Source: Bradyrhizobiaceae bacterium PARB1 (GTDB lineage Bacteria; Pseudomonadota; Alphaproteobacteria; Rhizobiales; Xanthobacteraceae). From it: a DNA stretch of 64,000 nucleotides. Below, one piece after another: positions 1 through 64,000 of this stretch. The stretch spans positions 558,001-622,000 of the forward strand of contig NKIY01000001.1 in the NCBI GenBank assembly GCA_002256345.1, given 5' to 3'. The notes beneath the pieces were generated by a model. The model made no database searches. It worked only from the letters and a program-made list of their open reading frames with translations, and was not told the origin of the DNA. The translations under genes and the position numbers were made by a program. The stretch's first letter is position 1, and each line of letters begins with the position of its first letter.

Positions 1-254
1 GCGTCGGCCGGTTGATGGACGAGGGCAATTTCCACCCGGACATGATCTCGGTGGTGAAGCGCAACAATTGCGGCAAGGCTCTCGATATCGCCCGCGTGGC
101 CCGCGACATGCATGGCGGCAATGGTATCCAGATCGAATACCAGGTGATGCGCCACGCGCAGAACCTCGAGACCGTGAACACCTATGAAGGTACGCACGAC
201 GTCCATGCGCTGATCCTCGGCCGCGCGATCACGGGCATCCAGGCGTTCGGTTAA
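1..254 (+). CDS. gcdH: Glutaryl-CoA dehydrogenase, C-terminal part (partial at window edge)
   Basis: This is the last 83 or so codons of an acyl-CoA dehydrogenase; the 5' part lies outside the window and the reading frame enters at base 3. The visible region is the C-terminal helical domain, with the conserved stretches [22 protein letters not shown] and [20 protein letters not shown]. The NTYEGTHD segment and the ending ITGIQAFG are typical of glutaryl-CoA dehydrogenase, which converts glutaryl-CoA to crotonyl-CoA in lysine and tryptophan catabolism. A strong terminator follows directly. Family assignment is solid; the exact substrate is inferred from the tail alone. Confidence 0.85.
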
Positions 255-279
255 GCGGAAGCGCTGTCAGTGTTGCGAA

Positions 280-310
280 ATGCCCGGCTTCGGCCGGGCA
301 TTTTTGTTTT
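280..310 (+). terminator. Rho-independent terminator of gcdH
   Basis: A GC-rich hairpin (ATGCCCGGC, loop TTCG, GCCGGGCAT) at 280-301 is followed by a T-rich tail at 301-310. It begins 25 bp after the gcdH stop codon. Confidence 0.9.
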
Positions 311-344
311 GAACGGTCTTGGTGAGCGACGATGCTAGTGGATT

Positions 345-496
345 CCCTCCCCCTTGCGGGGAGGGTGGTGCGTAGCGCCGGGTGGGGGTGCCCCACGTGA
401 CGTCATACCGTGGGGCACCCCCACCCGACCGACCCAAGTGTGGGCCGGCCGCCTACGGCGGACAAATGCGTCCGCCAGACCCCGCAAGGGGGAGGG
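345..496. repeat. Large nested inverted repeat, copy 1
   Basis: The outer arms (345-361 and 480-496) are perfect 17-bp inverted repeats of CCCTCCCCCTTGCGGGG. The inner arms (379-397 and 409-427) are perfect 19-bp inverted repeats of CGGGTGGGGGTGCCCCACG. The element can fold into one long cruciform or RNA hairpin. Related elements with the same CTCCC...GTGGGGTGCCCCACG design occur at 18921-19090 and, more diverged, at 42514-42681, so this is a dispersed intergenic repeat family. No coding content is apparent; apart from this repeat and the gcdH terminator, nothing is recognised in 255-610. Confidence 0.8.
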
Positions 497-610
497 AGAA
501 GAGGAGCGCCTCCGCTCATATGTGCTGCATATCAGCCGCGTCCCGCTGCCGTTTGCATTCCCCCGCCACCTTGCTAGTCATCACGAGCAAGAACATTGGG
601 AAGGACGACC

Positions 611-1543
611 ATGAGCGACAAGGACAACAGCGCGAACGACGACATCCCGTTCAACCGCGACTATCCGCTGAAGCCCGGCGTGGTCGACCAGGTTCGCCCC
701 GGTGTCCGCCGCGTCCTCTGCAACAATCCGTCGCCTTTCACCTTCACCGGCACCAACAGTTATATCGTCGGCGAGGGCAAGGTCGCGATCATCGATCCCG
801 GTCCGGACAATGAAGCCCATGCGAAGGCGTTGCTCGACGCCGTGAAGGGTGAGACCGTGACGCATATCATCGTCACCCATACCCACAGCGACCATTCGCC
901 GAATACCAAGCGCATCAAGGCTGCGACCGGCGCCTCCGTCTACGCCGAAGGCCCGCACCGGGCCTCGCGCCCGCGCTTCGAAAGCGAGAAGCACTCGCCG
1001 GAATCCGGCGCCGATCGCGATTTCAAGCCCGATGTCCTCGTGCGCGACGGCGATGTGATCGAAGGCGACGGCTGGGCGCTGGAAGGCGTGGCGACGCCCG
1101 GTCACACTGCCAACCACATGGCATTCTCCTGGCGCGAGAAGAACTGGCTCTTTGTCGCCGATCACGTCATGGGCTGGTCCACCTCCATCGTCGCGCCGCC
1201 GGACGGTTCGATGATCGATTACATGGCCTCATTGGAAAAGCTCGCCGCACGACCGGAGGATCTGTATTTCTCCGGCCACGGTCCGGACATTCCCGACGCC
1301 CAGCGTTTCGTCCGCTTTCTGATCCGCCACCGCAAGGCCCGCGAAGCCTCCATCCTGCACCGGCTCGCGAAAGGTGAAGCGGATATCCCGACCATCGTCC
1401 GCGCGATCTATATCGGGCTGGATCCGCGGCTGTCAGGTGCAGCAGGTTATTCCGTGCTGGCGCATCTGGAAGATCTGGTCATCCGCGGCGTCGTTGCGAC
1501 GGACGGCGATCCGGTGATCGGCGGAAGTTATCGCGTGGCGTAA
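611..1543 (+). CDS. Metallo-beta-lactamase-fold hydrolase (LACTB2/glyoxalase-II-like)
   Basis: A 310-residue cytoplasmic protein with the zinc-binding signature THTHSDHSP at residues 89-97 (His90, His92, Asp94, His95) and later metal ligands in TPGHTANH and SGHGPD. Length and the C-terminal winged-helix-like segment (GLDPRLSGAAGYSVLAHLEDL) resemble LACTB2-type hydrolases, which cleave thioesters or RNA; the substrate here is unknown. I place the start at the ATG at 611 because AAGGA at 602-606 is well placed for it; a TTG 15 bp upstream is the alternative. It lies alone between a repeat and a convergent gene. Confidence 0.8.
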   Translation: MSDKDNSANDDIPFNRDYPLKPGVVDQVRPGVRRVLCNNPSPFTFTGTNSYIVGEGKVAIIDPGPDNEAHAKALLDAVKGETVTHIIVTHTHSDHSPNTKRIKAATGASVYAEGPHRASRPRFESEKHSPESGADRDFKPDVLVRDGDVIEGDGWALEGVATPGHTANHMAFSWREKNWLFVADHVMGWSTSIVAPPDGSMIDYMASLEKLAARPEDLYFSGHGPDIPDAQRFVRFLIRHRKAREASILHRLAKGEADIPTIVRAIYIGLDPRLSGAAGYSVLAHLEDLVIRGVVATDGDPVIGGSYRVA

Positions 1544-1669
1544 CCTCCCCAATGTCGTCGCCCGGCCGTGCGCAGCAATTGCGCGCTAGGACCGGGCGAT
1601 CCAGTACGCACCAGCCTGAGTCTACTGGATCATCTGCTTTCGCGGATGATGACAGACGGAGCGGGAGCG

Positions 1670-2509
1670 TTACTTCTTCCCTTTCACCGCCGCCTTTGCG
1701 GCCGGTGTGGCCTTTGGCTTCGGCGCATTGTCCACCGCCGTATTGATGTCTTCGATCAGCTTCGTCACACGCGCGGCATTGCTGCCGAAGTCACCCTCGA
1801 AATAGCGTGACGAGGAGCGGATATCGACCCGCGAGCCTTCGCCGTCCGGCACAAAGCGGATCGAGACATCCTCGCGAAAGCCCATGATCGGCGTGCGCGC
1901 CACCGCCTCGATGCGGCCGATGCGGCGTGGCGGCTGCGGCGGGCGCTCGTCGATCACCAGCCACTTGCGCTTGTTGACCAGCGCCAGCGTCACCTCATAG
2001 GCGCGCTGTACAGGCACTTCCAGATCCACTGGCTCGATATCCGGATAGGCCGTGCGCTGCTGCTCGGCGGAATACAGGCCGGCATAGACAGCGGAATTGG
2101 TGTCGTCGCCGGTACGCAGCCTGGCCAGCGCCTCGAAGCGCGGCGGATCGATAGGGTCTGTGGTGATGTCGTGGATCTTGGGCAGCTTGCGATACTGATA
2201 AGCGAGGTAGCCGGGATAAGCGAGGATCGCGGCATCCAGCAACAGCGCTACCAGGATCACGCTCATGCCGCGCGAACCGTTTTGCCAGATCGCTGCAAAG
2301 CCGGCGAGCGCGACCAGAATCGACAGGCCGGCAAGCCCGAGCGCGCCAAAGAAGGTCATCAGCGCCGGTTTCACTTCCAGGAAGCCGAACCTGACGACAA
2401 TGATCGAGACCACCGCCGCGATCGCCGAGAACACCGCCAGCCGCCGCGCCCATAGCGCCAGGCTGGACATTGGCTCCGACTGATAGGCGGACGAAAACCT
2501 GCGGGCCAT
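1670..2509 (-). CDS. DUF1499 membrane-anchored protein
   Basis: A 279-residue protein with three predicted N-terminal membrane helices (about residues 20-45, 50-75 and 80-100). These are followed by a soluble DUF1499 domain containing the YPDIEPVDLEVP entry motif and a VDIRSSSRYFEGDFGSNAARV stretch typical of that family. The tail is Ala/Lys-rich and probably disordered (KPKATPAAKAAVKGKK). The function of DUF1499 proteins is not established. It is transcribed divergently from the acyl-CoA synthetase at 2703, with about 190 bp between the start codons. Confidence 0.75.
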   Translation of the reverse strand: MARRFSSAYQSEPMSSLALWARRLAVFSAIAAVVSIIVVRFGFLEVKPALMTFFGALGLAGLSILVALAGFAAIWQNGSRGMSVILVALLLDAAILAYPGYLAYQYRKLPKIHDITTDPIDPPRFEALARLRTGDDTNSAVYAGLYSAEQQRTAYPDIEPVDLEVPVQRAYEVTLALVNKRKWLVIDERPPQPPRRIGRIEAVARTPIMGFREDVSIRFVPDGEGSRVDIRSSSRYFEGDFGSNAARVTKLIEDINTAVDNAPKPKATPAAKAAVKGKK

Positions 2510-2702
2510 GGATCTCTTCCGCCGAGGTGGGGAGGCAAGGCGCGAGCGTGCGCCGGTTCCGAATTTGGTGCCTGAAGACCATGCCGGGGGGCGAAATTCA
2601 AGGCACTTTGGTGTGCGGCGGGCTTCGTTTAGAACGGACGGGTGGCTGCAGACCTTGTCCTTCGGAACGAGACGAGGCGGACGGCCGCAGGGAGATCACG
2701 GC

Positions 2703-4313
2703 ATGCTCACCGAGACGACCGATTACGACGCTCTTTATCGTGATTTCCGCTGGGATGTCCCGGAACGGTTCAACATCGCGACGGTGGCCTGCGACCGGTA
2801 TGCCGACGGGTCCGGTCGCCTGGCGCTGATCTATGTGGACGAGGACCGCGGGACGCGAAAACTTTCCTTCGACGAGATCGCCTCGTTCTCGCGCCGCTTC
2901 GCCAATGTGCTCAAGGCTGATGGCTTGAAGCGCGGCGACCGTGTCGCGGTATTCCTGTCGCAGTCCGTCGAGCTTCCCGTCGCGCACCTCGCTGCGTTCC
3001 GATCCGGCATGGTGTCGGTGCCGCTGTTCATGCTGTTCGGCGAGGACGCGCTGGAATTCCGGCTGAACAATTCCGGCGCGCGCGCGGTCGTCACCGATCT
3101 CGGCGGCTGGGAAAAACTGAAGAAGATCCGGGGCCGGCTGCCCGCGCTCGAAGCGATCTATGTGATCGCCGACACCACGCCCGTTGGAACGACATCCTTC
3201 TGGGCAGCGATCGAAACGGCCTCTGACGACTTCACCACTGTCGATACGTCATGCGACGATCCGGCGATCATCATCTACACGTCGGGCACAACCGGAAATC
3301 CGAAAGGCGCGCTGCATGCGCATCGCGTGCTGCTCGGCCATCTGCCCAATGTGGAGATGGTGCATGGCTTCTTCCCGAGGCCCGGTGACGTCTACTGGAC
3401 GCCGGCGGATTGGGCCTGGATCGGCGGGTTGTTCGATGCACTGTTCCCGGCCTGGTATCACGGTGTTCCCGTGGTCGGCTATCGCGCGAAGAAATTCGAG
3501 CCCGAAGCCGCGATGCAGCTGATGGCCGATCATGGTGTGCGCAATGTATTCCTGCCACCGACAGCGCTGAAGCTGATGCGGCAAGCGAATGTAAGCCATC
3601 CCGGCGTCAAGCTTCGCAGCATTCTCACCGGCGGAGAGTCGCTGGGTGCCGAATTGCTCGACTGGGTGCGCAAGACATTCGGCATCGATGCGCATGAGAT
3701 CTATGGCCAGACCGAATGCAATCTCGTGGTCGGCAACAATGCGGCGCTGTTTCCCATCAAGCCGGGCTCCATGGGCAAGCCGACGCCAGGCTTCGACGTC
3801 CGTGTTGTCAACGAGCAGGGCGAGGAGCTGCCGCGCGGGGAGCGCGGCATTATCGGCGTGCGTCAACCCAATCCCTGCACCATGCTGCGCTACTGGCAGA
3901 ACGAGGACGGCACCGCGAAGAAATATGCTGGCGAATTTCTACTCACTGGCGATCTCGGCATCCAGGATGACGATGGCTACTTCTGGTATGTCGCGCGTGA
4001 AGACGATGTCATCACCTCGGCTGGCTATCGTATTGGCCCGTCGGAGATCGAGCATACGCTGCTCAAGCACCCCGCCGTGGCGTTGTCGGCGGTGGTCGGC
4101 ATTCCCGATCCGATCCGCACCGAAGCCGTGAAAGCGTGGATCGTGTTGCGGCCGGGCTATGAGCCGAGCGACGCGCTCGCCCGCGAGCTGCAGGACTTTG
4201 TGAAGTCGCAACTCGCCGCCCACGAATATCCAAGGCATGTGGCGTTTGCCGAGTCGCTACCGATGACGGCAACGGGTAAGGTACTGCGGCGCGAATTGCG
4301 CGCGCGCGGATAA
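2703..4313 (+). CDS. Acyl-CoA synthetase, AMP-forming (acetyl/medium-chain type)
   Basis: A 536-residue adenylate-forming enzyme that would activate a carboxylic acid to its CoA thioester. The AMP-binding P-loop YTSGTTGNPKG is near residue 191, the IYGQTECN motif near 335, the GDLGIQDDDGYFWYVAREDD hinge region near 415, and the catalytic Lys sits in MTATGKVLRRE near the C-terminus. It lacks the N-terminal extension of true acetyl-CoA synthetase and resembles AcsM or benzoate/medium-chain ligases. An open frame extends upstream to 2508, but AGGGAG at 2686-2691 and the conserved start region favour the ATG at 2703. It lies 11 bp before the LysE-type exporter gene and is probably cotranscribed with it. 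Confidence 0.85.
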   Translation: MLTETTDYDALYRDFRWDVPERFNIATVACDRYADGSGRLALIYVDEDRGTRKLSFDEIASFSRRFANVLKADGLKRGDRVAVFLSQSVELPVAHLAAFRSGMVSVPLFMLFGEDALEFRLNNSGARAVVTDLGGWEKLKKIRGRLPALEAIYVIADTTPVGTTSFWAAIETASDDFTTVDTSCDDPAIIIYTSGTTGNPKGALHAHRVLLGHLPNVEMVHGFFPRPGDVYWTPADWAWIGGLFDALFPAWYHGVPVVGYRAKKFEPEAAMQLMADHGVRNVFLPPTALKLMRQANVSHPGVKLRSILTGGESLGAELLDWVRKTFGIDAHEIYGQTECNLVVGNNAALFPIKPGSMGKPTPGFDVRVVNEQGEELPRGERGIIGVRQPNPCTMLRYWQNEDGTAKKYAGEFLLTGDLGIQDDDGYFWYVAREDDVITSAGYRIGPSEIEHTLLKHPAVALSAVVGIPDPIRTEAVKAWIVLRPGYEPSDALARELQDFVKSQLAAHEYPRHVAFAESLPMTATGKVLRRELRARG

Positions 4314-4324
4314 AGGAAACGCCG

Positions 4325-4933
4325 ATGTCCCTGCAGATCTATCTCACTTTCGTCGTCGCCTGCGTTGCGCTGGCACTGCTGCCTGGTCCCAATGTCACGC
4401 TGGTGATCGCCAATGGCCTGCGTTACGGCACGCGCCCCGCGCTGGTGACGATCGCAGGCACGCAGGCGGGTCTCGCGATCGTCATCGCCATCGTGGCCTT
4501 CGGCCTCACCACCATGATGGCCACCATGGGCTACTGGTTCGATTGGGTGCGCTTCATCGGCGCCGCCTATCTGGTCTGGCTCGGCATCAAGCTGGTGCGC
4601 GCGCCCATCGAGGGGATCGATACCGATGCGCCGCCGCGTGGCGGGTTTTTCCTGCAAGGCCTTGCAGTGTTGCTGAGCAATCCGAAGGTACTTGTGTTCT
4701 TCGGCGCGTTCATTCCGCAATTCGTCGATCTCGAACGGAACCACTTTTTGCAGGTCGGCATTCTCGGCGCCACCTTCATGGCCGCCGCTGCCGTCACCGA
4801 TATTATCTATGCGGTCGCTGCCGGCCGTGCGCGAAAGTTCTTCTCGGCGCGGCGCACACGGCTGCTGTCGCGGATATCCGGCGGTTTCATGATCGGCGGC
4901 GGCCTGTGGCTGGCGCTGACGCGGGCGCGATGA
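4325..4933 (+). CDS. LysE/RhtB-family amino-acid exporter
   Basis: A 202-residue integral membrane protein with about six hydrophobic helices. The N-terminal LPGPNVTLVIANGLRYG motif and the central LLSNPKVLVFFGAFIPQFV motif are diagnostic of the LysE/RhtB superfamily, which exports amino acids or homoserine lactone-like solutes by proton antiport. AAGGAAA precedes the ATG. It follows the acyl-CoA synthetase closely. Its TGA abuts the convergent stop codon of the next gene with no gap (TGATCA at 4931-4936). The substrate cannot be predicted. Confidence 0.88.
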   Translation: MSLQIYLTFVVACVALALLPGPNVTLVIANGLRYGTRPALVTIAGTQAGLAIVIAIVAFGLTTMMATMGYWFDWVRFIGAAYLVWLGIKLVRAPIEGIDTDAPPRGGFFLQGLAVLLSNPKVLVFFGAFIPQFVDLERNHFLQVGILGATFMAAAAVTDIIYAVAAGRARKFFSARRTRLLSRISGGFMIGGGLWLALTRAR

Positions 4934-5743
4934 TCAGGGATGTGAGGGGCGCGGCGACACCAGCGCCGCCTCGATTTCGGTGAAGATGCGGACCAACCGC
5001 TCCGCCCATTCCGCCTGGCCGCTTTCTTCGGTGATCAGATCCTGCCGGATTTCGATCCCGCTATTCATCAGCCCGCGCTTCTCGCCATGGACGGGGATCG
5101 TATAGTCGGTGGCATCCGACACCGCATAAGGCTCGTTGTCGCCGACCACCAGATCGCCCTCGGCGCGCAAATGCTGCAGCAGGAGCGGCGGCAGCGTCCG
5201 GTCGTGCTGATACAGCGTGCCGATATGCCAGGGCCGCTTGATGCCTGCATAGACCGGCGTGAAACTGTGCAGCGACACCAGCACCGTCGGCCGCCCGGCG
5301 GCCAGTCGTGCGTCGATCACCGCATCGATGCGGCGATGATAGGGATCGAAGAACAGTTCGCGTCGGCGTGCCTTCGCCTCTTGCGTCAGGCCGTCATTGC
5401 CGGGAATCGTGGTCGCTTCGCTGATCAGCGGAATCGAGCTGACAGCCTCCGGCGGCCGGTTACAGTCGATCACCAGCCGCGAATAGCGCTGCGCGATCAG
5501 GTGGCCGTTCAGCGCATGGGCGACGCGCTGGGCGACGCCGGCGATCCCGATGTCCCAGGCGATATGGCGGGTCAATTCGTTCTCGGGCAGGCCGAGATCG
5601 CCGAGCATGCGCGGGATCGCGCGGCCGTAGTGGTCGCTGGTGAAAAGGAAGGGCGAGGCGCCATCGACATTCAGTTCGAGAACGGGATCGATCTCGTCGG
5701 GCGCGAGGCGCAGGTCGGATTTGGGCAGGTGGTCCAACGGCAT
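4934..5743 (-). CDS. N-formylglutamate amidohydrolase-family protein
   Basis: A 269-residue member of the N-formylglutamate amidohydrolase (HutG-like) family, which hydrolyses N-formyl-amino acids. Recognisable features are FTSDHYGRAIP near residue 35, RLVIDCNRPPEA near 88, VLVSLHSFTPVY near 150, and GDNEPYAV near 200; the acidic and His residues in these blocks match metal-binding positions of the family. No histidine-utilisation genes are nearby, so a role in histidine catabolism is not supported by context. It is convergent with the LysE-type gene. Confidence 0.8.
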   Translation of the reverse strand: MPLDHLPKSDLRLAPDEIDPVLELNVDGASPFLFTSDHYGRAIPRMLGDLGLPENELTRHIAWDIGIAGVAQRVAHALNGHLIAQRYSRLVIDCNRPPEAVSSIPLISEATTIPGNDGLTQEAKARRRELFFDPYHRRIDAVIDARLAAGRPTVLVSLHSFTPVYAGIKRPWHIGTLYQHDRTLPPLLLQHLRAEGDLVVGDNEPYAVSDATDYTIPVHGEKRGLMNSGIEIRQDLITEESGQAEWAERLVRIFTEIEAALVSPRPSHP

Positions 5744-5885
5744 ATCTCTTTATCGCCAGCGTGGATGCACCGGCCTTGATTCCCGGGATAATATAGCGCG
5801 AAGCAAGGCAATTGAATGCCGGAACGGGGGCGCGTATCGCGATGCCGCCGCGGTGTGATCGGCCTGCAAAGCGCGAAGGAGCTCC

Positions 5886-6281
5886 ATGTCGGATCGTATT
5901 TTCGTCTACGGAACCCTGATGCGCGGTTTCGATCATCCGATGTCGAAGCTGCTGGCCTCAGACGCGGAGTTTCTTGGCGAGGCGTCGTGCCGCGGCAGGC
6001 TGTACATGATCGCGCATTACCCCGGCCTGCTGCATTCGCATGTCGAAGGCGACATCGTCCATGGTGATCTGTTCCGGATGCACGACCCCGACAGGCTGCT
6101 CGCGGTACTCGACGACTACGAGAGCATCGGGCCACAATATGAGCAGCCGACGCTGTATCTGCGCGAGATGCTTCCGGTGACGCGCGGCGATGGCAGCGTC
6201 GTGCAGGCCTGGACCTATATCTACAACCGCCCGGTGAGCGAAACAAAACGCATCAAGTCCGGCCGCTTCCTCGTCCCTTAG
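5886..6281 (+). CDS. Gamma-glutamylcyclotransferase-like (AIG2/GGCT) protein
   Basis: A 131-residue protein beginning IFVYGTLMRGFDH, the substrate-loop signature of the GGCT/AIG2 fold, with the expected acidic residue in LAVLDDYESIGP near residue 80. Family members cyclise gamma-glutamyl amines or peptides to 5-oxoproline, but many small bacterial homologues are uncharacterised. GAAGGAG lies 6 bp before the ATG. Its TAG overlaps the stop codon of the convergent MFS gene (TTAG at 6278-6281). Confidence 0.8.
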   Translation: MSDRIFVYGTLMRGFDHPMSKLLASDAEFLGEASCRGRLYMIAHYPGLLHSHVEGDIVHGDLFRMHDPDRLLAVLDDYESIGPQYEQPTLYLREMLPVTRGDGSVVQAWTYIYNRPVSETKRIKSGRFLVP

Positions 6282-7495
6282 GCTTGTGTCTTGCGGCCCG
6301 CGATCTCCATGCCGAACAGCAGCAGCGCCAGAGCTGCCGCTCCCATCCCGATCACCCCGATCGTCGTGGTCCCGCCATGGGCAACGGCAAAGCCGCTGAC
6401 GGCTGCGCCGATGGTGCCGCCGAAAAATGCCGATGACAGATACAGCGCGTTGAGCCGGCTGCGTGTCTGCGCGGGCAAGGCATAAATCGCGCGCTGTCCG
6501 GTGACGAAATTCGCCTGGGTGCCGGCGTCGATCAGGATGCCAACGATCACGAAGATCACGATCGGCAGCACGCCGCTGCTGTGGCCCGCAAACCAGGTCA
6601 GCGCGAAACTGATCAGCACCGCCGTCATGGCGATCACGGTCACCGTGTCGCTGCGGCCATGATCGGCCATGCGCCCGGCGAACGGCGCCACGAAGGCGCC
6701 GCCGGCACCCGACAGCAGAAAGGCGGACATCGCCACATAGCCGAAAGAGAATGGCGGTTGTTCAAGGACCAGCGGCATCGATGTCCAGAACATGCTGAAT
6801 GTCCCGAACATCAGGAACTGATAGGCGCCGCGCCGGCGCAGCACCGGCGTTGTCACGGCCAGATTGCCGAGCGAATGGATCAGTCGGACATAGTTGAGGC
6901 TGTGCTCCGGCTTGCGCCGTGGCAGCGCGATCATCATCAGCACCAGCACGCCGCACATCAGCACCGCCGATATGGCGAACACCGCGCGCCATCCGAATGT
7001 GCCAGCCACCATGGTCGCCACCGGCCGCGCCAGCAGGATGCCGAACAGCAATCCGCTCATCACGGTGCCGACGATCTGGCCGCGCCGCCGCTCGGGCGCC
7101 AGATGCGCGACGACCGGCAGGATCATCTGCGTGGCGACGGCGGTGATGCCGACCAGCAGGGAGGAGATGACGAACACGGTCGCCGTGGGCGATGCGGCCG
7201 CGATCAGCAGGCTCGCGACAAGACTGCCCAGCGTGATCAGGATCAGCGATTTGTTCTCGACGAGATCGCCGAGCGGCGCGAGAAACAACAGGCCGAGCAC
7301 ATAGCCGAACATCACCATGGTCAGCATCACGCCGGCATTCGACAGGTCGAGGCCGAAACTCTCGGCGATCGGCCCGACCAGCGGCTGTGCGTAATACAGA
7401 TTGGCGACGGTGGCGCCGCAGGCGATGGCGAAAGCGAGGATCAACCAGCCGCCGGGACCATGGTCATGGGCGGGGCGTTCGACAGGAGAGGACAT
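6278..7495 (-). CDS. MFS transporter, drug/arabinose exporter type
   Basis: A 12-helix major facilitator of about 405 residues. The early ANLYYAQPLVGPIAESFGLD stretch and the loop LAPLGDLVENKSLI (motif A-like) match the YnfM/AraJ-type group of efflux MFS proteins. A start at 7495 (MSSPVERPA) fits homologues I recall, while another in-frame ATG lies at 7537; neither has a convincing ribosome-binding site. The substrate is unknown. Confidence 0.8.
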   Translation of the reverse strand: MSSPVERPAHDHGPGGWLILAFAIACGATVANLYYAQPLVGPIAESFGLDLSNAGVMLTMVMFGYVLGLLFLAPLGDLVENKSLILITLGSLVASLLIAAASPTATVFVISSLLVGITAVATQMILPVVAHLAPERRRGQIVGTVMSGLLFGILLARPVATMVAGTFGWRAVFAISAVLMCGVLVLMMIALPRRKPEHSLNYVRLIHSLGNLAVTTPVLRRRGAYQFLMFGTFSMFWTSMPLVLEQPPFSFGYVAMSAFLLSGAGGAFVAPFAGRMADHGRSDTVTVIAMTAVLISFALTWFAGHSSGVLPIVIFVIVGILIDAGTQANFVTGQRAIYALPAQTRSRLNALYLSSAFFGGTIGAAVSGFAVAHGGTTTIGVIGMGAAALALLLFGMEIAGRKTQA

Positions 7496-7612
7496 GGAGG
7501 CTTTCAGGCGGGAAGGGCTTGAGCCGATATGGCCCATGCCCGGCCCGCCCGTAAGACGCCATCTTGAATAGGAGCCATGCAGGCTGCATGTCTCGCGCCC
7601 GAACAGGGAGCG

Positions 7613-7927
7613 TCAGGCGCGTTTCTTGGGCTTGGTCATCTGCTCCATATAAGAGCGCAGCACCGCATTCATGCGGCCCTGATAACCATCGCCATCGCGC
7701 TTGAAGAAATCGAGCACGTCTTCGTCGATCCGGATGGAGATGGCTTTTTTCTTATTCAGGTGAACAAGAGTTGCTTTCGACCAATCTATATCAATCGGCG
7801 CAGCATCGGGGTCATCAGCGACCGCCTTTGCGATATCGTCATCCGTGAGGCTATCGACGCGGGCCCAATCAGTCTTGCCCTTGCGATGATCACCCCATTT
7901 CTTGGTTACGATATTCTCTTTCTTCAT
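7613..7927 (-). CDS. brnA: BrnA-type antitoxin
   Basis: A 104-residue antitoxin. The C-terminal half (ISIRIDEDVLDFFKRDGDGYQGRMNAVLRSYM) is a ribbon-helix-helix DNA-binding domain as in BrnA, and the N-terminal half would wrap the toxin. I chose the ATG at 7927 because GCAAGGAAA lies directly upstream; the frame is open to 7972. The start lies inside the end of brnT (38-bp overlap), so translation is probably coupled. Complexes of this family bind their own promoter; two palindromes upstream of brnT are suitable sites. Confidence 0.88.
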   Translation of the reverse strand: MKKENIVTKKWGDHRKGKTDWARVDSLTDDDIAKAVADDPDAAPIDIDWSKATLVHLNKKKAISIRIDEDVLDFFKRDGDGYQGRMNAVLRSYMEQMTKPKKRA

Positions 7928-8189
7928 TTTTCCTTGCGCGTCGCGCCGAGATAATTCGGATTGTACGATCACGCCATGTGAATACCACGACGATCAATCG
8001 ATTTTCCAATGGTCCCAAGGCGGTCCAGCGCTCCTCATTCTTTCTGTCTGACCTGCGGAGAATGATCGGCCTGAAGAATAGTTCGCTGGCATCTTCGAAA
8101 TCGATGCCGTGTTTCGCGCGATTTATTGCGTTCTTTTCTTCATCCCAATCGAAGCCGGAAACAGATGCGTCGTTCAACAGCTCTGTCAT
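7890..8189 (-). CDS. brnT: BrnT-type ribonuclease toxin
   Basis: A 99-residue toxin of the BrnT family, a small RelE-like fold ribonuclease. The N-terminal FDWDEEKNAINRAKHGIDF and the C-terminal RIISARRARKNEEREYR are the two most conserved blocks of the family, carrying the basic and acidic residues implicated in RNA cleavage. Order (toxin first, antitoxin second, overlapping) is the usual brnTA arrangement. The frame is intact, so this is probably a functional stress-response module. Confidence 0.9.
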   Translation of the reverse strand: MTELLNDASVSGFDWDEEKNAINRAKHGIDFEDASELFFRPIILRRSDRKNEERWTALGPLENRLIVVVFTWRDRTIRIISARRARKNEEREYRNQEMG

Positions 8190-8265
8190 TGGTTAGTTTC
8201 CATACGTTAGGCCCGATATCGCTGCCCATCGTGCGTTCCTTCCCTAATAGCTTCTTGTTGCGGCT

Positions 8266-8294
8266 TGTATATACAGGTGTGTATACACTGTCAA
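8266..8294 (-). promoter_or_regulatory. brnTA promoter with overlapping palindromic operators
   Basis: On the minus strand a perfect -35 TTGACA (8289-8294) is separated by 17 bp from a -10 TATACA (8266-8271). Two palindromes, TGTATACA at 8280-8287 and TGTATATACA at 8266-8275, have centres 13 bp apart and cover the spacer and the -10. This layout suits autorepression by BrnA or the BrnT-BrnA complex. The inferred transcription start is about 70 bp before the brnT ATG. Confidence 0.7.
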
Positions 8295-8299
8295 GGTGG

Positions 8300-8851
8300 C
8301 TATTCGCGCGCCAGCCTCACATCAACCTCCCGCTCTACGAATCCCCATTCCTCGCTCTCGCGCAGCATGGCGACCAGCTCCTCGAAGCGTTCGGCATGCT
8401 CCGGCGCGTATTCGAACCAGGTGAGGAAATCGAACGGGCCGCCGAGATCGCGTGAATGGTAGAGCTGGCGCGCGATCGCCGGCAGGTATTTCAGGCTGTC
8501 GGCGATGTGGCGCGATTTGTCCTCGAAGATCCGGCGCCGCTCGTTCTGGCTCATCAGCCACCACGCGTTGTTCTTGCGGATCGGGATCAGTGCGGCGCGT
8601 GTCGCCTCCAGGCGGCCGAGTCCGGCCTGCACCTTGTTGAGTGCGATCTTCTCCAGCCGCTCCACATAGCGCACATGGCTGGCGACGCCGATCAGCCGCC
8701 AGGAATGGGCCGATGGCGCCGGCGGCAGCGAGATCGTCTCCGAATGGGTGACAGACAGTGCGGGCATGATCGGCAGCGTGTCCCCGCGCACGGGCGCGAT
8801 GGAGAGCACCCGCCACGTGCCGGTCTGGCCACCTCGAAAAGTCGTGAACAT
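8300..8851 (-). CDS. cld: Chlorite dismutase-family heme protein, short dimeric type
   Basis: A 183-residue protein with the short architecture of the dimeric chlorite dismutases described from Nitrobacter. The C-terminal half contains KSRHIADSLKYLPAIARQL: His115 fits the proximal heme ligand and Arg128 the distal arginine required for chlorite decomposition. Other conserved blocks are GVASHVRYVERLEKIAL and FDFLTWFEYAPEHAERFE. The true start is inferred at the ATG at 8851 (MFTTFRGG), because the upstream open frame to 8989 is repeat sequence. No perchlorate-reduction genes are nearby. Physiological substrate (chlorite versus another oxidant) is uncertain. Confidence 0.85.
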   Translation of the reverse strand: MFTTFRGGQTGTWRVLSIAPVRGDTLPIMPALSVTHSETISLPPAPSAHSWRLIGVASHVRYVERLEKIALNKVQAGLGRLEATRAALIPIRKNNAWWLMSQNERRRIFEDKSRHIADSLKYLPAIARQLYHSRDLGGPFDFLTWFEYAPEHAERFEELVAMLRESEEWGFVEREVDVRLARE

Positions 8852-8899
8852 GACTTCTGTTAAAAACGGAACTGGGGAGAATTCAAGGGCGATATCGCG

Positions 8900-9022
8900 C
8901 AGCCCGGATGGAGCGGAAGCGTAATCCGGGAACAGGAGGGGTAGCGGAGGCGACGGTCCCCGGATTGCGTGGAGTTTACCGTCGGGCACGCTTCGCGTGA
9001 CCCGTTGGCTCCATCCGGGCTA
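8900..9022. repeat. Short interspersed inverted repeat (AGCCCGGATGGAGC type)
   Basis: Perfect 14-bp arms AGCCCGGATGGAGC (8901-8914) and GCTCCATCCGGGCT (9008-9021) enclose further CCGGATT repeats. Related elements occur at 25397-25479 and 48235-48265. It fills the gap between the chlorite dismutase-family gene and dnaG. No coding content is apparent. Confidence 0.75.
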
Positions 9023-9103
9023 CAAGGCGCTCCCTGTGAATAACGGTTGCCTTTTGCCGATATCTGCCAATTGGCAACCGTCACCCTATATGCCTAAGTG
9101 ACC

Positions 9104-11092
9104 ATGCGTTTCACGCCCCAATTCCTCGAAGAGCTGCGCGCCCGGCTTCCGGTTTCGGAAGTCGTGGGCAAGCGCGTCAAGCTGAAGAAGGCGGGGCGGG
9201 AATGGAAGGGCCTGTCGCCGTTCCAGCAGGAAAAGTCGCCATCGTTCTTCGTCAATGACGAGAAGGGATTTTACCACGACTTCTCCTCGGGCAAGCATGG
9301 CAGCATCTTCGATTTCGTGATGGAGACCGAAGGCGTCAGCTTTCCTGAGGCGGTGGAGCGCCTGGCCTCCATGGCCGGCCTCGCGGTGCCTGCCGCGACA
9401 CCGGATGCCGCGCGGCAGGAGCAGCGCCGCCGGACCCTGCATGACGTCATGGAGATCGCCGCAAAATTCTTCCAGGACACGCTGACCTCGCGCCATGGCG
9501 CGCAGGCGCGCGGCTATCTCGCCGATCGCGGTATCGGCCCGCAGACGCAGCTCCAGTTTCGCATGGGCTATGCGCCAGAGGATCGCTTCGCGCTGAAGGA
9601 GCATCTCGGCGCCGCCGGCATTCCTGTCTCCGACATGATCGAGACCGGCATGCTGATCGGCGGCGACGACATCCCGGTGCCCTATGATCGCTTCCGCGAC
9701 CGCGTGATGTTTCCGATCAGCGATGCCCGCGGCCGCATCATCGCCTTCGGCGGCCGTGCGCTGAAGAAGGATGTCCCGGCGAAATACCTGAATTCGCCGG
9801 AGACGCCGCTCTTCCACAAGGGCGACAACCTCTACAATTTCCCCATGGCCCGCAAAGCCGCCCATGACGGTGCGCCCATCGTGGTGGTCGAGGGCTATGT
9901 GGACGTCATCGCCATGGTCGGCGTCGGCTTTCCCGGCGCGGTCGCGCCGCTCGGCACCGCGCTCACCGAAAACCAGTTGCAGCTTTTGTGGAAGATGGTG
10001 GACGAGCCGATCCTCTGCTTCGACGGCGACCGCGCCGGCCAGAAGGCGGCCTGGCGCGCGGCCGAGCTGGCGCTGCCGCATCTCAAGCCCGGCAAGAGCC
10101 TGCGCTTTGCCATCCTGCCGGAGGGGCAGGACCCCGACGACCTCGCCCGCTCCGGCGGGCGCGGCGCCATCGAGGATGTCATCGCGGCCGCCGGCACGCT
10201 GTCGGACCTGATCTGGGCCCGCGAGATCGCCGCCGGGGACTTCTCCACCCCCGAGCGCCGCGCCGCGCTGGAAGCCCGCATCAATGAGATCTCGACCGTC
10301 ATCCGCGACGATGTCGTGAAGAAATATTATCGCCAGGATCTCGCCGACCGCCTCTACCGTCAGTTCGGTGGCGGCGCCAAGGGCGGCGGCGGATACCGCA
10401 GCGGCGGCCAGGGCGGCCAATTCCAGCGCGCCCCGCAGCGCCAGTTTCAGCCGCGAATCAGTGGCAACAATCGCGGCGTGTCGCCGACAGCGAGCCAGAT
10501 GCTCGGCCGCGGGCCCTATCAGGCCATTAGTCCACAGCTTGCTACGTCGTCCATCATGCGCGGCCAGCGCAGCGCCGTCTCCCGGCGCGAGGCGCTGATC
10601 CTGCAGAGCCTGATCAACCATCCCTGGCTGCTGCATGACCGGCTCGAGGAGGTTGCAGCGCTCGAGCTGGCACATCCGGAGATGCACCGGCTGCGTGCCG
10701 GCATCATCGCGGCCTTCGCCCATGAGCATCATCACGGCGACGAAGCCGAGCAAAGCGCGGAAATGCGTGAAGACCTGGTAAAGGCCGGTTTTACCGAGCA
10801 ATTACAGCAGGTTGAGCGGGCAAATTCGGTTCATGCAGTGTGGGCGGCGCAGCCCGGCGCGGCGCAGGAAGACGTTTTGGCCACCTGGATGCAGCTCGTC
10901 GCCTTGCATCGCCAGTACCACTCATTACTTAGGGAGCTCAAGGATGCCGAGCTCGCATTGGGCGCGGAGGCCAGTGAAACCAATTATGGTTGGCTCCGCG
11001 ACGTCAAGGCCCGGCTTGCCGAGGTGGACGGGACCGAGGCGCTGATCGAAGGGTTTGGCGAGTTGTCGGGTCGGTTCCAGCGCAGCCAGTAA
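9104..11092 (+). CDS. dnaG: DNA primase lacking zinc ligands
   Basis: A 662-residue DnaG that makes RNA primers at the replication fork. The N-terminal CHC2-type domain is present (residues 1-100), but the four zinc ligands are replaced: the usual CPFH is SPFQ (Ser38, Gln41), and the usual CFGC is DFSS (Asp59, Ser62). The catalytic TOPRIM domain follows, with VVVEGYVDVIAM near residue 265 and ILCFDGDRAGQKAA near 305. The C-terminal 150 residues would be the DnaB-interacting domain, after a Gly/Gln-rich linker at about residues 423-460. A GTG lies two codons upstream as an alternative start. rpoD follows, as in many alphaproteobacteria. Confidence 0.95.
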   Translation: MRFTPQFLEELRARLPVSEVVGKRVKLKKAGREWKGLSPFQQEKSPSFFVNDEKGFYHDFSSGKHGSIFDFVMETEGVSFPEAVERLASMAGLAVPAATPDAARQEQRRRTLHDVMEIAAKFFQDTLTSRHGAQARGYLADRGIGPQTQLQFRMGYAPEDRFALKEHLGAAGIPVSDMIETGMLIGGDDIPVPYDRFRDRVMFPISDARGRIIAFGGRALKKDVPAKYLNSPETPLFHKGDNLYNFPMARKAAHDGAPIVVVEGYVDVIAMVGVGFPGAVAPLGTALTENQLQLLWKMVDEPILCFDGDRAGQKAAWRAAELALPHLKPGKSLRFAILPEGQDPDDLARSGGRGAIEDVIAAAGTLSDLIWAREIAAGDFSTPERRAALEARINEISTVIRDDVVKKYYRQDLADRLYRQFGGGAKGGGGYRSGGQGGQFQRAPQRQFQPRISGNNRGVSPTASQMLGRGPYQAISPQLATSSIMRGQRSAVSRREALILQSLINHPWLLHDRLEEVAALELAHPEMHRLRAGIIAAFAHEHHHGDEAEQSAEMREDLVKAGFTEQLQQVERANSVHAVWAAQPGAAQEDVLATWMQLVALHRQYHSLLRELKDAELALGAEASETNYGWLRDVKARLAEVDGTEALIEGFGELSGRFQRSQ

Positions 11093-11137
11093 TCGATATT
11101 TGCTGCGGACGAACCGTTGCCAAGGGCAAAAAGACTC

Positions 11138-11156
11138 GCCAAAACCATGGTTTGGC
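11138..11156. promoter_or_regulatory. Near-perfect palindrome between dnaG and rpoD
   Basis: GCCAAAACCATGGTTTGGC is a palindrome broken by one extra A. It is not followed by a T-run, so it does not look like a terminator. It could be a protein-binding site ahead of rpoD, about 230 bp upstream of its start codon. No regulator can be named; the remainder of 11093-11382 holds nothing else that I recognise. Confidence 0.3.
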
Positions 11157-11382
11157 GGCACAAACAGGGTTAATCCGGGCTTAAGCCCTTCACGGGTAAA
11201 GCCGTAGCAGAGATTGAATAGCCGAGACCGACGAACCGGGTATGACGATAAGGGTGGCGAAAGGCAAGCGCCGCCCTTTGCGCGTCATCCCGTCACGCAA
11301 GTGATGAGCAAGTCGATCGGCACGAGAGATGAGATGGCGGGGCGTGTGCGCCTCCGGCGTGAGCGCGTTTCAGGAGCATTGA

Positions 11383-13506
<2,124 letters not shown>

Positions 13507-13597
13507 CTTCGCCATCATCCTAAGGCGCGAACGTAAGCGAGCCTCGCAGCGAATGGCGGGCCATTCGCAAGGGATGGCCAGGAACTCGGAACACCAA

Positions 13598-13627
13598 ATG
13601 GCGGGCTCACAGCCCGCCATTTTCGTT
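13598..13627 (+). terminator. Terminator downstream of rpoD
   Basis: The stem AATGGCGGGCT / AGCCCGCCATT with a 3-nt CAC loop (13598-13621) is followed by TTCGTT. Its position about 90 bp after the rpoD stop suits rpoD termination. Confidence 0.8.
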
Positions 13628-13663
13628 CATGGAACCCTTTGCCCTTCCACGCGTTATCTCGGC

Positions 13664-13906
13664 ATGACAGAGCAAGTTGAGCAATCAGTCCCGCACAAGC
13701 TTACTCCCATCGAGCGAGCTGAACGTAACCTGATGCGTCAGAAGGACGCCGAAAAGGCCATGGCTGAGCACGAACGTGCGCAGGCCGCGGTCTACGCCAA
13801 TATGGAGCGCCTGCGTGCCGAACGCCTCAAGCGCGAGGCGGCCGGCGAGAACAAGGCGCCGCCTGCGCGCCGCACAGCCAAACGCGCGGCGGGTGCGCGG
13901 GCCTGA
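13664..13906 (+). CDS. Small charged coiled-coil protein, function unknown
   Basis: An 80-residue protein rich in Ala, Glu, Arg and Lys, with a predicted continuous helix (about residues 14-55: AERNLMRQKDAEKAMAEHER and onward) and a basic tail ending in RRTAKRAAGARA. I do not recognise a characterised family. The frame is open further upstream (from 13553), but that part runs across the rpoD terminator, so the ATG at 13664 is the sensible start. A terminator follows at 13942. Confidence 0.6.
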   Translation: MTEQVEQSVPHKLTPIERAERNLMRQKDAEKAMAEHERAQAAVYANMERLRAERLKREAAGENKAPPARRTAKRAAGARA

Positions 13907-13941
13907 TCACGAAGACATTTGGGAGACATCCCAGCCATCAC

Positions 13942-13968
13942 AACGGCGGACCTCAAGGTCCGCCGTTT
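13942..13968 (+). terminator. Terminator of the cggcggacc repeat family, copy 1
   Basis: The stem AACGGCGGACC / GGTCCGCCGTT with a short loop, followed by TTTG, lies 36 bp after the preceding stop codon. The same stem core recurs at 15074-15099 and 15991-16011. Confidence 0.75.
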
Positions 13969-14096
13969 GTCATTGCTCATCTGCCATCGCCGCATGCCTT
14001 CGTCATTTGCGAAGGCTGTCTCCGTCACTTCCGCATTGTGCGATGGCCGCCCCGGCGCGAGGCTGATGCCGTCTCATGGCGGAGGGCATCGCAACG

Positions 14097-14300
14097 ATGT
14101 CGGATCTCCTTCTCCAGGTCGTCGCTATCAGGCTTGCCGCATTGCTGCTCGCAAGTCTCGTGCTGCGCGCGCTGCCGGAGCAGCCCAGCACGCCGTCCTC
14201 CGCGCCGCCGATGTCGCTGCAGCGCCAGGTCGCCATGCCGCATCCCGACCGCGCCGATCCCGTCGATCTCGCCTGGCGCGACATGCGCCTGCACGACTGA
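14097..14300 (+). CDS. Possible small membrane protein
   Basis: A 67-residue frame starting MSDLLLQVVAIRLAALLLAS, with one strongly hydrophobic N-terminal helix and a polar, proline-containing tail. GGAGGG at 14081-14086 lies 10 bp before the ATG, which supports translation. No family is recognised and the open frame could be fortuitous in this GC-rich DNA. Confidence 0.35.
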   Translation: MSDLLLQVVAIRLAALLLASLVLRALPEQPSTPSSAPPMSLQRQVAMPHPDRADPVDLAWRDMRLHD

Positions 14301-14437
14301 TCCGCGCCGGCCCGCGCGCCGTCATCGCCGCCGCATTCTCCCGCACGGGCCGCACCCGGCGAAGCGCAGCGCGAAGCCGGGAACGCTTCGCATCGCTCGT
14401 CATTGCCCCTGCATCACACACAGCGATGGAGGTCCTG

Positions 14438-15001
14438 ATGGCCGCGAAACTCAACGGCAAGCGCGTACTCATTCTCGCCACCAATGGTTTTGAACAGTCG
14501 GAACTGGAAGTGCCGCGCGATCGCCTCACCGAGGCCGGCGCCGAGGTGCATGTGGCATCCCCCGAGGCCGGCGTCATCCGCGGCTGGTTCGGCGACGACT
14601 GGGGCCAGTCGGTGAAGGTCGATGTGGCGCTCGCCAGCGCCAATGACAATGACTACGACGCCCTGGTGCTGCCAAGCGGCCAGATCAATCCGGATCTGCT
14701 CCGCGTCAATGCGGACGCGCTGGCGCTGATCAAAACCTTCTATTCCGCCGGCAAGCCGATCGCCGCGATCTGCCATGCGCCGTGGCTGCTGGTTGAGGCC
14801 GGCATCGCCGCGGGCCGCAAGATGACATCGTATCATTCCATCAAGAACGACGTGATCAATGCCGGGGCGAAGTGGCAGGACAGGGAGGTCGTCAGCGACG
14901 GCGGCATCGTGACCTCGCGCAATCCCGGCGATCTCGAAGCGTTTGCGAAGAAGATCATCGAGGAGATCAGGGAGTCGAAGCACGAACGCGCGGCGGCATA
15001 G
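14438..15001 (+). CDS. DJ-1/PfpI-family protein (type 1 glutamine amidotransferase-like)
   Basis: A 187-residue protein with the nucleophile elbow AAICHAPWLLVEA (Cys near residue 109) and the early Glu in NGFEQSELEVP near residue 20, as in PfpI/YhbO-type proteins. These have been described as stress-induced peptidases or glyoxalase/deglycase enzymes; the true activity is debated. The ATG at 14438 follows TGGAGG. The 3' end and its terminator are duplicated as a remnant about 1 kb downstream (15854-16017). Confidence 0.85.
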   Translation: MAAKLNGKRVLILATNGFEQSELEVPRDRLTEAGAEVHVASPEAGVIRGWFGDDWGQSVKVDVALASANDNDYDALVLPSGQINPDLLRVNADALALIKTFYSAGKPIAAICHAPWLLVEAGIAAGRKMTSYHSIKNDVINAGAKWQDREVVSDGGIVTSRNPGDLEAFAKKIIEEIRESKHERAAA

Positions 15002-15073
15002 GCGTAGCGCGCTCAGGCGCTACACGCTCTCCTGTCATTGCCGGGCTTGACACGGCAATCCATCTGAATGCGA

Positions 15074-15108
15074 AGCGGCGGACCGAGCGGTCCGCCGCTC
15101 TGCGTTTT
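15074..15108 (+). terminator. Terminator of the cggcggacc family, copy 2
   Basis: The stem AGCGGCGGACC / GGTCCGCCGCT (15074-15099) is followed by CTGCGTTTTGC. It is the terminator of the DJ-1/PfpI gene and resembles copies at 13942 and 15991. Confidence 0.7.
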
Positions 15109-15250
15109 GCACCTATGAAATGAGGCAAGCTGCGTCGTTGTCCGGGTTGAAACGGCACTCGGAGGCAAGTCGTAAAAATCAATCAAAGATTGAGTTATAT
15201 GTATCAATGACTAAAGATTGCATATCAGCGACGACATTGAGGGGGGCACC

Positions 15251-15796
15251 ATGACGGATACGGTCTCGTTCAAGCTTTTGCTTGCCGTCGTTCCCGGGCT
15301 ATTGGGCTTCCTCGGATCGTGGATAGGCGCGCGCATTGCGCTGTCGGGCTTCAGGCGCCAGCGCGCATTCGACAAGCGGCTGGATTGGTATGAACGCGCG
15401 GCGAAGTCGTTGCGTCATCTGGCTCAACGCATTGAAGTCGCGATGACCTTCCAGCGGGAGGAGGATGTCGATCCCGAATTTCTCAAGAAGCTCTGGCGTC
15501 AGATCCAGAGCGCCCACCTCGATCTGGACGAAGTCGTATATGAGGCCGGATTCTACGGGTCAGCCGCTGCCATCGCGCTGATGAACAAGATCGGACATAC
15601 GGTTCAGGGCGTCGCCGATAGCAGCGAAGCTTTTGATCCGGATGCAATCGGTGAGGATGTGAGAGATGCGGCACTTGAAAAGGTCGAGGGGCTGATCGCC
15701 AGATTGCGCAAGGCGCACGCACCGCTTGTCGCCGAAGGACGCCGGCATCTCGGGCTCGATGAGGTAAGCTGGATGGGCCGGCTTGCTCGCGCGTGA
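15251..15796 (+). CDS. Membrane-anchored helical protein, function unknown
   Basis: A 181-residue protein with one N-terminal transmembrane helix (about residues 8-30, LLLAVVPGLLGFLGSWIGARIAL). A basic, helical cytoplasmic region follows (RQRAFDKRLDWYERAAKSLRHL and onward). No enzyme motif is visible. The ATG at 15251 follows GAGGGG with good spacing. The gene is sandwiched between the DJ-1/PfpI gene and a partial duplicate of that gene's end, so it may have been inserted or trapped by a duplication. An AT-rich stretch lies upstream at about 15170-15230. Confidence 0.6.
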   Translation: MTDTVSFKLLLAVVPGLLGFLGSWIGARIALSGFRRQRAFDKRLDWYERAAKSLRHLAQRIEVAMTFQREEDVDPEFLKKLWRQIQSAHLDLDEVVYEAGFYGSAAAIALMNKIGHTVQGVADSSEAFDPDAIGEDVRDAALEKVEGLIARLRKAHAPLVAEGRRHLGLDEVSWMGRLARA

Positions 15797-15853
15797 GTTC
15801 GCCTTCGTGTGGCTCACGAATGCGCATTGTCCGTTTATGGATTATTCCGCCAG

Positions 15854-15921
15854 GGCGAAGTGGCAGAACAAGGAGGTCGTTAGCGACGGCGGCCTCGTGA
15901 CGTCGCGCAAGGCCGAACACG
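15854..15921 (+). pseudogene. 3' remnant of a second DJ-1/PfpI gene
   Basis: A 56-bp block (15854-15909) matches 14866-14921 inside the intact DJ-1/PfpI gene at 51 of 56 positions without gaps. In the same phase it encodes AKWQNKEVVSDGGLVTSR. The following sequence (TGTCATGGCCCGGCACG...) and the hairpin at 15991 also resemble the downstream flank of the intact gene. The N-terminal three quarters and the active site are absent, so this is a non-functional relic. Confidence 0.75.
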
Positions 15922-15990
15922 CGCACCGCGTAGGCGCTGCACCCATGGCTGTCATGGCCCGGCACGACTGGGCCTCCATTTAAACGCAAA

Positions 15991-16017
15991 ACGGCGGACC
16001 AAGAGGTCCGCTATTTT
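15991..16017 (+). terminator. Terminator-like hairpin, cggcggacc family, copy 3
   Basis: The stem GCGGACC / GGTCCGC (15994-16011) is followed by TATTTTGC. It is the degenerate partner of the hairpin at 15074 and belongs to the duplicated DJ-1/PfpI 3' end. Confidence 0.6.
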
Positions 16018-16104
16018 GCTATGCTTGGCAATGCGTCGTTCACCGTGTCTGATGGTTCGTCAGGGCATTAACCGTGATGTGGTGCTACTCTGATAGTAGA
16101 TTCG

Positions 16105-17859
16105 ATGTTCGCATCGGACATGGATCGCAGCACTGCCATGAGCCCAAAATTCCAGGTCTTCCTCGCGATCCTGATCGGGTTTTGCCTACTGACCAGTCTA
16201 ATTCCGGAAGTGTATATCTTCCTTCTGCTGTTCAGTTTGGGCATGGCGTATCCACTCATCTACGCGAACACGCTTCTGCTTTACGTGCTCGCCGCGCTGC
16301 CGGCCTTGTTGCGCTACTGGCGCAATCCCGGTGACAGACGAAAGATCGTGATTGCGGCGCTGCTGGTGCCGCTTGTCGGCATCGTACTGCCGCAGGCGGT
16401 TCGGCTGATCGCGACCTACAATATGCAAGGCCTGCACGTCGGGGATGTCGAGCGCGTGCTGCCATCGCCGCCCCAACAGATCGAGTTGTTCGGAGAGCCG
16501 TCATTCGCCACCTCCGGCAACACGCCGGTCGATCGCGCGCCGTGCGACGAGCTGTGTCAGTCGCTGCTGTTGAGCAGGAAAGTGGATCTCGTGCGCGTGA
16601 CGCGGGAGCTGGCCATCGGCACGGCGCGTCCGCAGCGGCTCGATTATGTACTCGAACAGCATGGCAGTTGCCCGAGTACATTCGTCGATGGCCAGCCGAT
16701 CCTGCAACAGAGCAAGGATGCCATCAGCACCGGGACCTGCTTCGTGGCCAAACAAGCTGGCGACGATCCATTGCCGCTGCGTATCGCGCGCCGGAGCCAG
16801 AAATTCGACGAGCCCCGCAATCTCGCCCGCGATCTGATGACGGTGTTCACCGGCGTCAAGCGCGTTACGGTGATGGAGGTCTCCACGGCCGCGTCGTCCG
16901 GATGGTCGCTCGCCACGCGCAACACGGAGGTGACGTTCTCCTATTGGGCGACGCCGCTCTTTGTGATGCTGGCGCCATGTCATGGCTTCTGTGCGGGCGC
17001 TCCGGTGTTCGGGCGCGTTGACCACACGCTCAATGCGTTTGATCCTGTCGCCTATGCTTTCAAGGTCATCGGGCTCAGGCAGGCAACGCTGCCCGCATCA
17101 CTCGGCCCGGTGGAGCGCGTCAATGCGGTGCTTGATCGCGGCAATGCGGCGCTGACCGACAATCAAAACGATCTCGTGCGTGAATGGGCGATGCATGCCA
17201 TGCGCGCGCCCTGCCAGTTTCGCCGCAACGGCTGTCCGCCGCTCGATGCCGCCGACCGGGCGACATTGATCCGCTTACTGAAGGATCGGCGCGTGCAGGA
17301 CTATCGCTTTATCGCCAATGTGCTGGATCGCAATCACGATGTCGCGGCCGACAATCTCGACATGTTGCTGGACGAGATGACGGCGCGCGGCGCCAACTCC
17401 ACCTACACCGTGAGTATCGGTGCCATTGTGGCGCGGCTCGACATCGATCTGTTGCACTTGCGGCGTGATCGGTTTCTCCCACTGATCCGTGAAAATGACT
17501 GGAAGAGGTCGCGTAGCCTCGCAATGTCCGCCGGACGGCTCGGTGTCGATACCACCGATCTGATTGCGGAACGCCTGAAGAAGCCATCATCGGCCAAAAG
17601 CGCTGGCGAAGCCGCCTGTATGGCGGATGAGGCGATTGGCCGTGCGCTCGTGCCGGCCTTGCTGGACTATCTACGGAGCCGGCCGGTCAGCAACGACTTT
17701 CCGCAGGATGCGTCGCAGATCGTCGTCGTCGCGCTGGCCCGCTATGGCCATTATGAGGAAGCGAAAGAGATCTATCTTGCGCGCTTTCCTCGGATGCGGA
17801 CGTCGCTGCCGAGCGAGAAGCCGGCAGGTGGCCGTGAAGGTCTGGACGCCTGCCTCTGA
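16105..17859 (+). CDS. Large membrane protein, function unknown
   Basis: A protein of up to 584 residues with about three to four hydrophobic segments in the first 110 residues, then a long hydrophilic region. The latter holds several Cys pairs (APCDELC, APCHGFC, APCQFRRNGC) that could form disulfides if it is periplasmic. The C-terminal 200 residues look like an alpha-helical repeat array. I recognise no family. In-frame ATGs at 16105, 16120 and 16138 are all possible starts, and none has a strong ribosome-binding site. It is flanked by terminators and appears monocistronic. Confidence 0.65.
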   Translation: MFASDMDRSTAMSPKFQVFLAILIGFCLLTSLIPEVYIFLLLFSLGMAYPLIYANTLLLYVLAALPALLRYWRNPGDRRKIVIAALLVPLVGIVLPQAVRLIATYNMQGLHVGDVERVLPSPPQQIELFGEPSFATSGNTPVDRAPCDELCQSLLLSRKVDLVRVTRELAIGTARPQRLDYVLEQHGSCPSTFVDGQPILQQSKDAISTGTCFVAKQAGDDPLPLRIARRSQKFDEPRNLARDLMTVFTGVKRVTVMEVSTAASSGWSLATRNTEVTFSYWATPLFVMLAPCHGFCAGAPVFGRVDHTLNAFDPVAYAFKVIGLRQATLPASLGPVERVNAVLDRGNAALTDNQNDLVREWAMHAMRAPCQFRRNGCPPLDAADRATLIRLLKDRRVQDYRFIANVLDRNHDVAADNLDMLLDEMTARGANSTYTVSIGAIVARLDIDLLHLRRDRFLPLIRENDWKRSRSLAMSAGRLGVDTTDLIAERLKKPSSAKSAGEAACMADEAIGRALVPALLDYLRSRPVSNDFPQDASQIVVVALARYGHYEEAKEIYLARFPRMRTSLPSEKPAGGREGLDACL

Positions 17860-17919
17860 CTTGACCGTGCGTTGTGCGGCAGAAGTTGGAGCCGATGCTG
17901 CCGGCGGTCTCGGAACGCA

Positions 17920-17946
17920 AAATGGCCGGGACATGCCCGGCCATTT
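17920..17946. terminator. Bidirectional terminator between convergent genes
   Basis: AAATGGCCGGG, loop ACAT, GCCCGGCCATTT forms a perfect stem between the gene ending at 17859 and the minus-strand gene ending at 17975. A and T runs on either side suit termination in both directions. Confidence 0.75.
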
Positions 17947-17974
17947 CAAATTCATACACGGCTAACGCGAAGCC

Positions 17975-18211
17975 TTACTTCTTCTTCGCTCCAACCCGCT
18001 CCACGTTGGCAATCTCCAGCGGCGGCTTGCCGCTCTTTTCGGCGATCTCGCGGTCCTGCTCGGCGATGGCTGCTTTCGCCGGCTCGTCGCCGTCGAGGCC
18101 GCCGAGCAGCTCCGAGGGGACGCGGCGGTTGGAGCGCTGCGAGCCGTCCACATAAGTGACGTTGAAAAAGGCGAATTCGCCTTTGGGATTGGTACCGGGT
18201 TTCTTGGCCAT
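17975..18211 (-). CDS. Small conserved-looking protein, function unknown
   Basis: A 78-residue soluble protein, MAKKPGTNPKGEF then FFNVTYVDGSQRSNRRVP, ending in VGAKKK. It has a defined short beta-like N-terminal half and a helical second half (DEPAKAAIAEQDREIAEKSG). I have seen similar small proteins in Bradyrhizobiaceae but cannot name a family. It ends next to a bidirectional terminator, which supports it being a real gene. The upstream flank is the long non-coding region 18212-19096. Confidence 0.6.
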   Translation of the reverse strand: MAKKPGTNPKGEFAFFNVTYVDGSQRSNRRVPSELLGGLDGDEPAKAAIAEQDREIAEKSGKPPLEIANVERVGAKKK

Positions 18212-18299
18212 GCGCGGCTTGTCGGCGATGCCGGCGCGAGAGTCAAAGCCAATGCGCGCAGGGCATGCATGCCATCAACAACCTGGCAGCGCCGCAGCC

Positions 18300-18860
18300 C
18301 GAAGAGGCGATCCTTCCGAAAATGTTCCTATTTTGTTCTTGACGAATTCCCCGCAAGGATTATTATCCGCCACGTCCCGCCTCACTGAGAGGGGTGGTTC
18401 GCGATCGTCACGATCTGCGAGGTGGGATGCGGTGACGCTCTCGGCGTCAGGCGCGGCGGGAAGGTGACAGGGCGGGGCCGAGAGGCACTGTGAGTCATCG
18501 TTCCAAGGCGCTGGATGGGCCATGTCCGAGAGCGCCGGCCAAGTCGTGCCGTCCCGTGCCTAGAGGCACGAGGGGTCGAGGGTTCTCCTGGTCAACCGGC
18601 CTCGAGAAACAATCTCAACCCGAGGGTGACCAGTCAGCACCCTGGAGAGCACGAAGCAACCGGAAGCGCATCGCGCGCGGAACGCTGGGCACTCGCCTGG
18701 GGTCTCCGGAAGTCCTGTGCGCATCCCATGCGGACGACCGCATCGGCGTGCAGGCCATGGGTGCTTTGGGCACCCGGCGTTCCGTGCGCCCTCTTGATGA
18801 AGAGGGTGAAGGAATGCTCACACCTCGGGCGCGCAAGCGCGGCGAGAACGGGATCGCGTG
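18300..18860. repeat. Long structured non-coding element (candidate dispersed repeat or ncRNA)
   Basis: This stretch shows no credible gene: short open frames exist in several frames but lack family resemblance or consistent ribosome-binding sites. It has many local inverted repeats, for example CCGTGCCTAGAGGCACGAGG near 18553. A longer pair pairs CGGAACGCTGGGC (near 18679) with GCCCGGCGTTCCG across a loop of roughly 90 nt (near 18780). From memory, the layout 'GAGGGGTGGTTCGCGATCGT ... GAGAGCACGAAG ... CACCCGGCGTTCC ... GCGCCCTCT' resembles elements present in many copies in Bradyrhizobium and Nitrobacter genomes. That recollection was not checked. Confidence 0.45.
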
Positions 18861-18920
18861 AATTCAGGAATGACGGGGCTGTTTGACAGTTGAATCAGAA
18901 GCGACGCGCCGAGAGTAGTG

Positions 18921-19090
18921 CTCCCTCCCTCAAGCGGCGCAGCCGCGCAGTGGGGTCCGACGGACGAATTCGTCCGTCGTAGGCCGGGGTGGGGTGCCCC
19001 ACGTGACGTGGAGCGTGGGGATAGACCCCACCCGTCACTCGCTTCGCTCGTGCCACCCTCCCCAGTCGCTTCGCTCCGGGGAGGGAGAAG
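18921..19090. repeat. Large nested inverted repeat, copy 2
   Basis: CTCCCTCCC at the left and GGGGAGGGAG at the right bracket an inner pair built on GGGTGGGGTGCCCCACG and its imperfect complement. It is the same design as the element at 345-496 but with more diverged arms. It directly precedes the hemE stop codon, so it may act as the 3' end signal of the minus-strand hemE transcript. Confidence 0.65.
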
Positions 19091-19096
19091 CAAGGA

Positions 19097-20176
19097 CTAT
19101 CCGCGAAAATCCCGCACCCGCTTCACCATCTGCTCCACATGCGCCACCGGGGTTTCCGGCTGGATGCCATGGCCGAGATTGAAGATGAACCTGCCGCCCG
19201 CATAATTCGCCAGCACATCGTCCACCGCGCGGTCGAGCGCGGCGCCGCCGGCGATCAGCACCAGCGGATCGAGATTGCCCTGCACGGCGACGCGGCTCTG
19301 CACCTGCTCGCGCACGAAGCCGGGCTCCGCGGCCCAGTCAATGCTCACGGCATCGACGGAGGTGGCTTCCACATAAGACGGCAGCAGCGCGCCGGCGCCG
19401 CGCGGAAAGCCGATAATTCTTGCATCCGGCACCTTCGCGCGCACACCGGCGACGATGCGCTTGGTCGGCTCCACCGACCAGCGCTGGAATTCCGCCGCAG
19501 GCAGCACGCCGGCCCAGGTGTCGAAGATCTGCAGCACCTCGGCGCCGGCGTCTAATTGGCGCAGGAGATACTGGATCGAATTCTCCACGATGGTGTCGAT
19601 GATCGCGGCGAAGGCCTCGGGATGCCGGTAGGCCATCATCCGCGCCGGGCCCTGGTCGGGCGTGCCGCGCCCGGCCACCATGTAGGTCGCCACCGTCCAC
19701 GGCGCGCCGCAAAAGCCGATCAGCGTCACCTTGGGATCGAGCGCGGCGCGCACGCGGCGCAGCGCTTCGAACACCGGTTCGAGTTTGGTGAAATCCGCCG
19801 CGCGCGCGAGCGTCGCAACGGCGTCCGGCGTGTCGAGCGGATCGAGCCGCGGCCCTTCGCCGGCCTCGAAGCGCACGCTGCGGCCGAGCGCATAGGGGAT
19901 CACGAGAATGTCCGAGAAGATGATCGCGGCGTCGAAACCAAAACGGCGGATCGGCTGCAGCGTCACCTCCGTCGCGAATTCCGGATTGAAGCAGAGATCG
20001 AGGAAGCCGCCCGCAGTCTCGCGCACCTTGCGGTATTCCGGCAGATAGCGCCCGGCCTGCCGCATCATCCATAGCGGCGGCGTCGACCGGCGCTGGCCGC
20101 CCAGGACATCGAGAAAGGGTTTTGCAGGCTGCGACGGGGTCAAGGGCGTGTTCCGCAAGTGGCTGGGATCGATCAT
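19097..20176 (-). CDS. hemE: Uroporphyrinogen decarboxylase
   Basis: A 359-residue enzyme converting uroporphyrinogen III to coproporphyrinogen III in heme synthesis. The N-terminal signature [17 protein letters not shown] (near residue 35) carries the substrate-binding Arg residues. Further conserved blocks are [14 protein letters not shown] with the catalytic Asp (near 85), [17 protein letters not shown] (near 150), [10 protein letters not shown] (near 215) and [13 protein letters not shown] near the C-terminus. The frame is open upstream to 20251, but homologues begin near the ATG at 20176. It is divergent from hemF, which performs the next step. Confidence 0.95.
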
Positions 20177-20242
20177 CTGCGGCCGTGATACACGCTCGCA
20201 TCCGGCTTGGCGAGGCGCGGCGCCGCCGGGCGCTCCGCATTC

Positions 20243-20256
20243 TTGATACATCGCAA
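20243..20256. promoter_or_regulatory. Candidate FixK/Fnr-type box between hemE and hemF
   Basis: TTGATACATCGCAA fits the rhizobial FixK pattern TTG(A/C)-N6-(T/G)CAA. Its centre is 74 bp before the hemF ATG at 20324; a class II site at about -40 would put the transcript start near 20290 and give a 34-nt leader. It also lies in range of the divergent hemE start. Chance matches to this short motif are common. Confidence 0.4.
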
Positions 20257-20323
20257 GGTGTCATCGCCCGGAAAGCCGCATATAACGCGCATGAGCAACA
20301 CGATCCCACGTTCCAGGACGCCG

Positions 20324-21205
20324 ATGACACCAGAGATATCGCCCGCCATCGAACAGCAGCGCGCCCGCGCCAAGGTGTGGTTCGAGACCTTGCGCGACCG
20401 CATCTGCGCCGAGATCGAGACGCTGGAACGCGAGGCGCCCGAGGCGCTGTTTCCCGGCGTGCCCGCGCGCTTCGAGCTTCGGCCATGGACGCGCAAGACC
20501 GGCAGCGGCGGCGGAGTCGGCGGCTTTCTCTCCGGCGGCCGGCTGTTCGAGAAGATCGGCATCCACACCTCATCGGCCAATGGCAAGCTGTCGCCCGAGA
20601 TGGCGCGCGCGATGCCGGGCGGCGGCTCTCAGCTCGATTATGTGTCGACCAGCATCAGCCTGATCATGCATCCGCGCTCGCCGCGCGTGCCGACGGTGCA
20701 TATGAACACGCGCTTCCTCGCCACTTCGGTGGGCTGGTTCGGCGGCGGCGCCGATCTCACGCCGATGCTGCCGGCACAGCGCAAGGACGATGCGCCGGAT
20801 ACGATCACCTTCCATGATGCCATGCGCGCCGCCTGCGATGCGCATGACCCCGGCTACTACAGGAAGTTCAAGACCTGGGCCGACGACTATTTCTTCCTGC
20901 CGCATCGCGGCGTCGCCCGCGGCGTGGGCGGGATCTTCTACGATCAGCTCAGCAATGATTTCGAAAAGGACTTCGCCTTCACCCGCGATGTCGGCGATGC
21001 CTTCCTGAACGTCTATCCCCGCATCGTGCGTGCGCGCATGCAGGAGGCCTGGACGGAGGAGGAGCGGGCGCTGCAGCTTGAAACCCGCGGGCTCTATGTC
21101 GAGTTCAATCTGCTCTACGACAAGGGCACGATGTTCGGCCTGCAGACCGGCGGCAACACCGAGACGATTTTAAGCTCGATGCCGCCGCTGGTGAGCTGGA
21201 AGTAA
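20324..21205 (+). CDS. hemF: Oxygen-dependent coproporphyrinogen III oxidase
   Basis: A 293-residue enzyme that oxidatively decarboxylates coproporphyrinogen III to protoporphyrinogen IX using O2. Signature blocks include HMNTRFLATSVGWFGGGADLTPM (near residue 125), FKTWADDYFFLPHRGVARGVGGIFYDQL (near 185) and EFNLLYDKGTMFGLQTGGNTE near the C-terminus. Length matches the usual 300 residues. The start is ambiguous: ATGs lie at 20291 and 20324; AGGA at 20315-20318 favours 20324. Its stop codon abuts that of the convergent heme oxygenase gene. Confidence 0.95.
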   Translation: MTPEISPAIEQQRARAKVWFETLRDRICAEIETLEREAPEALFPGVPARFELRPWTRKTGSGGGVGGFLSGGRLFEKIGIHTSSANGKLSPEMARAMPGGGSQLDYVSTSISLIMHPRSPRVPTVHMNTRFLATSVGWFGGGADLTPMLPAQRKDDAPDTITFHDAMRAACDAHDPGYYRKFKTWADDYFFLPHRGVARGVGGIFYDQLSNDFEKDFAFTRDVGDAFLNVYPRIVRARMQEAWTEEERALQLETRGLYVEFNLLYDKGTMFGLQTGGNTETILSSMPPLVSWK

Positions 21206-21874
21206 CTACGACGCAGGCGCGCCTTCGATCGCCGCCTGCACCGCCCAGGAAATATCGGTGTTGAGCTGGAACGCCACCGAGCCCTCATCGACGATCGCCT
21301 GCGGCTGCGATGCACGCTTGCCGGCGTCATCGAGCGCGGTGCGATAGTCGCTCTTCAGCGCGGCGAGATCGGCATGTGCGGGGAAGTCGTAGAAGGTCAG
21401 TTCGTTCGGCGCGAGGCCCGGCTTCTTCGCGAGCAGCTTCTTGAGGATCTGTCCGCCGGAGAGGTCGCCGAGATAGCGCGTATAGGCATGGGCGATCAGC
21501 AGCGCGCCATCGCCCTTCGCGGCCTCCGCGATCCGCTGCGCATAGGCATGGCCTTCGGGCAGCACCGGCACCTGCGAGAAGTCGCCGCCGCACAGCGCGT
21601 CGAGATCGGCCTTCAGCGCCGAGGCGCGGTCGAGCCGGTAGGCCGCGAGCTTCGCCAGCAGCGGATTGTCGCGATGCGATTCCAGCCCGGCTTCGAGCGC
21701 CTGATAGGCGGGCAGCAGATTCCGCTGCAGCAGGATGTAGCCCTCGCGGCTGGCCTCGCCGCGCAGCATGTCGCGGATGATGCCGGAACGCTCGGCCTCG
21801 GTGTGCAGGGTCTTGGTCGCGCGGTAGAGATCGGTCACGACGCTGGCTGGCGAGGTGGGCGGGGGCGTCGTCAT
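21206..21874 (-). CDS. Biliverdin-producing heme oxygenase
   Basis: A 222-residue heme oxygenase that opens heme to biliverdin, CO and Fe2+. The proximal His lies in TKTLHTEAERSG (His24), and the distal helix has YTRYLGDLSGGQILKKL (near residue 132) with the Gly-rich kink. GGAG precedes the ATG. The gene stands beside hemE and hemF rather than with heme-uptake genes. A possible Irr-type element lies upstream at 21952. It could serve iron recovery or chromophore synthesis for bacteriophytochromes; no phytochrome gene is in the window. Confidence 0.9.
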   Translation of the reverse strand: MTTPPPTSPASVVTDLYRATKTLHTEAERSGIIRDMLRGEASREGYILLQRNLLPAYQALEAGLESHRDNPLLAKLAAYRLDRASALKADLDALCGGDFSQVPVLPEGHAYAQRIAEAAKGDGALLIAHAYTRYLGDLSGGQILKKLLAKKPGLAPNELTFYDFPAHADLAALKSDYRTALDDAGKRASQPQAIVDEGSVAFQLNTDISWAVQAAIEGAPAS

Positions 21875-21951
21875 CGAGGTCTCCGGTATGGATATATGCG
21901 GATTGCGGCCGCACCATATCAGCCGCGGGAAATGTCACAAGTTTCCGTGGG

Positions 21952-21965
21952 TTAGAACGGTTCCA
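21952..21965. promoter_or_regulatory. Candidate Irr/ICE-like element
   Basis: TTAGAACGGTTCCA resembles the rhizobial iron-control element TTTAGAANNNTTCTAAA, with the TTAGAA and TTC halves correctly spaced and mismatches at the right end. It lies between the divergent heme oxygenase gene and fbp, 78 bp from the former. Confidence 0.35.
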
Positions 21966-22027
21966 GCCTTGTCGGGCGGCGGCCGGGCGTGCCAGAACCG
22001 CGGTCTGACCTTCCGCCCGGAGACGTA

Positions 22028-23032
22028 ATGACCGCGCCGATCGACCTATTCCGCCATACTGCCAATTTCGCCGCCACAGACCCCCTCCGCCACGCAACTG
22101 CGGCTGCGGTCGATGCTATTGCGCGGGCATCCATCGAAATCTCAGATCTGATCGGCCGCGGCGCGCTGGCGGGCATCACGGGCGCGGCGCAGGGCAGCGC
22201 GAATGCCGATGGCGACGTGCAGAAGGACCTCGACGTCCGCGCCGACGACATGATCCGCGCGGCGCTGAAGGATGTGGCATGGGGCGCGCTGGCTTCGGAG
22301 GAAGCCGAGACGGCTGATCTTCGTGACGGCGGTCTCATCGACATCGCCTATGATCCCCTCGACGGCTCGTCGAATATCGAGACCAATATGACCGTCGGCA
22401 CGATCTTCTCGATCATGCCGAGCGTGGCCGGCAAGGCGCCCTTCACTTCGCCCGGCCATGCGCAGATCGCCGCTGGCTTCGTGGTTTACGGCCCGCAGAC
22501 CTCGCTGGTGCTGACCCTCGGCGATGGCGTTCACATCTTCACGTTGGATCGCGATGCGGGCGGCTACAAAAGCATTCGCACAAATGTGCAGATCACAGCC
22601 GATTGTGCCGAATATGCCATCAACGCCTCCAACCATCGCCACTGGGAAGCGCCGGTGCGCGATTTCGTCGAGCAGTGCCTCGCCGGCAAGGAGGGCACGA
22701 AAGGGAAGAACTTCAACATGCGCTGGATCGCGGCGCTGGTCGCCGAGGTCTATCGCATCCTCGTGCGCGGCGGTGTGTTCCTGTATCCGGGCGATGCGCG
22801 CAAGGGCTATGGCGACGGCCGTCTGCGTCTCGTCTATGAAGCGCATCCGATGGCCTTCATCGTCGAGCAGGCAGGCGGGGCGGCAACGACTGGCCGTCAG
22901 CGCATTCTCGATGTGGCGCCCACGGCGATCCATCAGCGCATTCCGCTGATCATGGGCTCGCGGAACGAAGTAGCCTGTATCGAAGCGCTGCATTGCGATG
23001 CCGATGGTGGGACCAAACAGGCTGCGGAATAA
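22028..23032 (+). CDS. fbp: Fructose-1,6-bisphosphatase, class I
   Basis: A 334-residue gluconeogenic and Calvin-cycle phosphatase. The metal-binding block [21 protein letters not shown] (near residue 113) and the later [34 protein letters not shown] (near 260) are diagnostic of class I FBPase. GGAG lies 7 bp before the ATG. No Calvin-cycle genes adjoin it, so this is probably a housekeeping copy. Confidence 0.95.
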
Positions 23033-23156
23033 TGCAACTACACTTCGCTTTTGATCAGTTCAAAGCTACAGGGCTTCTAAGCGCTTGAACCCGGAAAGCA
23101 GTTGAGCGACGCCGCCTCGCAGCCTAAACAGGCGCGGGGTTGCAAAGGACAAGCTC

Positions 23157-23480
23157 ATGCTGCCACAGCCGGTCAAAGCCGCGGATATCACCGACGAAAA
23201 TTCGGCGCAGACCTATCTCAATCAGGCCATCATGACGACGTTCTGCCGCGTGCTGGACAGTTCGCGGCTGCCGCCCGATGTGGTGATGAGGCTGTTGGCC
23301 ACGGCACTCGGCCAGACTTATCGCGAAGTCGCGGCTGCCCATCAGGACGGCTGTTGTCCATGCGGCTGGCGTCCGCAGCCGGCCTCCGATATCGAAACTC
23401 TTCGCGCCTCGCTCGAGGATGCCGCTGTACCGCGCCGCAGCGACGATCTGCTCAGCATGACGGCAGCCGGCCGCGCCTGA
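23157..23480 (+). CDS. Small cysteine-containing protein, function unknown
   Basis: A 107-residue protein with a helical N-terminal two thirds and the motif DGCCPCGWRP near residue 64. The CCPCGW cluster could bind a metal or be redox-active, but I cannot assign a family. AAGGA lies 7 bp before the ATG, which favours this frame over an overlapping one. It sits alone between fbp and the ThDP enzyme. Confidence 0.55.
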   Translation: MLPQPVKAADITDENSAQTYLNQAIMTTFCRVLDSSRLPPDVVMRLLATALGQTYREVAAAHQDGCCPCGWRPQPASDIETLRASLEDAAVPRRSDDLLSMTAAGRA

Positions 23481-23679
23481 ACGAAGCGGCCTAGCTGTCC
23501 TGAATTCAGCTTTCGTGATGCAGAACCGTCATCGCCGTGACAGGCGAGGGCGGTTCGCTGTCGTCTCACGATAGTCTGATGACACAATTGCGCGAAGTTT
23601 GTTAAATTGCTTTAGGCCTAAACCTCCTGGCCCGATCCTTGAATGTCGCGACCATCATTGCTTCCAGCAGAGTGACCGC

Positions 23680-25383
23680 ATGACATCCACTTCTGTCGCC
23701 CAAGCCACGGTTGCATACGCGCCCGATTCAATCCCTGTCTGGCGAGCAGTGGCGCGCGCGATTGCCGATATCGGCACGAAGCGCTGTTTTGGCCTGGTTG
23801 GCGGCGCCAATTTCAAGGTGACCCTCGCACTCACCGATCTCGGTGTCGAGTTCATCGCTGCACGCCATGAGGGCGGCGCGGTCAGTATGGCCGATGTCGC
23901 AGCAAGGTTGACGCGCGAGCTCGTTGTGGTCAGCGTCACCGCTGGTCCCGGTCTCACCAATGCAATCACCGGCATCGGCGAGGCCGCCAAGAGCGATACG
24001 CCGCTCCTCGTACTCGCAGGCGATGTGGTTACCGGCGACAAGCAGTCGGCTTTTGCATTCAATCAATCCGAACTGGTGCATTCTGTGGGCGGTGAGTGGC
24101 GCCAGATCGCCGATCCGCAAACCGCCTATCTCGAAACCTGGAATGCCGCGGCGCGTGCGATCAAGGAGCGCAAGCCGGTGGTGCTCAGCCTGCCCGTCGA
24201 TGTGCAGGAAATGCCGGCGACGGTCACCATGGGCAAACGGCATCCGCCGCTCATGCCGCGTCGCTCGCTGAATGCGGACAAGCTTGCAGAACTGGTTGCC
24301 ACCATCCGCTCGTCGCGCCGCCCGCTGATCCTCGCCGGTCATGGGGCGGTGGTCGCCGATGCGCAGCCGCTCCTGGTCGATCTCGCCGACAGGCTCGGCG
24401 CGCTGCTGTCGACCTCGATCCAGGCGCATGGCATGTTTTCCGGGCATCCTTGGAATCTCGGTATCGCCGGCGGCTTCTCGTCACCGGCGGCGGCCGAGCT
24501 GATCGCGAAAAGCGATGTGATCCTCGCTTTCGGGATGTCGCTCAACATGTGGACGACGAAAAAAGGCCGGCTGATCGACGACCACGCCCAGCTCGTACAG
24601 ATCGATGTGGAGAAAGGCCGTCTCGGCAAGCATCGTCCGGTCGATCTCGAACTCGAAGGCGATGCATCGCAGGTAGCGACGGCATTGCTCGAAGCGCTCG
24701 CTGCGGAAGATGTATCAGGCATCGGCTGGCGCACGCCGGAGATTGCTGCCGTCATCGACGACAAAAGCAATCGCAACGCATTGTATGACGACACCAGCAC
24801 GCAGGAGCACATCGATCCGCGCACGCTCAGCAAGGCCATGGACGACGTGCTGCCGAAGGATCGCACGGTCGTCGTTGATGGCGGTCACTTCGTCGGTTGG
24901 GTGGCACGCTATCTGTCGGTGCCGGACCATCGTGGCTGGTGTATCCCCATCGCGTTTCAGTCCATCGGCCTCGGCCTCGCCGGCGCCGTCGGTGCATCGG
25001 TGGTACAGCCCGGTCGGTTGACGGTGCTCGCGGTCGGCGACGGCGGTTTTCTGATGTCGATCGCGGAGCTGGAGACGGCGGTGCGGCTCAAGCGGCGCAT
25101 CTGCATTTTCATCTATAATGACAGTGCTTATAGCGCCGAGGTGCATCACTTCGTGCCGGAAGGCTATTCCGTCAGTATGGCGCAATTTCCGGTCACCGAT
25201 TTCGCCGCAATCGCCCGCGGCTATGGCGCTGACGGTTGCGTAGTGAAGACGCTCGGTGATCTCGATGCAGTGAAGCGCTGGGTCGACGATGGCGCGCAAG
25301 GCGTGTTCATCGTCGATGGCCGCATCAATCCGAAGCTGATTGCGGATTGGTACAAGGAAATTTTCGGTTCGACGAATTTGTAG
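23680..25383 (+). CDS. Thiamine-diphosphate-dependent enzyme of the acetolactate synthase family
   Basis: A 567-residue three-domain ThDP enzyme. The N-terminal PYR domain has the cofactor-activating Glu in AARHEGGAVSMADVAARL (near residue 66), a central domain spans about 205-340, and the C-terminal PP domain has the ThDP-Mg motif VGDGGFLMSIAELETAVR followed by IYNDSAY (near residues 450-485). Homologues include acetolactate synthase large subunit, benzoylformate decarboxylase and oxalyl-CoA decarboxylase. No small regulatory subunit gene is adjacent, so a biosynthetic acetolactate synthase is unlikely. The substrate is unassigned. Confidence 0.75.
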   Translation: MTSTSVAQATVAYAPDSIPVWRAVARAIADIGTKRCFGLVGGANFKVTLALTDLGVEFIAARHEGGAVSMADVAARLTRELVVVSVTAGPGLTNAITGIGEAAKSDTPLLVLAGDVVTGDKQSAFAFNQSELVHSVGGEWRQIADPQTAYLETWNAAARAIKERKPVVLSLPVDVQEMPATVTMGKRHPPLMPRRSLNADKLAELVATIRSSRRPLILAGHGAVVADAQPLLVDLADRLGALLSTSIQAHGMFSGHPWNLGIAGGFSSPAAAELIAKSDVILAFGMSLNMWTTKKGRLIDDHAQLVQIDVEKGRLGKHRPVDLELEGDASQVATALLEALAAEDVSGIGWRTPEIAAVIDDKSNRNALYDDTSTQEHIDPRTLSKAMDDVLPKDRTVVVDGGHFVGWVARYLSVPDHRGWCIPIAFQSIGLGLAGAVGASVVQPGRLTVLAVGDGGFLMSIAELETAVRLKRRICIFIYNDSAYSAEVHHFVPEGYSVSMAQFPVTDFAAIARGYGADGCVVKTLGDLDAVKRWVDDGAQGVFIVDGRINPKLIADWYKEIFGSTNL

Positions 25384-25396
25384 TTCGACCTGTCGT

Positions 25397-25479
25397 CCGG
25401 ATAGAGCGTAGCGAGATCCGGGGATGTCGAACGTGTCGAAACGCCGGTCCCCGGATTGCGCTTCGCTCCATCCGGGCTA
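25397..25479. repeat. Short interspersed inverted repeat (ATCCGGGG/CCCCGGAT type)
   Basis: CCGGATAGAGCG...ATCCGGGG pairs with CCCCGGATTGCGC...ATCCGGGC. It belongs to the same family as 8900-9022 and 48235-48265. It separates two convergent genes and could terminate either transcript. Confidence 0.65.
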
Positions 25480-25484
25480 TGCGC

Positions 25485-26123
25485 TTATGCAACTTTCGTC
25501 AGCTTTGTGGCTTCGATCCCGCGCAACCACTCGCTCGCCACGGTCACGTCGGCCTGTGACAGCTGATGCCCGATCGGCAATGTGCGATGCTGCACATCGG
25601 CGCCAGCCTTGGCCAATGCCACAGCCAATTGCTGCGCATTGCTCGCCTGGATGATCGGATCGAATTGACCCGACACGATCAGCACCGGCTTGCCGGCGAG
25701 GTCGACCGGTGGCGCATCGCGCAACGGCACCATGGCGCGTAGCAGAATTGCGCCGGCGAGTGCTTCCGGCCGCAATTGCAGCACGGCCGCAGCGATATTC
25801 GCGCCGTTCGAATAACCGAGCGCCATCGGCGCCGGTAAATCGTAGCGCTTGCGAGCATCGTTGACGAACTCCGCAAGATCGTTGGCGCGGCGACGCACGT
25901 CATCCTCGTCGAATACGCCTTCCGCGAGCCTGCGGAAGAAGCGTGGCATGCCGTGCTCCAGAATTCGCCCACGCGGCGAGAGCAGTGATGCGCCGGGCGC
26001 GATGGCTTGGCCGAGTGGCAGGAGGTCGCTCTCGTCACCACCAGTGCCATGCAACAGCAGGAGCGGCGTTGCTTCGTGCCGGTTGCCCGGCACGAAGCGG
26101 TGGATGTGAGACAGGTCGGTCAT
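25485..26123 (-). CDS. Alpha/beta hydrolase (phospholipase/carboxylesterase, MhqD-like)
   Basis: A 212-residue serine hydrolase. The nucleophile elbow is ALGYSNGANIA (Ser near residue 105), the acid is Asp in GQFDPIIQ (near 155), and the His is in IGHQLSQ (near 187). LLLHGTGGDESDLLPLG near residue 22 forms the oxyanion region. Its ATG overlaps the stop of the upstream dioxygenase (TCAT at 26120-26123), so the two are translationally coupled. In Bacillus the MhqO dioxygenase and MhqD hydrolase act together against quinones, and the same pairing is seen here. Confidence 0.85.
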   Translation of the reverse strand: MTDLSHIHRFVPGNRHEATPLLLLHGTGGDESDLLPLGQAIAPGASLLSPRGRILEHGMPRFFRRLAEGVFDEDDVRRRANDLAEFVNDARKRYDLPAPMALGYSNGANIAAAVLQLRPEALAGAILLRAMVPLRDAPPVDLAGKPVLIVSGQFDPIIQASNAQQLAVALAKAGADVQHRTLPIGHQLSQADVTVASEWLRGIEATKLTKVA

Positions 26124-27061
26124 GCCGGCACCTCGTTCTTTGCGAGCGGCGGCAACACGCGCTCGATCTCGCTGCGGTGCTTCTCGAGGAAAGCCGGCAG
26201 CTTCAGATGTTCGCCCAAGGTCTCGACGGGCTCGTCCACGGCAAAGCCGGGGTCGTCGGTGGCGATCTCGAACAACACGCCGCCGGGTTCGCGGAAGTAG
26301 ACCGAACGGAAGTAATTGCGATCCTTCTGTTCCGTCACGTGCTGGCCGTGCACCTCGACGAGCTTGCGGCTCATCTCGGCCTGCTCTGCGTCGTCCCTGG
26401 CGCGGAAGGCGACGTGATGCACCGAACCGCGTCCCTGACGACCCGGCAGGAAACCGCCGGCCTCGTAGATATCAACCACGGCGCCTTCCCGGGCATCGCC
26501 GGTCAGACGGATGATCGAGCCTTCGCGGGCGAGTTCCTTGAAGCCGAACACGTCGGTGAGGATCGCGCTCGTCTTTTCGGCCTTCTCCAGCAGCAGCGTG
26601 ACGCCGTGGAAGCCGCGGATCGCATGCTCGGCGGGGATGTCACCATTGCTCCAGCCGGCTTCGTCTTCCGCGCCTGGGACGCCGACGAGCGCGAGGCTCA
26701 TGCCGTCCGGATCGGTGAAGGGTAGCACCGCTTCGCCAAAGCGCTTCTCAAGCGCCTCATGGGCGACGCCCTGCTCGATGAAGCGATGCGTCCAGTAGCC
26801 GAGCGAACTGGCCGGCACGCGGAACGCGGTCTGCTGGGTCTGGCCGACGCCGCCGCGACCGGGCGCGGCATGCTCCCACGGGAAGAAGGTCAGGATCGTG
26901 CCCGGCTTGCCGGTCTCGTCGCCGTAATAGAAGTGATAGGTGCCGGGATCGTCGAAATTCACGGTCTTCTTGACGAAACGCAGGCCCAGGGCGCGGGTGT
27001 AGAAGTCAAAATTGCGCAGCGCGGGGCCGGCGATGGCGGTGACGTGATGGATGCCTGACAT
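26120..27061 (-). CDS. Ring-cleaving dioxygenase of the glyoxalase/VOC family (MhqO-like)
   Basis: A 313-residue protein with two vicinal-oxygen-chelate repeats. The first starts GIHHVTAIAGPALRNFDFYTRALG and the second IRGFHGVTLLLEK near residue 150. Candidate iron ligands are His in IHHVTA, His in GSVHHVAFRA (near 220) and Glu in REPGGVLFEIATD (near 265). Relatives cleave hydroquinones or catechols and protect against quinones. The ATG at 27061 follows GGAGACAAG; an open frame continues to 27154 but lacks such a site. It is divergent from a LysR-type regulator. Confidence 0.85.
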   Translation of the reverse strand: MSGIHHVTAIAGPALRNFDFYTRALGLRFVKKTVNFDDPGTYHFYYGDETGKPGTILTFFPWEHAAPGRGGVGQTQQTAFRVPASSLGYWTHRFIEQGVAHEALEKRFGEAVLPFTDPDGMSLALVGVPGAEDEAGWSNGDIPAEHAIRGFHGVTLLLEKAEKTSAILTDVFGFKELAREGSIIRLTGDAREGAVVDIYEAGGFLPGRQGRGSVHHVAFRARDDAEQAEMSRKLVEVHGQHVTEQKDRNYFRSVYFREPGGVLFEIATDDPGFAVDEPVETLGEHLKLPAFLEKHRSEIERVLPPLAKNEVPA

Positions 27062-27153
27062 GGTCTTGTCTCCGGTTTGGGAGGGCGCTTCGTCCTCCGT
27101 TGCCCGGATAATTGGTTCGTTCCCGATCAAAGACAATCTGGCTTCTTGTGACA

Positions 27154-27180
27154 TGACTGTCTATGATTTGAGGACAGTCA
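27154..27180. promoter_or_regulatory. Candidate LysR-type operator
   Basis: TGACTGTC and GACAGTCA form a perfect 8-bp inverted repeat separated by 11 bp. It lies in the 131-bp gap between the dioxygenase and the divergent LysR gene, 12 bp before the LysR start. This is the usual position for LysR autoregulation and activation of the divergent operon. Confidence 0.7.
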
Positions 27181-27192
27181 AATGAGGCCGGA

Positions 27193-28101
27193 ATGGACAA
27201 ACTGGGCAGCCTGCGGGCCTTTGTGAAGGTCGTCGAACTCGGAAGCTTCTCCGAAGCCGGGCGGCAATTGCGGCTGTCGCGGTCGGCGATCTCGAAATAT
27301 GTCGGCGAGCTCGAGGAGAGCCTTGGGGTTCAATTACTGAACCGCACGACGCGCCATGCCAGTCCGACCGAAAGCGGCCAGCTCTATTTCGAACGTGCGC
27401 TGACCATTCTTGCCGATCTCGATGCCGCCGATCAGGCGGTGGCGCAGGCGCAGTCATCGCCGCGCGGGCTCTTGCGGGTCAATGCGCCGATGTCATTCGG
27501 TACGCTGCAGCTCGGGCCGGCGGTGGCGGACTTCATGGGGCAATGTCCGGAGCTGCAGATTCAGCTCGTGCTGTCGGACGATCAGGTCGATCCGATGCAG
27601 GGAGGCTTCGACGTGACGCTGCGGATCGCCGACCTCGAATCGTCAAGTTTGATTGCACGGAAAATCGTCGCTATCGATCGCGCCGTTTGCGCATCGCCGG
27701 ATTATTTAGGGAAGCACGGTACGCCGAAACAGCCAGAGGATCTTCGTCGGCACGCCTTGCTCACTTACGGCTTTCTGCTCACCGGCAATCAGTGGAAGCT
27801 GACTGGTAAGGATGGTGATCACTGGATCCAACCAAGCTGGTCGCTGTGCGTCAACAATGCCGAAGTGTTGCGCGATGCCGCGGTGAGAGGCAGGGGCATC
27901 GCGCTGCTGCCGACATTCATCGCAGGCGACGCCTTGCGAGATGGCTCGTTGCAGCGGGTGCTGAAGTCTTACGAGGCGCCCCCGTTGACGCTCTATGCGA
28001 TCTATCCGCCGACCCGGCACCTTGCTGTGAAGGTGCGGCTGTTCATTGATTTCCTCGTCGCCCGCTTCGGCGGCACGCCGACTTGGGATGCGGGACTTTA
28101 A
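27193..28101 (+). CDS. LysR-family transcriptional regulator
   Basis: A 302-residue regulator with an N-terminal winged helix-turn-helix (residues 1-60, FVKVVELGSFSEAGRQLRLS then SAISKYVGELEESLGVQLL) and a C-terminal effector-binding domain (about 90-295). Its closest type is the AaeR/CrgA-like group that often controls aromatic or quinone stress genes. It is divergent from the dioxygenase-hydrolase pair and likely controls it through the inverted repeat at 27154. Confidence 0.88.
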   Translation: MDKLGSLRAFVKVVELGSFSEAGRQLRLSRSAISKYVGELEESLGVQLLNRTTRHASPTESGQLYFERALTILADLDAADQAVAQAQSSPRGLLRVNAPMSFGTLQLGPAVADFMGQCPELQIQLVLSDDQVDPMQGGFDVTLRIADLESSSLIARKIVAIDRAVCASPDYLGKHGTPKQPEDLRRHALLTYGFLLTGNQWKLTGKDGDHWIQPSWSLCVNNAEVLRDAAVRGRGIALLPTFIAGDALRDGSLQRVLKSYEAPPLTLYAIYPPTRHLAVKVRLFIDFLVARFGGTPTWDAGL

Positions 28102-28107
28102 GCGGCA

Positions 28108-28154
28108 GGGTGGGTTGTCGCTCCGGCTCTTCACGCCTTCGCTCAACCCATCCC
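28108..28154. repeat. Imperfect inverted repeat (GGGTGGGTTG / CAACCCATCCC)
   Basis: The arms at 28108-28117 and 28144-28154 pair across about 26 nt. It lies between convergent genes (LysR and chemoreceptor) and is related to the GATGGGTTG-type element at 38860-38950. Confidence 0.5.
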
Positions 28155-28166
28155 ATGTTTTCTGAA

Positions 28167-30128
28167 TTACGCCGCCCGCACTTCGCGCAGGAACGTGTCC
28201 ACCTGTGCTTTCAGATCCTCGCCATTGCGCGACAGCTCTCCGGCGGATTCGACCACCTGTGAGGCTGCGATGCCGGTTTCGCGAGCGGCGTCGTTGACCC
28301 CTGCGATATTCTGCGAGACTTCGCCGGTGCCGCGCGCGGCCTCAGCGACGTTGCGCGCTATCTCGAGCGTGGCCGCGCCCTGTTCCTCGACGGCCGCCGC
28401 GATGGTGCTCGCGATCTCGCTGACGCGACCGATGGTGGCGGTGATGTTCTGGATCGAATCCACCGACATGCGCGTGGCGCTTTGGATGGAGGACACCTGC
28501 GCCGAGATTTCGTCTGTGGCTTTCGAAGTCTGTGTCGCCAGTGCCTTCACCTCTGAAGCGACGACGGCGAAACCACGACCCGCTTCGCCCGCACGCGCGG
28601 CTTCGATGGTGGCGTTGAGAGCGAGCAGGTTGGTCTGCGCAGCGATCTCGCTGATCAGCTTGACCACGTCGCCGATTTTTTGCGCGGCTTCGGCAAGGCT
28701 CTGCACTTCGCCATTCGTGACATTGGCCTGCGAGACGGCGTCGCCGGCCACACGGGCGGATTCGTTGACCTGCTTGGCGATTTCGCTGATCGAGGCATTA
28801 AGCTCCTCGACCGCAGCAGCGACGGCCTGAGCGCTCTGTGTCGCCTCTTCCGACGCGGCTGCAACGGCAGCGGTCTGGTGCATCGACTCGCCCGCGGTGG
28901 CTGCCATCGATTGTGCGGTGTGACGCAGTTCGGTGGCCGCTGAACTGACGGCGCTGACCACGCCGCCGACGCCGCTTTCGAAACGTGCCGCGAGCGCATT
29001 CATGGTGTCGCGGCGCTCATGCTGGGCGCGCTCGCGCTGCTGGTCTTGTGCGGCGCGGAGCTGCTCGGTTTCGATCAATCCGGTCTTGAACACCTCCACG
29101 GCAGCAGCCATCGAGCCGATCTCGTCGCTGCGACCGGCGCCCGGAACGGCGATGCCATGATTGCCGCCGGCAATGGTGCGCATGGCTTCTTCCAGCGCGT
29201 GAATCGGCTTTGCCATGCTGCGGCCCATGAAGGTGGCGACGGCGGCGGCAAGCAGCAGTACGCAGGCGGAGATCATGCCGAGCCAGGTGAGCGAGGAACG
29301 CATCAGACTGTTATAGCTGCTGGTGTCGCGGGTGATCTCGAACACGGCGATATTATCGCCCGAGAAGCTCTTGATGGCGCCGAAGGTCGTGGCGATCGGC
29401 TTGTTGTCGAGCTCGCCATACTGGGTGACGATCTCGCCGGCAATGGCGCGACGGAGCAGTGCGACGTCGGGCGCTGCAGCTTTAAGCGTCGAAGCCAGCG
29501 TCTTGGCGGACTGACCATCGATCTGATGAATACCGACGTCGACGCCAAAGCGGGCCTTCATTCCTTCGACGAAGGTCTTTCCGAACGGTGCTCCGACATC
29601 CATGGTGCCGATCAGCTTGTCGCCATCCGTGATCGGGGTGACGCCGAAAACGTTGAGCGCATCGCGGCCAGGCTCGATACCGCCGACGGCCTTTTTGGTG
29701 GACTGCGCTGCGACAACCATCTTGCGGCGTTCGGCGACGTTGTCGCCAAACGTCTTCGGATTATGAACGCGCGCGAAGGTAATGGCTGAAGGCGCCTGGA
29801 TCGAAATCAGTTCGAGGCCGCGCGGCTTGATAAGCTGCAGCGCCTCCTTGAGGCTGTCGATCATGCCGTCGCGATCGTTGCTCTTGAGAGTGTCCCTGGT
29901 CCTCTGTACGGCCGCCATGGTTTCTGCGACGGCGAGCACCGTGCGGGTTTCCGCATTCAACGCTGCAGTGAGGTTGGCATAGTCGCCGCGGGCCTCGCGA
30001 TCCAGCGCCGTATCGATGATCGCCTGCTGCTGCCACATGCTGAAGACCGCGAGCCCGGCGCACGAACCTGCGCCGACCAGCGTGATGGCAACGATCATAC
30101 GCGCCGAAATCGACTTGAGTATCATCAT
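28167..30128 (-). CDS. Methyl-accepting chemotaxis protein
   Basis: A 653-residue transmembrane chemoreceptor. TM1 is at about residues 10-35, a periplasmic Cache-type sensor domain at about 36-285, TM2 at about 287-312 ([23 protein letters not shown]), then HAMP to about 365. The signalling domain contains the hairpin tip [31 protein letters not shown] near residue 520. The periplasmic domain keeps motifs such as [12 protein letters not shown] and [20 protein letters not shown]. The ligand is unknown. The ATG at 30128 follows GAAGGGGC. Confidence 0.9.
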
Positions 30129-30309
30129 TTGAAATGCCCCTTCCGTCGCAGCAAGCACACCGCTGCGATCGCAAAATCCCCAATTCAGCCTTAGGGATTT
30201 CCAATGAAGGAGGTATTAATTACCTTCCAGCCTCAATTGACTGGGTAATATTGTGCCGCGCTGCAATCGCTGAGGATCGTTGGGTAGCCGAAAAATTGCG
30301 GACTAAAGT

Positions 30310-31008
30310 CTAAGAAGCCTTCGGTGCCGGAACATCGTCGCTCGACATCGCATTGAGCAGCGATGCATGAACCTGAATCTTGGCGTCATAGCTGATGAAG
30401 CCGAGGCGCCTGAATTTGTTCATGAAGTAGCTGACACGCGACCGCGTGGTACCGATCATCTCGGCGAGCGTTTCCTGACTAATATCAATGTCGATCGCAC
30501 GGCTGCTGCCGTGGTCGCCAAAGCGGGCGAGGATCAATAGCAGTCGCGCCAGACGCTTTTCGCTCGAGTTGAAAAGCTGGTCGACGAGGTCCTCCTCAAT
30601 GCGGCTGTTGCGCGCCAGAAGGTAAGCCATGAAGAATTCGGACATGGCCGGCTCGTCGCGCAAGGTGGCCAGCATTGTCGCTTTGTTGACGACCGAGATC
30701 GTGCAGTCTTCCATCGTCGTCGCCGTCGATGTCCGAACCGGAATGCCGTTCAGGCAGCATTCGCCAAAGAACTGGCCGGATTCGAGCAGACCGAGCACGG
30801 CTTCCTTGCCCTGTTCGGACAGCACTGTGAGCTTGACCCGTCCCTGCAGGATGAAGAAGACCGCATCGGCATTGTCGCCTTGCGCAAAAATGACCTGGTT
30901 CTTGCGAAGCTCGGCGATGGTTTTGCCAGCGCCCGGTGTCGACAGGAAATAGGACGCGTCGAAATCGGCAATGGCCGGCATTTTCAGGACGGCGTGTCGT
31001 GTCATCAT
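30310..31008 (-). CDS. Crp/Fnr-family transcriptional regulator
   Basis: A 232-residue regulator with an N-terminal cyclic-nucleotide-binding-like domain (VIFAQGDNADAVFFILQGRVKLTV then ESGQFFGECCLNG) and a C-terminal helix-turn-helix (SQETLAEMIGTTRSRVSYFMNKFRRLGFI). The Cys spacing needed for an Fnr iron-sulfur cluster is absent, so it is not a classical Fnr. GGAG before the ATG at 31008 fixes the start; a longer open frame extends to 31200. It is divergent from the ABC exporter. The signal it senses is unknown. Confidence 0.85.
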   Translation of the reverse strand: MMTRHAVLKMPAIADFDASYFLSTPGAGKTIAELRKNQVIFAQGDNADAVFFILQGRVKLTVLSEQGKEAVLGLLESGQFFGECCLNGIPVRTSTATTMEDCTISVVNKATMLATLRDEPAMSEFFMAYLLARNSRIEEDLVDQLFNSSEKRLARLLLILARFGDHGSSRAIDIDISQETLAEMIGTTRSRVSYFMNKFRRLGFISYDAKIQVHASLLNAMSSDDVPAPKAS

Positions 31009-31254
31009 CACGCTCCAGATCACAATCGGATCGAATCTAGTCGAGGTTGTGTTGCTTGGTTCCTGTTTTAGGTAATTGTATTTCGATTGTGAAGAGAAAC
31101 GACGAACAACCGTTTTGCATGATGAATCCATCTGTTTTGATCGGTACATAACTACGCAAGAAAATTCGCGCAGGTAGCAGGTTCTGATGATCACGTTCAC
31201 CGCGACGAAACGTCTCCGCTACATGTTGGTTGCAGTAACGCATGGAGCCGGACG

Positions 31255-32007
31255 ATGACCGCGCGCGCGACGGCCCTCGAGCTCCGAGGGTTAACGAAAC
31301 GTTTTGATCGGCTCGCCGTCGATGCGCTCGATCTCACCGTCTATGCGGGCGAATTCTATGCGTTGCTCGGCGCCAACGGCGCAGGGAAGACGACGACGCT
31401 CCGCATGGTTGCGGGCTTGCTGCCGCCCGATGCGGGCGTCATCCGGATTTCGGGTATCGACGCGCTGAAAGATCCCGTTGCTGCGAAGCAGATCATGGCA
31501 TGGGTTTCCGACGAACCGATGATCTATGACAAGCTGACGCCGCTCGAATATCTTGAATTCATTGCCGGGCTGTGGGGCTGCGATCCCGCTTCGGCGGATG
31601 TTGCAGCCCATGAGTTGCTGAACTCGCTCGGTCTCGCCGCGCATATGCATGAGCGCTGCGAAGGTTTTTCCAAGGGCATGCGACAGAAGGTGGCGCTCGC
31701 CGGTGCGCTGGTGCACGATCCCAAACTCATCATTCTCGATGAGCCACTCACCGGCCTCGATGCCGTGTCCGCAAGGCATGTCAAAGGGCTGCTTCAGGCG
31801 CGCGTGCGCAGTGGCTGCACCGTGATCATGACGACCCATATTCTCGAAGTTGCCGAACGTATGGCCGATCGCATCGGAGTTATCGCTGCAGGGCGCTTGA
31901 TCACTGAAGGCACGCTCACCGAGTTGCGCCAGCAGATGGGGCAGACCGACACCAGTCTCGAAGAGATGTTCGTCGCGCTGGTCGAAAACGCACCGGCGGC
32001 GGCATGA
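31255..32007 (+). CDS. ABC exporter, ATP-binding subunit
   Basis: A 250-residue ATPase with Walker A GANGAGKTTT (near residue 39), a C-loop FSKGMRQKVALAGALVHDP (near 140), Walker B LIILDEPLTGLD (near 160) and the switch His in TTHILE. The architecture is that of ABC-2 exporters. GGAG lies 7 bp before the ATG, and the stop overlaps the permease start (ATGA at 32004-32007). Confidence 0.9.
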   Translation: MTARATALELRGLTKRFDRLAVDALDLTVYAGEFYALLGANGAGKTTTLRMVAGLLPPDAGVIRISGIDALKDPVAAKQIMAWVSDEPMIYDKLTPLEYLEFIAGLWGCDPASADVAAHELLNSLGLAAHMHERCEGFSKGMRQKVALAGALVHDPKLIILDEPLTGLDAVSARHVKGLLQARVRSGCTVIMTTHILEVAERMADRIGVIAAGRLITEGTLTELRQQMGQTDTSLEEMFVALVENAPAAA

Positions 32008-33527
32008 GCGCAGCGGTCAGCGCCCTCTGGTTCGCACGGCACGAGCTTCGGCTCGGCTGGCGCGAAATGGTGAGCATGCTGGCGGGCGGCCGTCGGCGTC
32101 GGACACGCAGCATGGCGTTCTGGCTGACCGTCCTCGCGATCTTCCTGCACCTGCCGGCCTATGCGGTGGTCGGACGCTTCGCAGATGTGCAGACGCCGTT
32201 GGACCAGCAGAGTGCGATTGTCATCACCGCGAGCGTCTTTCTGGCCTGGGCGCTGATCCTGTCACAGGCGATCGAGTCGGTGACGCGCGTATTCTATGCA
32301 CGCGCTGATCTCGATCTTATCGTGTCGTCTCCCGCGCCGCTTACCAATGTATTTTCCGTCCGGATCGCGGCCATCGCGCTCTCGGTCACCATGATGGCTG
32401 TGATCCTGGCGACGCCCTTCATCAATGTGCTGGTGATCGGCGGAGGCGCCCGGTGGTTCGCGGCCTATGGAGTTGTCGTCACCATGGGGGTATCGGCTTC
32501 AGCGGTCGCGATCGCCGTCGCGGTGGGCCTGTTCGAGCTCTGCGGCCCTGCGCGAACCCGTATGATCGCGCAGATCATCTCGGCCGTCACCGGTGCCGGC
32601 TTCGTCATCGCGCTGCAAGTGGCGGCAATCCTGTCCTACGGCACGCTATCGCGTTTCGCCGTGCTGACCTCGGACGCGGCGGCAGCCTTCGCGCCGGATG
32701 CAGCGAGTGTCGCCTGGTGGCCGGCGCGCGCAATGCTCGGCGACATCGCCGTGCTGCTGCCGCTGCTCGCCGCTGCGCTGCTTCTGCTCGGCGCCACGAT
32801 GGCGCTGTTCTCGCCACACTTCGGCCGATACGTCGCCAGCGCCTCGCCGCAACTGGCATCGCGCAAGGCCGGGAGTACGCGACCATTCCGCGCGATGTCG
32901 CGTCGGCACGCACTACGCCGCAAGGAATTCAGGCTCCTGTGGCGCGATCCCTGGCTGATGTCGCAGACGCTGATGCAGTTGCTCTATCTGCTGCCGCCGG
33001 CTCTGATGCTGTGGCGCAGCTTTGGGGACGGGCCCGGAGCCTTCGTCGTTCTGGTGCCCGTCATCGTCATGGCGGCTGGGCAACTCGCAGGAGGCCTGGC
33101 CTGGCTGACGATCTCAGGCGAGGACGCTGCCGATCTGGTCGCCACCGCGCCGCTGCCAGCAACTGTTCTGCTGAGCGCCAAGATCGAAGTCGTGCTGATC
33201 TGCATCGCCGCAATCTTTACGCCGCTGATCGCGGCGCTGGCGCTGGTCTCGCTGCATATGGCGCTGGTTGCCACCCTCGCGACGATCGTTGCTGCGGCAT
33301 CGGCCACGTCGATTCAGCTCTGGTTTCGCGTGCAGGCAAAGCGGAGCCAGTTCCGGCGAAGGCAGACATCGTCGCGCATCGCCACTTTCGCCGAAGCGTT
33401 TTCGTCGATCGGCTGGGCCGCGACGGCGGTGCTCACGCTGATGCTGCCGTTGGCCGGCGCCATTTCTGGCGCACTCACGGTCGGCATCGTTGCGCTGGCG
33501 TGGAAACTCAGCCCATCGCGCGGGTGA
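32004..33527 (+). CDS. ABC exporter, membrane subunit
   Basis: A 507-residue protein with roughly twelve hydrophobic segments, translationally coupled to the preceding ATPase. It is larger than single ABC-2 permeases, so it may function as a fused pair. No substrate can be deduced from sequence. Its TGA abuts the convergent glgX stop codon (TGATCA at 33525-33530). Confidence 0.75.
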   Translation: MSAAVSALWFARHELRLGWREMVSMLAGGRRRRTRSMAFWLTVLAIFLHLPAYAVVGRFADVQTPLDQQSAIVITASVFLAWALILSQAIESVTRVFYARADLDLIVSSPAPLTNVFSVRIAAIALSVTMMAVILATPFINVLVIGGGARWFAAYGVVVTMGVSASAVAIAVAVGLFELCGPARTRMIAQIISAVTGAGFVIALQVAAILSYGTLSRFAVLTSDAAAAFAPDAASVAWWPARAMLGDIAVLLPLLAAALLLLGATMALFSPHFGRYVASASPQLASRKAGSTRPFRAMSRRHALRRKEFRLLWRDPWLMSQTLMQLLYLLPPALMLWRSFGDGPGAFVVLVPVIVMAAGQLAGGLAWLTISGEDAADLVATAPLPATVLLSAKIEVVLICIAAIFTPLIAALALVSLHMALVATLATIVAAASATSIQLWFRVQAKRSQFRRRQTSSRIATFAEAFSSIGWAATAVLTLMLPLAGAISGALTVGIVALAWKLSPSRG

Positions 33528-35630
33528 TCACTTCTGCAGCGACATCAGCAGAAGCGAGCGTCCCGTCACCTGATAGATGCTGCCGAAATCGAAAGTCTGA
33601 CCACCCGGCGCATCCGGGATGTTGGTGTCGATCAGAAGCTTCCAACCCTTGCCGCCGAAGGCTTGTGGCATGGTGAAGTCCACCAGCCCCTCGAAGCCGT
33701 TGAGGACCAGCAGCATGGTCTGGTCGTCGGCCTGCTTGCGGATACCGGTCTTCTGGGCGCGGCCGTCCAGCAGCATGCCGAAGCATTTCACGTTGCCGTC
33801 CTTCCAGTGTTCTTCCTCCATCGGCGCGCCATTGGCATTGATCCAGGTGACGTCGCGGACATCGAGATGCGGATCGTGCTCGCCGGTGAGAAAACGCGAA
33901 CGGCGCAGCACCGAACAATCGCCGAGCAGGCTGATCAGACGCTTGGTGAAAGCGTGGAGGTCTTTGCCCTCCTCGGTCCAATCCCAGTCGAACCAGGAGA
34001 TCTCGCTGTCCTGGCAATAGGCATTGTTGTTGCCCTTTTGCGTGCGGCCGAATTCATCGCCGCCAAGCAGCATCGGTGTGCCCTGGGCGAAAAGCAGGGT
34101 TGCCAGCATGTTGCGCTTCTGGCGCTCGCGCAGCGCGATGATCTCCTTGTTATCGGTCGGGCCTTCAGCGCCGCAATTCCACGAGCGGTTGCTCGAATGA
34201 CCGTCCTTGTTGTCCTCGCCATTCGCTTCGTTGTGCTTCTCGTTGTAGCTCACGCAATCGTTCAACGTGAAGCCGTCATGTGCCGTGACGAAATTGATGC
34301 TGGCCCAGGCGCGGCGGCCCTGATGGTTGAACAGGTCCGCGGACGCCGAGAGCCGCGGTGCGAGTGCCGAAACAGGCGCCTCGCCGCGCCAGAAATCCCG
34401 GATCGTGTCGCGAAACTTGTCGTTCCATTCCGCCCAGCCGGGCGGGAAGCCGCCGACCTGATAACCGCCGGGGCCGATATCCCAAGGTTCGGCGATCAGC
34501 TTTACGGTGGTGAGTAATGGATCCTGGTCGACCGCTTTGAGGAAGCCGCTCTGTTCGGTGAAGCCAAAGACCTCGCGAGCGAGAATGGTGCCGAGATCGA
34601 AGCGGAAGCCATCGATATGCATCTCGCGGACCCAGTAGCGAAGGCTGTCCGTCACCATGCGGATGACATTCGCATTGGAGAGATTGACGGTGTTACCCGT
34701 GCCCGTGTCGTTAATGTAGTAGCGCGGCTTGTCCGGCATCAGCCGGTAATAGCTGGCATTGTCGATGCCCTTGAAAGAGAGCGTGGGGCCGAGTTCATTG
34801 CCTTCGGCGGTGTGGTTATAGACCACATCGAGAATGACCTCGAGGCCGCCGGCATGCAGCGCAGCCACCATTTCCTTGAACTCGCGCAACGAGTTCGGAA
34901 CGTCGGACGCGTATCGCGGGTCGGGTGCGAAGAAGCCGATGGTGTTGTAGCCCCAGTAATTGACCAGCTTCTTCTTCAGCAGGTAGTCGTCATTGATGAA
35001 GGTGTGCACCGGCAGAAGCTCGACCGAGGTAATGCCGAGATCGCAGAGATAGTCGACGACAGCCTTGCTGCCGAAGCCGGCATAGGTGCCGCGCAGTTTC
35101 TCCGGTACGTTCGCGTTGAGCCTGGTAAAGCCTTTCACATGAGTCTCGTAGACGATGGTGCGATCCCACGGCACAGGCTGACGGCCGGCTTCGCCGGTCC
35201 AGTCGAAATCGCGATCGACCACCACGCATTTCGGCATGAAGGGCGCCGAGTCGCGCTCGTCGAAAGTGAGATCGTCACCAGTCTCCATCTTGTAGCCGAA
35301 CACGGCAGGGTCCCATCTCAGCGTGCCGGCATGGGCGCGCGCATACGGATCGAGCAGCAGCTTGTTCGGATTGAAGCGGTGTCCCTTTTCGGGCTCGTAG
35401 GGCCCGTGAACGCGGTAGCCGTAGAACTGGCCGGGGCCGACATCGGGCAGATAACCGTGGAAGATTTCGTCGGTATATTCCGGCAATTCGATCCGGGTTT
35501 CCTTGTCGCCATCGAACAGGCAGACCTCGACCTTTGTGGCATTGGCGGAGAACAATGCAAAGTTGGTCCCATTGCCGTCCCAATGCGCGCCCAGCGGATA
35601 AGGGAGGCCTTCCTCGACAGCTTTGCTCAC
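33528..35630 (-). CDS. glgX: Glycogen debranching enzyme (GH13 isoamylase type)
   Basis: A 700-residue enzyme hydrolysing alpha-1,6 branches of glycogen. The N-terminal CBM48 domain (YPLGAHWDGNGTNFALFSANATKVEV) is followed by the GH13 barrel. The nucleophile Asp is in GFRFDLGTILARE, the acid/base Glu in LIAEPWDIGPGGYQVGGFPPGW, and the third Asp in NFVTAHDGFTLND. GTG is the start codon. In this region it pairs functionally with the alpha-glucosidase at 37252, although glycogen synthase and phosphorylase genes are not visible. Confidence 0.93.
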   Translation of the reverse strand: MSKAVEEGLPYPLGAHWDGNGTNFALFSANATKVEVCLFDGDKETRIELPEYTDEIFHGYLPDVGPGQFYGYRVHGPYEPEKGHRFNPNKLLLDPYARAHAGTLRWDPAVFGYKMETGDDLTFDERDSAPFMPKCVVVDRDFDWTGEAGRQPVPWDRTIVYETHVKGFTRLNANVPEKLRGTYAGFGSKAVVDYLCDLGITSVELLPVHTFINDDYLLKKKLVNYWGYNTIGFFAPDPRYASDVPNSLREFKEMVAALHAGGLEVILDVVYNHTAEGNELGPTLSFKGIDNASYYRLMPDKPRYYINDTGTGNTVNLSNANVIRMVTDSLRYWVREMHIDGFRFDLGTILAREVFGFTEQSGFLKAVDQDPLLTTVKLIAEPWDIGPGGYQVGGFPPGWAEWNDKFRDTIRDFWRGEAPVSALAPRLSASADLFNHQGRRAWASINFVTAHDGFTLNDCVSYNEKHNEANGEDNKDGHSSNRSWNCGAEGPTDNKEIIALRERQKRNMLATLLFAQGTPMLLGGDEFGRTQKGNNNAYCQDSEISWFDWDWTEEGKDLHAFTKRLISLLGDCSVLRRSRFLTGEHDPHLDVRDVTWINANGAPMEEEHWKDGNVKCFGMLLDGRAQKTGIRKQADDQTMLLVLNGFEGLVDFTMPQAFGGKGWKLLIDTNIPDAPGGQTFDFGSIYQVTGRSLLLMSLQK

Positions 35631-35782
35631 GATTGCCCCGTTCGGTTAAAATGATGAAATGAAACGCGCATTATAACGGCGAGAGTTCGATTGCGTTGCA
35701 CTGCGGCAGGCGCATTTCGGACATTATTTTCACGATTTCGCCGCGCCGTCGTGACAAGCGACGGCAATTCAGGAGCTGATGC

Positions 35783-36745
35783 ATGAGCCTTTTTCGTTCG
35801 AACCGTATCGCCTTGCTGGGAGCTCCCGTCGAGATTGGCGCATCGCAGCTTGGCACGCTGATGGGACCGGATGCGATGCGGACGGCTGGACTCAGGCCGC
35901 TTCTGGAAGAGCTTGGCTTTGTCGTTGAGGATCACGGCAATCTCGCTCCGCCGAAGCCGGTGAGCGAGGATGCGCCGCCGGCCAATGCCAAACATTATCG
36001 TGACATTCAGGCCTATGTTCAGGCACTCAGCGCGCGCGCCTATGAGCTCGCTGCGTCCGGCGCACTTCCGATCTTCATCGGCGGAGACCACAGCCTGTCC
36101 ATGGGATCGGTGAACGGGGTGGCCCGGCACTGGCATGCGCAGGGGCGCGAGTTGTTCGTACTGTGGCTCGATGCGCATGCGGACTACAACACCCCGCAGA
36201 CCACCATCACCGGCAATATGCATGGCATGTCCGCCGCCTTCCTGTGCGGCGAACCCGGTCTCGATGGCCTGCTCGGGAACGAGCCGCGCGCCTCCATCAC
36301 ACCCGATCATCTCGATCTGTTCGGCATCCGCTCGATCGACAAGCTGGAAAAAGAGCTGGTGAAACAGCGCGAGGTCTCGCTCATCGATATGCGGCAGATC
36401 GACGAGTTCGGCGTCGGCGTTCTGATTCGGCGCGTTGTAGATCGCGTAAGGGCCCGCAACGGTGTGTTGCACGTCTCGCTGGACGTGGATTTCCTCGACC
36501 CGATTACTGCGCCGGGCGTCGGCACCATGGTGCAGGGTGGCGCGACCTATCGCGAAGCCCATCTCATCATGGAGCTGCTCCATGATTCCGGCCTGCTCTG
36601 CTCGCTGGACGTGGTTGAGCTCAACCCTTTCCTCGATGAACGGGGCCGCACCGCGCGCGTGATGGTCGAACTGGTCGGCAGTCTGTTCGGCCAACAGATC
36701 ACCGACCGGCCGACGCCGACGAATGCCATTATACTCGCGGAATAG
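35783..36745 (+). CDS. rocF: Arginase
   Basis: A 320-residue ureohydrolase converting arginine to ornithine and urea. The dimanganese ligands are in GGDHSLSMG (near residue 100), DAHADYNT (near 130) and SLDVDFLDP (near 234). The ending LDVVELNPFLDERGRTARVMVEL is typical of arginase rather than agmatinase. CAGGAG lies upstream of the ATG. No arginine-transport or urease genes adjoin it. Confidence 0.93.
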   Translation: MSLFRSNRIALLGAPVEIGASQLGTLMGPDAMRTAGLRPLLEELGFVVEDHGNLAPPKPVSEDAPPANAKHYRDIQAYVQALSARAYELAASGALPIFIGGDHSLSMGSVNGVARHWHAQGRELFVLWLDAHADYNTPQTTITGNMHGMSAAFLCGEPGLDGLLGNEPRASITPDHLDLFGIRSIDKLEKELVKQREVSLIDMRQIDEFGVGVLIRRVVDRVRARNGVLHVSLDVDFLDPITAPGVGTMVQGGATYREAHLIMELLHDSGLLCSLDVVELNPFLDERGRTARVMVELVGSLFGQQITDRPTPTNAIILAE

Positions 36746-36881
36746 CTGTGTTCGTGCATCGTAGAGGCGTTTGGTTCCTTGATGAGCTCGGGGTTTATCT
36801 AACGGTTCCGTAACGAAGCTCCGGAACGATCATGGCGACGCCGGATTGCCTCCTCATCGTTACACAACTGAGGAACAGGTT

Positions 36882-37160
36882 ATGATCAAGCATCTTGCTA
36901 TCATCGCCGTTGCAGCAACCGGTATCGGCATGGCACTTCCGGTCACGTCCGCAGGCGCACAGGAAATCGGTGTGGGCGTCGGCCCGAATGGTGTCACTGT
37001 AGGCGCGGTGGGCCGCGATCGCTATCGCGATTACGACCGCGACTACTATCGCGATCGGCGGGACCGCAACGAGACCGTTATCATCAAGCGTAGTCGTGAC
37101 CGCGACCGCGGCTACTATGACGGTGGTGTCGAGCGTCGAACTGTCATCGAACGCTACTAA
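36882..37160 (+). CDS. Small secreted Arg/Asp/Tyr-rich protein, function unknown
   Basis: A 92-residue protein with a signal peptide (MIKHLAIIAVAATGIGMALP, cleavage probably after SAGAQ near residue 26). A glycine/valine strand region follows, then a highly charged tail with repeated RDRYRDYDRDYYRDRRDR-like sequence. Such low-complexity exported proteins are common in Bradyrhizobium, without known function. AGGAACAGG precedes the ATG, and a strong terminator follows. Confidence 0.65.
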   Translation: MIKHLAIIAVAATGIGMALPVTSAGAQEIGVGVGPNGVTVGAVGRDRYRDYDRDYYRDRRDRNETVIIKRSRDRDRGYYDGGVERRTVIERY

Positions 37161-37181
37161 TATCTTGAGGCGCATGATTCG

Positions 37182-37210
37182 GCGGCCCTTCCTCGGAAGG
37201 GCCGCTTTTT
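37182..37210 (+). terminator. Terminator of the small exported protein gene
   Basis: A perfect stem GCGGCCCTTCC / GGAAGGGCCGC with a very short loop is followed by TTTTT (37206-37210). Confidence 0.9.
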
Positions 37211-37251
37211 CGTGCCGATTTTAGCTCATTCTGTCGGGTTCAATCCGCAAC

Positions 37252-38853
37252 ATGACCATTTCAAGCAAAGCTTCTGCAGCATCCATCTGGTGGCAGGCCG
37301 GCACGATCTACCAGATCTATCCGCGTTCATTTCAGGATTCCAATGGCGACGGCGTAGGCGATCTTAACGGTATCGTCGAACGTCTGCCGTATCTGCGTCA
37401 ACTCGGCGTCGATGCCATCTGGATTTCACCGGTCTTCCCGTCACCGATGGCGGACTTCGGCTACGACATCTCGAACTATGTGGATATTCATCCACTATTC
37501 GGGTCACTCGCGGATTTCGATGCATTGGTCGAAGCTGCGCACGAGAACGGATTGCGGGTCATTCTCGATCTCGTGCCGAACCACACCTCCGATGAACACC
37601 CGTGGTTCGTGGAGAGCCGGTCATCGCGCGACAACCCGAAACGAGACTGGTACATCTGGCGCGATCCGAAGCCTGACGGTGGCACGCCGACCAACTGGCT
37701 GTCGGAATTCGGCGGCAGTTCGTGGCAGTATGACGCGACCACCGGGCAATACTACTATCACGCCTTCCTCGACCGGCAGCCCGATCTGAACTGGCGCAAT
37801 CCCGATGTGCGCGATGCGATCTATGAGGTGATGCGCTTCTGGATGCGCCGCGGCGTCAACGGTTTTCGTGTGGACGTGATCTGGCATCTGATCAAGGACG
37901 ACCAGTATCGCGACAACCCGGTCAATCCCAACTACATCGCAAGCCGTCCGCCGCACGAGAAGCTGATCACGCTTTACTCCGCGGATCGTCCCGAAACGCA
38001 GAACGTCGTTGCCGAAATGCGTCAGGTCGTCGACGAATTCGAGGATCGCGTGCTGATCGGCGAGATTTATCTGCCGATCGACAGGCTCGTTGCCTATTAT
38101 GGAAAGGACCTTACGGGAGCTCACCTCCCGTTCAATTTCGCGCTGCTGTCGGCGCCGTGGCATGCGCCCGACATTGCCGATCTGATCGCGCGCTATGAGG
38201 CAGTATTGCCGCTCGGTGCGTGGCCGAATTGGGTGCTCGGCAATCACGATCGGCCACGCGTGGCGACGCGGGTCGGCGAGGCACAGGCGCGCGTCGCTGC
38301 GATGTTGCTGCTGACACTGCGTGGCACACCGACGCTGTATTACGGCGACGAAATCGGCATGAAACAGGTGCCGATCGCGCCGGATCGTGTGCAGGATCCG
38401 TTCGAGAAGAATGTCCCGGGTCTTGGTGTCGGCCGCGATGGCTGCCGCACGCCCATGCAGTGGGCGGCAGGCGACAATGCCGGTTTTACGACGGGCACAC
38501 CGTGGCTGCCGCTCGATGACGATTATCGCGAGAATAACGCAGCAGCTCGTGCCATCGACCCGCGTTCGATCCTGAGCCTGTACGTCAAATTGATCGCCCT
38601 GCGCAAGCGAACGCCCGAGCTGGTGTTCGGCAGCTACGATCCTGTGGAGGCGCCAGAGGCAGTACTGGCCTATCGCCGCAGCTATGACGATCGGTCGATC
38701 GTGATCGCGCTGAATTTCACTGGTGAACCTGCACTGCTGCATGTCGGGGCGGGTGAGGTGCTGGTGTCCACCGAGCTTGATCGCGAGGGCGAGAACGTCG
38801 CCGGCCCGCTCGAACTGCGCGGCAATGAAGGCATGATCGTGCGACTGCGTTAA
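37252..38853 (+). CDS. Alpha-glucosidase / oligo-1,6-glucosidase (GH13)
   Basis: A 533-residue cytoplasmic GH13 enzyme. WWQAGTIYQIYPRSFQDSNGDG is the typical N-terminus. LVPNHTSDEHPWF is region I, GFRVDVIWHL holds the nucleophile Asp (near residue 205), VLIGEIYLP the acid/base Glu (near 268), and LGNHDRPR the third Asp (near 330). The MKQVPIAPDRVQDPFEKNVPG segment matches proteobacterial alpha-glucosidases acting on short malto- or isomalto-oligosaccharides. The chosen start lacks an obvious ribosome-binding site. Confidence 0.88.
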   Translation: MTISSKASAASIWWQAGTIYQIYPRSFQDSNGDGVGDLNGIVERLPYLRQLGVDAIWISPVFPSPMADFGYDISNYVDIHPLFGSLADFDALVEAAHENGLRVILDLVPNHTSDEHPWFVESRSSRDNPKRDWYIWRDPKPDGGTPTNWLSEFGGSSWQYDATTGQYYYHAFLDRQPDLNWRNPDVRDAIYEVMRFWMRRGVNGFRVDVIWHLIKDDQYRDNPVNPNYIASRPPHEKLITLYSADRPETQNVVAEMRQVVDEFEDRVLIGEIYLPIDRLVAYYGKDLTGAHLPFNFALLSAPWHAPDIADLIARYEAVLPLGAWPNWVLGNHDRPRVATRVGEAQARVAAMLLLTLRGTPTLYYGDEIGMKQVPIAPDRVQDPFEKNVPGLGVGRDGCRTPMQWAAGDNAGFTTGTPWLPLDDDYRENNAAARAIDPRSILSLYVKLIALRKRTPELVFGSYDPVEAPEAVLAYRRSYDDRSIVIALNFTGEPALLHVGAGEVLVSTELDREGENVAGPLELRGNEGMIVRLR

Positions 38854-38888
38854 TCGTAGGATGGGTTGAGCAGAGGCGCGCGAGCGCC

Positions 38889-38937
38889 GGAGCGATACCC
38901 ATCACGGCGGGGCGCATGATGTGATGGGTATCGCTCC
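38889..38937. repeat. 17-bp perfect inverted repeat (REP-like)
   Basis: GGAGCGATACCCATCAC (38889-38905) pairs perfectly with 38921-38937 across a 15-nt loop. The outer flanks GTAGGATGGG...TATCCTAG add further imperfect pairing. It resembles the degenerate element at 28108-28154. Confidence 0.75.
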
Positions 38938-38966
38938 GCTCGCCTTATCCTAGAACGTGTGAATCG

Positions 38967-38994
38967 AAACGCCGCCGATTGCTCGGCGGCGTTT
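38967..38994. terminator. Bidirectional terminator
   Basis: AAACGCCGCCGA, loop TTGC, TCGGCGGCGTTT is a perfect 12-bp stem between two convergent genes. It lies 20 bp from the stop codon of the minus-strand binding-protein gene. Confidence 0.85.
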
Positions 38995-39013
38995 GCGTTG
39001 ATCGTTGTGGCTA

Positions 39014-40612
39014 TTAGTCCAGGCCGATCGTGGTCAGGTCCTGGAACCAGTGCTGCGCCTGCACGAACTTCTTCACTTTCGGCGACAATGCGTGCGGGTT
39101 GGTGTCGTGCACGACCCAGACCAGCACAGCGTCATCGACGATCTGCGCATGCGCTTCGGCGAGCAGCTCGTCCTGTTTCTTAGGATCGAAGTTGTTCTTC
39201 GCTTCGTCGATCAGCGCGTCGACCTTTGGATTCTTGTAGCCGCCCCAGTTCACGCCGACCGGTGCGATCTGGCCGGAATGGAAGAAGCGCACGATGGCAT
39301 ACAGGGGGTCCGACGTGACATAGGCGATATTGTTCGCGGTGATGCCCTTCATGCTCTCATCGGCCGCCCCCTTGCGCCACGCGGTGTAGAGAACCTCAAG
39401 CTCGACCACCTTGAACTCGATCTCGATGCCGATTTCCTTGAAGCTCTGCTGCAGGAATTCGTTGATCGGCAGCGACAGCATCTGGCCGGTGCCGCCATTG
39501 GCGATGATGAAGGTCGCCTTCAGCGGCTTGTCCGGACCATAGCCGGCTTCTTTCACCAGCTTCTTGGCCTCAGCGAGGTCATATTTGATCTTGAAGTTCG
39601 GCTTGCCGAACCATGGGCTCGACGGATCGACCTGGCCAACCGCCGGCTTGGCGAGGCCGTTCATCAGCGCAACGACGCCATCGCGATCAATGGCAAGGTT
39701 GAGCGCCTTGCGCAGGCGTACGTCGGTCCAGGGCGAGCCGGGCAGTACGCTGAGATGATAATTCCAGACATGCGGCGTCACGTTGTCGACGATCTTCATG
39801 CCGGCAGCCTTGAGTTGCGGCACAGCATCGGGAGCAGGGGTCTCGATGAGATCGACCTGGCCTGCGAGCAGGGCATTGGTGCGGGTCAGTGCTTCAGGCA
39901 TCGGGATCAGCACCAGCTTGTCCGCTTTCGGAATGCGTTTCTTGTCCCAGTAGTCAGCGTTCTTGCTGAGTTCGGCGAGTTCGCGTGGCACCAGCTTCGT
40001 CAACTTGAACGGACCGGTGCCTGAGGGCTGCGACGCGAACTTATCCCAGTCCTTGCCGACCTTCTCATACTGTGCCGGGCTGGAAACCAGGAACCAGAGC
40101 ATCTGATAGGGGAAGAATGAATCGACCGTCTTGGTGGTGATCTCCACCGTGCCGTCGTCGATCTTGGCGTAGCTCGCAACCGAGGGCAGGCGGGTCTTCA
40201 CCTGCGCGCTCTGGCGCTTGTCGAATTGCGGTGCTTTTTCATTCAGCACCTTGTCCAGATTCCAGATCACCGCGTCGGCATTGAATTCGCTACCGTCGTG
40301 AAACTTGACGCCTTTGCGCAGCGTGAAGCGCCATTTGGTCTTGTCCTTGTCGTCCACCTTCCACTCGGTGGCGAGACCAGGAATAAGTTTGCCGGGGCGA
40401 TCGGCGATGTCCATCTCCCATGCCACGAGCGGGTCATAGATCGTGTAGCCAGTAAACTGATAGCCGCCGGCGCCGCGATCGGGCTGACCGGTGGTCAGCG
40501 GAACGTCGGCCATCGAAATACCGTAACGCACAATTGTCTCGGCTTTCGCGGGTGCAGCGAGGCCAATGAGGGCCACCAGCGCTGCTCCTGCGAAAGAAAA
40601 TCGAAAACTCAT
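39014..40612 (-). CDS. ABC transporter solute-binding protein, family 5 (peptide/opine/nickel type)
   Basis: A 532-residue periplasmic binding protein with a signal peptide (cleavage near AAPAKA-ET). The family-5 signature is visible as LTTGQPDRGAGGYQFTGYTIYDPL and KWRFTLRKGVKFHDGSEFNADAVIWNLDKVL. It is paralogous to the divergent gene at 40824: the mature starts (ETIVRYGISMADVP versus ETVMRIGMTVADIP) and later motifs align. No permease genes lie downstream on this strand, so it probably shares the permeases of the divergent operon. AGGAG precedes the ATG at 40612, and a sigma-54-type promoter is at 40651-40667. Confidence 0.9.
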   Translation of the reverse strand: MSFRFSFAGAALVALIGLAAPAKAETIVRYGISMADVPLTTGQPDRGAGGYQFTGYTIYDPLVAWEMDIADRPGKLIPGLATEWKVDDKDKTKWRFTLRKGVKFHDGSEFNADAVIWNLDKVLNEKAPQFDKRQSAQVKTRLPSVASYAKIDDGTVEITTKTVDSFFPYQMLWFLVSSPAQYEKVGKDWDKFASQPSGTGPFKLTKLVPRELAELSKNADYWDKKRIPKADKLVLIPMPEALTRTNALLAGQVDLIETPAPDAVPQLKAAGMKIVDNVTPHVWNYHLSVLPGSPWTDVRLRKALNLAIDRDGVVALMNGLAKPAVGQVDPSSPWFGKPNFKIKYDLAEAKKLVKEAGYGPDKPLKATFIIANGGTGQMLSLPINEFLQQSFKEIGIEIEFKVVELEVLYTAWRKGAADESMKGITANNIAYVTSDPLYAIVRFFHSGQIAPVGVNWGGYKNPKVDALIDEAKNNFDPKKQDELLAEAHAQIVDDAVLVWVVHDTNPHALSPKVKKFVQAQHWFQDLTTIGLD

Positions 40613-40650
40613 CCCGAACTCCTGATGTGGAAAACATTCATTGGCGGCTA

Positions 40651-40667
40651 AGCAAGCTTGGTGCCAG
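40651..40667 (-). promoter_or_regulatory. Candidate sigma-54 promoter of the leftward binding-protein gene
   Basis: On the minus strand CTGGCACCAAGCTTGCT matches the -24/-12 consensus YTGGCACGRNNNTTGCW at every fixed position except one (C for G). GG and GC are exactly 10 bp apart. The distance from the -12 element to the ATG at 40612 is about 40 bp. Confidence 0.7.
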
Positions 40668-40748
40668 ACTGGTTCCAATCAAGAAGCCCTGCGCCAGTCA
40701 GCCGCGGGGGAGGAGGATGTACACCGCACGCGCACGTTGCTCTCATTA

Positions 40749-40765
40749 TTGGCACAGGCGTTGCA
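40749..40765 (+). promoter_or_regulatory. Candidate sigma-54 promoter of the rightward transport/amidase operon
   Basis: TTGGCACAGGCGTTGCA matches YTGGCACGRNNNTTGCW with a single deviation (A for G at the eighth position). GG and GC are 10 bp apart. It lies about 60 bp before the ATG at 40824. About 80 bp separate it from the opposing sigma-54 candidate, room for shared enhancer-binding sites, though I see no clear NtrC box. Confidence 0.7.
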
Positions 40766-40823
40766 TTGCACTGCATCAGAATTAGCCAACCGAATTCGTA
40801 TTGAAAGAAGGGGACTAGTCAGA

Positions 40824-42491
40824 ATGCGTATCGAGAAGCCAATCACAGGCCGTCTAAGAACTGCTCTCGCGATGTTCACGGTCGCGACAGCGCTGACGCT
40901 GCCGCAATTCGCGCAAGCCGAAACGGTGATGCGCATCGGCATGACCGTTGCGGATATCCCGCGCACGCTCGGCCAGCCCGATCAGGGATTTGAAGGTAAT
41001 CGCTTCACTGGCAATACAATGTATGATGGTCTCACCATCTGGGATCTGTCGTCTGCCACCAAGCCGAGCGTTGTGATCCCCGGATTGGCTACGGAATGGG
41101 CAGTCAACGACAGCGACAAGACCAAATGGGTCTTCAAGCTGCGTCCCGGCGTGAAATTCCACGATGGCAGCGACTTCAATGCCGATGCTGTGGTGTGGAA
41201 TGTCGAGAAGGTGCTGAAGCAGGACGCGCCGCAATTCGATGCAAGCCAGGTCGGCGTTACCGCCTCGCGCATGCCGACGCTGCTCTCGGCGAAGAAGATC
41301 GACGACATGACCGTCGAACTGACCACCAAGGAGCCGGACAGCTTCCTGCCAATCAATCTGACCAATCTCTTTATGGCGAGTCCTACCAAGTGGCAGTCGT
41401 TCTATGACAAGGCGCAGGGCGCCGATGCCAAGGCGAAGTCAGCTGCCGCATGGGATGCCTTCTCGAAGGATGCATCGGGCACCGGCCCGTGGAAGATGGC
41501 CAAGTTCACGCCGCGCGAGCGGCTCGAACTGGTGAAGAACGATGCATATTGGAACAAGGATCGCGTTCCGAAAGTCGACAAGATGGTACTCTTGCCGATG
41601 CCGGAAGCCAACGCCCGCACTGCGGCGTTGCTATCCGGCCAGATCGACTGGGCCGAAGCGCCGGCGCCGGATGCGGTGAAGGAAATCACCGCGCGCGGCT
41701 TCAAGATCGAGAAGAACGAGCAGCCGCATGTCTGGCCGTGGCAGTTCTCGCGCATCGAGGGATCGCCCTGGAACGACATCCGCGTCCGCAAGGCAGCTAA
41801 TCTGTGCATCGACCGCGAAGGCCTGCGTGACGGCCTGCTTGCCGGCCTGATGGTGCCTGCCACCGGCACGTTCGAACCCGGTCATCCCTGGCGCGGCAAT
41901 CCGACCTTCCAGATCAAATATGATCTGAAGGCCGCGCAGGCGCTGATGAAGGAAGCCGGTTTTGGCCCCAACAAGAAGCTGACGGTGAAGACGCAGACTT
42001 CGGCATCAGGCTCCGGCCAGATGCTGCCTCTGCCGATGAACGAATATATGCAGCAGGCGCTGGCGGAGTGCTACTTCGACGTCCAGCTCGACGTCATCGA
42101 GTGGAACACGCTGTTCACCAACTGGCGCCGTGGCGCCAAGGATCCGACGGCGAATGGCGCGAATGCGACCAATGTCACCTATGCGGCAATGGATCCATTC
42201 TTCGCACTGGTCCGCTTCCTGCAGTCGGGCATGGCGCCGCCGGTGTCGAACAACTGGGGTTACAACAACAATCCCAAATTCGACGAGCTTGTGAAGAAGG
42301 CACGCACCACTTTCGATCCGGCCGAGCGCGACAAGGCACTGGCGGAGTTGCATGCAGCGTCGGTGGACGATGCAGCGTTCCTCTATGTGGCGCATGACGT
42401 CGGCCCGCGTGCGCTGAGTCCGAAGATCAAGAACTTCGTGCAACCGAAGAGCTGGTTCGTCGACTTCTCGCCGATCACCATGACGCCGTAG
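40824..42491 (+). CDS. ABC transporter solute-binding protein, family 5, first gene of amidase operon
   Basis: A 555-residue periplasmic binding protein. The signal peptide ends near PQFAQA-ET (residue 32). GQPDQGFEGNRFTGNTMYDGL and KWVFKLRPGVKFHDGSDFNADAVVWNVEKVL are family-5 hallmarks, and the C-terminal half holds ASVDDAAFLYVAHDVGPRALSP. GAAGGGG lies 11 bp before the ATG at 40824; open frame upstream to 40641 crosses the promoter region and is not coding. It heads an operon that continues after a large inverted repeat with permeases, ATPases and amidase. The ligand is unknown; the amidase suggests an amide- or peptide-like compound. Confidence 0.9.
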   Translation: MRIEKPITGRLRTALAMFTVATALTLPQFAQAETVMRIGMTVADIPRTLGQPDQGFEGNRFTGNTMYDGLTIWDLSSATKPSVVIPGLATEWAVNDSDKTKWVFKLRPGVKFHDGSDFNADAVVWNVEKVLKQDAPQFDASQVGVTASRMPTLLSAKKIDDMTVELTTKEPDSFLPINLTNLFMASPTKWQSFYDKAQGADAKAKSAAAWDAFSKDASGTGPWKMAKFTPRERLELVKNDAYWNKDRVPKVDKMVLLPMPEANARTAALLSGQIDWAEAPAPDAVKEITARGFKIEKNEQPHVWPWQFSRIEGSPWNDIRVRKAANLCIDREGLRDGLLAGLMVPATGTFEPGHPWRGNPTFQIKYDLKAAQALMKEAGFGPNKKLTVKTQTSASGSGQMLPLPMNEYMQQALAECYFDVQLDVIEWNTLFTNWRRGAKDPTANGANATNVTYAAMDPFFALVRFLQSGMAPPVSNNWGYNNNPKFDELVKKARTTFDPAERDKALAELHAASVDDAAFLYVAHDVGPRALSPKIKNFVQPKSWFVDFSPITMTP

Positions 42492-42513
42492 GGCGAGGCG
42501 TACTTTCTGCCCT

Positions 42514-42681
42514 TCCCCCAAGCACAGCGAAGCTGTGCGGATGGGGAGGGTGGATCGAACGCGAAGCGTTCGAGACGGGTGAGGGGTGCCACAAGCTCCG
42601 AGCCCGGCCGTACCCCTCACCCGCCTCCGCTGCGCGAAGGCACCTTCTCCCATCCTGCACAGCTTCGCTGTGCTTGGGGGA
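42514..42681. repeat. Large nested inverted repeat inside the transport operon
   Basis: The outer arms at 42514-42538 and 42657-42681 are perfectly complementary over 25 bp. An inner pair is built on GGGTGAGGGGT (42576-42586) and ACCCCTCACCC, and small hairpins such as CGAACGCGAAGCGTTCG lie between. It fills the 244-bp gap between the binding-protein gene and the first permease gene. In a transcript it would form a very stable hairpin, as REP elements do behind maltose-binding protein genes. Confidence 0.85.
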
Positions 42682-42735
42682 GAAGGAAAGAGGAGAGCCT
42701 ATGCGGGCTCTTCGTCGAGAAATAGAAGGTGCCCC

Positions 42736-43689
42736 TTGTTCGCTTATGTCGCTCGTCGCATCGTTTACGCGATCCCCATCATTCTCAGCGTTGCGCTGGT
42801 GTGCTTCCTGCTCGTGCATATCACGCCCGGCGATCCGCTTGTCGCGGTGTTGCCTGCCGACGCCTCCCAGGAGCTGGCGCAGCAGCTGCGCGTTGCCTAT
42901 GGCTTTGACAAGCCGTTGCCGGTGCAGTTCGGCCTTTGGGTCTGGCGGGCGCTGCATGGCGATCTCGGAGCCTCCATCGCCACCGGCCGCCCGGTGCTCG
43001 CCGAAGTCATGAATGCCGTCCGCAACACGGTGATGCTCGCCGTGTTTGCTGCGGCCATCGGCTTTACGCTCGGTCTGTTCTTCGGCCTGATTGCCGGCTA
43101 TTTCCGCGACACCTGGGTCGACAAGGTCGCCACCTCCATCGCGATTGCTGGCGTGTCCGTGCCGCATTACTGGCTCGGTATGGTGATGGTCATCATCTTC
43201 TCTGTGCAGCTCAACTGGCTGCCCGCGGTCGGCGCCGGCCCCGGTGGCTCCGGCGCCTGGGCGTGGGACTGGGAGCACATCAAGTATCTCATCCTGCCTG
43301 CCGTCACGACCTCGGTGATCCCGATGGGCATCGTGACCCGCACGGTGCGTGCGCTCACGGGCGACATCCTCTCGCAGGATTTTGTCGAAGCCTTGCGTGC
43401 CAAGGGTCTTCAGGAGTTCAAGGTGTTCAGGCACGTCATCAAGAATGCGGCACCGACCGCACTTGCCGTGATGGGCTTGCAGCTCGGTTACATGCTTGGC
43501 GGCTCGATCCTGATCGAAACCGTGTTCTCGTGGCCCGGCTCGGGCCTGCTGCTGAATTCAGCGATCTTCCAGCGCGACCTGCCGCTGCTGCAGGGCACGA
43601 TCCTGGTGCTGGCGCTGTTCTTCGTCTTCCTCAATCTCCTGGTCGATATCGCGCAGGCGTCCATCGATCCGCGCATCAAGCGGGCCTGA
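42736..43689 (+). CDS. ABC transporter permease, DppB/OppB type
   Basis: A 317-residue inner-membrane permease with six helices. It starts FAYVARRIVYAIPIILSVALVCFLL, and carries LVHITPGDPL near residue 30 and the ATPase-contacting EAA-like loop VEALRAKGLQEFKVFRHVIKNA near 220. The start is taken as TTG at 42736, with AAGGT just upstream; no ATG fits the family N-terminus. It immediately follows the large inverted repeat. Confidence 0.88.
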   Translation: MFAYVARRIVYAIPIILSVALVCFLLVHITPGDPLVAVLPADASQELAQQLRVAYGFDKPLPVQFGLWVWRALHGDLGASIATGRPVLAEVMNAVRNTVMLAVFAAAIGFTLGLFFGLIAGYFRDTWVDKVATSIAIAGVSVPHYWLGMVMVIIFSVQLNWLPAVGAGPGGSGAWAWDWEHIKYLILPAVTTSVIPMGIVTRTVRALTGDILSQDFVEALRAKGLQEFKVFRHVIKNAAPTALAVMGLQLGYMLGGSILIETVFSWPGSGLLLNSAIFQRDLPLLQGTILVLALFFVFLNLLVDIAQASIDPRIKRA

Positions 43690-43693
43690 CGCC

Positions 43694-44581
43694 ATGACTG
43701 TGATTACAGACACCGCCCTTCAGGCAGCCCCCGCCACCAAAGCCCGTGGTTACTGGGCCACGGTCGGTCGCCGTATCCGCCGTGACAAGGTCTCGATGGC
43801 CTGCGCGGCAATCCTGCTCCTGATCCTGCTCGCTGCGATCTTCGCGCCCTATCTCGGTCTCGCCGATCCCTACCAGGGCTCGATGATCCGCCGCCTGCGC
43901 GCGATCGGTACGCCGAACTATCCGCTCGGCACCGACGAACTCGGCCGCGATATGCTCGCACGCCTGATCTATGGCGGCCGCCTGTCGCTGCTCATTGGCA
44001 TTCTGCCGGTCATCCTTGCTTTCATCATCGGCACCTCGCTCGGCCTCGTCGCCGGCTATGTCGGCGGCAAGCTCAACACCGCGATCATGCGCACGGTGGA
44101 CGTGTTCTACGCCTTTCCGTCGGTGCTGCTGGCGATCGCGATCTCCGGCGCGCTCGGTGCCGGCATCGTCAATTCCATCGTCTCGCTCACCATCGTCTTC
44201 GTGCCGCAGATCACCCGCGTCGCCGAGAGCGTCACGACGGGCGTGCGGAACATGGACTATGTGGAAGCCGCCCGCGCGTCCGGCGCGGGCGCCTTCACCA
44301 TCATGCGCGTGCACATGCTCGGCAATGTGCTGGGCTCGATATTCGTCTATGCGACCGGCCTCATCTCGGTGTCGATGATCCTCGCCGCCGGCCTGTCGTT
44401 CCTCGGTCTCGGCACCAAGCCGCCGGAGCCGGAATGGGGCCTGATGCTGAACACCCTGCGCACCGCGATCTATGTCAATCCGTGGGTGGCCGCGCTGCCC
44501 GGCGTGATGATCTTTGCCGTGTCGATCTGCTTCAACCTGCTGAGCGACGGCATGCGCAGCGCCATGGATATCCGGAACTGA
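43694..44581 (+). CDS. ABC transporter permease, DppC/OppC type
   Basis: A 295-residue permease partner. Its first helix is MACAAILLLILLAAIFAPYLGL, with the family motif YPLGTDELGRDMLARLIYGGRLSLLIG near residue 78 and the cytoplasmic coupling loop YVEAARASGAGAFTIMRVHMLGNV near 195. It starts 4 bp after the DppB-type gene. Together they form the membrane channel of the operon. Confidence 0.9.
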   Translation: MTVITDTALQAAPATKARGYWATVGRRIRRDKVSMACAAILLLILLAAIFAPYLGLADPYQGSMIRRLRAIGTPNYPLGTDELGRDMLARLIYGGRLSLLIGILPVILAFIIGTSLGLVAGYVGGKLNTAIMRTVDVFYAFPSVLLAIAISGALGAGIVNSIVSLTIVFVPQITRVAESVTTGVRNMDYVEAARASGAGAFTIMRVHMLGNVLGSIFVYATGLISVSMILAAGLSFLGLGTKPPEPEWGLMLNTLRTAIYVNPWVAALPGVMIFAVSICFNLLSDGMRSAMDIRN

Positions 44582-44585
44582 CGAT

Positions 44586-45650
44586 ATGACAGATACGCTC
44601 GAAGTCACCGACAAGATGCTCGACCCAATCGAAGATATCGGCGGTGAGGCGCAGCCGCTGCTCCATGTCAAAGGTCTCACAAAACACTTCCCGGTGCGCG
44701 GCGGTCTGTTCGCGCCCAGCAAGACTGTGCGCGCCGTGGACGATGTCACTTTCGCCATCGGCAAGGGCGAGACGGTCGGCATCGTCGGCGAGTCCGGCTG
44801 TGGCAAGTCCACTACCGCGCGTCTTCTGATGCATCTGATGCCGCGCAATTCCGGCGATATCATCTTCGACGGCCGCGCCGTCGGCCGCGAATTAACCCTG
44901 CGCGAACTGCGACGCGGCATGCAGATGGTGTTTCAGGACAGCTACGCCTCGCTGAATCCACGCCTCACCATCGAGGAGTCGGTTGCTTTCGGTCCGAAAG
45001 TGCACGGCATGGCCGACAAGACCGCGCGCGCGCTTGCCCGGGATCTGCTCGGCAAAGTGGGCTTGCGACCGGAAGTGTTCGCCAATCGCTATCCGCACGA
45101 GGTTTCGGGCGGTCAGCGTCAGCGCGTCAACATCGCGCGCGCACTCGCGCTGTCACCGCGTCTTGTCATCCTCGACGAAGCCGTCTCCGCGCTCGATAAG
45201 TCGGTCGAGGCGCAGGTGCTCAATCTGCTGGTGGATCTCAAGCGCGAATTCGGCCTGACCTACCTCTTTATCAGCCATGACCTCAATGTCGTCCGCTACA
45301 TCTCCGATCGTGTGCTGGTGATGTATCTCGGCGAAGTCGTCGAGCTAGGCCCGGTGGACGACGTCTGGGATGCACCGGCGCATCCCTATACGCGCGCGCT
45401 GCTGGCTGCGATGCCGTCTACCGATCCCGACAACCGCACGCAAACACCGCCGATCACCGGTGATCCGCCGAACCCGATCGATCCGCCGTCCGGCTGCCGT
45501 TTCCATACGCGCTGCGCGTTCGCCGAAGCTATGTGCGGCGAAACCAAGCCGGCGCTGACGGAGATTACCGCCAGCGGCCATCAGGCTGCCTGCTTCATGG
45601 CGATCCCCGGCTCCGGCCACAGCAAGGCGCCAAGCGCAGGAGTGCAGTGA
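44586..45650 (+). CDS. ABC transporter ATPase, DppF/OppF type
   Basis: A 354-residue ATPase with Walker A GESGCGKSTTARLL (near residue 67), signature VSGGQRQRVNIARALALSP (near 170) and Walker B LVILDEAVSALD. The C-terminal oligopeptide-family extension contains the Cys-rich motif PSGCRFHTRCAFAEAMC near residue 300. It starts 4 bp after the permease gene. An unusual 20-residue N-terminal lead precedes the ATPase fold. Confidence 0.9.
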   Translation: MTDTLEVTDKMLDPIEDIGGEAQPLLHVKGLTKHFPVRGGLFAPSKTVRAVDDVTFAIGKGETVGIVGESGCGKSTTARLLMHLMPRNSGDIIFDGRAVGRELTLRELRRGMQMVFQDSYASLNPRLTIEESVAFGPKVHGMADKTARALARDLLGKVGLRPEVFANRYPHEVSGGQRQRVNIARALALSPRLVILDEAVSALDKSVEAQVLNLLVDLKREFGLTYLFISHDLNVVRYISDRVLVMYLGEVVELGPVDDVWDAPAHPYTRALLAAMPSTDPDNRTQTPPITGDPPNPIDPPSGCRFHTRCAFAEAMCGETKPALTEITASGHQAACFMAIPGSGHSKAPSAGVQ

Positions 45651-45651
45651 C

Positions 45652-45849
45652 ATGGCGAAGCCCAGCGCGAAACAGATCAAGGTTCTGTCCGAGGTGACAG
45701 GACTGCCAGCCTCCGATGAAGTCGCCGAGCGTATCGCCGTCTCCATGGGCCCGGCTTTCGAGAACTTCGCTGCCATCGCCGGCACGCTGCCGCTCGATCT
45801 CGAGCCCGCGACCTATATCACGGTCCAGAACGGAAAGGCCGGCAAATGA
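45652..45849 (+). CDS. AtzG-like small amidase partner (DUF4089 type)
   Basis: A 65-residue protein sitting between a transporter ATPase and an amidase, overlapping the amidase start by ATGA. The pattern GLP...ERIAVSMGPAFENFAAIAGTLPLDLEPATYI resembles AtzG/DUF4089 proteins, which bind and stabilise AtzE-type amidases much as GatC supports GatA. AGGAG lies about 9 bp upstream of the ATG. Similarity is from memory of the family pattern and moderate; the gene position strengthens it. Confidence 0.65.
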   Translation: MAKPSAKQIKVLSEVTGLPASDEVAERIAVSMGPAFENFAAIAGTLPLDLEPATYITVQNGKAGK

Positions 45850-47261
45850 GCGCTACCGAACCCGCATTGCTCTCGGTCACCGAAGTCGCGAACGCCATCG
45901 CGGCGAAGAAGCTGTCATCGCGCGAGGTCACGCAATCCTGCCTCGACCGCGTCGCGAAATGGCAGCCGCATCTCAACGCCTACATGTCTATCGAGGCCGA
46001 GGCTGCGCTTGCGGCTGCCGATAAAGCCGATGCGGCGTTCGCCAAAGGCGGGAGTTGCGGTGTTCTGCATGGTGTGCCGATGGCGCATAAGGACATGTAT
46101 TACGACGAAGGCCATGTGGTGACCTGCGGCTCTAAAATCCGCAAGGATTGGGTCGCGAAGACTACCGCAACCTCGCTGCAACGCCTGAAGGACGCCGGCA
46201 CCGTCCGGCTTGGTTCGCTGCAGATGGTCGAATTCGCCTTCGGCCCGCTCGGCCACAACACCCATTACGGTCCGGTCCGCAATCCCTGGAATGTTGCCCA
46301 CGCCACCGGCGGTTCGTCCTCGGGCTCCGGCTCGGCCGTGGCGGCGCGTCTGACCTTCGCTGCGCTCGGCTCCGACACCGGCGGTTCGATCCGCATGCCC
46401 GCGCATTTCTGCGGCGTCTCCGGCCTGAAGACCACGGTTGGCCTCGTCAGTCGTGCCGGCGCGATGCCGCTGTCGCAGTCGCTCGATACGGTCGGCCCGC
46501 TGGCGCGTACGGTCGAGGACTGCGCACTGGTCACCGGCCTGATGGCGGGTGCCGATCCGCTCGATCCGACCGCCAGCATCCGTGAGGTGCCGGATTACAT
46601 GGCGGCCACCAAAGCGTCCGCAAAAGGCATGACCGTCGGCATCCCGAAGGCTTTCTATGTGGACGATCTCGATCCCGAGGTCGCCGCGATCCTGCAGAAC
46701 ACCATCGCTGCGCTGAAGGACGAGGGGATTGCGATCGTCGAGGTCGATCTCCCGAACCAGCTCCAGCTCACCGCAGCGTCGCAACTCGTGCTCGCAACCG
46801 AAGCTGCGGCCTTGCACAAGCGCTGGATGATCGAGCGCCCGCAGGACTACGGCCCGCAGGTGCTGATGCGTCTCGAGAACGGCCTCGCCATCACCGGCGT
46901 CGCCTATCTCGAAGCCCTGCGCTGGCGCGGCCCGGCGCTTGCCGCGCATCTGACGGCTGTCGCAGGCGTCGATGCGATTCTCGCACCGGTCTCGCCAATG
47001 GCCGCGCCGCGGATCGACGAGACCGACATCGGCAACGGGCCTGGCGCCGAGGCGCTGATCCAGCGCGTCACGCGCTTCACCCGTCCGATCAACTATCTCG
47101 GTCTGCCCGCGCTTTCCATCCCGGCCGGTTTCACCAAGGCAAAACTGCCCGTTGGCATGCAGCTTGTCGGCCGTCCGTTCGAGGAAGCGACACTCCTGAC
47201 CATCGGCGCCGCGTTCCAGCGCGCGACCGATCACCATATGAAATGCCCGGAATTGCCATGA
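45846..47261 (+). CDS. Amidase-signature hydrolase (AtzE/GatA-like)
   Basis: A 471-residue amidase. The catalytic triad is complete: Lys82 in MAHKDMYYDEG, cis-Ser157 in TGGSSSGSG and nucleophile Ser181 in SDTGGSIRMP. Relatives include GatA, AtzE (1-carboxybiuret hydrolase) and peptide or aryl amidases. It is coupled to the AtzG-like gene upstream (ATGA) and to the ATPase gene downstream (ATGA at 47258-47261), so it is an integral part of the transport operon. There is no signal peptide, so the imported substrate would be hydrolysed in the cytoplasm, releasing ammonia or an amine. Confidence 0.88.
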   Translation: MSATEPALLSVTEVANAIAAKKLSSREVTQSCLDRVAKWQPHLNAYMSIEAEAALAAADKADAAFAKGGSCGVLHGVPMAHKDMYYDEGHVVTCGSKIRKDWVAKTTATSLQRLKDAGTVRLGSLQMVEFAFGPLGHNTHYGPVRNPWNVAHATGGSSSGSGSAVAARLTFAALGSDTGGSIRMPAHFCGVSGLKTTVGLVSRAGAMPLSQSLDTVGPLARTVEDCALVTGLMAGADPLDPTASIREVPDYMAATKASAKGMTVGIPKAFYVDDLDPEVAAILQNTIAALKDEGIAIVEVDLPNQLQLTAASQLVLATEAAALHKRWMIERPQDYGPQVLMRLENGLAITGVAYLEALRWRGPALAAHLTAVAGVDAILAPVSPMAAPRIDETDIGNGPGAEALIQRVTRFTRPINYLGLPALSIPAGFTKAKLPVGMQLVGRPFEEATLLTIGAAFQRATDHHMKCPELP

Positions 47262-48229
47262 CCAACCTGATCGACGTTCGCAATCTCAATGTCCGCTTCG
47301 GCGGTGAGCGCACCGTTTATGCGGTCAACGATCTCAGCCTCTCCGTGAAGCAGGGTGAGGTGCTTGGTTTGCTTGGCGAGTCCGGCTCCGGCAAAAGCGT
47401 CACCCTGCGCGCTCTGATGCGTCTGCTGCCTAAGAAGCGCACGCAAATCACCGGCGCCGTCAATGTGCTCGGCAAGGACGTGCTGGCGCTGGACGACGAC
47501 GAGTTGTCGAAGTTCCGCGGCCAGAGCGTGTCGATGATCTTTCAGGAGCCAGCGCTGGCGTTGGACCCTGTCTATACGATCGGCCAGCAGATCTCGGAAA
47601 GCGTGATGCGGCACGAGGGCAAGAGCCACGCCGAGGGCATGAGGCGCGCGCTTGAAATGCTCGAGGTGGTGCGCATTCCCTCGGCGAAGCGCCGTCTGGA
47701 TGCCTATCCGCACGAAATGTCCGGCGGCATGCGGCAGCGCGCGATGATCGCGCTGGCGCTGGCCTGCAAGCCAAAAATCCTGCTGGCGGACGAGCCGACC
47801 ACGGCGCTGGATGCCACGGTGCAGATCCAGATCCTGCTGCTGCTGCGCGAGCTGCAGCGCGAATTCGGCATGTCGATCATTTTCGTGACGCACGATATCG
47901 GCGTCGCCATCGAAATCTGCGACCGCGTTGCCGTCATGTATGCCGGCCAGATCGTGGAGCAGGGCACCACGAGCCAGATCGTGCGCTCGGCAGTGCATCC
48001 CTATCCGCAGGGCCTGCTGTCATCGACGGTGCATGGCGCCAAGCGCGGCGAGCGTTTGGAGACCATTCCGGGCACGCCGCCTTCGCTCGACACGAAGCCG
48101 GCAAGCTGCTCATTCGCACCACGCTGCAAGTTTGCGCAGGATCGCTGTGTGGAGGCGCTGCCGCCGAATGTGGAGCTCGCGGGTGATCGCGTGGTGCGGT
48201 GTATTCGGGCGGAGACGGTGGCGGCCTAA
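47258..48229 (+). CDS. ABC transporter ATPase, DppD/OppD type
   Basis: A 323-residue ATPase with Walker A GESGSGKSVTLRAL (near residue 43), signature MSGGMRQRAMIALALACKP (near 155) and Walker B ILLADEPTTALD. The C-terminal Cys motif PASCSFAPRCKFAQDRC is near residue 285. The start overlaps the amidase stop. With the DppF-type protein it would form a heterodimeric motor. It is separated from its partner by the amidase genes, an uncommon order. Confidence 0.9.
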   Translation: MTNLIDVRNLNVRFGGERTVYAVNDLSLSVKQGEVLGLLGESGSGKSVTLRALMRLLPKKRTQITGAVNVLGKDVLALDDDELSKFRGQSVSMIFQEPALALDPVYTIGQQISESVMRHEGKSHAEGMRRALEMLEVVRIPSAKRRLDAYPHEMSGGMRQRAMIALALACKPKILLADEPTTALDATVQIQILLLLRELQREFGMSIIFVTHDIGVAIEICDRVAVMYAGQIVEQGTTSQIVRSAVHPYPQGLLSSTVHGAKRGERLETIPGTPPSLDTKPASCSFAPRCKFAQDRCVEALPPNVELAGDRVVRCIRAETVAA

Positions 48230-48234
48230 CCTTT

Positions 48235-48265
48235 AGCCCGGATTGCGCTGCGCTCCATCCGGGCT
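48235..48265. repeat. Short hairpin repeat (AGCCCGGAT / ATCCGGGCT)
   Basis: Perfect 9-bp arms at 48235-48243 and 48257-48265 lie between the convergent transport operon and the CinA-type gene. It is the shortest member of the family seen at 8900 and 25397. Confidence 0.7.
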
Positions 48266-48273
48266 ACGCCTTC

Positions 48274-48762
48274 CTAACCCTTCAAATTCTTCAGCAAGAA
48301 CGTCAGCGCCGTCTGCGCAAACATCTGCATGTTCTCCTGCCGGTCGCTGCTGCCCGTTTCCAGTGTCATGACTTCGTTTGCCGGCCCGGCCACGGCGATG
48401 CAGCTATGCCCGGCGGCGTCACCATAGCGGTTGCCCGATGGCCCCGTGGCGCCCGTTTCCGACAGTCCCCAGTCGCAGCCCAGCCGCTCGCGAATCTGCG
48501 CCGCCAGGAGTTGCGCATAGGGCTCGGAGGACGAGCGCATCCCCGGCACCCGAAACGCATCATCGGGAATGTCCATCAGTGCACGCCGCGCATCGCGCGT
48601 ATAGATCACGCCGCCACCGATGAAATAGGCGGATGCCCCGGGCACCGCGAGCAGGGCGGCAGAGATCAATCCACCGGTTGATGACTCGGCCACGCCGATC
48701 GTCTGCTTGCGTGCGATCAGCTCGATAGCAACTTTCTCTGCGAGCGGAAGCAGGTCCTTCAC
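48274..48762 (-). CDS. CinA C-terminal-domain protein (nicotinamide-nucleotide amidase PncC-like)
   Basis: A 162-residue stand-alone CinA C-terminal domain, which in PncC deamidates NMN. Motifs are IGVAESSTGGLISAALLAVPGAS (near residue 25), FIGGGVIYTRDARRAL (near 50) and LSETGATGPSGNRYGDAAGHS (near 105). The start is GTG, overlapping the TGA of the upstream metallo-hydrolase gene by GTGA, so translation is coupled. Confidence 0.85.
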   Translation of the reverse strand: MKDLLPLAEKVAIELIARKQTIGVAESSTGGLISAALLAVPGASAYFIGGGVIYTRDARRALMDIPDDAFRVPGMRSSSEPYAQLLAAQIRERLGCDWGLSETGATGPSGNRYGDAAGHSCIAVAGPANEVMTLETGSSDRQENMQMFAQTALTFLLKNLKG

Positions 48763-49700
48763 GACTTCAGCCCTGCCTTCTTCGGCGCCAGCGAACCATA
48801 GACAGCACGAACGAAGTTCTTGCTCGCCGTTTCGTTCGGCGCCCATTTCGCATCGAGGTCGGCGAAAGGCTTGGCGGCCTGCACCTCGTCCTCGGTTTTA
48901 CCTTCCTTCACCAGCTTCGCCATGCGATCTCGTGCCGTGACCAGCATGTCGCGATAGGCCGTGAGCGCCGCCCTGTCGGCGAGCGGGCCATGGCCGGGAA
49001 CGATCTTGGTCTTGTCATTGACCAGCTTCAAATAGGTGTCGGCCGCGGCGATCATGCCTCTGATATTGCCGCCATTGAGCACATCGATATTTGGATAGCG
49101 GCCATTGGTGAAGGTGTCGCCGGTCGCGAGCACGTTGGCGCTCTTGAAATAGACGTAAGTATCGCCGTCGGTATGCGCGTTCTTGATATGGTGCAGTTCG
49201 GCGATGCGGCCACGCAGGCTGAGCGTTAGCCGGTTCGGAAAAGTACGTGTCGGCAGTGCTGCCCTCGGCGCAGGTGGATTTTGGCCGCCGGTCAGGAAAT
49301 TCGCCGTGCCCTTGGCGAGACGCGTGCGCACCTTGATGTTCGCAACGATGGTCGCACCGTCCTTGGCGAAGGCTTCATTGCCGCCGGTGTGGTCGCCATG
49401 GAAATGCGTGTTGACGACGTACTTCACCGGCTGCGGCGTGAGCTTTGTGATCGCAGCCTTGATCTTGTCGTGCAGCGGCGCGAACTGGCTATCGACGAGG
49501 ATGGCGCCGACTTTCGCGGTGGCGAGCGTCATGTTGCCGCCCATGCCTTCCAGCATGTAGACGCCGTCGCCGAGATCGGTGGATTTGATCTCCACCTTGG
49601 AGAAATCCGGTGGTGGCGGCGCTTGCGGCGTCTGCTGCGCGAACGCATGTGCAGTAAAGGCGGCAAGTGAGCCGGCAAGGAGGATCGCGAGACTGCGCAT
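48759..49700 (-). CDS. Secreted metallo-beta-lactamase-fold hydrolase
   Basis: A 313-residue protein with a clear signal peptide (MRSLAILLAGSLAAFTAHAFA, cleavage near residue 21). The zinc motif VNTHFHGDHTGG is near residue 100, with further ligands in GDTFTNG (near 190) and IVPGHGPLAD. It is a periplasmic class-B-like fold protein, but substrates of this subgroup vary, and resistance to beta-lactams should not be assumed. GGAG lies 7 bp before the ATG. Confidence 0.85.
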   Translation of the reverse strand: MRSLAILLAGSLAAFTAHAFAQQTPQAPPPPDFSKVEIKSTDLGDGVYMLEGMGGNMTLATAKVGAILVDSQFAPLHDKIKAAITKLTPQPVKYVVNTHFHGDHTGGNEAFAKDGATIVANIKVRTRLAKGTANFLTGGQNPPAPRAALPTRTFPNRLTLSLRGRIAELHHIKNAHTDGDTYVYFKSANVLATGDTFTNGRYPNIDVLNGGNIRGMIAAADTYLKLVNDKTKIVPGHGPLADRAALTAYRDMLVTARDRMAKLVKEGKTEDEVQAAKPFADLDAKWAPNETASKNFVRAVYGSLAPKKAGLKS

Positions 49701-49783
49701 GAGGCACTCCAGAAAATCGAACGCCGATGTCTTAGCACATCGGCGCTCTCGTCAATGCTGCAACGCGTTCACTTCAGCGTGCC

Positions 49784-51109
49784 TCATGCAGGAATCGGCT
49801 TTTGCGCAGTCGCCTCGCCGCGATTGCGATAGATCGCAAGTGCAGCAATGGCGCCGCTGGCGGCGGCCGCCATCAGCCAGAAGCCGGGGGAGGCGCGGTT
49901 GCCTGTATGCTCGATCAGCCAGGTCGAGGCGAATGGCGTGAATGTGCCGAGCAGGCCCGCAGCCAGCGCAAAGGCAAGCGAGAAGCAGGTCGTTCGCACA
50001 TGCGGCGGCACCACCTCGACCAGCGCGGCCAGCATCGTGCCGCTGTAGATGCCGAAATAGAACGAGAACAGCATCTCGACGGCGAGCATCTTGCCGAATG
50101 TGGGCGCACTCACCAGCCAGCTCAATGCAGGATAAGCCGTGAGGAAAGCAAGACAGGTGATCGTGAGCAGCACCGGCTTGCGGCCGATGCGATCGGACAA
50201 TGCGCCACCGATCGGATTCCAGATGAAGTTGGTGATCGCGATCAGGCAGGTGACGATCAAGGCGTCCTGGGTAGAGAGTTTCAGCACGTTCTTGCCGAAG
50301 GTCGGCGTATAGACCGTGACGAAATAGAACGTCACCGTCGTCATGGTGGCCAGCATCATGCCGAGCAGCACGATGCGCCAGTTGGCGGCGGCGGAGGCGA
50401 ATACTTCGCCCGCGGTCGGATGCTTCTTCATCTTGAGGAATTCCGGCGTTTCCTCCAGCGTGCGGCGCAGGAAAAACAGGAACGGAATGATGATGCAGCC
50501 GATGAAGAACGGAATGCGCCAGCCCCAGGCGTCCACTACGTCCTTCGGCATCATCTCGCTCAGCACGAAGCCGATCACCGCCGCGACAAAGATCGCCACC
50601 TGCTGGCTTGCTGACTGGAACGAAGTGTAGAAACCGCGATTGCCGGGCGTCGAAATCTCCGCGAGATAGACGGATACGCCGCCGAGCTCGACGCCGGCGG
50701 AGAAGCCCTGAAGCAACCGCCCGATCAGCACGATGATCGGCGCCGCTACGCCGATGCTCGCATAGGTCGGGCATAGTGCGATGGTCACGGTGCCCACCGC
50801 CATGATGGCGAGGGTGACGATCAGTCCCTTGCGGCGGCCGATCTGGTCGATATAGGCGCCAAGCACGATGGCGCCGACCGGGCGCATCAGGGCCCCGAGC
50901 CAAAATACGCCGAAGGTGTTGAGGAGGGCTGCAGTCTCGTTTTCGGATGGGAAGAAGGCTTTGGCGATGGCGCTGGCGTAGAAGCCGAACAGGAAGAAGT
51001 CGAACTGCTCCAGAAAATTGCCACTGGTTGCCCGCAGGATTGCCGCAAGGCGTGACTTGATCTGAGGCGTCGAAACCGCGCCCGGCGCGGGATTTCGTGT
51101 GGCATCCAT
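49784..51109 (-). CDS. MFS metabolite:proton symporter (MHS family, citrate/tricarballylate type)
   Basis: A 441-residue 12-helix transporter of the metabolite:H+ symporter family. [26 protein letters not shown] (near residue 28) and [31 protein letters not shown] (near 70) are typical of citrate or tricarballylate carriers. GGGAG precedes the ATG at 51109. Substrate is probably a di- or tricarboxylate, by family only. The LysR-type gene upstream on the same strand may control it. Confidence 0.82.
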
Positions 51110-51222
51110 GTGGCGTTCTCCCGGCATCCTTGCGACCGGCGAGATGCGCGGCCGGGCAGCTTTCGGCCACCAATATGCGTCAATCTGCCACAGTTCGGCG
51201 GGGTGGGCCAAGCCGAAACGGA

Positions 51223-52122
51223 TCAGGCTTTAGGCGGAACCTGTGTGAGCAGCCACTGTCGGAAGGCGCGGAGATTGGGTGTGTCGGCGCTCGCTTCAGG
51301 TGAGACTAGATAGAACCCGGCATCCGCCGGCAGCCGGATGTCGAATGGCATCACAAGGCGGCCGGAGGCGAGGTCGCCTTCCACATAGGTGGTGCGACCG
51401 ACCGCGACGCCGAGGCCGTCGATGGCGGCTTGCAGGGTCATGAAGATCAGATCGAAGCCGAGGGCGGGTTGCTTCGAAATCGTGAGGGGCAATCCCGCTG
51501 CGGTGAGCCAAAGACGCCAGTCGTCGTCGTGGCTGGCATTTGTCTGGAGCAAAGTGTAGCGCGCGAGATCTTCCGGTTTGCGCAGGGGGCGATCGCCCAT
51601 CAGCAGTTTCGGGCTGCACACCGGAAACAGATGATCTGCCGTCAGCCAGTCGGCGCGCACACCGGGCCATTGCCCGCGGCCGTAGCGGATCGCGGCATCG
51701 ACATCGCCGCTCTTGAAATCCACCAGCGCCGTCGACGTCGTGATGCGCACGTCGATATGCGGATGCGCGTGCTGGAATGCGGAGAGCCGCGGCAGCAGCC
51801 ATTTCGAGGCGAAGGATGCGAGCGTGCTCACGGTGAGCACATGATCGCGATCGCGGTGCAACAAACGATCCGTCGCCAACCGCAGGTCATTAAACGCAGC
51901 GCGTATACCCGGCAGGTAATCGCGGCCCTGTTCGGTGAGTGCCAGAGTGCGGTTCTGGCGAATGAAGAGTTTGACGCCGAGTTCTTCCTCGAGCCGCTTG
52001 ATCTGATGACTGATGGCGGTCTGCGTGACGTTCAGTTCATCCGCGGCAAGGGTGAAGCTGAGATGCCGTGCCGCGGCCTCGAAGGCGCGCAGGCCGTTCA
52101 GGGATGGCAATCTGGGACTCAC
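51223..52122 (-). CDS. LysR-family regulator, GcvA type
   Basis: A 299-residue regulator. The N-terminal helix-turn-helix reads [42 protein letters not shown], as in GcvA-like proteins, followed by a substrate-binding domain to the C-terminus. I set the start at the GTG at 52122, preceded by GGGAG; a TTG at 52146 is an alternative. A perfect palindrome lies 42 bp upstream. It is 113 bp upstream of the MFS symporter gene on the same strand and divergent from the DUF1127 gene. Confidence 0.85.
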
Positions 52123-52163
52123 CGCGCTCTCCCTTCGCCGGTTCAAGGCATGAGTTTATCTCA

Positions 52164-52177
52164 TGCATTGCAATGCA
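52164..52177. promoter_or_regulatory. Perfect palindrome in the LysR/DUF1127 intergenic region
   Basis: TGCATTGCAATGCA is a perfect 14-bp palindrome between the divergent LysR and DUF1127 genes. Its position suits a LysR operator. Confidence 0.6.
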
Positions 52178-52247
52178 CAATGTCGTTTGTCGGCAGCACC
52201 GTTCGGGTCGATATCTATGCACGTAAATTTGGGCACAGGAGAGCAAA

Positions 52248-52451
52248 ATGTCTGTTTGCACCCATGAATCGATGACAAATCATCATGTTTCGACGGGCCT
52301 GTCCGGAGCCGCCGATACGCTCAAGCTGTGGTGGCAGCGCCATCAGCAGCGCCGTGAACTGGCCGAATGGACCGAGCGGGACCTGCACGATCTCGGCCTG
52401 AGCTGGTCGGAGATGCTGGCGGAAGCCGACAAGCCGTTCTGGCGGGCCTGA
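52248..52451 (+). CDS. DUF1127 small protein
   Basis: A 67-residue protein whose C-terminal half (WWQRHQQRRELAEWTERDLHDLGLSWSEMLAEADKPFW) is a DUF1127 domain, an Arg-rich helical motif. Some members regulate phosphate or RNA metabolism in alphaproteobacteria. AGGAG precedes the ATG. It lies 27 bp before the GNAT gene and is probably cotranscribed with it. Confidence 0.85.
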   Translation: MSVCTHESMTNHHVSTGLSGAADTLKLWWQRHQQRRELAEWTERDLHDLGLSWSEMLAEADKPFWRA

Positions 52452-52478
52452 GGCCCGCCAGCCGCGCAGGAGGATGTC

Positions 52479-53129
52479 ATGAAACACATCGATCTCCACG
52501 ATCTCGGGCGATACTCAGACGTTCTGCTGTCGCGCAGCGGCGAGGTGATCAACCTGCGCTTCGCCGAGGTCGCCGATGCCGGCGCGCTCCAGGTCTATTT
52601 TCGCGGACTGTCGCCGCATTCGCGTTACAACCGGCTGATGGGCGCGGCGAGCGAGCTGCCGGCTGGCCAGCTTGATCGCTTCACCCATGTGGGCGAGGGC
52701 GATGGCTTTACGCTGGTCGCCACGACAAAGCGCGATGGCGTCGAGGCGATTATCGGTGAGGCGCGCTATGCGATTGACGATGAGAGCGACAGCCTCGAGA
52801 TCGGTCTGTCGGTGGATGATACGATGCAGGGGCAAGGCATCGGCGCGGCGTTGCTCGGTAATCTCGCATGTCGGGCTGCGGCGCTCGGAGCAGGCCGCCT
52901 GTTCGGCGACACCTTGCGATCCAATGATGCGATGCTCGCGCTGGCGCGGAAGGCGGGCTTTTCCTTCACGCCAACTCCGGGCGACTGGAAGCAGATTCGT
53001 TTCGAGAAGAAGATTGCGTTTGCGCCCGAGGATATTCCCTGTGCGAGCTGGCGACTCGTGGCGATCTCCGCCAGCAGTGACGGACAGCATGGGTTTTCGC
53101 TGCGCTCAGCCCATTCCGCGATCGGCTAG
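52479..53129 (+). CDS. GNAT-family N-acetyltransferase
   Basis: A 216-residue protein with a GNAT core: EARYAIDDESDSLEIGLSVDDTMQGQGIGAALLGNL (near residue 95) includes the acetyl-CoA pyrophosphate loop GQGIGAAL, and the following helix is normal. A C-terminal extension of about 40 residues (VRLF...) is unlike the core fold. AGGAGG precedes the ATG. The stop codon overlaps the convergent hydratase stop (CTAG at 53126-53129). The target substrate is unknown. Confidence 0.82.
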   Translation: MKHIDLHDLGRYSDVLLSRSGEVINLRFAEVADAGALQVYFRGLSPHSRYNRLMGAASELPAGQLDRFTHVGEGDGFTLVATTKRDGVEAIIGEARYAIDDESDSLEIGLSVDDTMQGQGIGAALLGNLACRAAALGAGRLFGDTLRSNDAMLALARKAGFSFTPTPGDWKQIRFEKKIAFAPEDIPCASWRLVAISASSDGQHGFSLRSAHSAIG

Positions 53130-53959
53130 CTGCCCTTGAAGTTCGGCTTGCGCTTCTCGATGAAGGCCTGCACGGCTTCGCGATGATCGGCAGTCATGGT
53201 GCCGCGGATCAGACGTTCGGCCTCGTGATCGCGCGCGGTGGCGAAATCGAAGGCGATGGCTTCGTCGAGATTGTCCTTCATGTAGCGCAGCGCCAGCGTC
53301 GGTCCCTGCGCCATGTCGCGGGCGAGCGTGAATGCGGTGTCGCGCAATTCGGCATCCGGCACCACGCGGTTGAACAGGCCAATGCGTTCGGCGCGCTCCG
53401 CATCGACCTTCTCTGCGGTGAACATCAGTTCGCGGGCGCGCGCGGTGCCGACCAGACGCGTGAGCAGCCATGCGATGCCATAATCGCCGCTGAGGCCGAC
53501 GCGCAGATAGCCGGTGGAAACGAAGGCGGATTGCGCGGCGATGCGAATATCGCAGGCCATCGCAATCGCGAGGCCGGCACCGGCGGCAGGGCCAGGAAGC
53601 GCGGCGATGGTGGGCTTGCGCACCGCCACCAGCGCGCCGGTGAGCAGGCGCTGGCGCTCCTGCAGATCGGCCACGCGCTCGTCGAATGACATGTCGAGCG
53701 TGGATTGCTTGCGATGGGCGCCCATGCCCTTGACGTCGCCACCGGAACAAAAAGCCGTGCCGGCGCCGGTGATCAGCAGGGCGCCGACTTCCGGATTCTC
53801 GCCGCAGACGCGGATCATCGTGCGCAGGGCCGGCGTCAGATGATCGGAGAGTGAGTTGCGGGCTTCCGGCCGATTGAGCGTGATGATGGCGACGCGCTCG
53901 CGGATCTCGCAGAGCAGTTCATTGGTGCCGGTGTCGATGGTCACGCCGCTATCGCTCAT
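53126..53959 (-). CDS. Enoyl-CoA hydratase/isomerase
   Basis: A 277-residue crotonase-fold protein. Oxyanion-hole segments are GTAFCSGGDVKGMG (near residue 66) and LPGPAAGAGLAIAMACDIRIAA (near 124), with catalytic-region SGDYGIAWLLTRLVG (near 154). It probably hydrates or isomerises an enoyl-CoA in beta-oxidation. It clusters with an SDR and an acyl-CoA dehydrogenase. GGGAG precedes the ATG. Confidence 0.88.
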   Translation of the reverse strand: MSDSGVTIDTGTNELLCEIRERVAIITLNRPEARNSLSDHLTPALRTMIRVCGENPEVGALLITGAGTAFCSGGDVKGMGAHRKQSTLDMSFDERVADLQERQRLLTGALVAVRKPTIAALPGPAAGAGLAIAMACDIRIAAQSAFVSTGYLRVGLSGDYGIAWLLTRLVGTARARELMFTAEKVDAERAERIGLFNRVVPDAELRDTAFTLARDMAQGPTLALRYMKDNLDEAIAFDFATARDHEAERLIRGTMTADHREAVQAFIEKRKPNFKGS

Positions 53960-53980
53960 CCTGCGTCTCCCGCTGTCGGT

Positions 53981-54682
53981 TCAGAATTTTTCGACCCATG
54001 GTCGGATCTCGAGTTCCGAGCTCCAAGCCGTACGCGGTTGCTGCAGGACATGCCAGTAATTTGCGGCGATGGCATCGGGATCGAGCATCGAGTCCGGCTT
54101 GTCGGCGGGCTCTGTGCGGACCGAACTGCGGATGCCGCCGTCGATCACGAAATGCGCGACATGGATTCCCTGCGGCGCGAATTCGCGGGCGAGCGATTGT
54201 GCGAGGCCACGCAACGCGAATTTGCCCATGGCGAAGGGCGCGGACTGTGCAAAGCCCTTGATGCTGGCGGAGGCGCCGGTGAACAGGATGGCGCCCCGTT
54301 TGTTCGGCAGCATGCGCTGCAGGGCCTGCTGCGCGACAAGGAAACCGCCGAAGGCGCTGACGGCAATGGCGGAGGCCACATCGGCCGGTGCGAGTTCGAT
54401 GAAGGGACCGCGGGCGCGCTGGCTGGCATTGTAGACGACGATGTCGGGCGCGCCGATCTGCGCTTCGACATCCTTGAACAGCTTCGCCACGTCATCGGCT
54501 TGCGTGGCATCGCAAGCGAAAGCTTTCGCGCCGGTCTCCTGGCAGAGCGCATCGAGCTTGCCGGTATTGCGCGCGGCGAGGGCGACGCGAATGCCTTGCT
54601 GCGACAGCAGGCGCGCGAGCGACGCGCTGATGCCTTCACCGGCGCCGACGATCAGGGCCGTTTCGTAATGCGGGATATCCAT
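53981..54682 (-). CDS. Short-chain dehydrogenase/reductase
   Basis: A 233-residue Rossmann protein with the nucleotide-binding motif VGAGEGISASLARLL (near residue 12), NAS (VYNASQRARG) near 85, and GASASIKGFAQSAPFAMGKFAL, where the usual active-site YxxxK is replaced by FxxxK (near 153). The missing Tyr questions classical catalysis. It is transcribed 21 bp upstream of the enoyl-CoA hydratase and probably forms an operon with it. GGAGG precedes the ATG. Confidence 0.82.
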   Translation of the reverse strand: MDIPHYETALIVGAGEGISASLARLLSQQGIRVALAARNTGKLDALCQETGAKAFACDATQADDVAKLFKDVEAQIGAPDIVVYNASQRARGPFIELAPADVASAIAVSAFGGFLVAQQALQRMLPNKRGAILFTGASASIKGFAQSAPFAMGKFALRGLAQSLAREFAPQGIHVAHFVIDGGIRSSVRTEPADKPDSMLDPDAIAANYWHVLQQPRTAWSSELEIRPWVEKF

Positions 54683-54773
54683 GGGCGAACCTCCGGCGGG
54701 AGCACTTTATTCGTATGCGTTGCGGGTGCATGATGCAGATGGAAACGCCGCCAGCACAGCACAAGAGGCCGCC

Positions 54774-56528
54774 ATGAACGCCCACGCGCAAATCGCCAAT
54801 CTGATCGCGCCCGATACGTCGGGCATGAACTTCTATCGTGCCGATCCGGCGCTGCGCGATTTGCTTCGCATTCATCTGCCAGACGATCTGTTCAAGCATA
54901 TGGAGCCGCATCTGGACCGGCTGGGCGAACTCGTGGGCGGGCCCCTGGATGAAGCCGGGCGTATGGCCGACCGACATGGGCCGGTACTGCATCAGCGTGA
55001 CAAGTTCGGGCAGGACGTGCAGTGGGTGGAATATCACCCGGCCTATCGCGAGCTGGAGAATGCGGCTTTCGGCCAGTTCGGCATCCACGCGCTGTCGCAT
55101 CGCAAGGGCATCATGGGCTGGCCGTCGACCTATCCGGTGGCGGCGAAGCATGCGTTTACGTTCCTGTTCAATCAGTCCGAATTCGGCATGGGTTGCCCGA
55201 TCAATGTCACCGATGGCGCAGCAAAGCTGCTGTCGAAATTTGGCGATGAAGCGCTGCAGGCCAAATATCTCGATGGGCTGACGCAAACCGACATGAACAG
55301 GCTGACCCAGGGCGGCCAGTTCATGACCGAAAAGGAAGGTGGCTCCGATGTCGGCAAGCTGACGGCGCGCGCGGTGCAGGAAGGCGATCACTGGCGCTTG
55401 TATGGCGAGAAGTGGTTCTGCTCCAATGCGGATGCGAAAGTTGTGATGCTGCTGGCGCGACCGGAAGGCGCGGTGGGCGGGACCAAGGGCGTCGGCCTGT
55501 TCCTGATGCCGCGCTTCCTCGACGACGGCACGCAGAACAACTATCGGATCGTGCGCCTGAAGGAAAAGCTCGGCACGCGCTCGATGGCGTCGGGCGAGAT
55601 CAAGCTGGAAGGCGCCATCGCTTACTCGGTCGGCAAGCTTGATCGCGGCTTCGTGCAGATGGCGGAGATGGTGAATTCGTCGCGCCTCTCCAACGGCGTG
55701 AAGTCCACCGCATTGATGCGCCGCGCGTGGCACGATGCGATCACGGTGGCACGCAATCGCGTGGTGTTCGGCCAGCGCATCATCGACATGCCGCTGGCGC
55801 GACGGCAGTTGATGAAGATCCTGCTGGCGACGGAGCAGGGGCTGTCGATGAGCTTCCTCACGGCCGACGCGCTCGATCGTGCGGAAGCGGGCAGCCAGGA
55901 TGCGGCGGCGCTGCTGCGCATTCTGACGCCGACATTGAAGTTCCGCGCCACGCGCGATGCACGCAAGGTGTGCGGCGATGCGATGGAGATGCGCGGCGGC
56001 GTCGGCTATATCGAGGAATTCGCCACCGCTCGGTTGCTGCGCGATGCGCATCTCGGTTCGATCTGGGAAGGCACCGGCAATATCGTCGCCCTCGATGCGC
56101 TGATGCGGGCGGTGGGGCGGCATGGCGCAGAGGCTGCATTGGCTGCCGATCTGCACAACCGGCTCAACGAATCCCAAAGCGTGCCGCAGACCTGGCGCGA
56201 CCGGCTGCATGCGCTGTCCGATCGTGCGATCTCCTTCGCGCGCGAGGTTGCGGCAAGCACGGGCAATGAAGGCGATGCCCGCCGCGCCACCAGCGCGCTG
56301 TATCACGTGGCCAGCGCCGTCGCGATGACGTGGGAAGCGCATCGCATCCACTTCCAGCGCGGCGATGCGCGCCGTCTGCTGATGTCGCGCCTCGTCATCG
56401 AGCATCGGTTGCTGGCGCAGGATCCGTTCGCGCTGGTCGAGAGCGATACGCAGAAAGCCATCGTCACGCATCTGCTCGGCGAGCGCGATGTAAGTATGGA
56501 TGAGGCCGGACGGTTGGTGACGGCGTAG
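54774..56528 (+). CDS. Acyl-CoA dehydrogenase, AidB-like
   Basis: A 584-residue flavoprotein longer than ordinary acyl-CoA dehydrogenases (about 380). The block GGQFMTEKEGGSDVGKLTARA (near residue 182) and KEKLGTRSMASGEIKLEGA (near 263) match the AidB subfamily, and RKVCGDAMEMRGGVGYIEEF (near 400) is the C-terminal FAD site. Family members act in fatty-acid or branched-chain oxidation and, in E. coli, alkylation response. AAGAGG precedes the ATG. It is divergent from the SDR-hydratase pair. Confidence 0.9.
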   Translation: MNAHAQIANLIAPDTSGMNFYRADPALRDLLRIHLPDDLFKHMEPHLDRLGELVGGPLDEAGRMADRHGPVLHQRDKFGQDVQWVEYHPAYRELENAAFGQFGIHALSHRKGIMGWPSTYPVAAKHAFTFLFNQSEFGMGCPINVTDGAAKLLSKFGDEALQAKYLDGLTQTDMNRLTQGGQFMTEKEGGSDVGKLTARAVQEGDHWRLYGEKWFCSNADAKVVMLLARPEGAVGGTKGVGLFLMPRFLDDGTQNNYRIVRLKEKLGTRSMASGEIKLEGAIAYSVGKLDRGFVQMAEMVNSSRLSNGVKSTALMRRAWHDAITVARNRVVFGQRIIDMPLARRQLMKILLATEQGLSMSFLTADALDRAEAGSQDAAALLRILTPTLKFRATRDARKVCGDAMEMRGGVGYIEEFATARLLRDAHLGSIWEGTGNIVALDALMRAVGRHGAEAALAADLHNRLNESQSVPQTWRDRLHALSDRAISFAREVAASTGNEGDARRATSALYHVASAVAMTWEAHRIHFQRGDARRLLMSRLVIEHRLLAQDPFALVESDTQKAIVTHLLGERDVSMDEAGRLVTA

Positions 56529-56553
56529 GCCGCACTGCCACAGGCCTTGATGC

Positions 56554-56703
56554 TCAACGCATGAACAGCGCGTAGATCGCCAGGACCGCGAGGCCGCCGA
56601 ACAGGCTCCATGCGGCCAGGCCGATCGTCAATTTCTTGGCAGGCTCGGGTGTATGGTCGGTCTGCGGTGTTTCGTGTTGAGAAACTGCGGTTTCTTTCTC
56701 CAT
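56554..56703 (-). CDS. Small single-span membrane protein
   Basis: A 49-residue peptide with a polar N-terminus (MEKETAVSQHETPQTDHTPE) and one hydrophobic helix (LTIGLAAWSLFGGLAVLAIYALFM). AGGAG lies about 9 bp before the ATG, and the stop TGA is at 56554-56556. Family and function are unknown. It is convergent with the AidB-like gene and downstream of cysH on the same strand. Confidence 0.65.
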   Translation of the reverse strand: MEKETAVSQHETPQTDHTPEPAKKLTIGLAAWSLFGGLAVLAIYALFMR

Positions 56704-56796
56704 GGGACGGATACTCCTAAATTCTGAGCGCGCTGCGCCAGTGAGGAGTGAACGAGTGAGGCGTTGCAGCGTTCCGATTTGGGGGCGCAGTGACCC

Positions 56797-57495
56797 TCAA
56801 TCGCTGCGATGGATGCCGCATTCCGTCTTGGCGCGTCCGCGCCAGCGGCCGGCGCGCGGGTCTTCGCCGGGCAATGTGCGCGACGTGCATGGCATGCAGC
56901 CGATCGATGAAAAGCCCGAAGCCACCAGCGGGTGCTGCGGCAGTTTGGCTGTCGCATAGATCAATTCGATATCGCGCAGCGTCATTTGCGCAAATGGATT
57001 GAATTTGAGCTGGCCGCCATCGAGCTCGACGATCGGGATATCGGCGCGTGTCGCGGCCTGAAAGCGCTTGCGTCCGTTGATCGACGCATCGAAATCCGTC
57101 ATCGCGGTATGCAGCGTATCGATCTTGCGCAACTTGCAGCAGAGATCTGGATTTGCTGACCAGAGATCAGCTTCGGGGTCGAGACGTTCGAGCGTGGCTG
57201 TCTGCGGAAGAACAGATCGCACATTGCTCAAGTGTAGTTGGTCCACCAGCGCGTCGCGATACTGCAATGTCTCCGCGAACATCCACCCGGTGTCGATGAA
57301 GATCACCGGAATGTTCGGGTCGACATCCGCGACGATCTTGAGGAGTGCGCCGGACTGCGTCCCGAACGATGAAATAACGGCGAGCCTGTCGCGACCAACC
57401 GCGTCGACGGCCGCGCTGATCACCTCTGCCGGCAATGCGTCTTGCAGCAGATCGTTCAATCGTGTGGCTTGAAGGGCGCGCTCGGCGGTGGACAT
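56797..57495 (-). CDS. cysH: Adenylyl-sulfate (APS) reductase, assimilatory iron-sulfur type
   Basis: A 232-residue reductase forming sulfite from APS. Cys119-Cys120 (DLCCKLRKI) and Cys200/Cys203 (GCMPCTS) would bind the [4Fe-4S] cluster that distinguishes APS reductases from PAPS reductases. The catalytic Cys226 is in the C-terminal ECGIH. SSFGTQSGALLKI is the nucleotide-binding loop. It is divergent from cysD-cysNC, which make APS and PAPS. Confidence 0.93.
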   Translation of the reverse strand: MSTAERALQATRLNDLLQDALPAEVISAAVDAVGRDRLAVISSFGTQSGALLKIVADVDPNIPVIFIDTGWMFAETLQYRDALVDQLHLSNVRSVLPQTATLERLDPEADLWSANPDLCCKLRKIDTLHTAMTDFDASINGRKRFQAATRADIPIVELDGGQLKFNPFAQMTLRDIELIYATAKLPQHPLVASGFSSIGCMPCTSRTLPGEDPRAGRWRGRAKTECGIHRSD

Positions 57496-57516
57496 GAGGT
57501 AATTTCAATGAGTTGC

Positions 57517-57544
57517 TTGACTAGAACAAGATTCTATATATCTA
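57517..57544 (+). promoter_or_regulatory. Candidate promoter in AT-rich cysH-cysD gap
   Basis: TTGACT (57517-57522), a 16-bp spacer, then TATCTA (57539-57544) resembles a sigma-70 promoter facing cysD. The 132-bp gap 57496-57627 is markedly AT-rich compared with its neighbours. The assignment is tentative. Confidence 0.35.
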
Positions 57545-57627
57545 TATTTCAAGACTCCAAAAGAGATAAATATTCCTTCTCTTTGGATTTGTTGGAATGA
57601 AATTTCTTCCTCCAATCCCTCGATTCT

Positions 57628-58533
57628 ATGGATGCAATTTCTGCGCGTCCGTCTTTCGTTCGATTTGAGGCGAAAGACCTCGCGGATTTTGCCATGGATT
57701 CTTCCGTTCTCGACCGTCCCACCACTGTCGCGCCCATCATGAGTCATCTCGATGAGTTGGAGGCGCAGAGCATCTACATTCTGCGCGAAGCCTTTGCCCG
57801 GCTGAACAAGATCGCTTTGCTGTGGTCGCTCGGCAAAGATTCCAATGTAATGATTTGGCTGGCCCGCAAGGCCTTCTTCGGCCACGTCCCATTCCCCGCG
57901 CTTCATGTGGATACCGGCAAGAAGTTTCCTGAGATGTATGCGTTTCGCGATCGCTACGCGAAAGAATGGGCGCTCGATCTACGCATTGAAAACTGCCCGC
58001 CCATCGACGCCGTCGACCCGACCTTGCCACCAGCGGCGCGCTCCGCCGCGCGCAAGACCGAGGGTTTGAAGCTGGCGCTCGCGAAATACGGTTTTGACGG
58101 CCTGATCGCCGGCATCCGCCGCGATGAAGAGGCGACACGTGCCAAGGAGCGCGTGTTCTCGCCGCGTGGTGTTGAGGGTGGCTGGGACGTGCGCGATCAG
58201 CCGCCGGAGTTCTGGGATCAGTTCAACGCATCGCCGCCGCCCGGCGCGCATCTGCGCGTGCATCCGATCCTGCATTGGACCGAAACGGATATCTGGGCCT
58301 ACACTCAACGCGAAAACATCCCGATCATTCCGCTTTATTTGGCGCGCGATGGCAAACGCTATCGTTCGCTGGGCGACGCCGACATCACCAATCCGGTGGC
58401 TTCGACAGCGAAAACCATTGCCGAGATTCTGGTTGAACTGGATGGCAGCAAGGTGCCTGAACGCGCGGGCCGCGCACTCGATCACGAAACCGAAGATGCA
58501 TTCGAGCGGCTGCGCGCCGCCGGCTATCTGTAA
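57628..58533 (+). CDS. cysD: Sulfate adenylyltransferase subunit 2
   Basis: A protein of up to 301 residues catalysing ATP plus sulfate to APS with CysN. The PP-loop is [21 protein letters not shown] (near residue 62), and [20 protein letters not shown] and [23 protein letters not shown] are conserved family blocks. Homologues begin near [14 protein letters not shown], so the ATG at 57739 or 57694 may be the true start; none of the three has an obvious ribosome-binding site. It ends 4 bp before cysNC. Confidence 0.9.
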
Positions 58534-58537
58534 GAGC

Positions 58538-60442
58538 ATGGACATGACGCTATCGGCAGATGTTTCCACATCCTCTTCGCTTCCGGGGCCTCGGCGCCCG
58601 CAACTCCGCGTGGTCATCGTCGGCCATGTGGATCACGGCAAATCGACTTTGGTCGGTCGTCTGCTTCACGAGACCGGAAGCCTGCCGGACGGCAAGGTAG
58701 AAACGCTCAAGGCGGCCAGCGAGCGACGCGGCATGCCGTTCGAATGGTCGTTCCTGCTCGATGCGCTGCAGACCGAGCGCGACCAGGGCATCACCATCGA
58801 CACCACGCAAATTCGCTTTCGCACCAGGAGCCGCGATGTCGTCCTGATCGACGCGCCCGGCCATGCCGAATTCCTCCGGAACATGATTACTGGTGCCGCG
58901 CAGGCCGATGGCGCCGTGCTCATCATCGATGCACTGGAAGGTGTTCGCGACCAGACGCGACGCCATGGCTATCTGCTGCATTTGCTGGGCGTGAAGCAGG
59001 TCGCTGTTGTCGTCAACAAGATGGACAAGGTCGGTTTCGACGAGGCGCGCTTCAACGCGATCCGCGACGAGATCTCGGAGCATCTCACAGGTCTCGGCGT
59101 TGTGCCGCTGGCGGTCATCCCGATTTCGGCACGCGATGGCGATGGTGTCTCGGCATTCACCGATCGTGCCGCCTGGTATCGCGGGCCAACGGTGATCGCG
59201 GCCTTCGAGCAGTTCGAAACCGCGCGCCCACTCAATGACCGGCCGCTGCGTCTGCCCGTGCAGGCGATCTACAAGTTCGACGACAGGCGCATCGTTGCGG
59301 GCAGGATCGAGGCGGGGCATCTGGCTGTTGGCGACGACATTGTCGTGATGCCCGCCGGCAAGAAGGCACGGATCAAGTCGATCGAGGGCTGGTCTGTCAA
59401 TTCGGTGCCGGAAACGATCGCTGCCGGACATTCCGTCGGGATTACGCTCGATCGCGAGTTGTTCGTCGAGCGCGGCGATATCATCGCTCATGCCGAGGCC
59501 GTACCGGCCAGCATCCGGCGGCTGCGGACACGGCTGTTCTGGCTGCATGACCAGCCACTGACGGCGCGCGCATCCATCGTGGTGCGGATCGGCGCCCGGC
59601 AGGTGCGGGCCGTGGTGGACAGCATCGAGAAGGCGGTCGATCCCGGCGATCTCGCTGCTACCGCGGCGCAGGCGATCGCGTGCAATCATGTGGGCGAAGT
59701 CGATCTGGTGCTTGCTCAGCCGGTGGCGGCGGATTGCTATACGGACAGTCCGCCGACAGGGCGCCTGGTGATTGAAGTCGATGGGCGCATCGCGGGCGGC
59801 GGCCTCATTCTGTCGGTGCAGGCGGATGACCGTGTGCAGCCTCTCGACATCGTTCCGGTGACGTCCGACCTTGGCGCGCAGGAGCGTGCCGCGCGCTTTC
59901 ACCACCGCGGCGCAGTGGTCTGGTTCACGGGATTGCCCGGGTCTGGCAAGTCGACGCTGGCGCTGGCGCTGGAGCAGCGTCTGTTCCGCAGCGGAGGCTC
60001 GCCAATCCTGCTCGATGGCGACACCATGCGCGCCGGTCTGAACGGCGATCTCGGCTTCGCGCCGGAGGACCGCAGGGAGAATGTCCGTCGTCTTGCCGAG
60101 GTCGCCAATCATCTCGCGCAGAACGGCCACATCGCCATCGTCGCGGCGGTGTCGCCATTCCTCAAGGACCGCGCCGAAGCGCGCCGCATCGCGCGCGAGA
60201 ATTTTCGCGAAATCTATGTATCGACGCCCAGCGAGATCTGCGAAAGCCGCGATCCGAAGGGGCATTATGCGAAAGCGCGCGCCGGAGAAATCAAGGGCTT
60301 CACCGGCATCACCGGGGACTATCAGGCGCCCGACCAGGTGGAACTGAAAATCGACACGTCGGGGTCTGAGGTGTCCGCCTCGGCTGAGCAAATCGAGGAG
60401 ATGCTCAGGCTGACGGGTATCCTGCTGGAGGGGGCGGCATAA
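58538..60442 (+). CDS. cysNC: Bifunctional sulfate adenylyltransferase subunit 1 / APS kinase
   Basis: A 634-residue fusion. The N-terminal GTPase domain has [15 protein letters not shown] (near residue 30), [12 protein letters not shown] (near 105) and NKMD (near 163), and drives APS synthesis by CysD. The C-terminal kinase has [17 protein letters not shown] (near residue 464) and [16 protein letters not shown], phosphorylating APS to PAPS. The same architecture as NodQ is common in rhizobia, but no nod genes are near, so it is a housekeeping enzyme. A second ATG lies 6 bp downstream. Confidence 0.93.
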
Positions 60443-60626
60443 GGCCGCCGCCGCAGAACTCCTCCACTACCAGCTTCACCTTCTCACGCATGCGATCGAA
60501 TTCGGATGCCGCTACTTCACTGACCTGCATCGCCTTCCGCAGGCGTTCGATCGATGGCATCAGCATCAGTGCGACATTCGAGCGATCGTTCTCGGATGTC
60601 ACGCGCAGCCATGCCGGCAATAGCAT
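60405..60626 (-). CDS. Small helical protein, function unknown, overlapping cysNC
   Basis: A 73-residue frame with an amphipathic helical middle ([33 protein letters not shown]) and a proline-rich tail. Its 3' end overlaps the end of cysNC by 38 bp in antisense. The coherent heptad-like pattern outside the overlap suggests a real gene. No family is recognised. Confidence 0.4.
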
Positions 60627-60831
60627 AGTCCGATACGCATCGGTAAAGGCTTAATCGACGATCGCTTAACGGATGTTGGCAGATTTCAACGAAGTATAAT
60701 GCCGCTAGTCAGGTTTGAACTGGTCTCGCGAAGACTCACGAATACTGTTGGTAACGGCAAGACCGCTCAAGACGCCGAGCAGACCTCATTGATCTGTCAA
60801 AGCACTCCACATTAGAGGGATATCTCTGCTG

Positions 60832-61608
60832 TTAGCCCAGCATTTGCGTGTCGCCGCAGATCGAGATCGCCTGACCTGAGATCGTGCGACCGCGCGGGCT
60901 GCAAAGAAAGAGAATCTGGTCGGCGATCTGTTGCGGTGTGACGTAGTCCTTGATCGACGTGTAGGAGAACGCGGTCTTCTCCATCTCGGCAAATGAGATG
61001 CCCCGTTGTTGCGCCTTGGCCTCCAGCACGCGGCGCTGGCGATCACCGGCGACGAGGCCGGGCAGGACCGCGTTCACACGGATATTGTCGGGGCCAAGTT
61101 CGATCGAGAGCGACTTGGTGAAGCCGATGACGCCCCATTTCGCCGCGGCGTAAGGCGAGCGCATGGCGAAACCCACGCGGCCGGCTGCTGACGACAGGTT
61201 GACGATGGAGCTGTTGCTGCTCCGGCGCAGCAACGGAACGGCGAGGCGTGTGCAGTTGAACTGTCCTGTCAGGCAGATGTTCAGGCAACGATCCCAGTCG
61301 TCCGGATGCATTTCGTCGACCTTGGCGGTCGGGCCAGCAATGCCGGCATTATTGACCAGCACATCTAGACCGCCGAGTGCGGCGGTGGCCTCGTTAAACA
61401 GTTTCTGAACGGAGGCGCGGTCGGCGACGTCGCAATGGGTCTGGCCGATCGCCGGGTCGCTTTTGGCGAGGGCGGCAAGCGCCGCCTGATCGACGTCGCA
61501 GACATGCACACGCGCGCCTTCACCGGCGAAGGCACGCGCGATCGCCAGACCAATTCCGTTGGCGCCCGCGGTCACGATGACGCGCAAATCCTTGATGCCG
61601 AGATCCAT
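60832..61608 (-). CDS. Short-chain dehydrogenase/reductase
   Basis: A 258-residue SDR. TAGANGIGLAIARAFAGEG (near residue 13) is the NAD(P)-binding turn, VNNAG is near 87, and SSAAGRVG then SPYAAAKWGVIGF carries the catalytic Tyr-x3-Lys (near 152). GGAG precedes the ATG at 61608. It is 25 bp downstream of a GntR-type regulator on the same strand and probably cotranscribed with it. Substrate is likely a hydroxy acid or sugar alcohol. Confidence 0.88.
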   Translation of the reverse strand: MDLGIKDLRVIVTAGANGIGLAIARAFAGEGARVHVCDVDQAALAALAKSDPAIGQTHCDVADRASVQKLFNEATAALGGLDVLVNNAGIAGPTAKVDEMHPDDWDRCLNICLTGQFNCTRLAVPLLRRSSNSSIVNLSSAAGRVGFAMRSPYAAAKWGVIGFTKSLSIELGPDNIRVNAVLPGLVAGDRQRRVLEAKAQQRGISFAEMEKTAFSYTSIKDYVTPQQIADQILFLCSPRGRTISGQAISICGDTQMLG

Positions 61609-61633
61609 GATGGCTCCAGAGACAGTGTGAGAA

Positions 61634-62353
61634 CTAGGGCGAGAGGTCGCCACGCGACAGGATGAAGTCGGCGGCGCTGGTAATGTCGGCAGCGATCGCC
61701 GCCCGGGCGCCCTCGGGGTCGCCGCTTTCGATCGCCTTGCGGGCAGCCGCGTGAAAACGGATGGCGTCGCCCTTGGCGAGGCGGTCCGGGTTGCCGCGCA
61801 GATCGAGATTGATGACGGGGCCAGCCTTCAGCCACAGCGTCCGGATGATTTCGACCAGCACCGGCGATTGCGCAGCATCATAGACCGCAAAGTGGAAAGT
61901 CTTGTTGAGTTCGACGGCGCGGGGCAGATCCGGCGCCTTCACTTCGCTTTCCGCACGCATGGCTGCTTCGGCCGAGGCGATCGATGCGAGATTGGTTGCG
62001 TCACGAAGACGCGCTGCTTCGGCCGCAGCATGGCCCTCGATGGCGATGCGCACCTTGGTGAGATCGCGGAATTGCGTCGCCGACATCACCGGCACGCGCA
62101 CCGCACGGTTGGCGGCGACTTCCAGCGCCTTGTCGGCCACGAGGCGCGACACTGCTTCGCGCACCGGCATAATAGAGACGCCAAGCACTTCCGCGGCCGT
62201 CCGCAGTGACAGTTTCTCGCCCGGTGCGAGACGCCCGGAGATCAACAGATCCGCCAGTTGCGCATAGGCGCGCTCGCCCAGCGTCTGGCGATCAAGCGGC
62301 TCCACGAGGGTCAGCGCAGTGGGCAGGTTCAACGCGGTCTCCGGCGCTTTCAT
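61634..62353 (-). CDS. GntR-family regulator (FadR/FCD subgroup)
   Basis: A 239-residue regulator with an N-terminal winged helix (LADLLISGRLAPGEKLSLRTAAEVLGVSIMPVREAVSRL) and a C-terminal all-helical FCD domain (about residues 90-225) that binds an organic acid and often a metal (D/H residues in HAAAEAARL, FHFAVYDAA and FHAAARKAI). It is divergent from an ABC binding-protein gene and probably controls both directions. Confidence 0.9.
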   Translation of the reverse strand: MKAPETALNLPTALTLVEPLDRQTLGERAYAQLADLLISGRLAPGEKLSLRTAAEVLGVSIMPVREAVSRLVADKALEVAANRAVRVPVMSATQFRDLTKVRIAIEGHAAAEAARLRDATNLASIASAEAAMRAESEVKAPDLPRAVELNKTFHFAVYDAAQSPVLVEIIRTLWLKAGPVINLDLRGNPDRLAKGDAIRFHAAARKAIESGDPEGARAAIAADITSAADFILSRGDLSP

Positions 62354-62403
62354 GAAAATGCGGGGAGGGACTCGACAAAGCCCCCGTCTTTTGCAACTCT
62401 AAC

Positions 62404-62413
62404 TGTGATCACA
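62404..62413. promoter_or_regulatory. Candidate GntR operator
   Basis: TGTGATCACA is a perfect palindrome, followed by GATCAC, in the gap between the divergent GntR and binding-protein genes. It fits the GT-N(0-3)-AC pattern of FadR-subfamily operators. Confidence 0.5.
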
Positions 62414-62512
62414 GATCACGGCAAGCGTACAAAGCCCTCTCGTCAGAAGAGTGCAGCGTCTGCCGGAGGGGAAACAGCCGCGTCGCGCGGCCGTATCAGG
62501 GAGACGAATCTG

Positions 62513-63769
62513 ATGACGAACACCAATCAATTCACGCGCCGCAGCCTGTTGAAGACCGCGGGCGGTCTCGCGCTGGCGTCAGGCCTGTCAGCGCCCTCGA
62601 TCCTCAGCGCGCAGACATCCGACGTCATCCGCATCGGTCATCTGACGCCGCGTACCGGCTTTCTGGGCCCGCTCGGCGAATATGGCGTGATGGCCATCGA
62701 TCTTGCGGTGGAAGAGATCAACGCCGCGGGCGGCGTGATGGGCCGTAAGGTCGAACTGCTCAAGGAAGATTCGATCAACCCGCAGACCGCATCGACCAAG
62801 GCCGAGCGCATGATCGAGCGCGACAAGGTTGCGTGTATCATCGGCGAGATTTCGTCGGCGTCGTGTCTGACCATCGCGCAGGTCGCCACCCGCAACAAGA
62901 CGCTGTTCATCAACACCGGCGGCAATTCCGACGCACTGCGCGGCAAGGACTGCCAGCGCTACATGTTCCATGTCGAGTCGCAGAACTCGATGTATGTGAA
63001 GACGGTGGGCCGCTCGTTCCTGCGCGACGGATTGGTCAAGGGCAAGAAGTGGTACTCGCTCACGGCGGACTATGCCTTCGGCCATGACCTCCTCAGCGTC
63101 TCGAAGCGCTTCATGCAGGCCAATGGCGGCAATTTCGCCGGCGACGATCTGGTGCCGACCGACGCTACCGACTTCTCGGCCTATCTGCTGAAGATCCGCG
63201 AAGCCAAGCCCGATCTGGTGGTCATCAATCTCGCCGGCAACCAGATCACCAACTTCCTCAAGCAATATGCCGAATTCGGCCTGACCTTCCCGGTCGGCGG
63301 TTTCGGCTTCGATACCGCGCTGGCCTGGGCAGCCGGCAAGGGCAATTTCGTCGGCACCTGGCCTGTGGTCTGGCACCATCTGCTGGATACGCCCGGCAGC
63401 AAGGCCTTCGTCGCGGCTTTCACCAAGAAGTACAACAAGCCTCCGGAGAACCAGGCCTGGGGCGACTATATCGCCACCAAGATCGTGGCGCAGAGCATCA
63501 ACGAGCTGAAGTCGGCTGAATCTCCGAAGATCATCGAGCATTTCGAAAAGGGTGCGAAGTTCGATCTTCTGAAGACGCGTCAGGGCTACTTCCGCGCATC
63601 GGATCATCAGCTGATGCACGAGATGTATGCGGTGACGGCGCTGCCCGCGGACAAGATCAAGAACCAGTGGGACATCTTCTCGTCGAGTCCAGCGGTCCCG
63701 GGACCGGATGAACCGCTCGAGGTGATCGCCTCCACGGCGGAAGAGAACACCTGCAAATTCCCGAGCTGA
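62513..63769 (+). CDS. ABC transporter substrate-binding protein, branched-chain amino acid/amide type
   Basis: A 418-residue periplasmic binding protein of the LivJ/HAAT type. It begins with a Tat-like signal (FTRRSLLKTAGGLALASGLSA), with the cleavage near SILSAQ. IRIGHLTPRTGFLGPLGEYGVMA (near residue 40) and GGVMGRKVELLKEDSINPQTA are family hallmarks, and WHHLLDTPGSKAFVAAFTKKY lies in the C-terminal lobe. AGGGAG precedes the ATG at 62513. Neighbouring SDR and GntR suggest the solute is a hydroxylated organic or amino acid. Confidence 0.88.
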   Translation: MTNTNQFTRRSLLKTAGGLALASGLSAPSILSAQTSDVIRIGHLTPRTGFLGPLGEYGVMAIDLAVEEINAAGGVMGRKVELLKEDSINPQTASTKAERMIERDKVACIIGEISSASCLTIAQVATRNKTLFINTGGNSDALRGKDCQRYMFHVESQNSMYVKTVGRSFLRDGLVKGKKWYSLTADYAFGHDLLSVSKRFMQANGGNFAGDDLVPTDATDFSAYLLKIREAKPDLVVINLAGNQITNFLKQYAEFGLTFPVGGFGFDTALAWAAGKGNFVGTWPVVWHHLLDTPGSKAFVAAFTKKYNKPPENQAWGDYIATKIVAQSINELKSAESPKIIEHFEKGAKFDLLKTRQGYFRASDHQLMHEMYAVTALPADKIKNQWDIFSSSPAVPGPDEPLEVIASTAEENTCKFPS

Positions 63770-63891
63770 CCGAAGCGTCGGCGCTTTTGCCTTCGGGTTG
63801 AGCGCCGACGTTCCGCTCGCGACGTTGCTTTCGACCCCGTCATTCCGATTCTGTGAAGTGCGCGTCAGCGCACGGCTGCGGAGCCCATCTC

Positions 63892-64000
63892 ATGTCCGCC
63901 ATGTTGCTCACCCAGCAGATCCTCAACGGTCTGCTCGACGGTGTTTATTATCTCCTCATTGCGCTCGGCCTGTCGCTGATCTTCTCGCTTGGCGGCATCG
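63892..64000 (+). CDS. Branched-chain amino acid-type ABC permease LivH, N-terminal part (partial)
   Basis: The first 36 codons of a permease (MSAMLLTQQILNGLLDGVYY, then LLIALGLSLIFSLGGI) are visible; the rest lies beyond the window. This is the typical first helix of LivH/BraD proteins. It follows the binding-protein gene by 122 bp and is presumably part of the same operon. Confidence 0.88.
   Translation, partial: MSAMLLTQQILNGLLDGVYYLLIALGLSLIFSLGGI

Follow-up and report, generated by a model that had tools for sequence, protein, structure and literature searches.

Divergent binding-protein genes and the operon beside them

The locus studied here, from a soil bacterium of the Tardiphaga/Bradyrhizobium type, raises the question of what drives the transcription of two genes for family 5 extracellular solute-binding proteins that point away from each other across a gap of 211 bp (40613-40823), and in response to which signal. 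Positions refer to the window, by which we mean the whole 64-kb stretch of DNA that was analyzed, and the features of the locus are collected in Table 1. The two binding proteins both match PF00496 and share 48% identity with each other, in agreement with the preliminary description of this DNA, which had called the flanking genes paralogs. Both proteins score far under the curated cut-offs of the NCBIfam transporter names shown.

Table 1 Features of the divergent locus, in window coordinates
Feature	Position	Strand	Evidence and remarks
Extracellular solute-binding protein family 5, 532 aa, divergent paralog	39014-40612	-	PF00496, E 2.1e-77
Predicted sigma-54 -24/-12 element CTGGCACCAAGCTTGCT	40651-40667	-	Upstream of the divergent binding-protein gene; sequence match, conservation
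Spacer between the two elements, 81 bp	40668-40748	.	Central ACAAN4TTGT dyad in part of Bradyrhizobium, not in the window
Predicted sigma-54 -24/-12 element TTGGCACAGGCGTTGCA	40749-40765	+	Upstream of the transporter/amidase operon; sequence match, conservation
Extracellular solute-binding protein family 5, 555 aa, first gene of the operon	40824-42491	+	PF00496, E 1e-72; best PDB matches are dipeptide-binding proteins
ABC permease	42667-43689	+	PF00528, PF19300; the start, inside a longer frame, is a guess
ABC permease	43694-44581	+	PF00528, PF12911
ABC ATPase, oligo_HPY C-terminus	44586-45650	+	PF00005, PF08352
Amidase-signature hydrolase	45846-47261	+	PF01425
Second ABC ATPase, oligo_HPY C-terminus	47243-48229	+	PF00005, PF08352

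The plus-strand genes form an apparent operon with the order binding protein, two permeases, ATPase, amidase and ATPase, and are presumably co-transcribed. We take the first permease to be of the DppB type and the second to be of the DppC type. For the amidase, the best NCBIfam match is the AtzE family (338 bits, under the cut-off of 461), and the best PDB matches are to a GatA chain, followed by biuret hydrolase. We infer that the substrate of the transporter is a peptide- or amide-like nitrogen compound and keep the assignment at this breadth. Most betaproteobacterial loci retrieved from relatives have only a partial amidase match (30-42% identity), located last in the operon, and the retrieved stretch of several Xanthobacter-type loci yielded no amidase; therefore, the enzyme may differ in those loci. 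As a separate observation on nearby frames, those listed at 48274-48846 and 48759-49700 (-) overlap by ~90 bp and one of their starts is probably wrong; from reading the sequence, we take them to encode a CinA-like and a metallo-beta-lactamase-fold-like protein.

Two -24/-12 elements of opposite orientation in the gap

Each strand of the gap carries one 17-mer with GG-N10-GC spacing and a single mismatch to the extended consensus YTGGCACGRNNNTTGCW, and the coordinates, strands, spacing and single deviation that had been given for both elements were all reproduced. The distance from the end of the -12 box to the ATG is 58 bp on the plus strand (ATG at 40824) and 38 bp on the minus strand (ATG at 40612), so that the element-to-gene distance of 40-60 bp originally given is approximately right. 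Both reading frames are open upstream of these ATGs, which we selected because signal-like N-termini begin there and because the gap of relatives aligns with insertions and deletions. A simple scan of 40560-40860 detected no sigma-70-like promoter; because the chance expectation for such sites is just 0.2, their absence says little. The genome contains one match to PF04552 (E 1.9e-70), corresponding to rpoN.

To the preliminary description, two such elements in one gap were unlikely by chance, and a scan against random sequence supports this statement. Specifically, with at most one mismatch to the consensus, the 64-kb window contains two matches, both in this gap, compared with a mean of 0.24 in shuffled sequences; 3 of 100 shuffles reached two matches anywhere in the 64 kb, counted irrespective of whether the matches shared a gap or faced a gene. 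At up to two mismatches and with a looser spacer, the window yielded four matches vs 7.0 expected. This looser search gave no enrichment and, therefore, the signal resides in the two strong sites. Across the whole 6.95-Mb genome, YTGGCACN5TTGCW has three matches, of which two are in this gap and the third is inside open reading frames, while the reversed-pattern control has one. The looser pattern TGGCAYN5TTGCW has 13 matches vs 8 for its control, indicating that the genome is near chance overall and that the unusual part is the clustering in one gap.

Both elements are conserved in relatives

The preliminary description had proposed conservation in relatives as a check on both elements, and they passed from this comparison largely intact. 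Sites were scored with hand-made weights that have a maximum of 21.5 and require both GG and GC, and a site was counted if it scored >=19 and was located <=200 bp upstream. The sample, drawn from named genomes, consisted of the best 80 of 271 qualifying stretches containing relatives of the plus-strand binding protein; some of these loci end at contig edges and have flanks of <5 kb there. A plus-strand site of at least 19 of 21.5 is present in 76 of these 80 relatives (best 80 of 271), compared with 1.5% in the Markov-resampled control. The 76 loci include Bradyrhizobium, Rhodopseudomonas, Tardiphaga, Xanthobacter and Aurantimonas, as well as the Betaproteobacteria Variovorax, Hydrogenophaga and Comamonas. 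Of the 80 loci, 44 were found to have the divergent paralog, and every one of these has a minus-strand site (control 4.5%).

It is important to note that the invariance of GG and GC is built into these counts because the scoring required both, and that the threshold also favors the rest of the consensus. Among the bases that were not required, the T that precedes GG and the C that follows it are invariant in 76/76 plus sites and 44/44 minus sites, the A of TGGCA is present in 76/76 plus and 40/44 minus sites, and the first T of TTGC in 71/76 and 44/44, respectively. When 29 gap sequences, each of the divergent type, were aligned, conservation was concentrated mainly in the two elements; the other conserved parts are a short stretch just 3' of the plus element and CTCC near the start of the minus gene.

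The four exceptions (L055, L059, L061 and L063) keep the -24 box, as CTGGCACG or CTGGCATG, and, as read by eye, carry TTGA or TTGT at -12, where the other loci have TTGC. Loss of rpoN was considered as the cause of these altered -12 sites and rejected, since rpoN is present in 13 of the 13 genomes searched, these four included.

Two observations concern the sequence that follows the plus-strand -12 box. In the window, AATTAGCCAAC is located at 40780-40790, just downstream of this box, and many relatives keep it, in variants such as ATTAGTCAC and AATAATCACC; the stretch would fall within the early transcribed region. In five Betaproteobacteria (L064, L068, L075, L080 and L083), TACAAAAA directly follows the -12 box and is itself followed in most of them by a GCCTGCCAA-like stretch, making this sequence a clade-specific conserved feature of what would be the early transcribed region.

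We conclude that the gap very probably contains two back-to-back sigma-54 (RpoN) promoters, as predicted from sequence and its conservation, one belonging to the dipeptide-type ABC transporter/amidase operon and the other to the duplicated binding-protein gene. This reading is strongly supported because both sites persist in divergent relatives while most of the gap fails to align, and because a published RpoN study lists a plus site that is very probably orthologous (see below).

Candidate activators

Sigma-54 promoters require an AAA+ activator, and substrate-specific activators often adjoin their targets. The genome has nine matches to PF00158, six of them strong, and 0/9 are on the contig of the window (C22), which bears out the earlier remark that no gene in the window supplies an activator. 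Similarly, tblastn with five activator proteins at 1e-8 found no neighboring activator gene in the retrieved flanks of the 80 relatives, and the queries recovered their own genes as well as those of one another, which served as the positive control. At E <=1, the same search returned short weak matches only, of which the best (5.6e-6, ~120-135 residues, in L065) is perhaps a receiver domain. A dedicated neighboring activator was, thus, looked for in the contig and the retrieved flanks and set aside.

Among the activators encoded elsewhere in the genome, NtrC (L086) scores 741 bits against TIGR01818 vs a cut-off of 558.6 and has an intact GAFTGA motif. FlbD is over its curated cut-off and also has GAFTGA, and three further proteins (L085, L087 and L089) have a GAFTGA loop and are under every curated cut-off shown. 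None of these five activators reached the NifA cut-off. The protein next to NtrC, which from its position and sequence we take to be NtrX, reads differently at the GAFTGA loop and was set aside as the activator.

Because neither the contig nor the retrieved flanks were found to contain a gene for an enhancer-binding protein, a global activator is likeliest, with NtrC first. In line with this, the persistence of the promoter across Alpha- and Betaproteobacteria without a neighboring activator argues for a widespread activator, and since the targets are an amidase and an uptake system, NtrC acting under nitrogen limitation is the first choice. Our working hypothesis is, therefore, that the activator is probably, though by no means surely, NtrC under nitrogen limitation.

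We searched for NtrC-type dyads using the enteric consensus, which is a poor probe in this clade. With five-base arms, the best match in the gap has two mismatches (40718-40734) and is at chance level in the window, where there are 21 matches at <=2 mismatches vs 40.6 expected. Genome-wide, this probe has three palindromic places; frames were listed around one of them, and none was tied to a nitrogen gene. With six-base arms of the enteric consensus, nothing under four mismatches was found in 40300-41000. However, at <=3 mismatches the six-base probe also found nothing immediately 5' of the sigma-54-like sites that precede urtA (L111) and a P-II gene (L108) and, therefore, the negative result for an NtrC site is weak. 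Together, the 29-sequence alignment and the dyad probes revealed no conserved NtrC-type site in the gap. De novo enumeration of dyads in 51 upstream regions was unusable; these regions contained coding sequence of neighbors and related sequences, which probably drove the top motifs. Within the coding regions, identity at four-fold sites over the first 200 codons (41 sequences per gene) showed no conserved block near either start. Among ten-codon blocks, four-fold identity peaks at codons 181-190 in the minus gene (0.88; mean 0.65) and at codons 91-100 in the plus gene (0.84; mean 0.67), the latter corresponding to approximately 41094-41123 in the window.

We also considered that the sigma-54 promoters are real and that the activator is not NtrC but L085, L087 or L089, sensing the transported substrate or another signal. 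The existence of these three GAFTGA proteins besides NtrC and FlbD, and the lack of a conserved NtrC-type site among the sequences compared, are compatible with this alternative, which we nevertheless regard as rather unlikely: none of the three is encoded on the contig of the window, no activator was recognized in the retrieved flanks of the 80 relatives, and the presence of the plus-side promoter in Betaproteobacteria favors a widespread activator. NtrC, thus, stays our preferred activator. Of the interpretation in the preliminary description, the sigma-54 part is strongly supported by conservation and the published site, while the part concerning NtrC and nitrogen is plausible, with an NtrC with intact GAFTGA in the genome in its favor and the failure to find a conserved NtrC-type site in the gap against it.

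The probable promoter pair as a unit and a dyad between the promoters in some Bradyrhizobium

The distance between the GG dinucleotides of the two elements is 86-87 bp in 31 of the 44 loci with both sites; in 12 of the others it ranges from 65 to 99 bp, and in the remaining locus it is 287 bp. A stricter, two-sided pattern of the pair with a spacer of 66-96 bp occurs in 100 of 391 family genomes and 5 of 47 genera, with no match of the control in the 391 rows; of note, this pattern is palindromic and every place appears on both strands. The genome of the window was missed by the two-sided pattern because its minus element ends with TTGCT. At each of the three places whose gene context was compared at the protein level (L186, L189 and L194), both binding-protein genes are present.

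In part of Bradyrhizobium, a dyad, ACAAN4TTGT, is located midway between the two promoters. Loci with this dyad are L132-L178, which are Bradyrhizobium-type, and 15 named loci, e.g. L018 and L036. This feature raises a possibility that is compatible with the reading of the gap as two sigma-54 promoters and that we put forward with considerable doubt, namely that, in addition to sigma-54 activation, a DNA-binding protein specific to this locus occupies the central spacer and gates both promoters. Consistent with gating, in 43 distinct sequences (orientation ignored) with the dyad and both elements, the dyad is 35-37 bp from each -24 box with a difference of <=2 bp between the two sides, which places its center at roughly -67 of both predicted starts. 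Moreover, among 60 Bradyrhizobium genomes, the dyad with a sigma-54-like site in both directions was found at one place in 25 genomes, which by sequence is this promoter pair, and the dyad with a sigma-54-like site was found at just four places elsewhere. Against gating, the control also gave one match in these 60 genomes, the dyad is missing in the window (best match 4 of 8 bases), and all eight dyad bases are present in only 15 of the 44 named pair loci, with seven bases in 4, so that gating by this dyad is not a general mechanism.

Because there are few places outside this locus, the dyad is not a general nitrogen-control site. For the same reason, namely that it is largely locus-specific, and because it is missing in the window, we rejected it as a general shared enhancer. 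The dyad may be the site for a locus-specific regulator of both promoters or a functionless feature of the lineage. We speculate, as a tentative idea that is more likely wrong than right, that the locus is built as a symmetric unit in which one central regulator site is equidistant from the two opposite sigma-54 promoters, with ACAAN4TTGT as its sequence in part of Bradyrhizobium and another sequence in other clades, including the window. If so, a single protein at this site would open both promoters, or block both, and the duplicated binding protein would be kept in step with the transporter.

That the -24/-12 matches arose by chance and are functionless is highly improbable: three matches in 6.95 Mb are, by themselves, about the chance level (one for the control pattern), but two of the three share one 211-bp gap in the correct orientation, both sites persist in distant relatives, and the pair recurs across the family genomes.

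Proposed regulation of the locus

Taken as two sigma-54 promoters, the elements suggest the following scheme. The plus promoter would drive the operon and the minus promoter the second copy of the binding protein. Sigma-54 RNA polymerase would form a closed complex at the -24/-12 boxes, to be opened by an AAA+ enhancer-binding protein whose gene lies elsewhere in the genome. Under nitrogen limitation, the cell would take up more peptide- or amide-like compounds and, in parallel, release more ammonia through the amidase, and the two binding proteins would serve one transporter. The promoters, in this scheme, probably switch on the scavenging of nitrogen compounds, with nitrogen as the signal that we infer.

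The locus adds to the sigma-54 targets a well-supported case, an amide-/peptide-scavenging operon with a duplicated, separately transcribed binding protein; on the operon side, the promoter is shared by organisms ranging from the Bradyrhizobium type to Variovorax and Hydrogenophaga. Since the promoters themselves are conserved but no conserved enhancer was found, the locus offers a test of how such sigma-54 promoters become active. The symmetric dyad of Bradyrhizobium is a candidate binding site for a protein that would control two sigma-54 promoters simultaneously.

Comparison with published RpoN data and known systems

The regulation proposed here is of a known kind, and one of the sites has very probably been published before, for a relative. 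In its available part, a 2026 study of Bradyrhizobium sp. DOA9 reports 68 RpoNc sites, with candidates cross-referenced with rpoN-responsive genes, and lists the 15-mer TGGCATAGCCATTGC as the RpoN site at -51 of BRADOA9_v1_30301, which encodes an ABC transporter substrate-binding protein; some sites in the same table fit the consensus poorly (PMC13207237). We found TGGCATAGCCATTGC to be identical to the plus-side element of many of the Bradyrhizobium loci retrieved here. Among 60 Bradyrhizobium genomes, it occurs in 18, once in each, and is located at this locus in 16 of the 18 and elsewhere in two. Because 16 of 18 genomes carry the 15-mer at this locus, BRADOA9_v1_30301 is very probably the ortholog of the plus-strand binding-protein gene, as matched by the 15-mer and the annotation.

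As far as the accessible text of that study goes, the DOA9 rpoN mutants express peptide transporter genes and an atzE gene at lower levels, and these may or may not be genes of this operon; the data come from N2-fixing growth and, therefore, do not single out NtrC (PMC13207237). An ABC-transporter promoter was also used in a gel shift there (PMC13207237). In the available part of that article, this one site of the locus is listed, and neither its back-to-back partner nor the paralog pair nor the activator is discussed (PMC13207237). In Bradyrhizobium USDA 110, which has two copies of rpoN, a transcription-start map predicted 1201 RpoN-like promoters, according to the part of that article at hand (PMC4842269). 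A description of the divergent promoter pair was not found in the portions available of PMC13207237, PMC4842269, PMC12316311, PMC10274813 and PMC5343134.

In the same genome, urtA (L111) resembles this locus in having a -24/-12 element, CTGGCACACTTCTTGCG, upstream of a binding-protein gene, in this case of the urea type. It differs in that the element is single, the gene is non-divergent, the transporter is of another family and there is no amidase. A second urtA-like gene (L112) has a weaker site only. In the accessible sections of the respective articles, rpoN mutants of DOA9 show reduced expression of urt genes (PMC13207237), and urea transporters are listed among the targets of NtrC for groups that include Rhizobiales (PMC5343134).

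The transporter itself is like those of the Dpp/Opp type (DppABCDF), with a family 5 binding protein, two permeases and two oligo_HPY ATPases. Unlike DppABCDF, this locus has an amidase gene within the operon, a second, divergent binding protein and, as predicted here, sigma-54 promoters.
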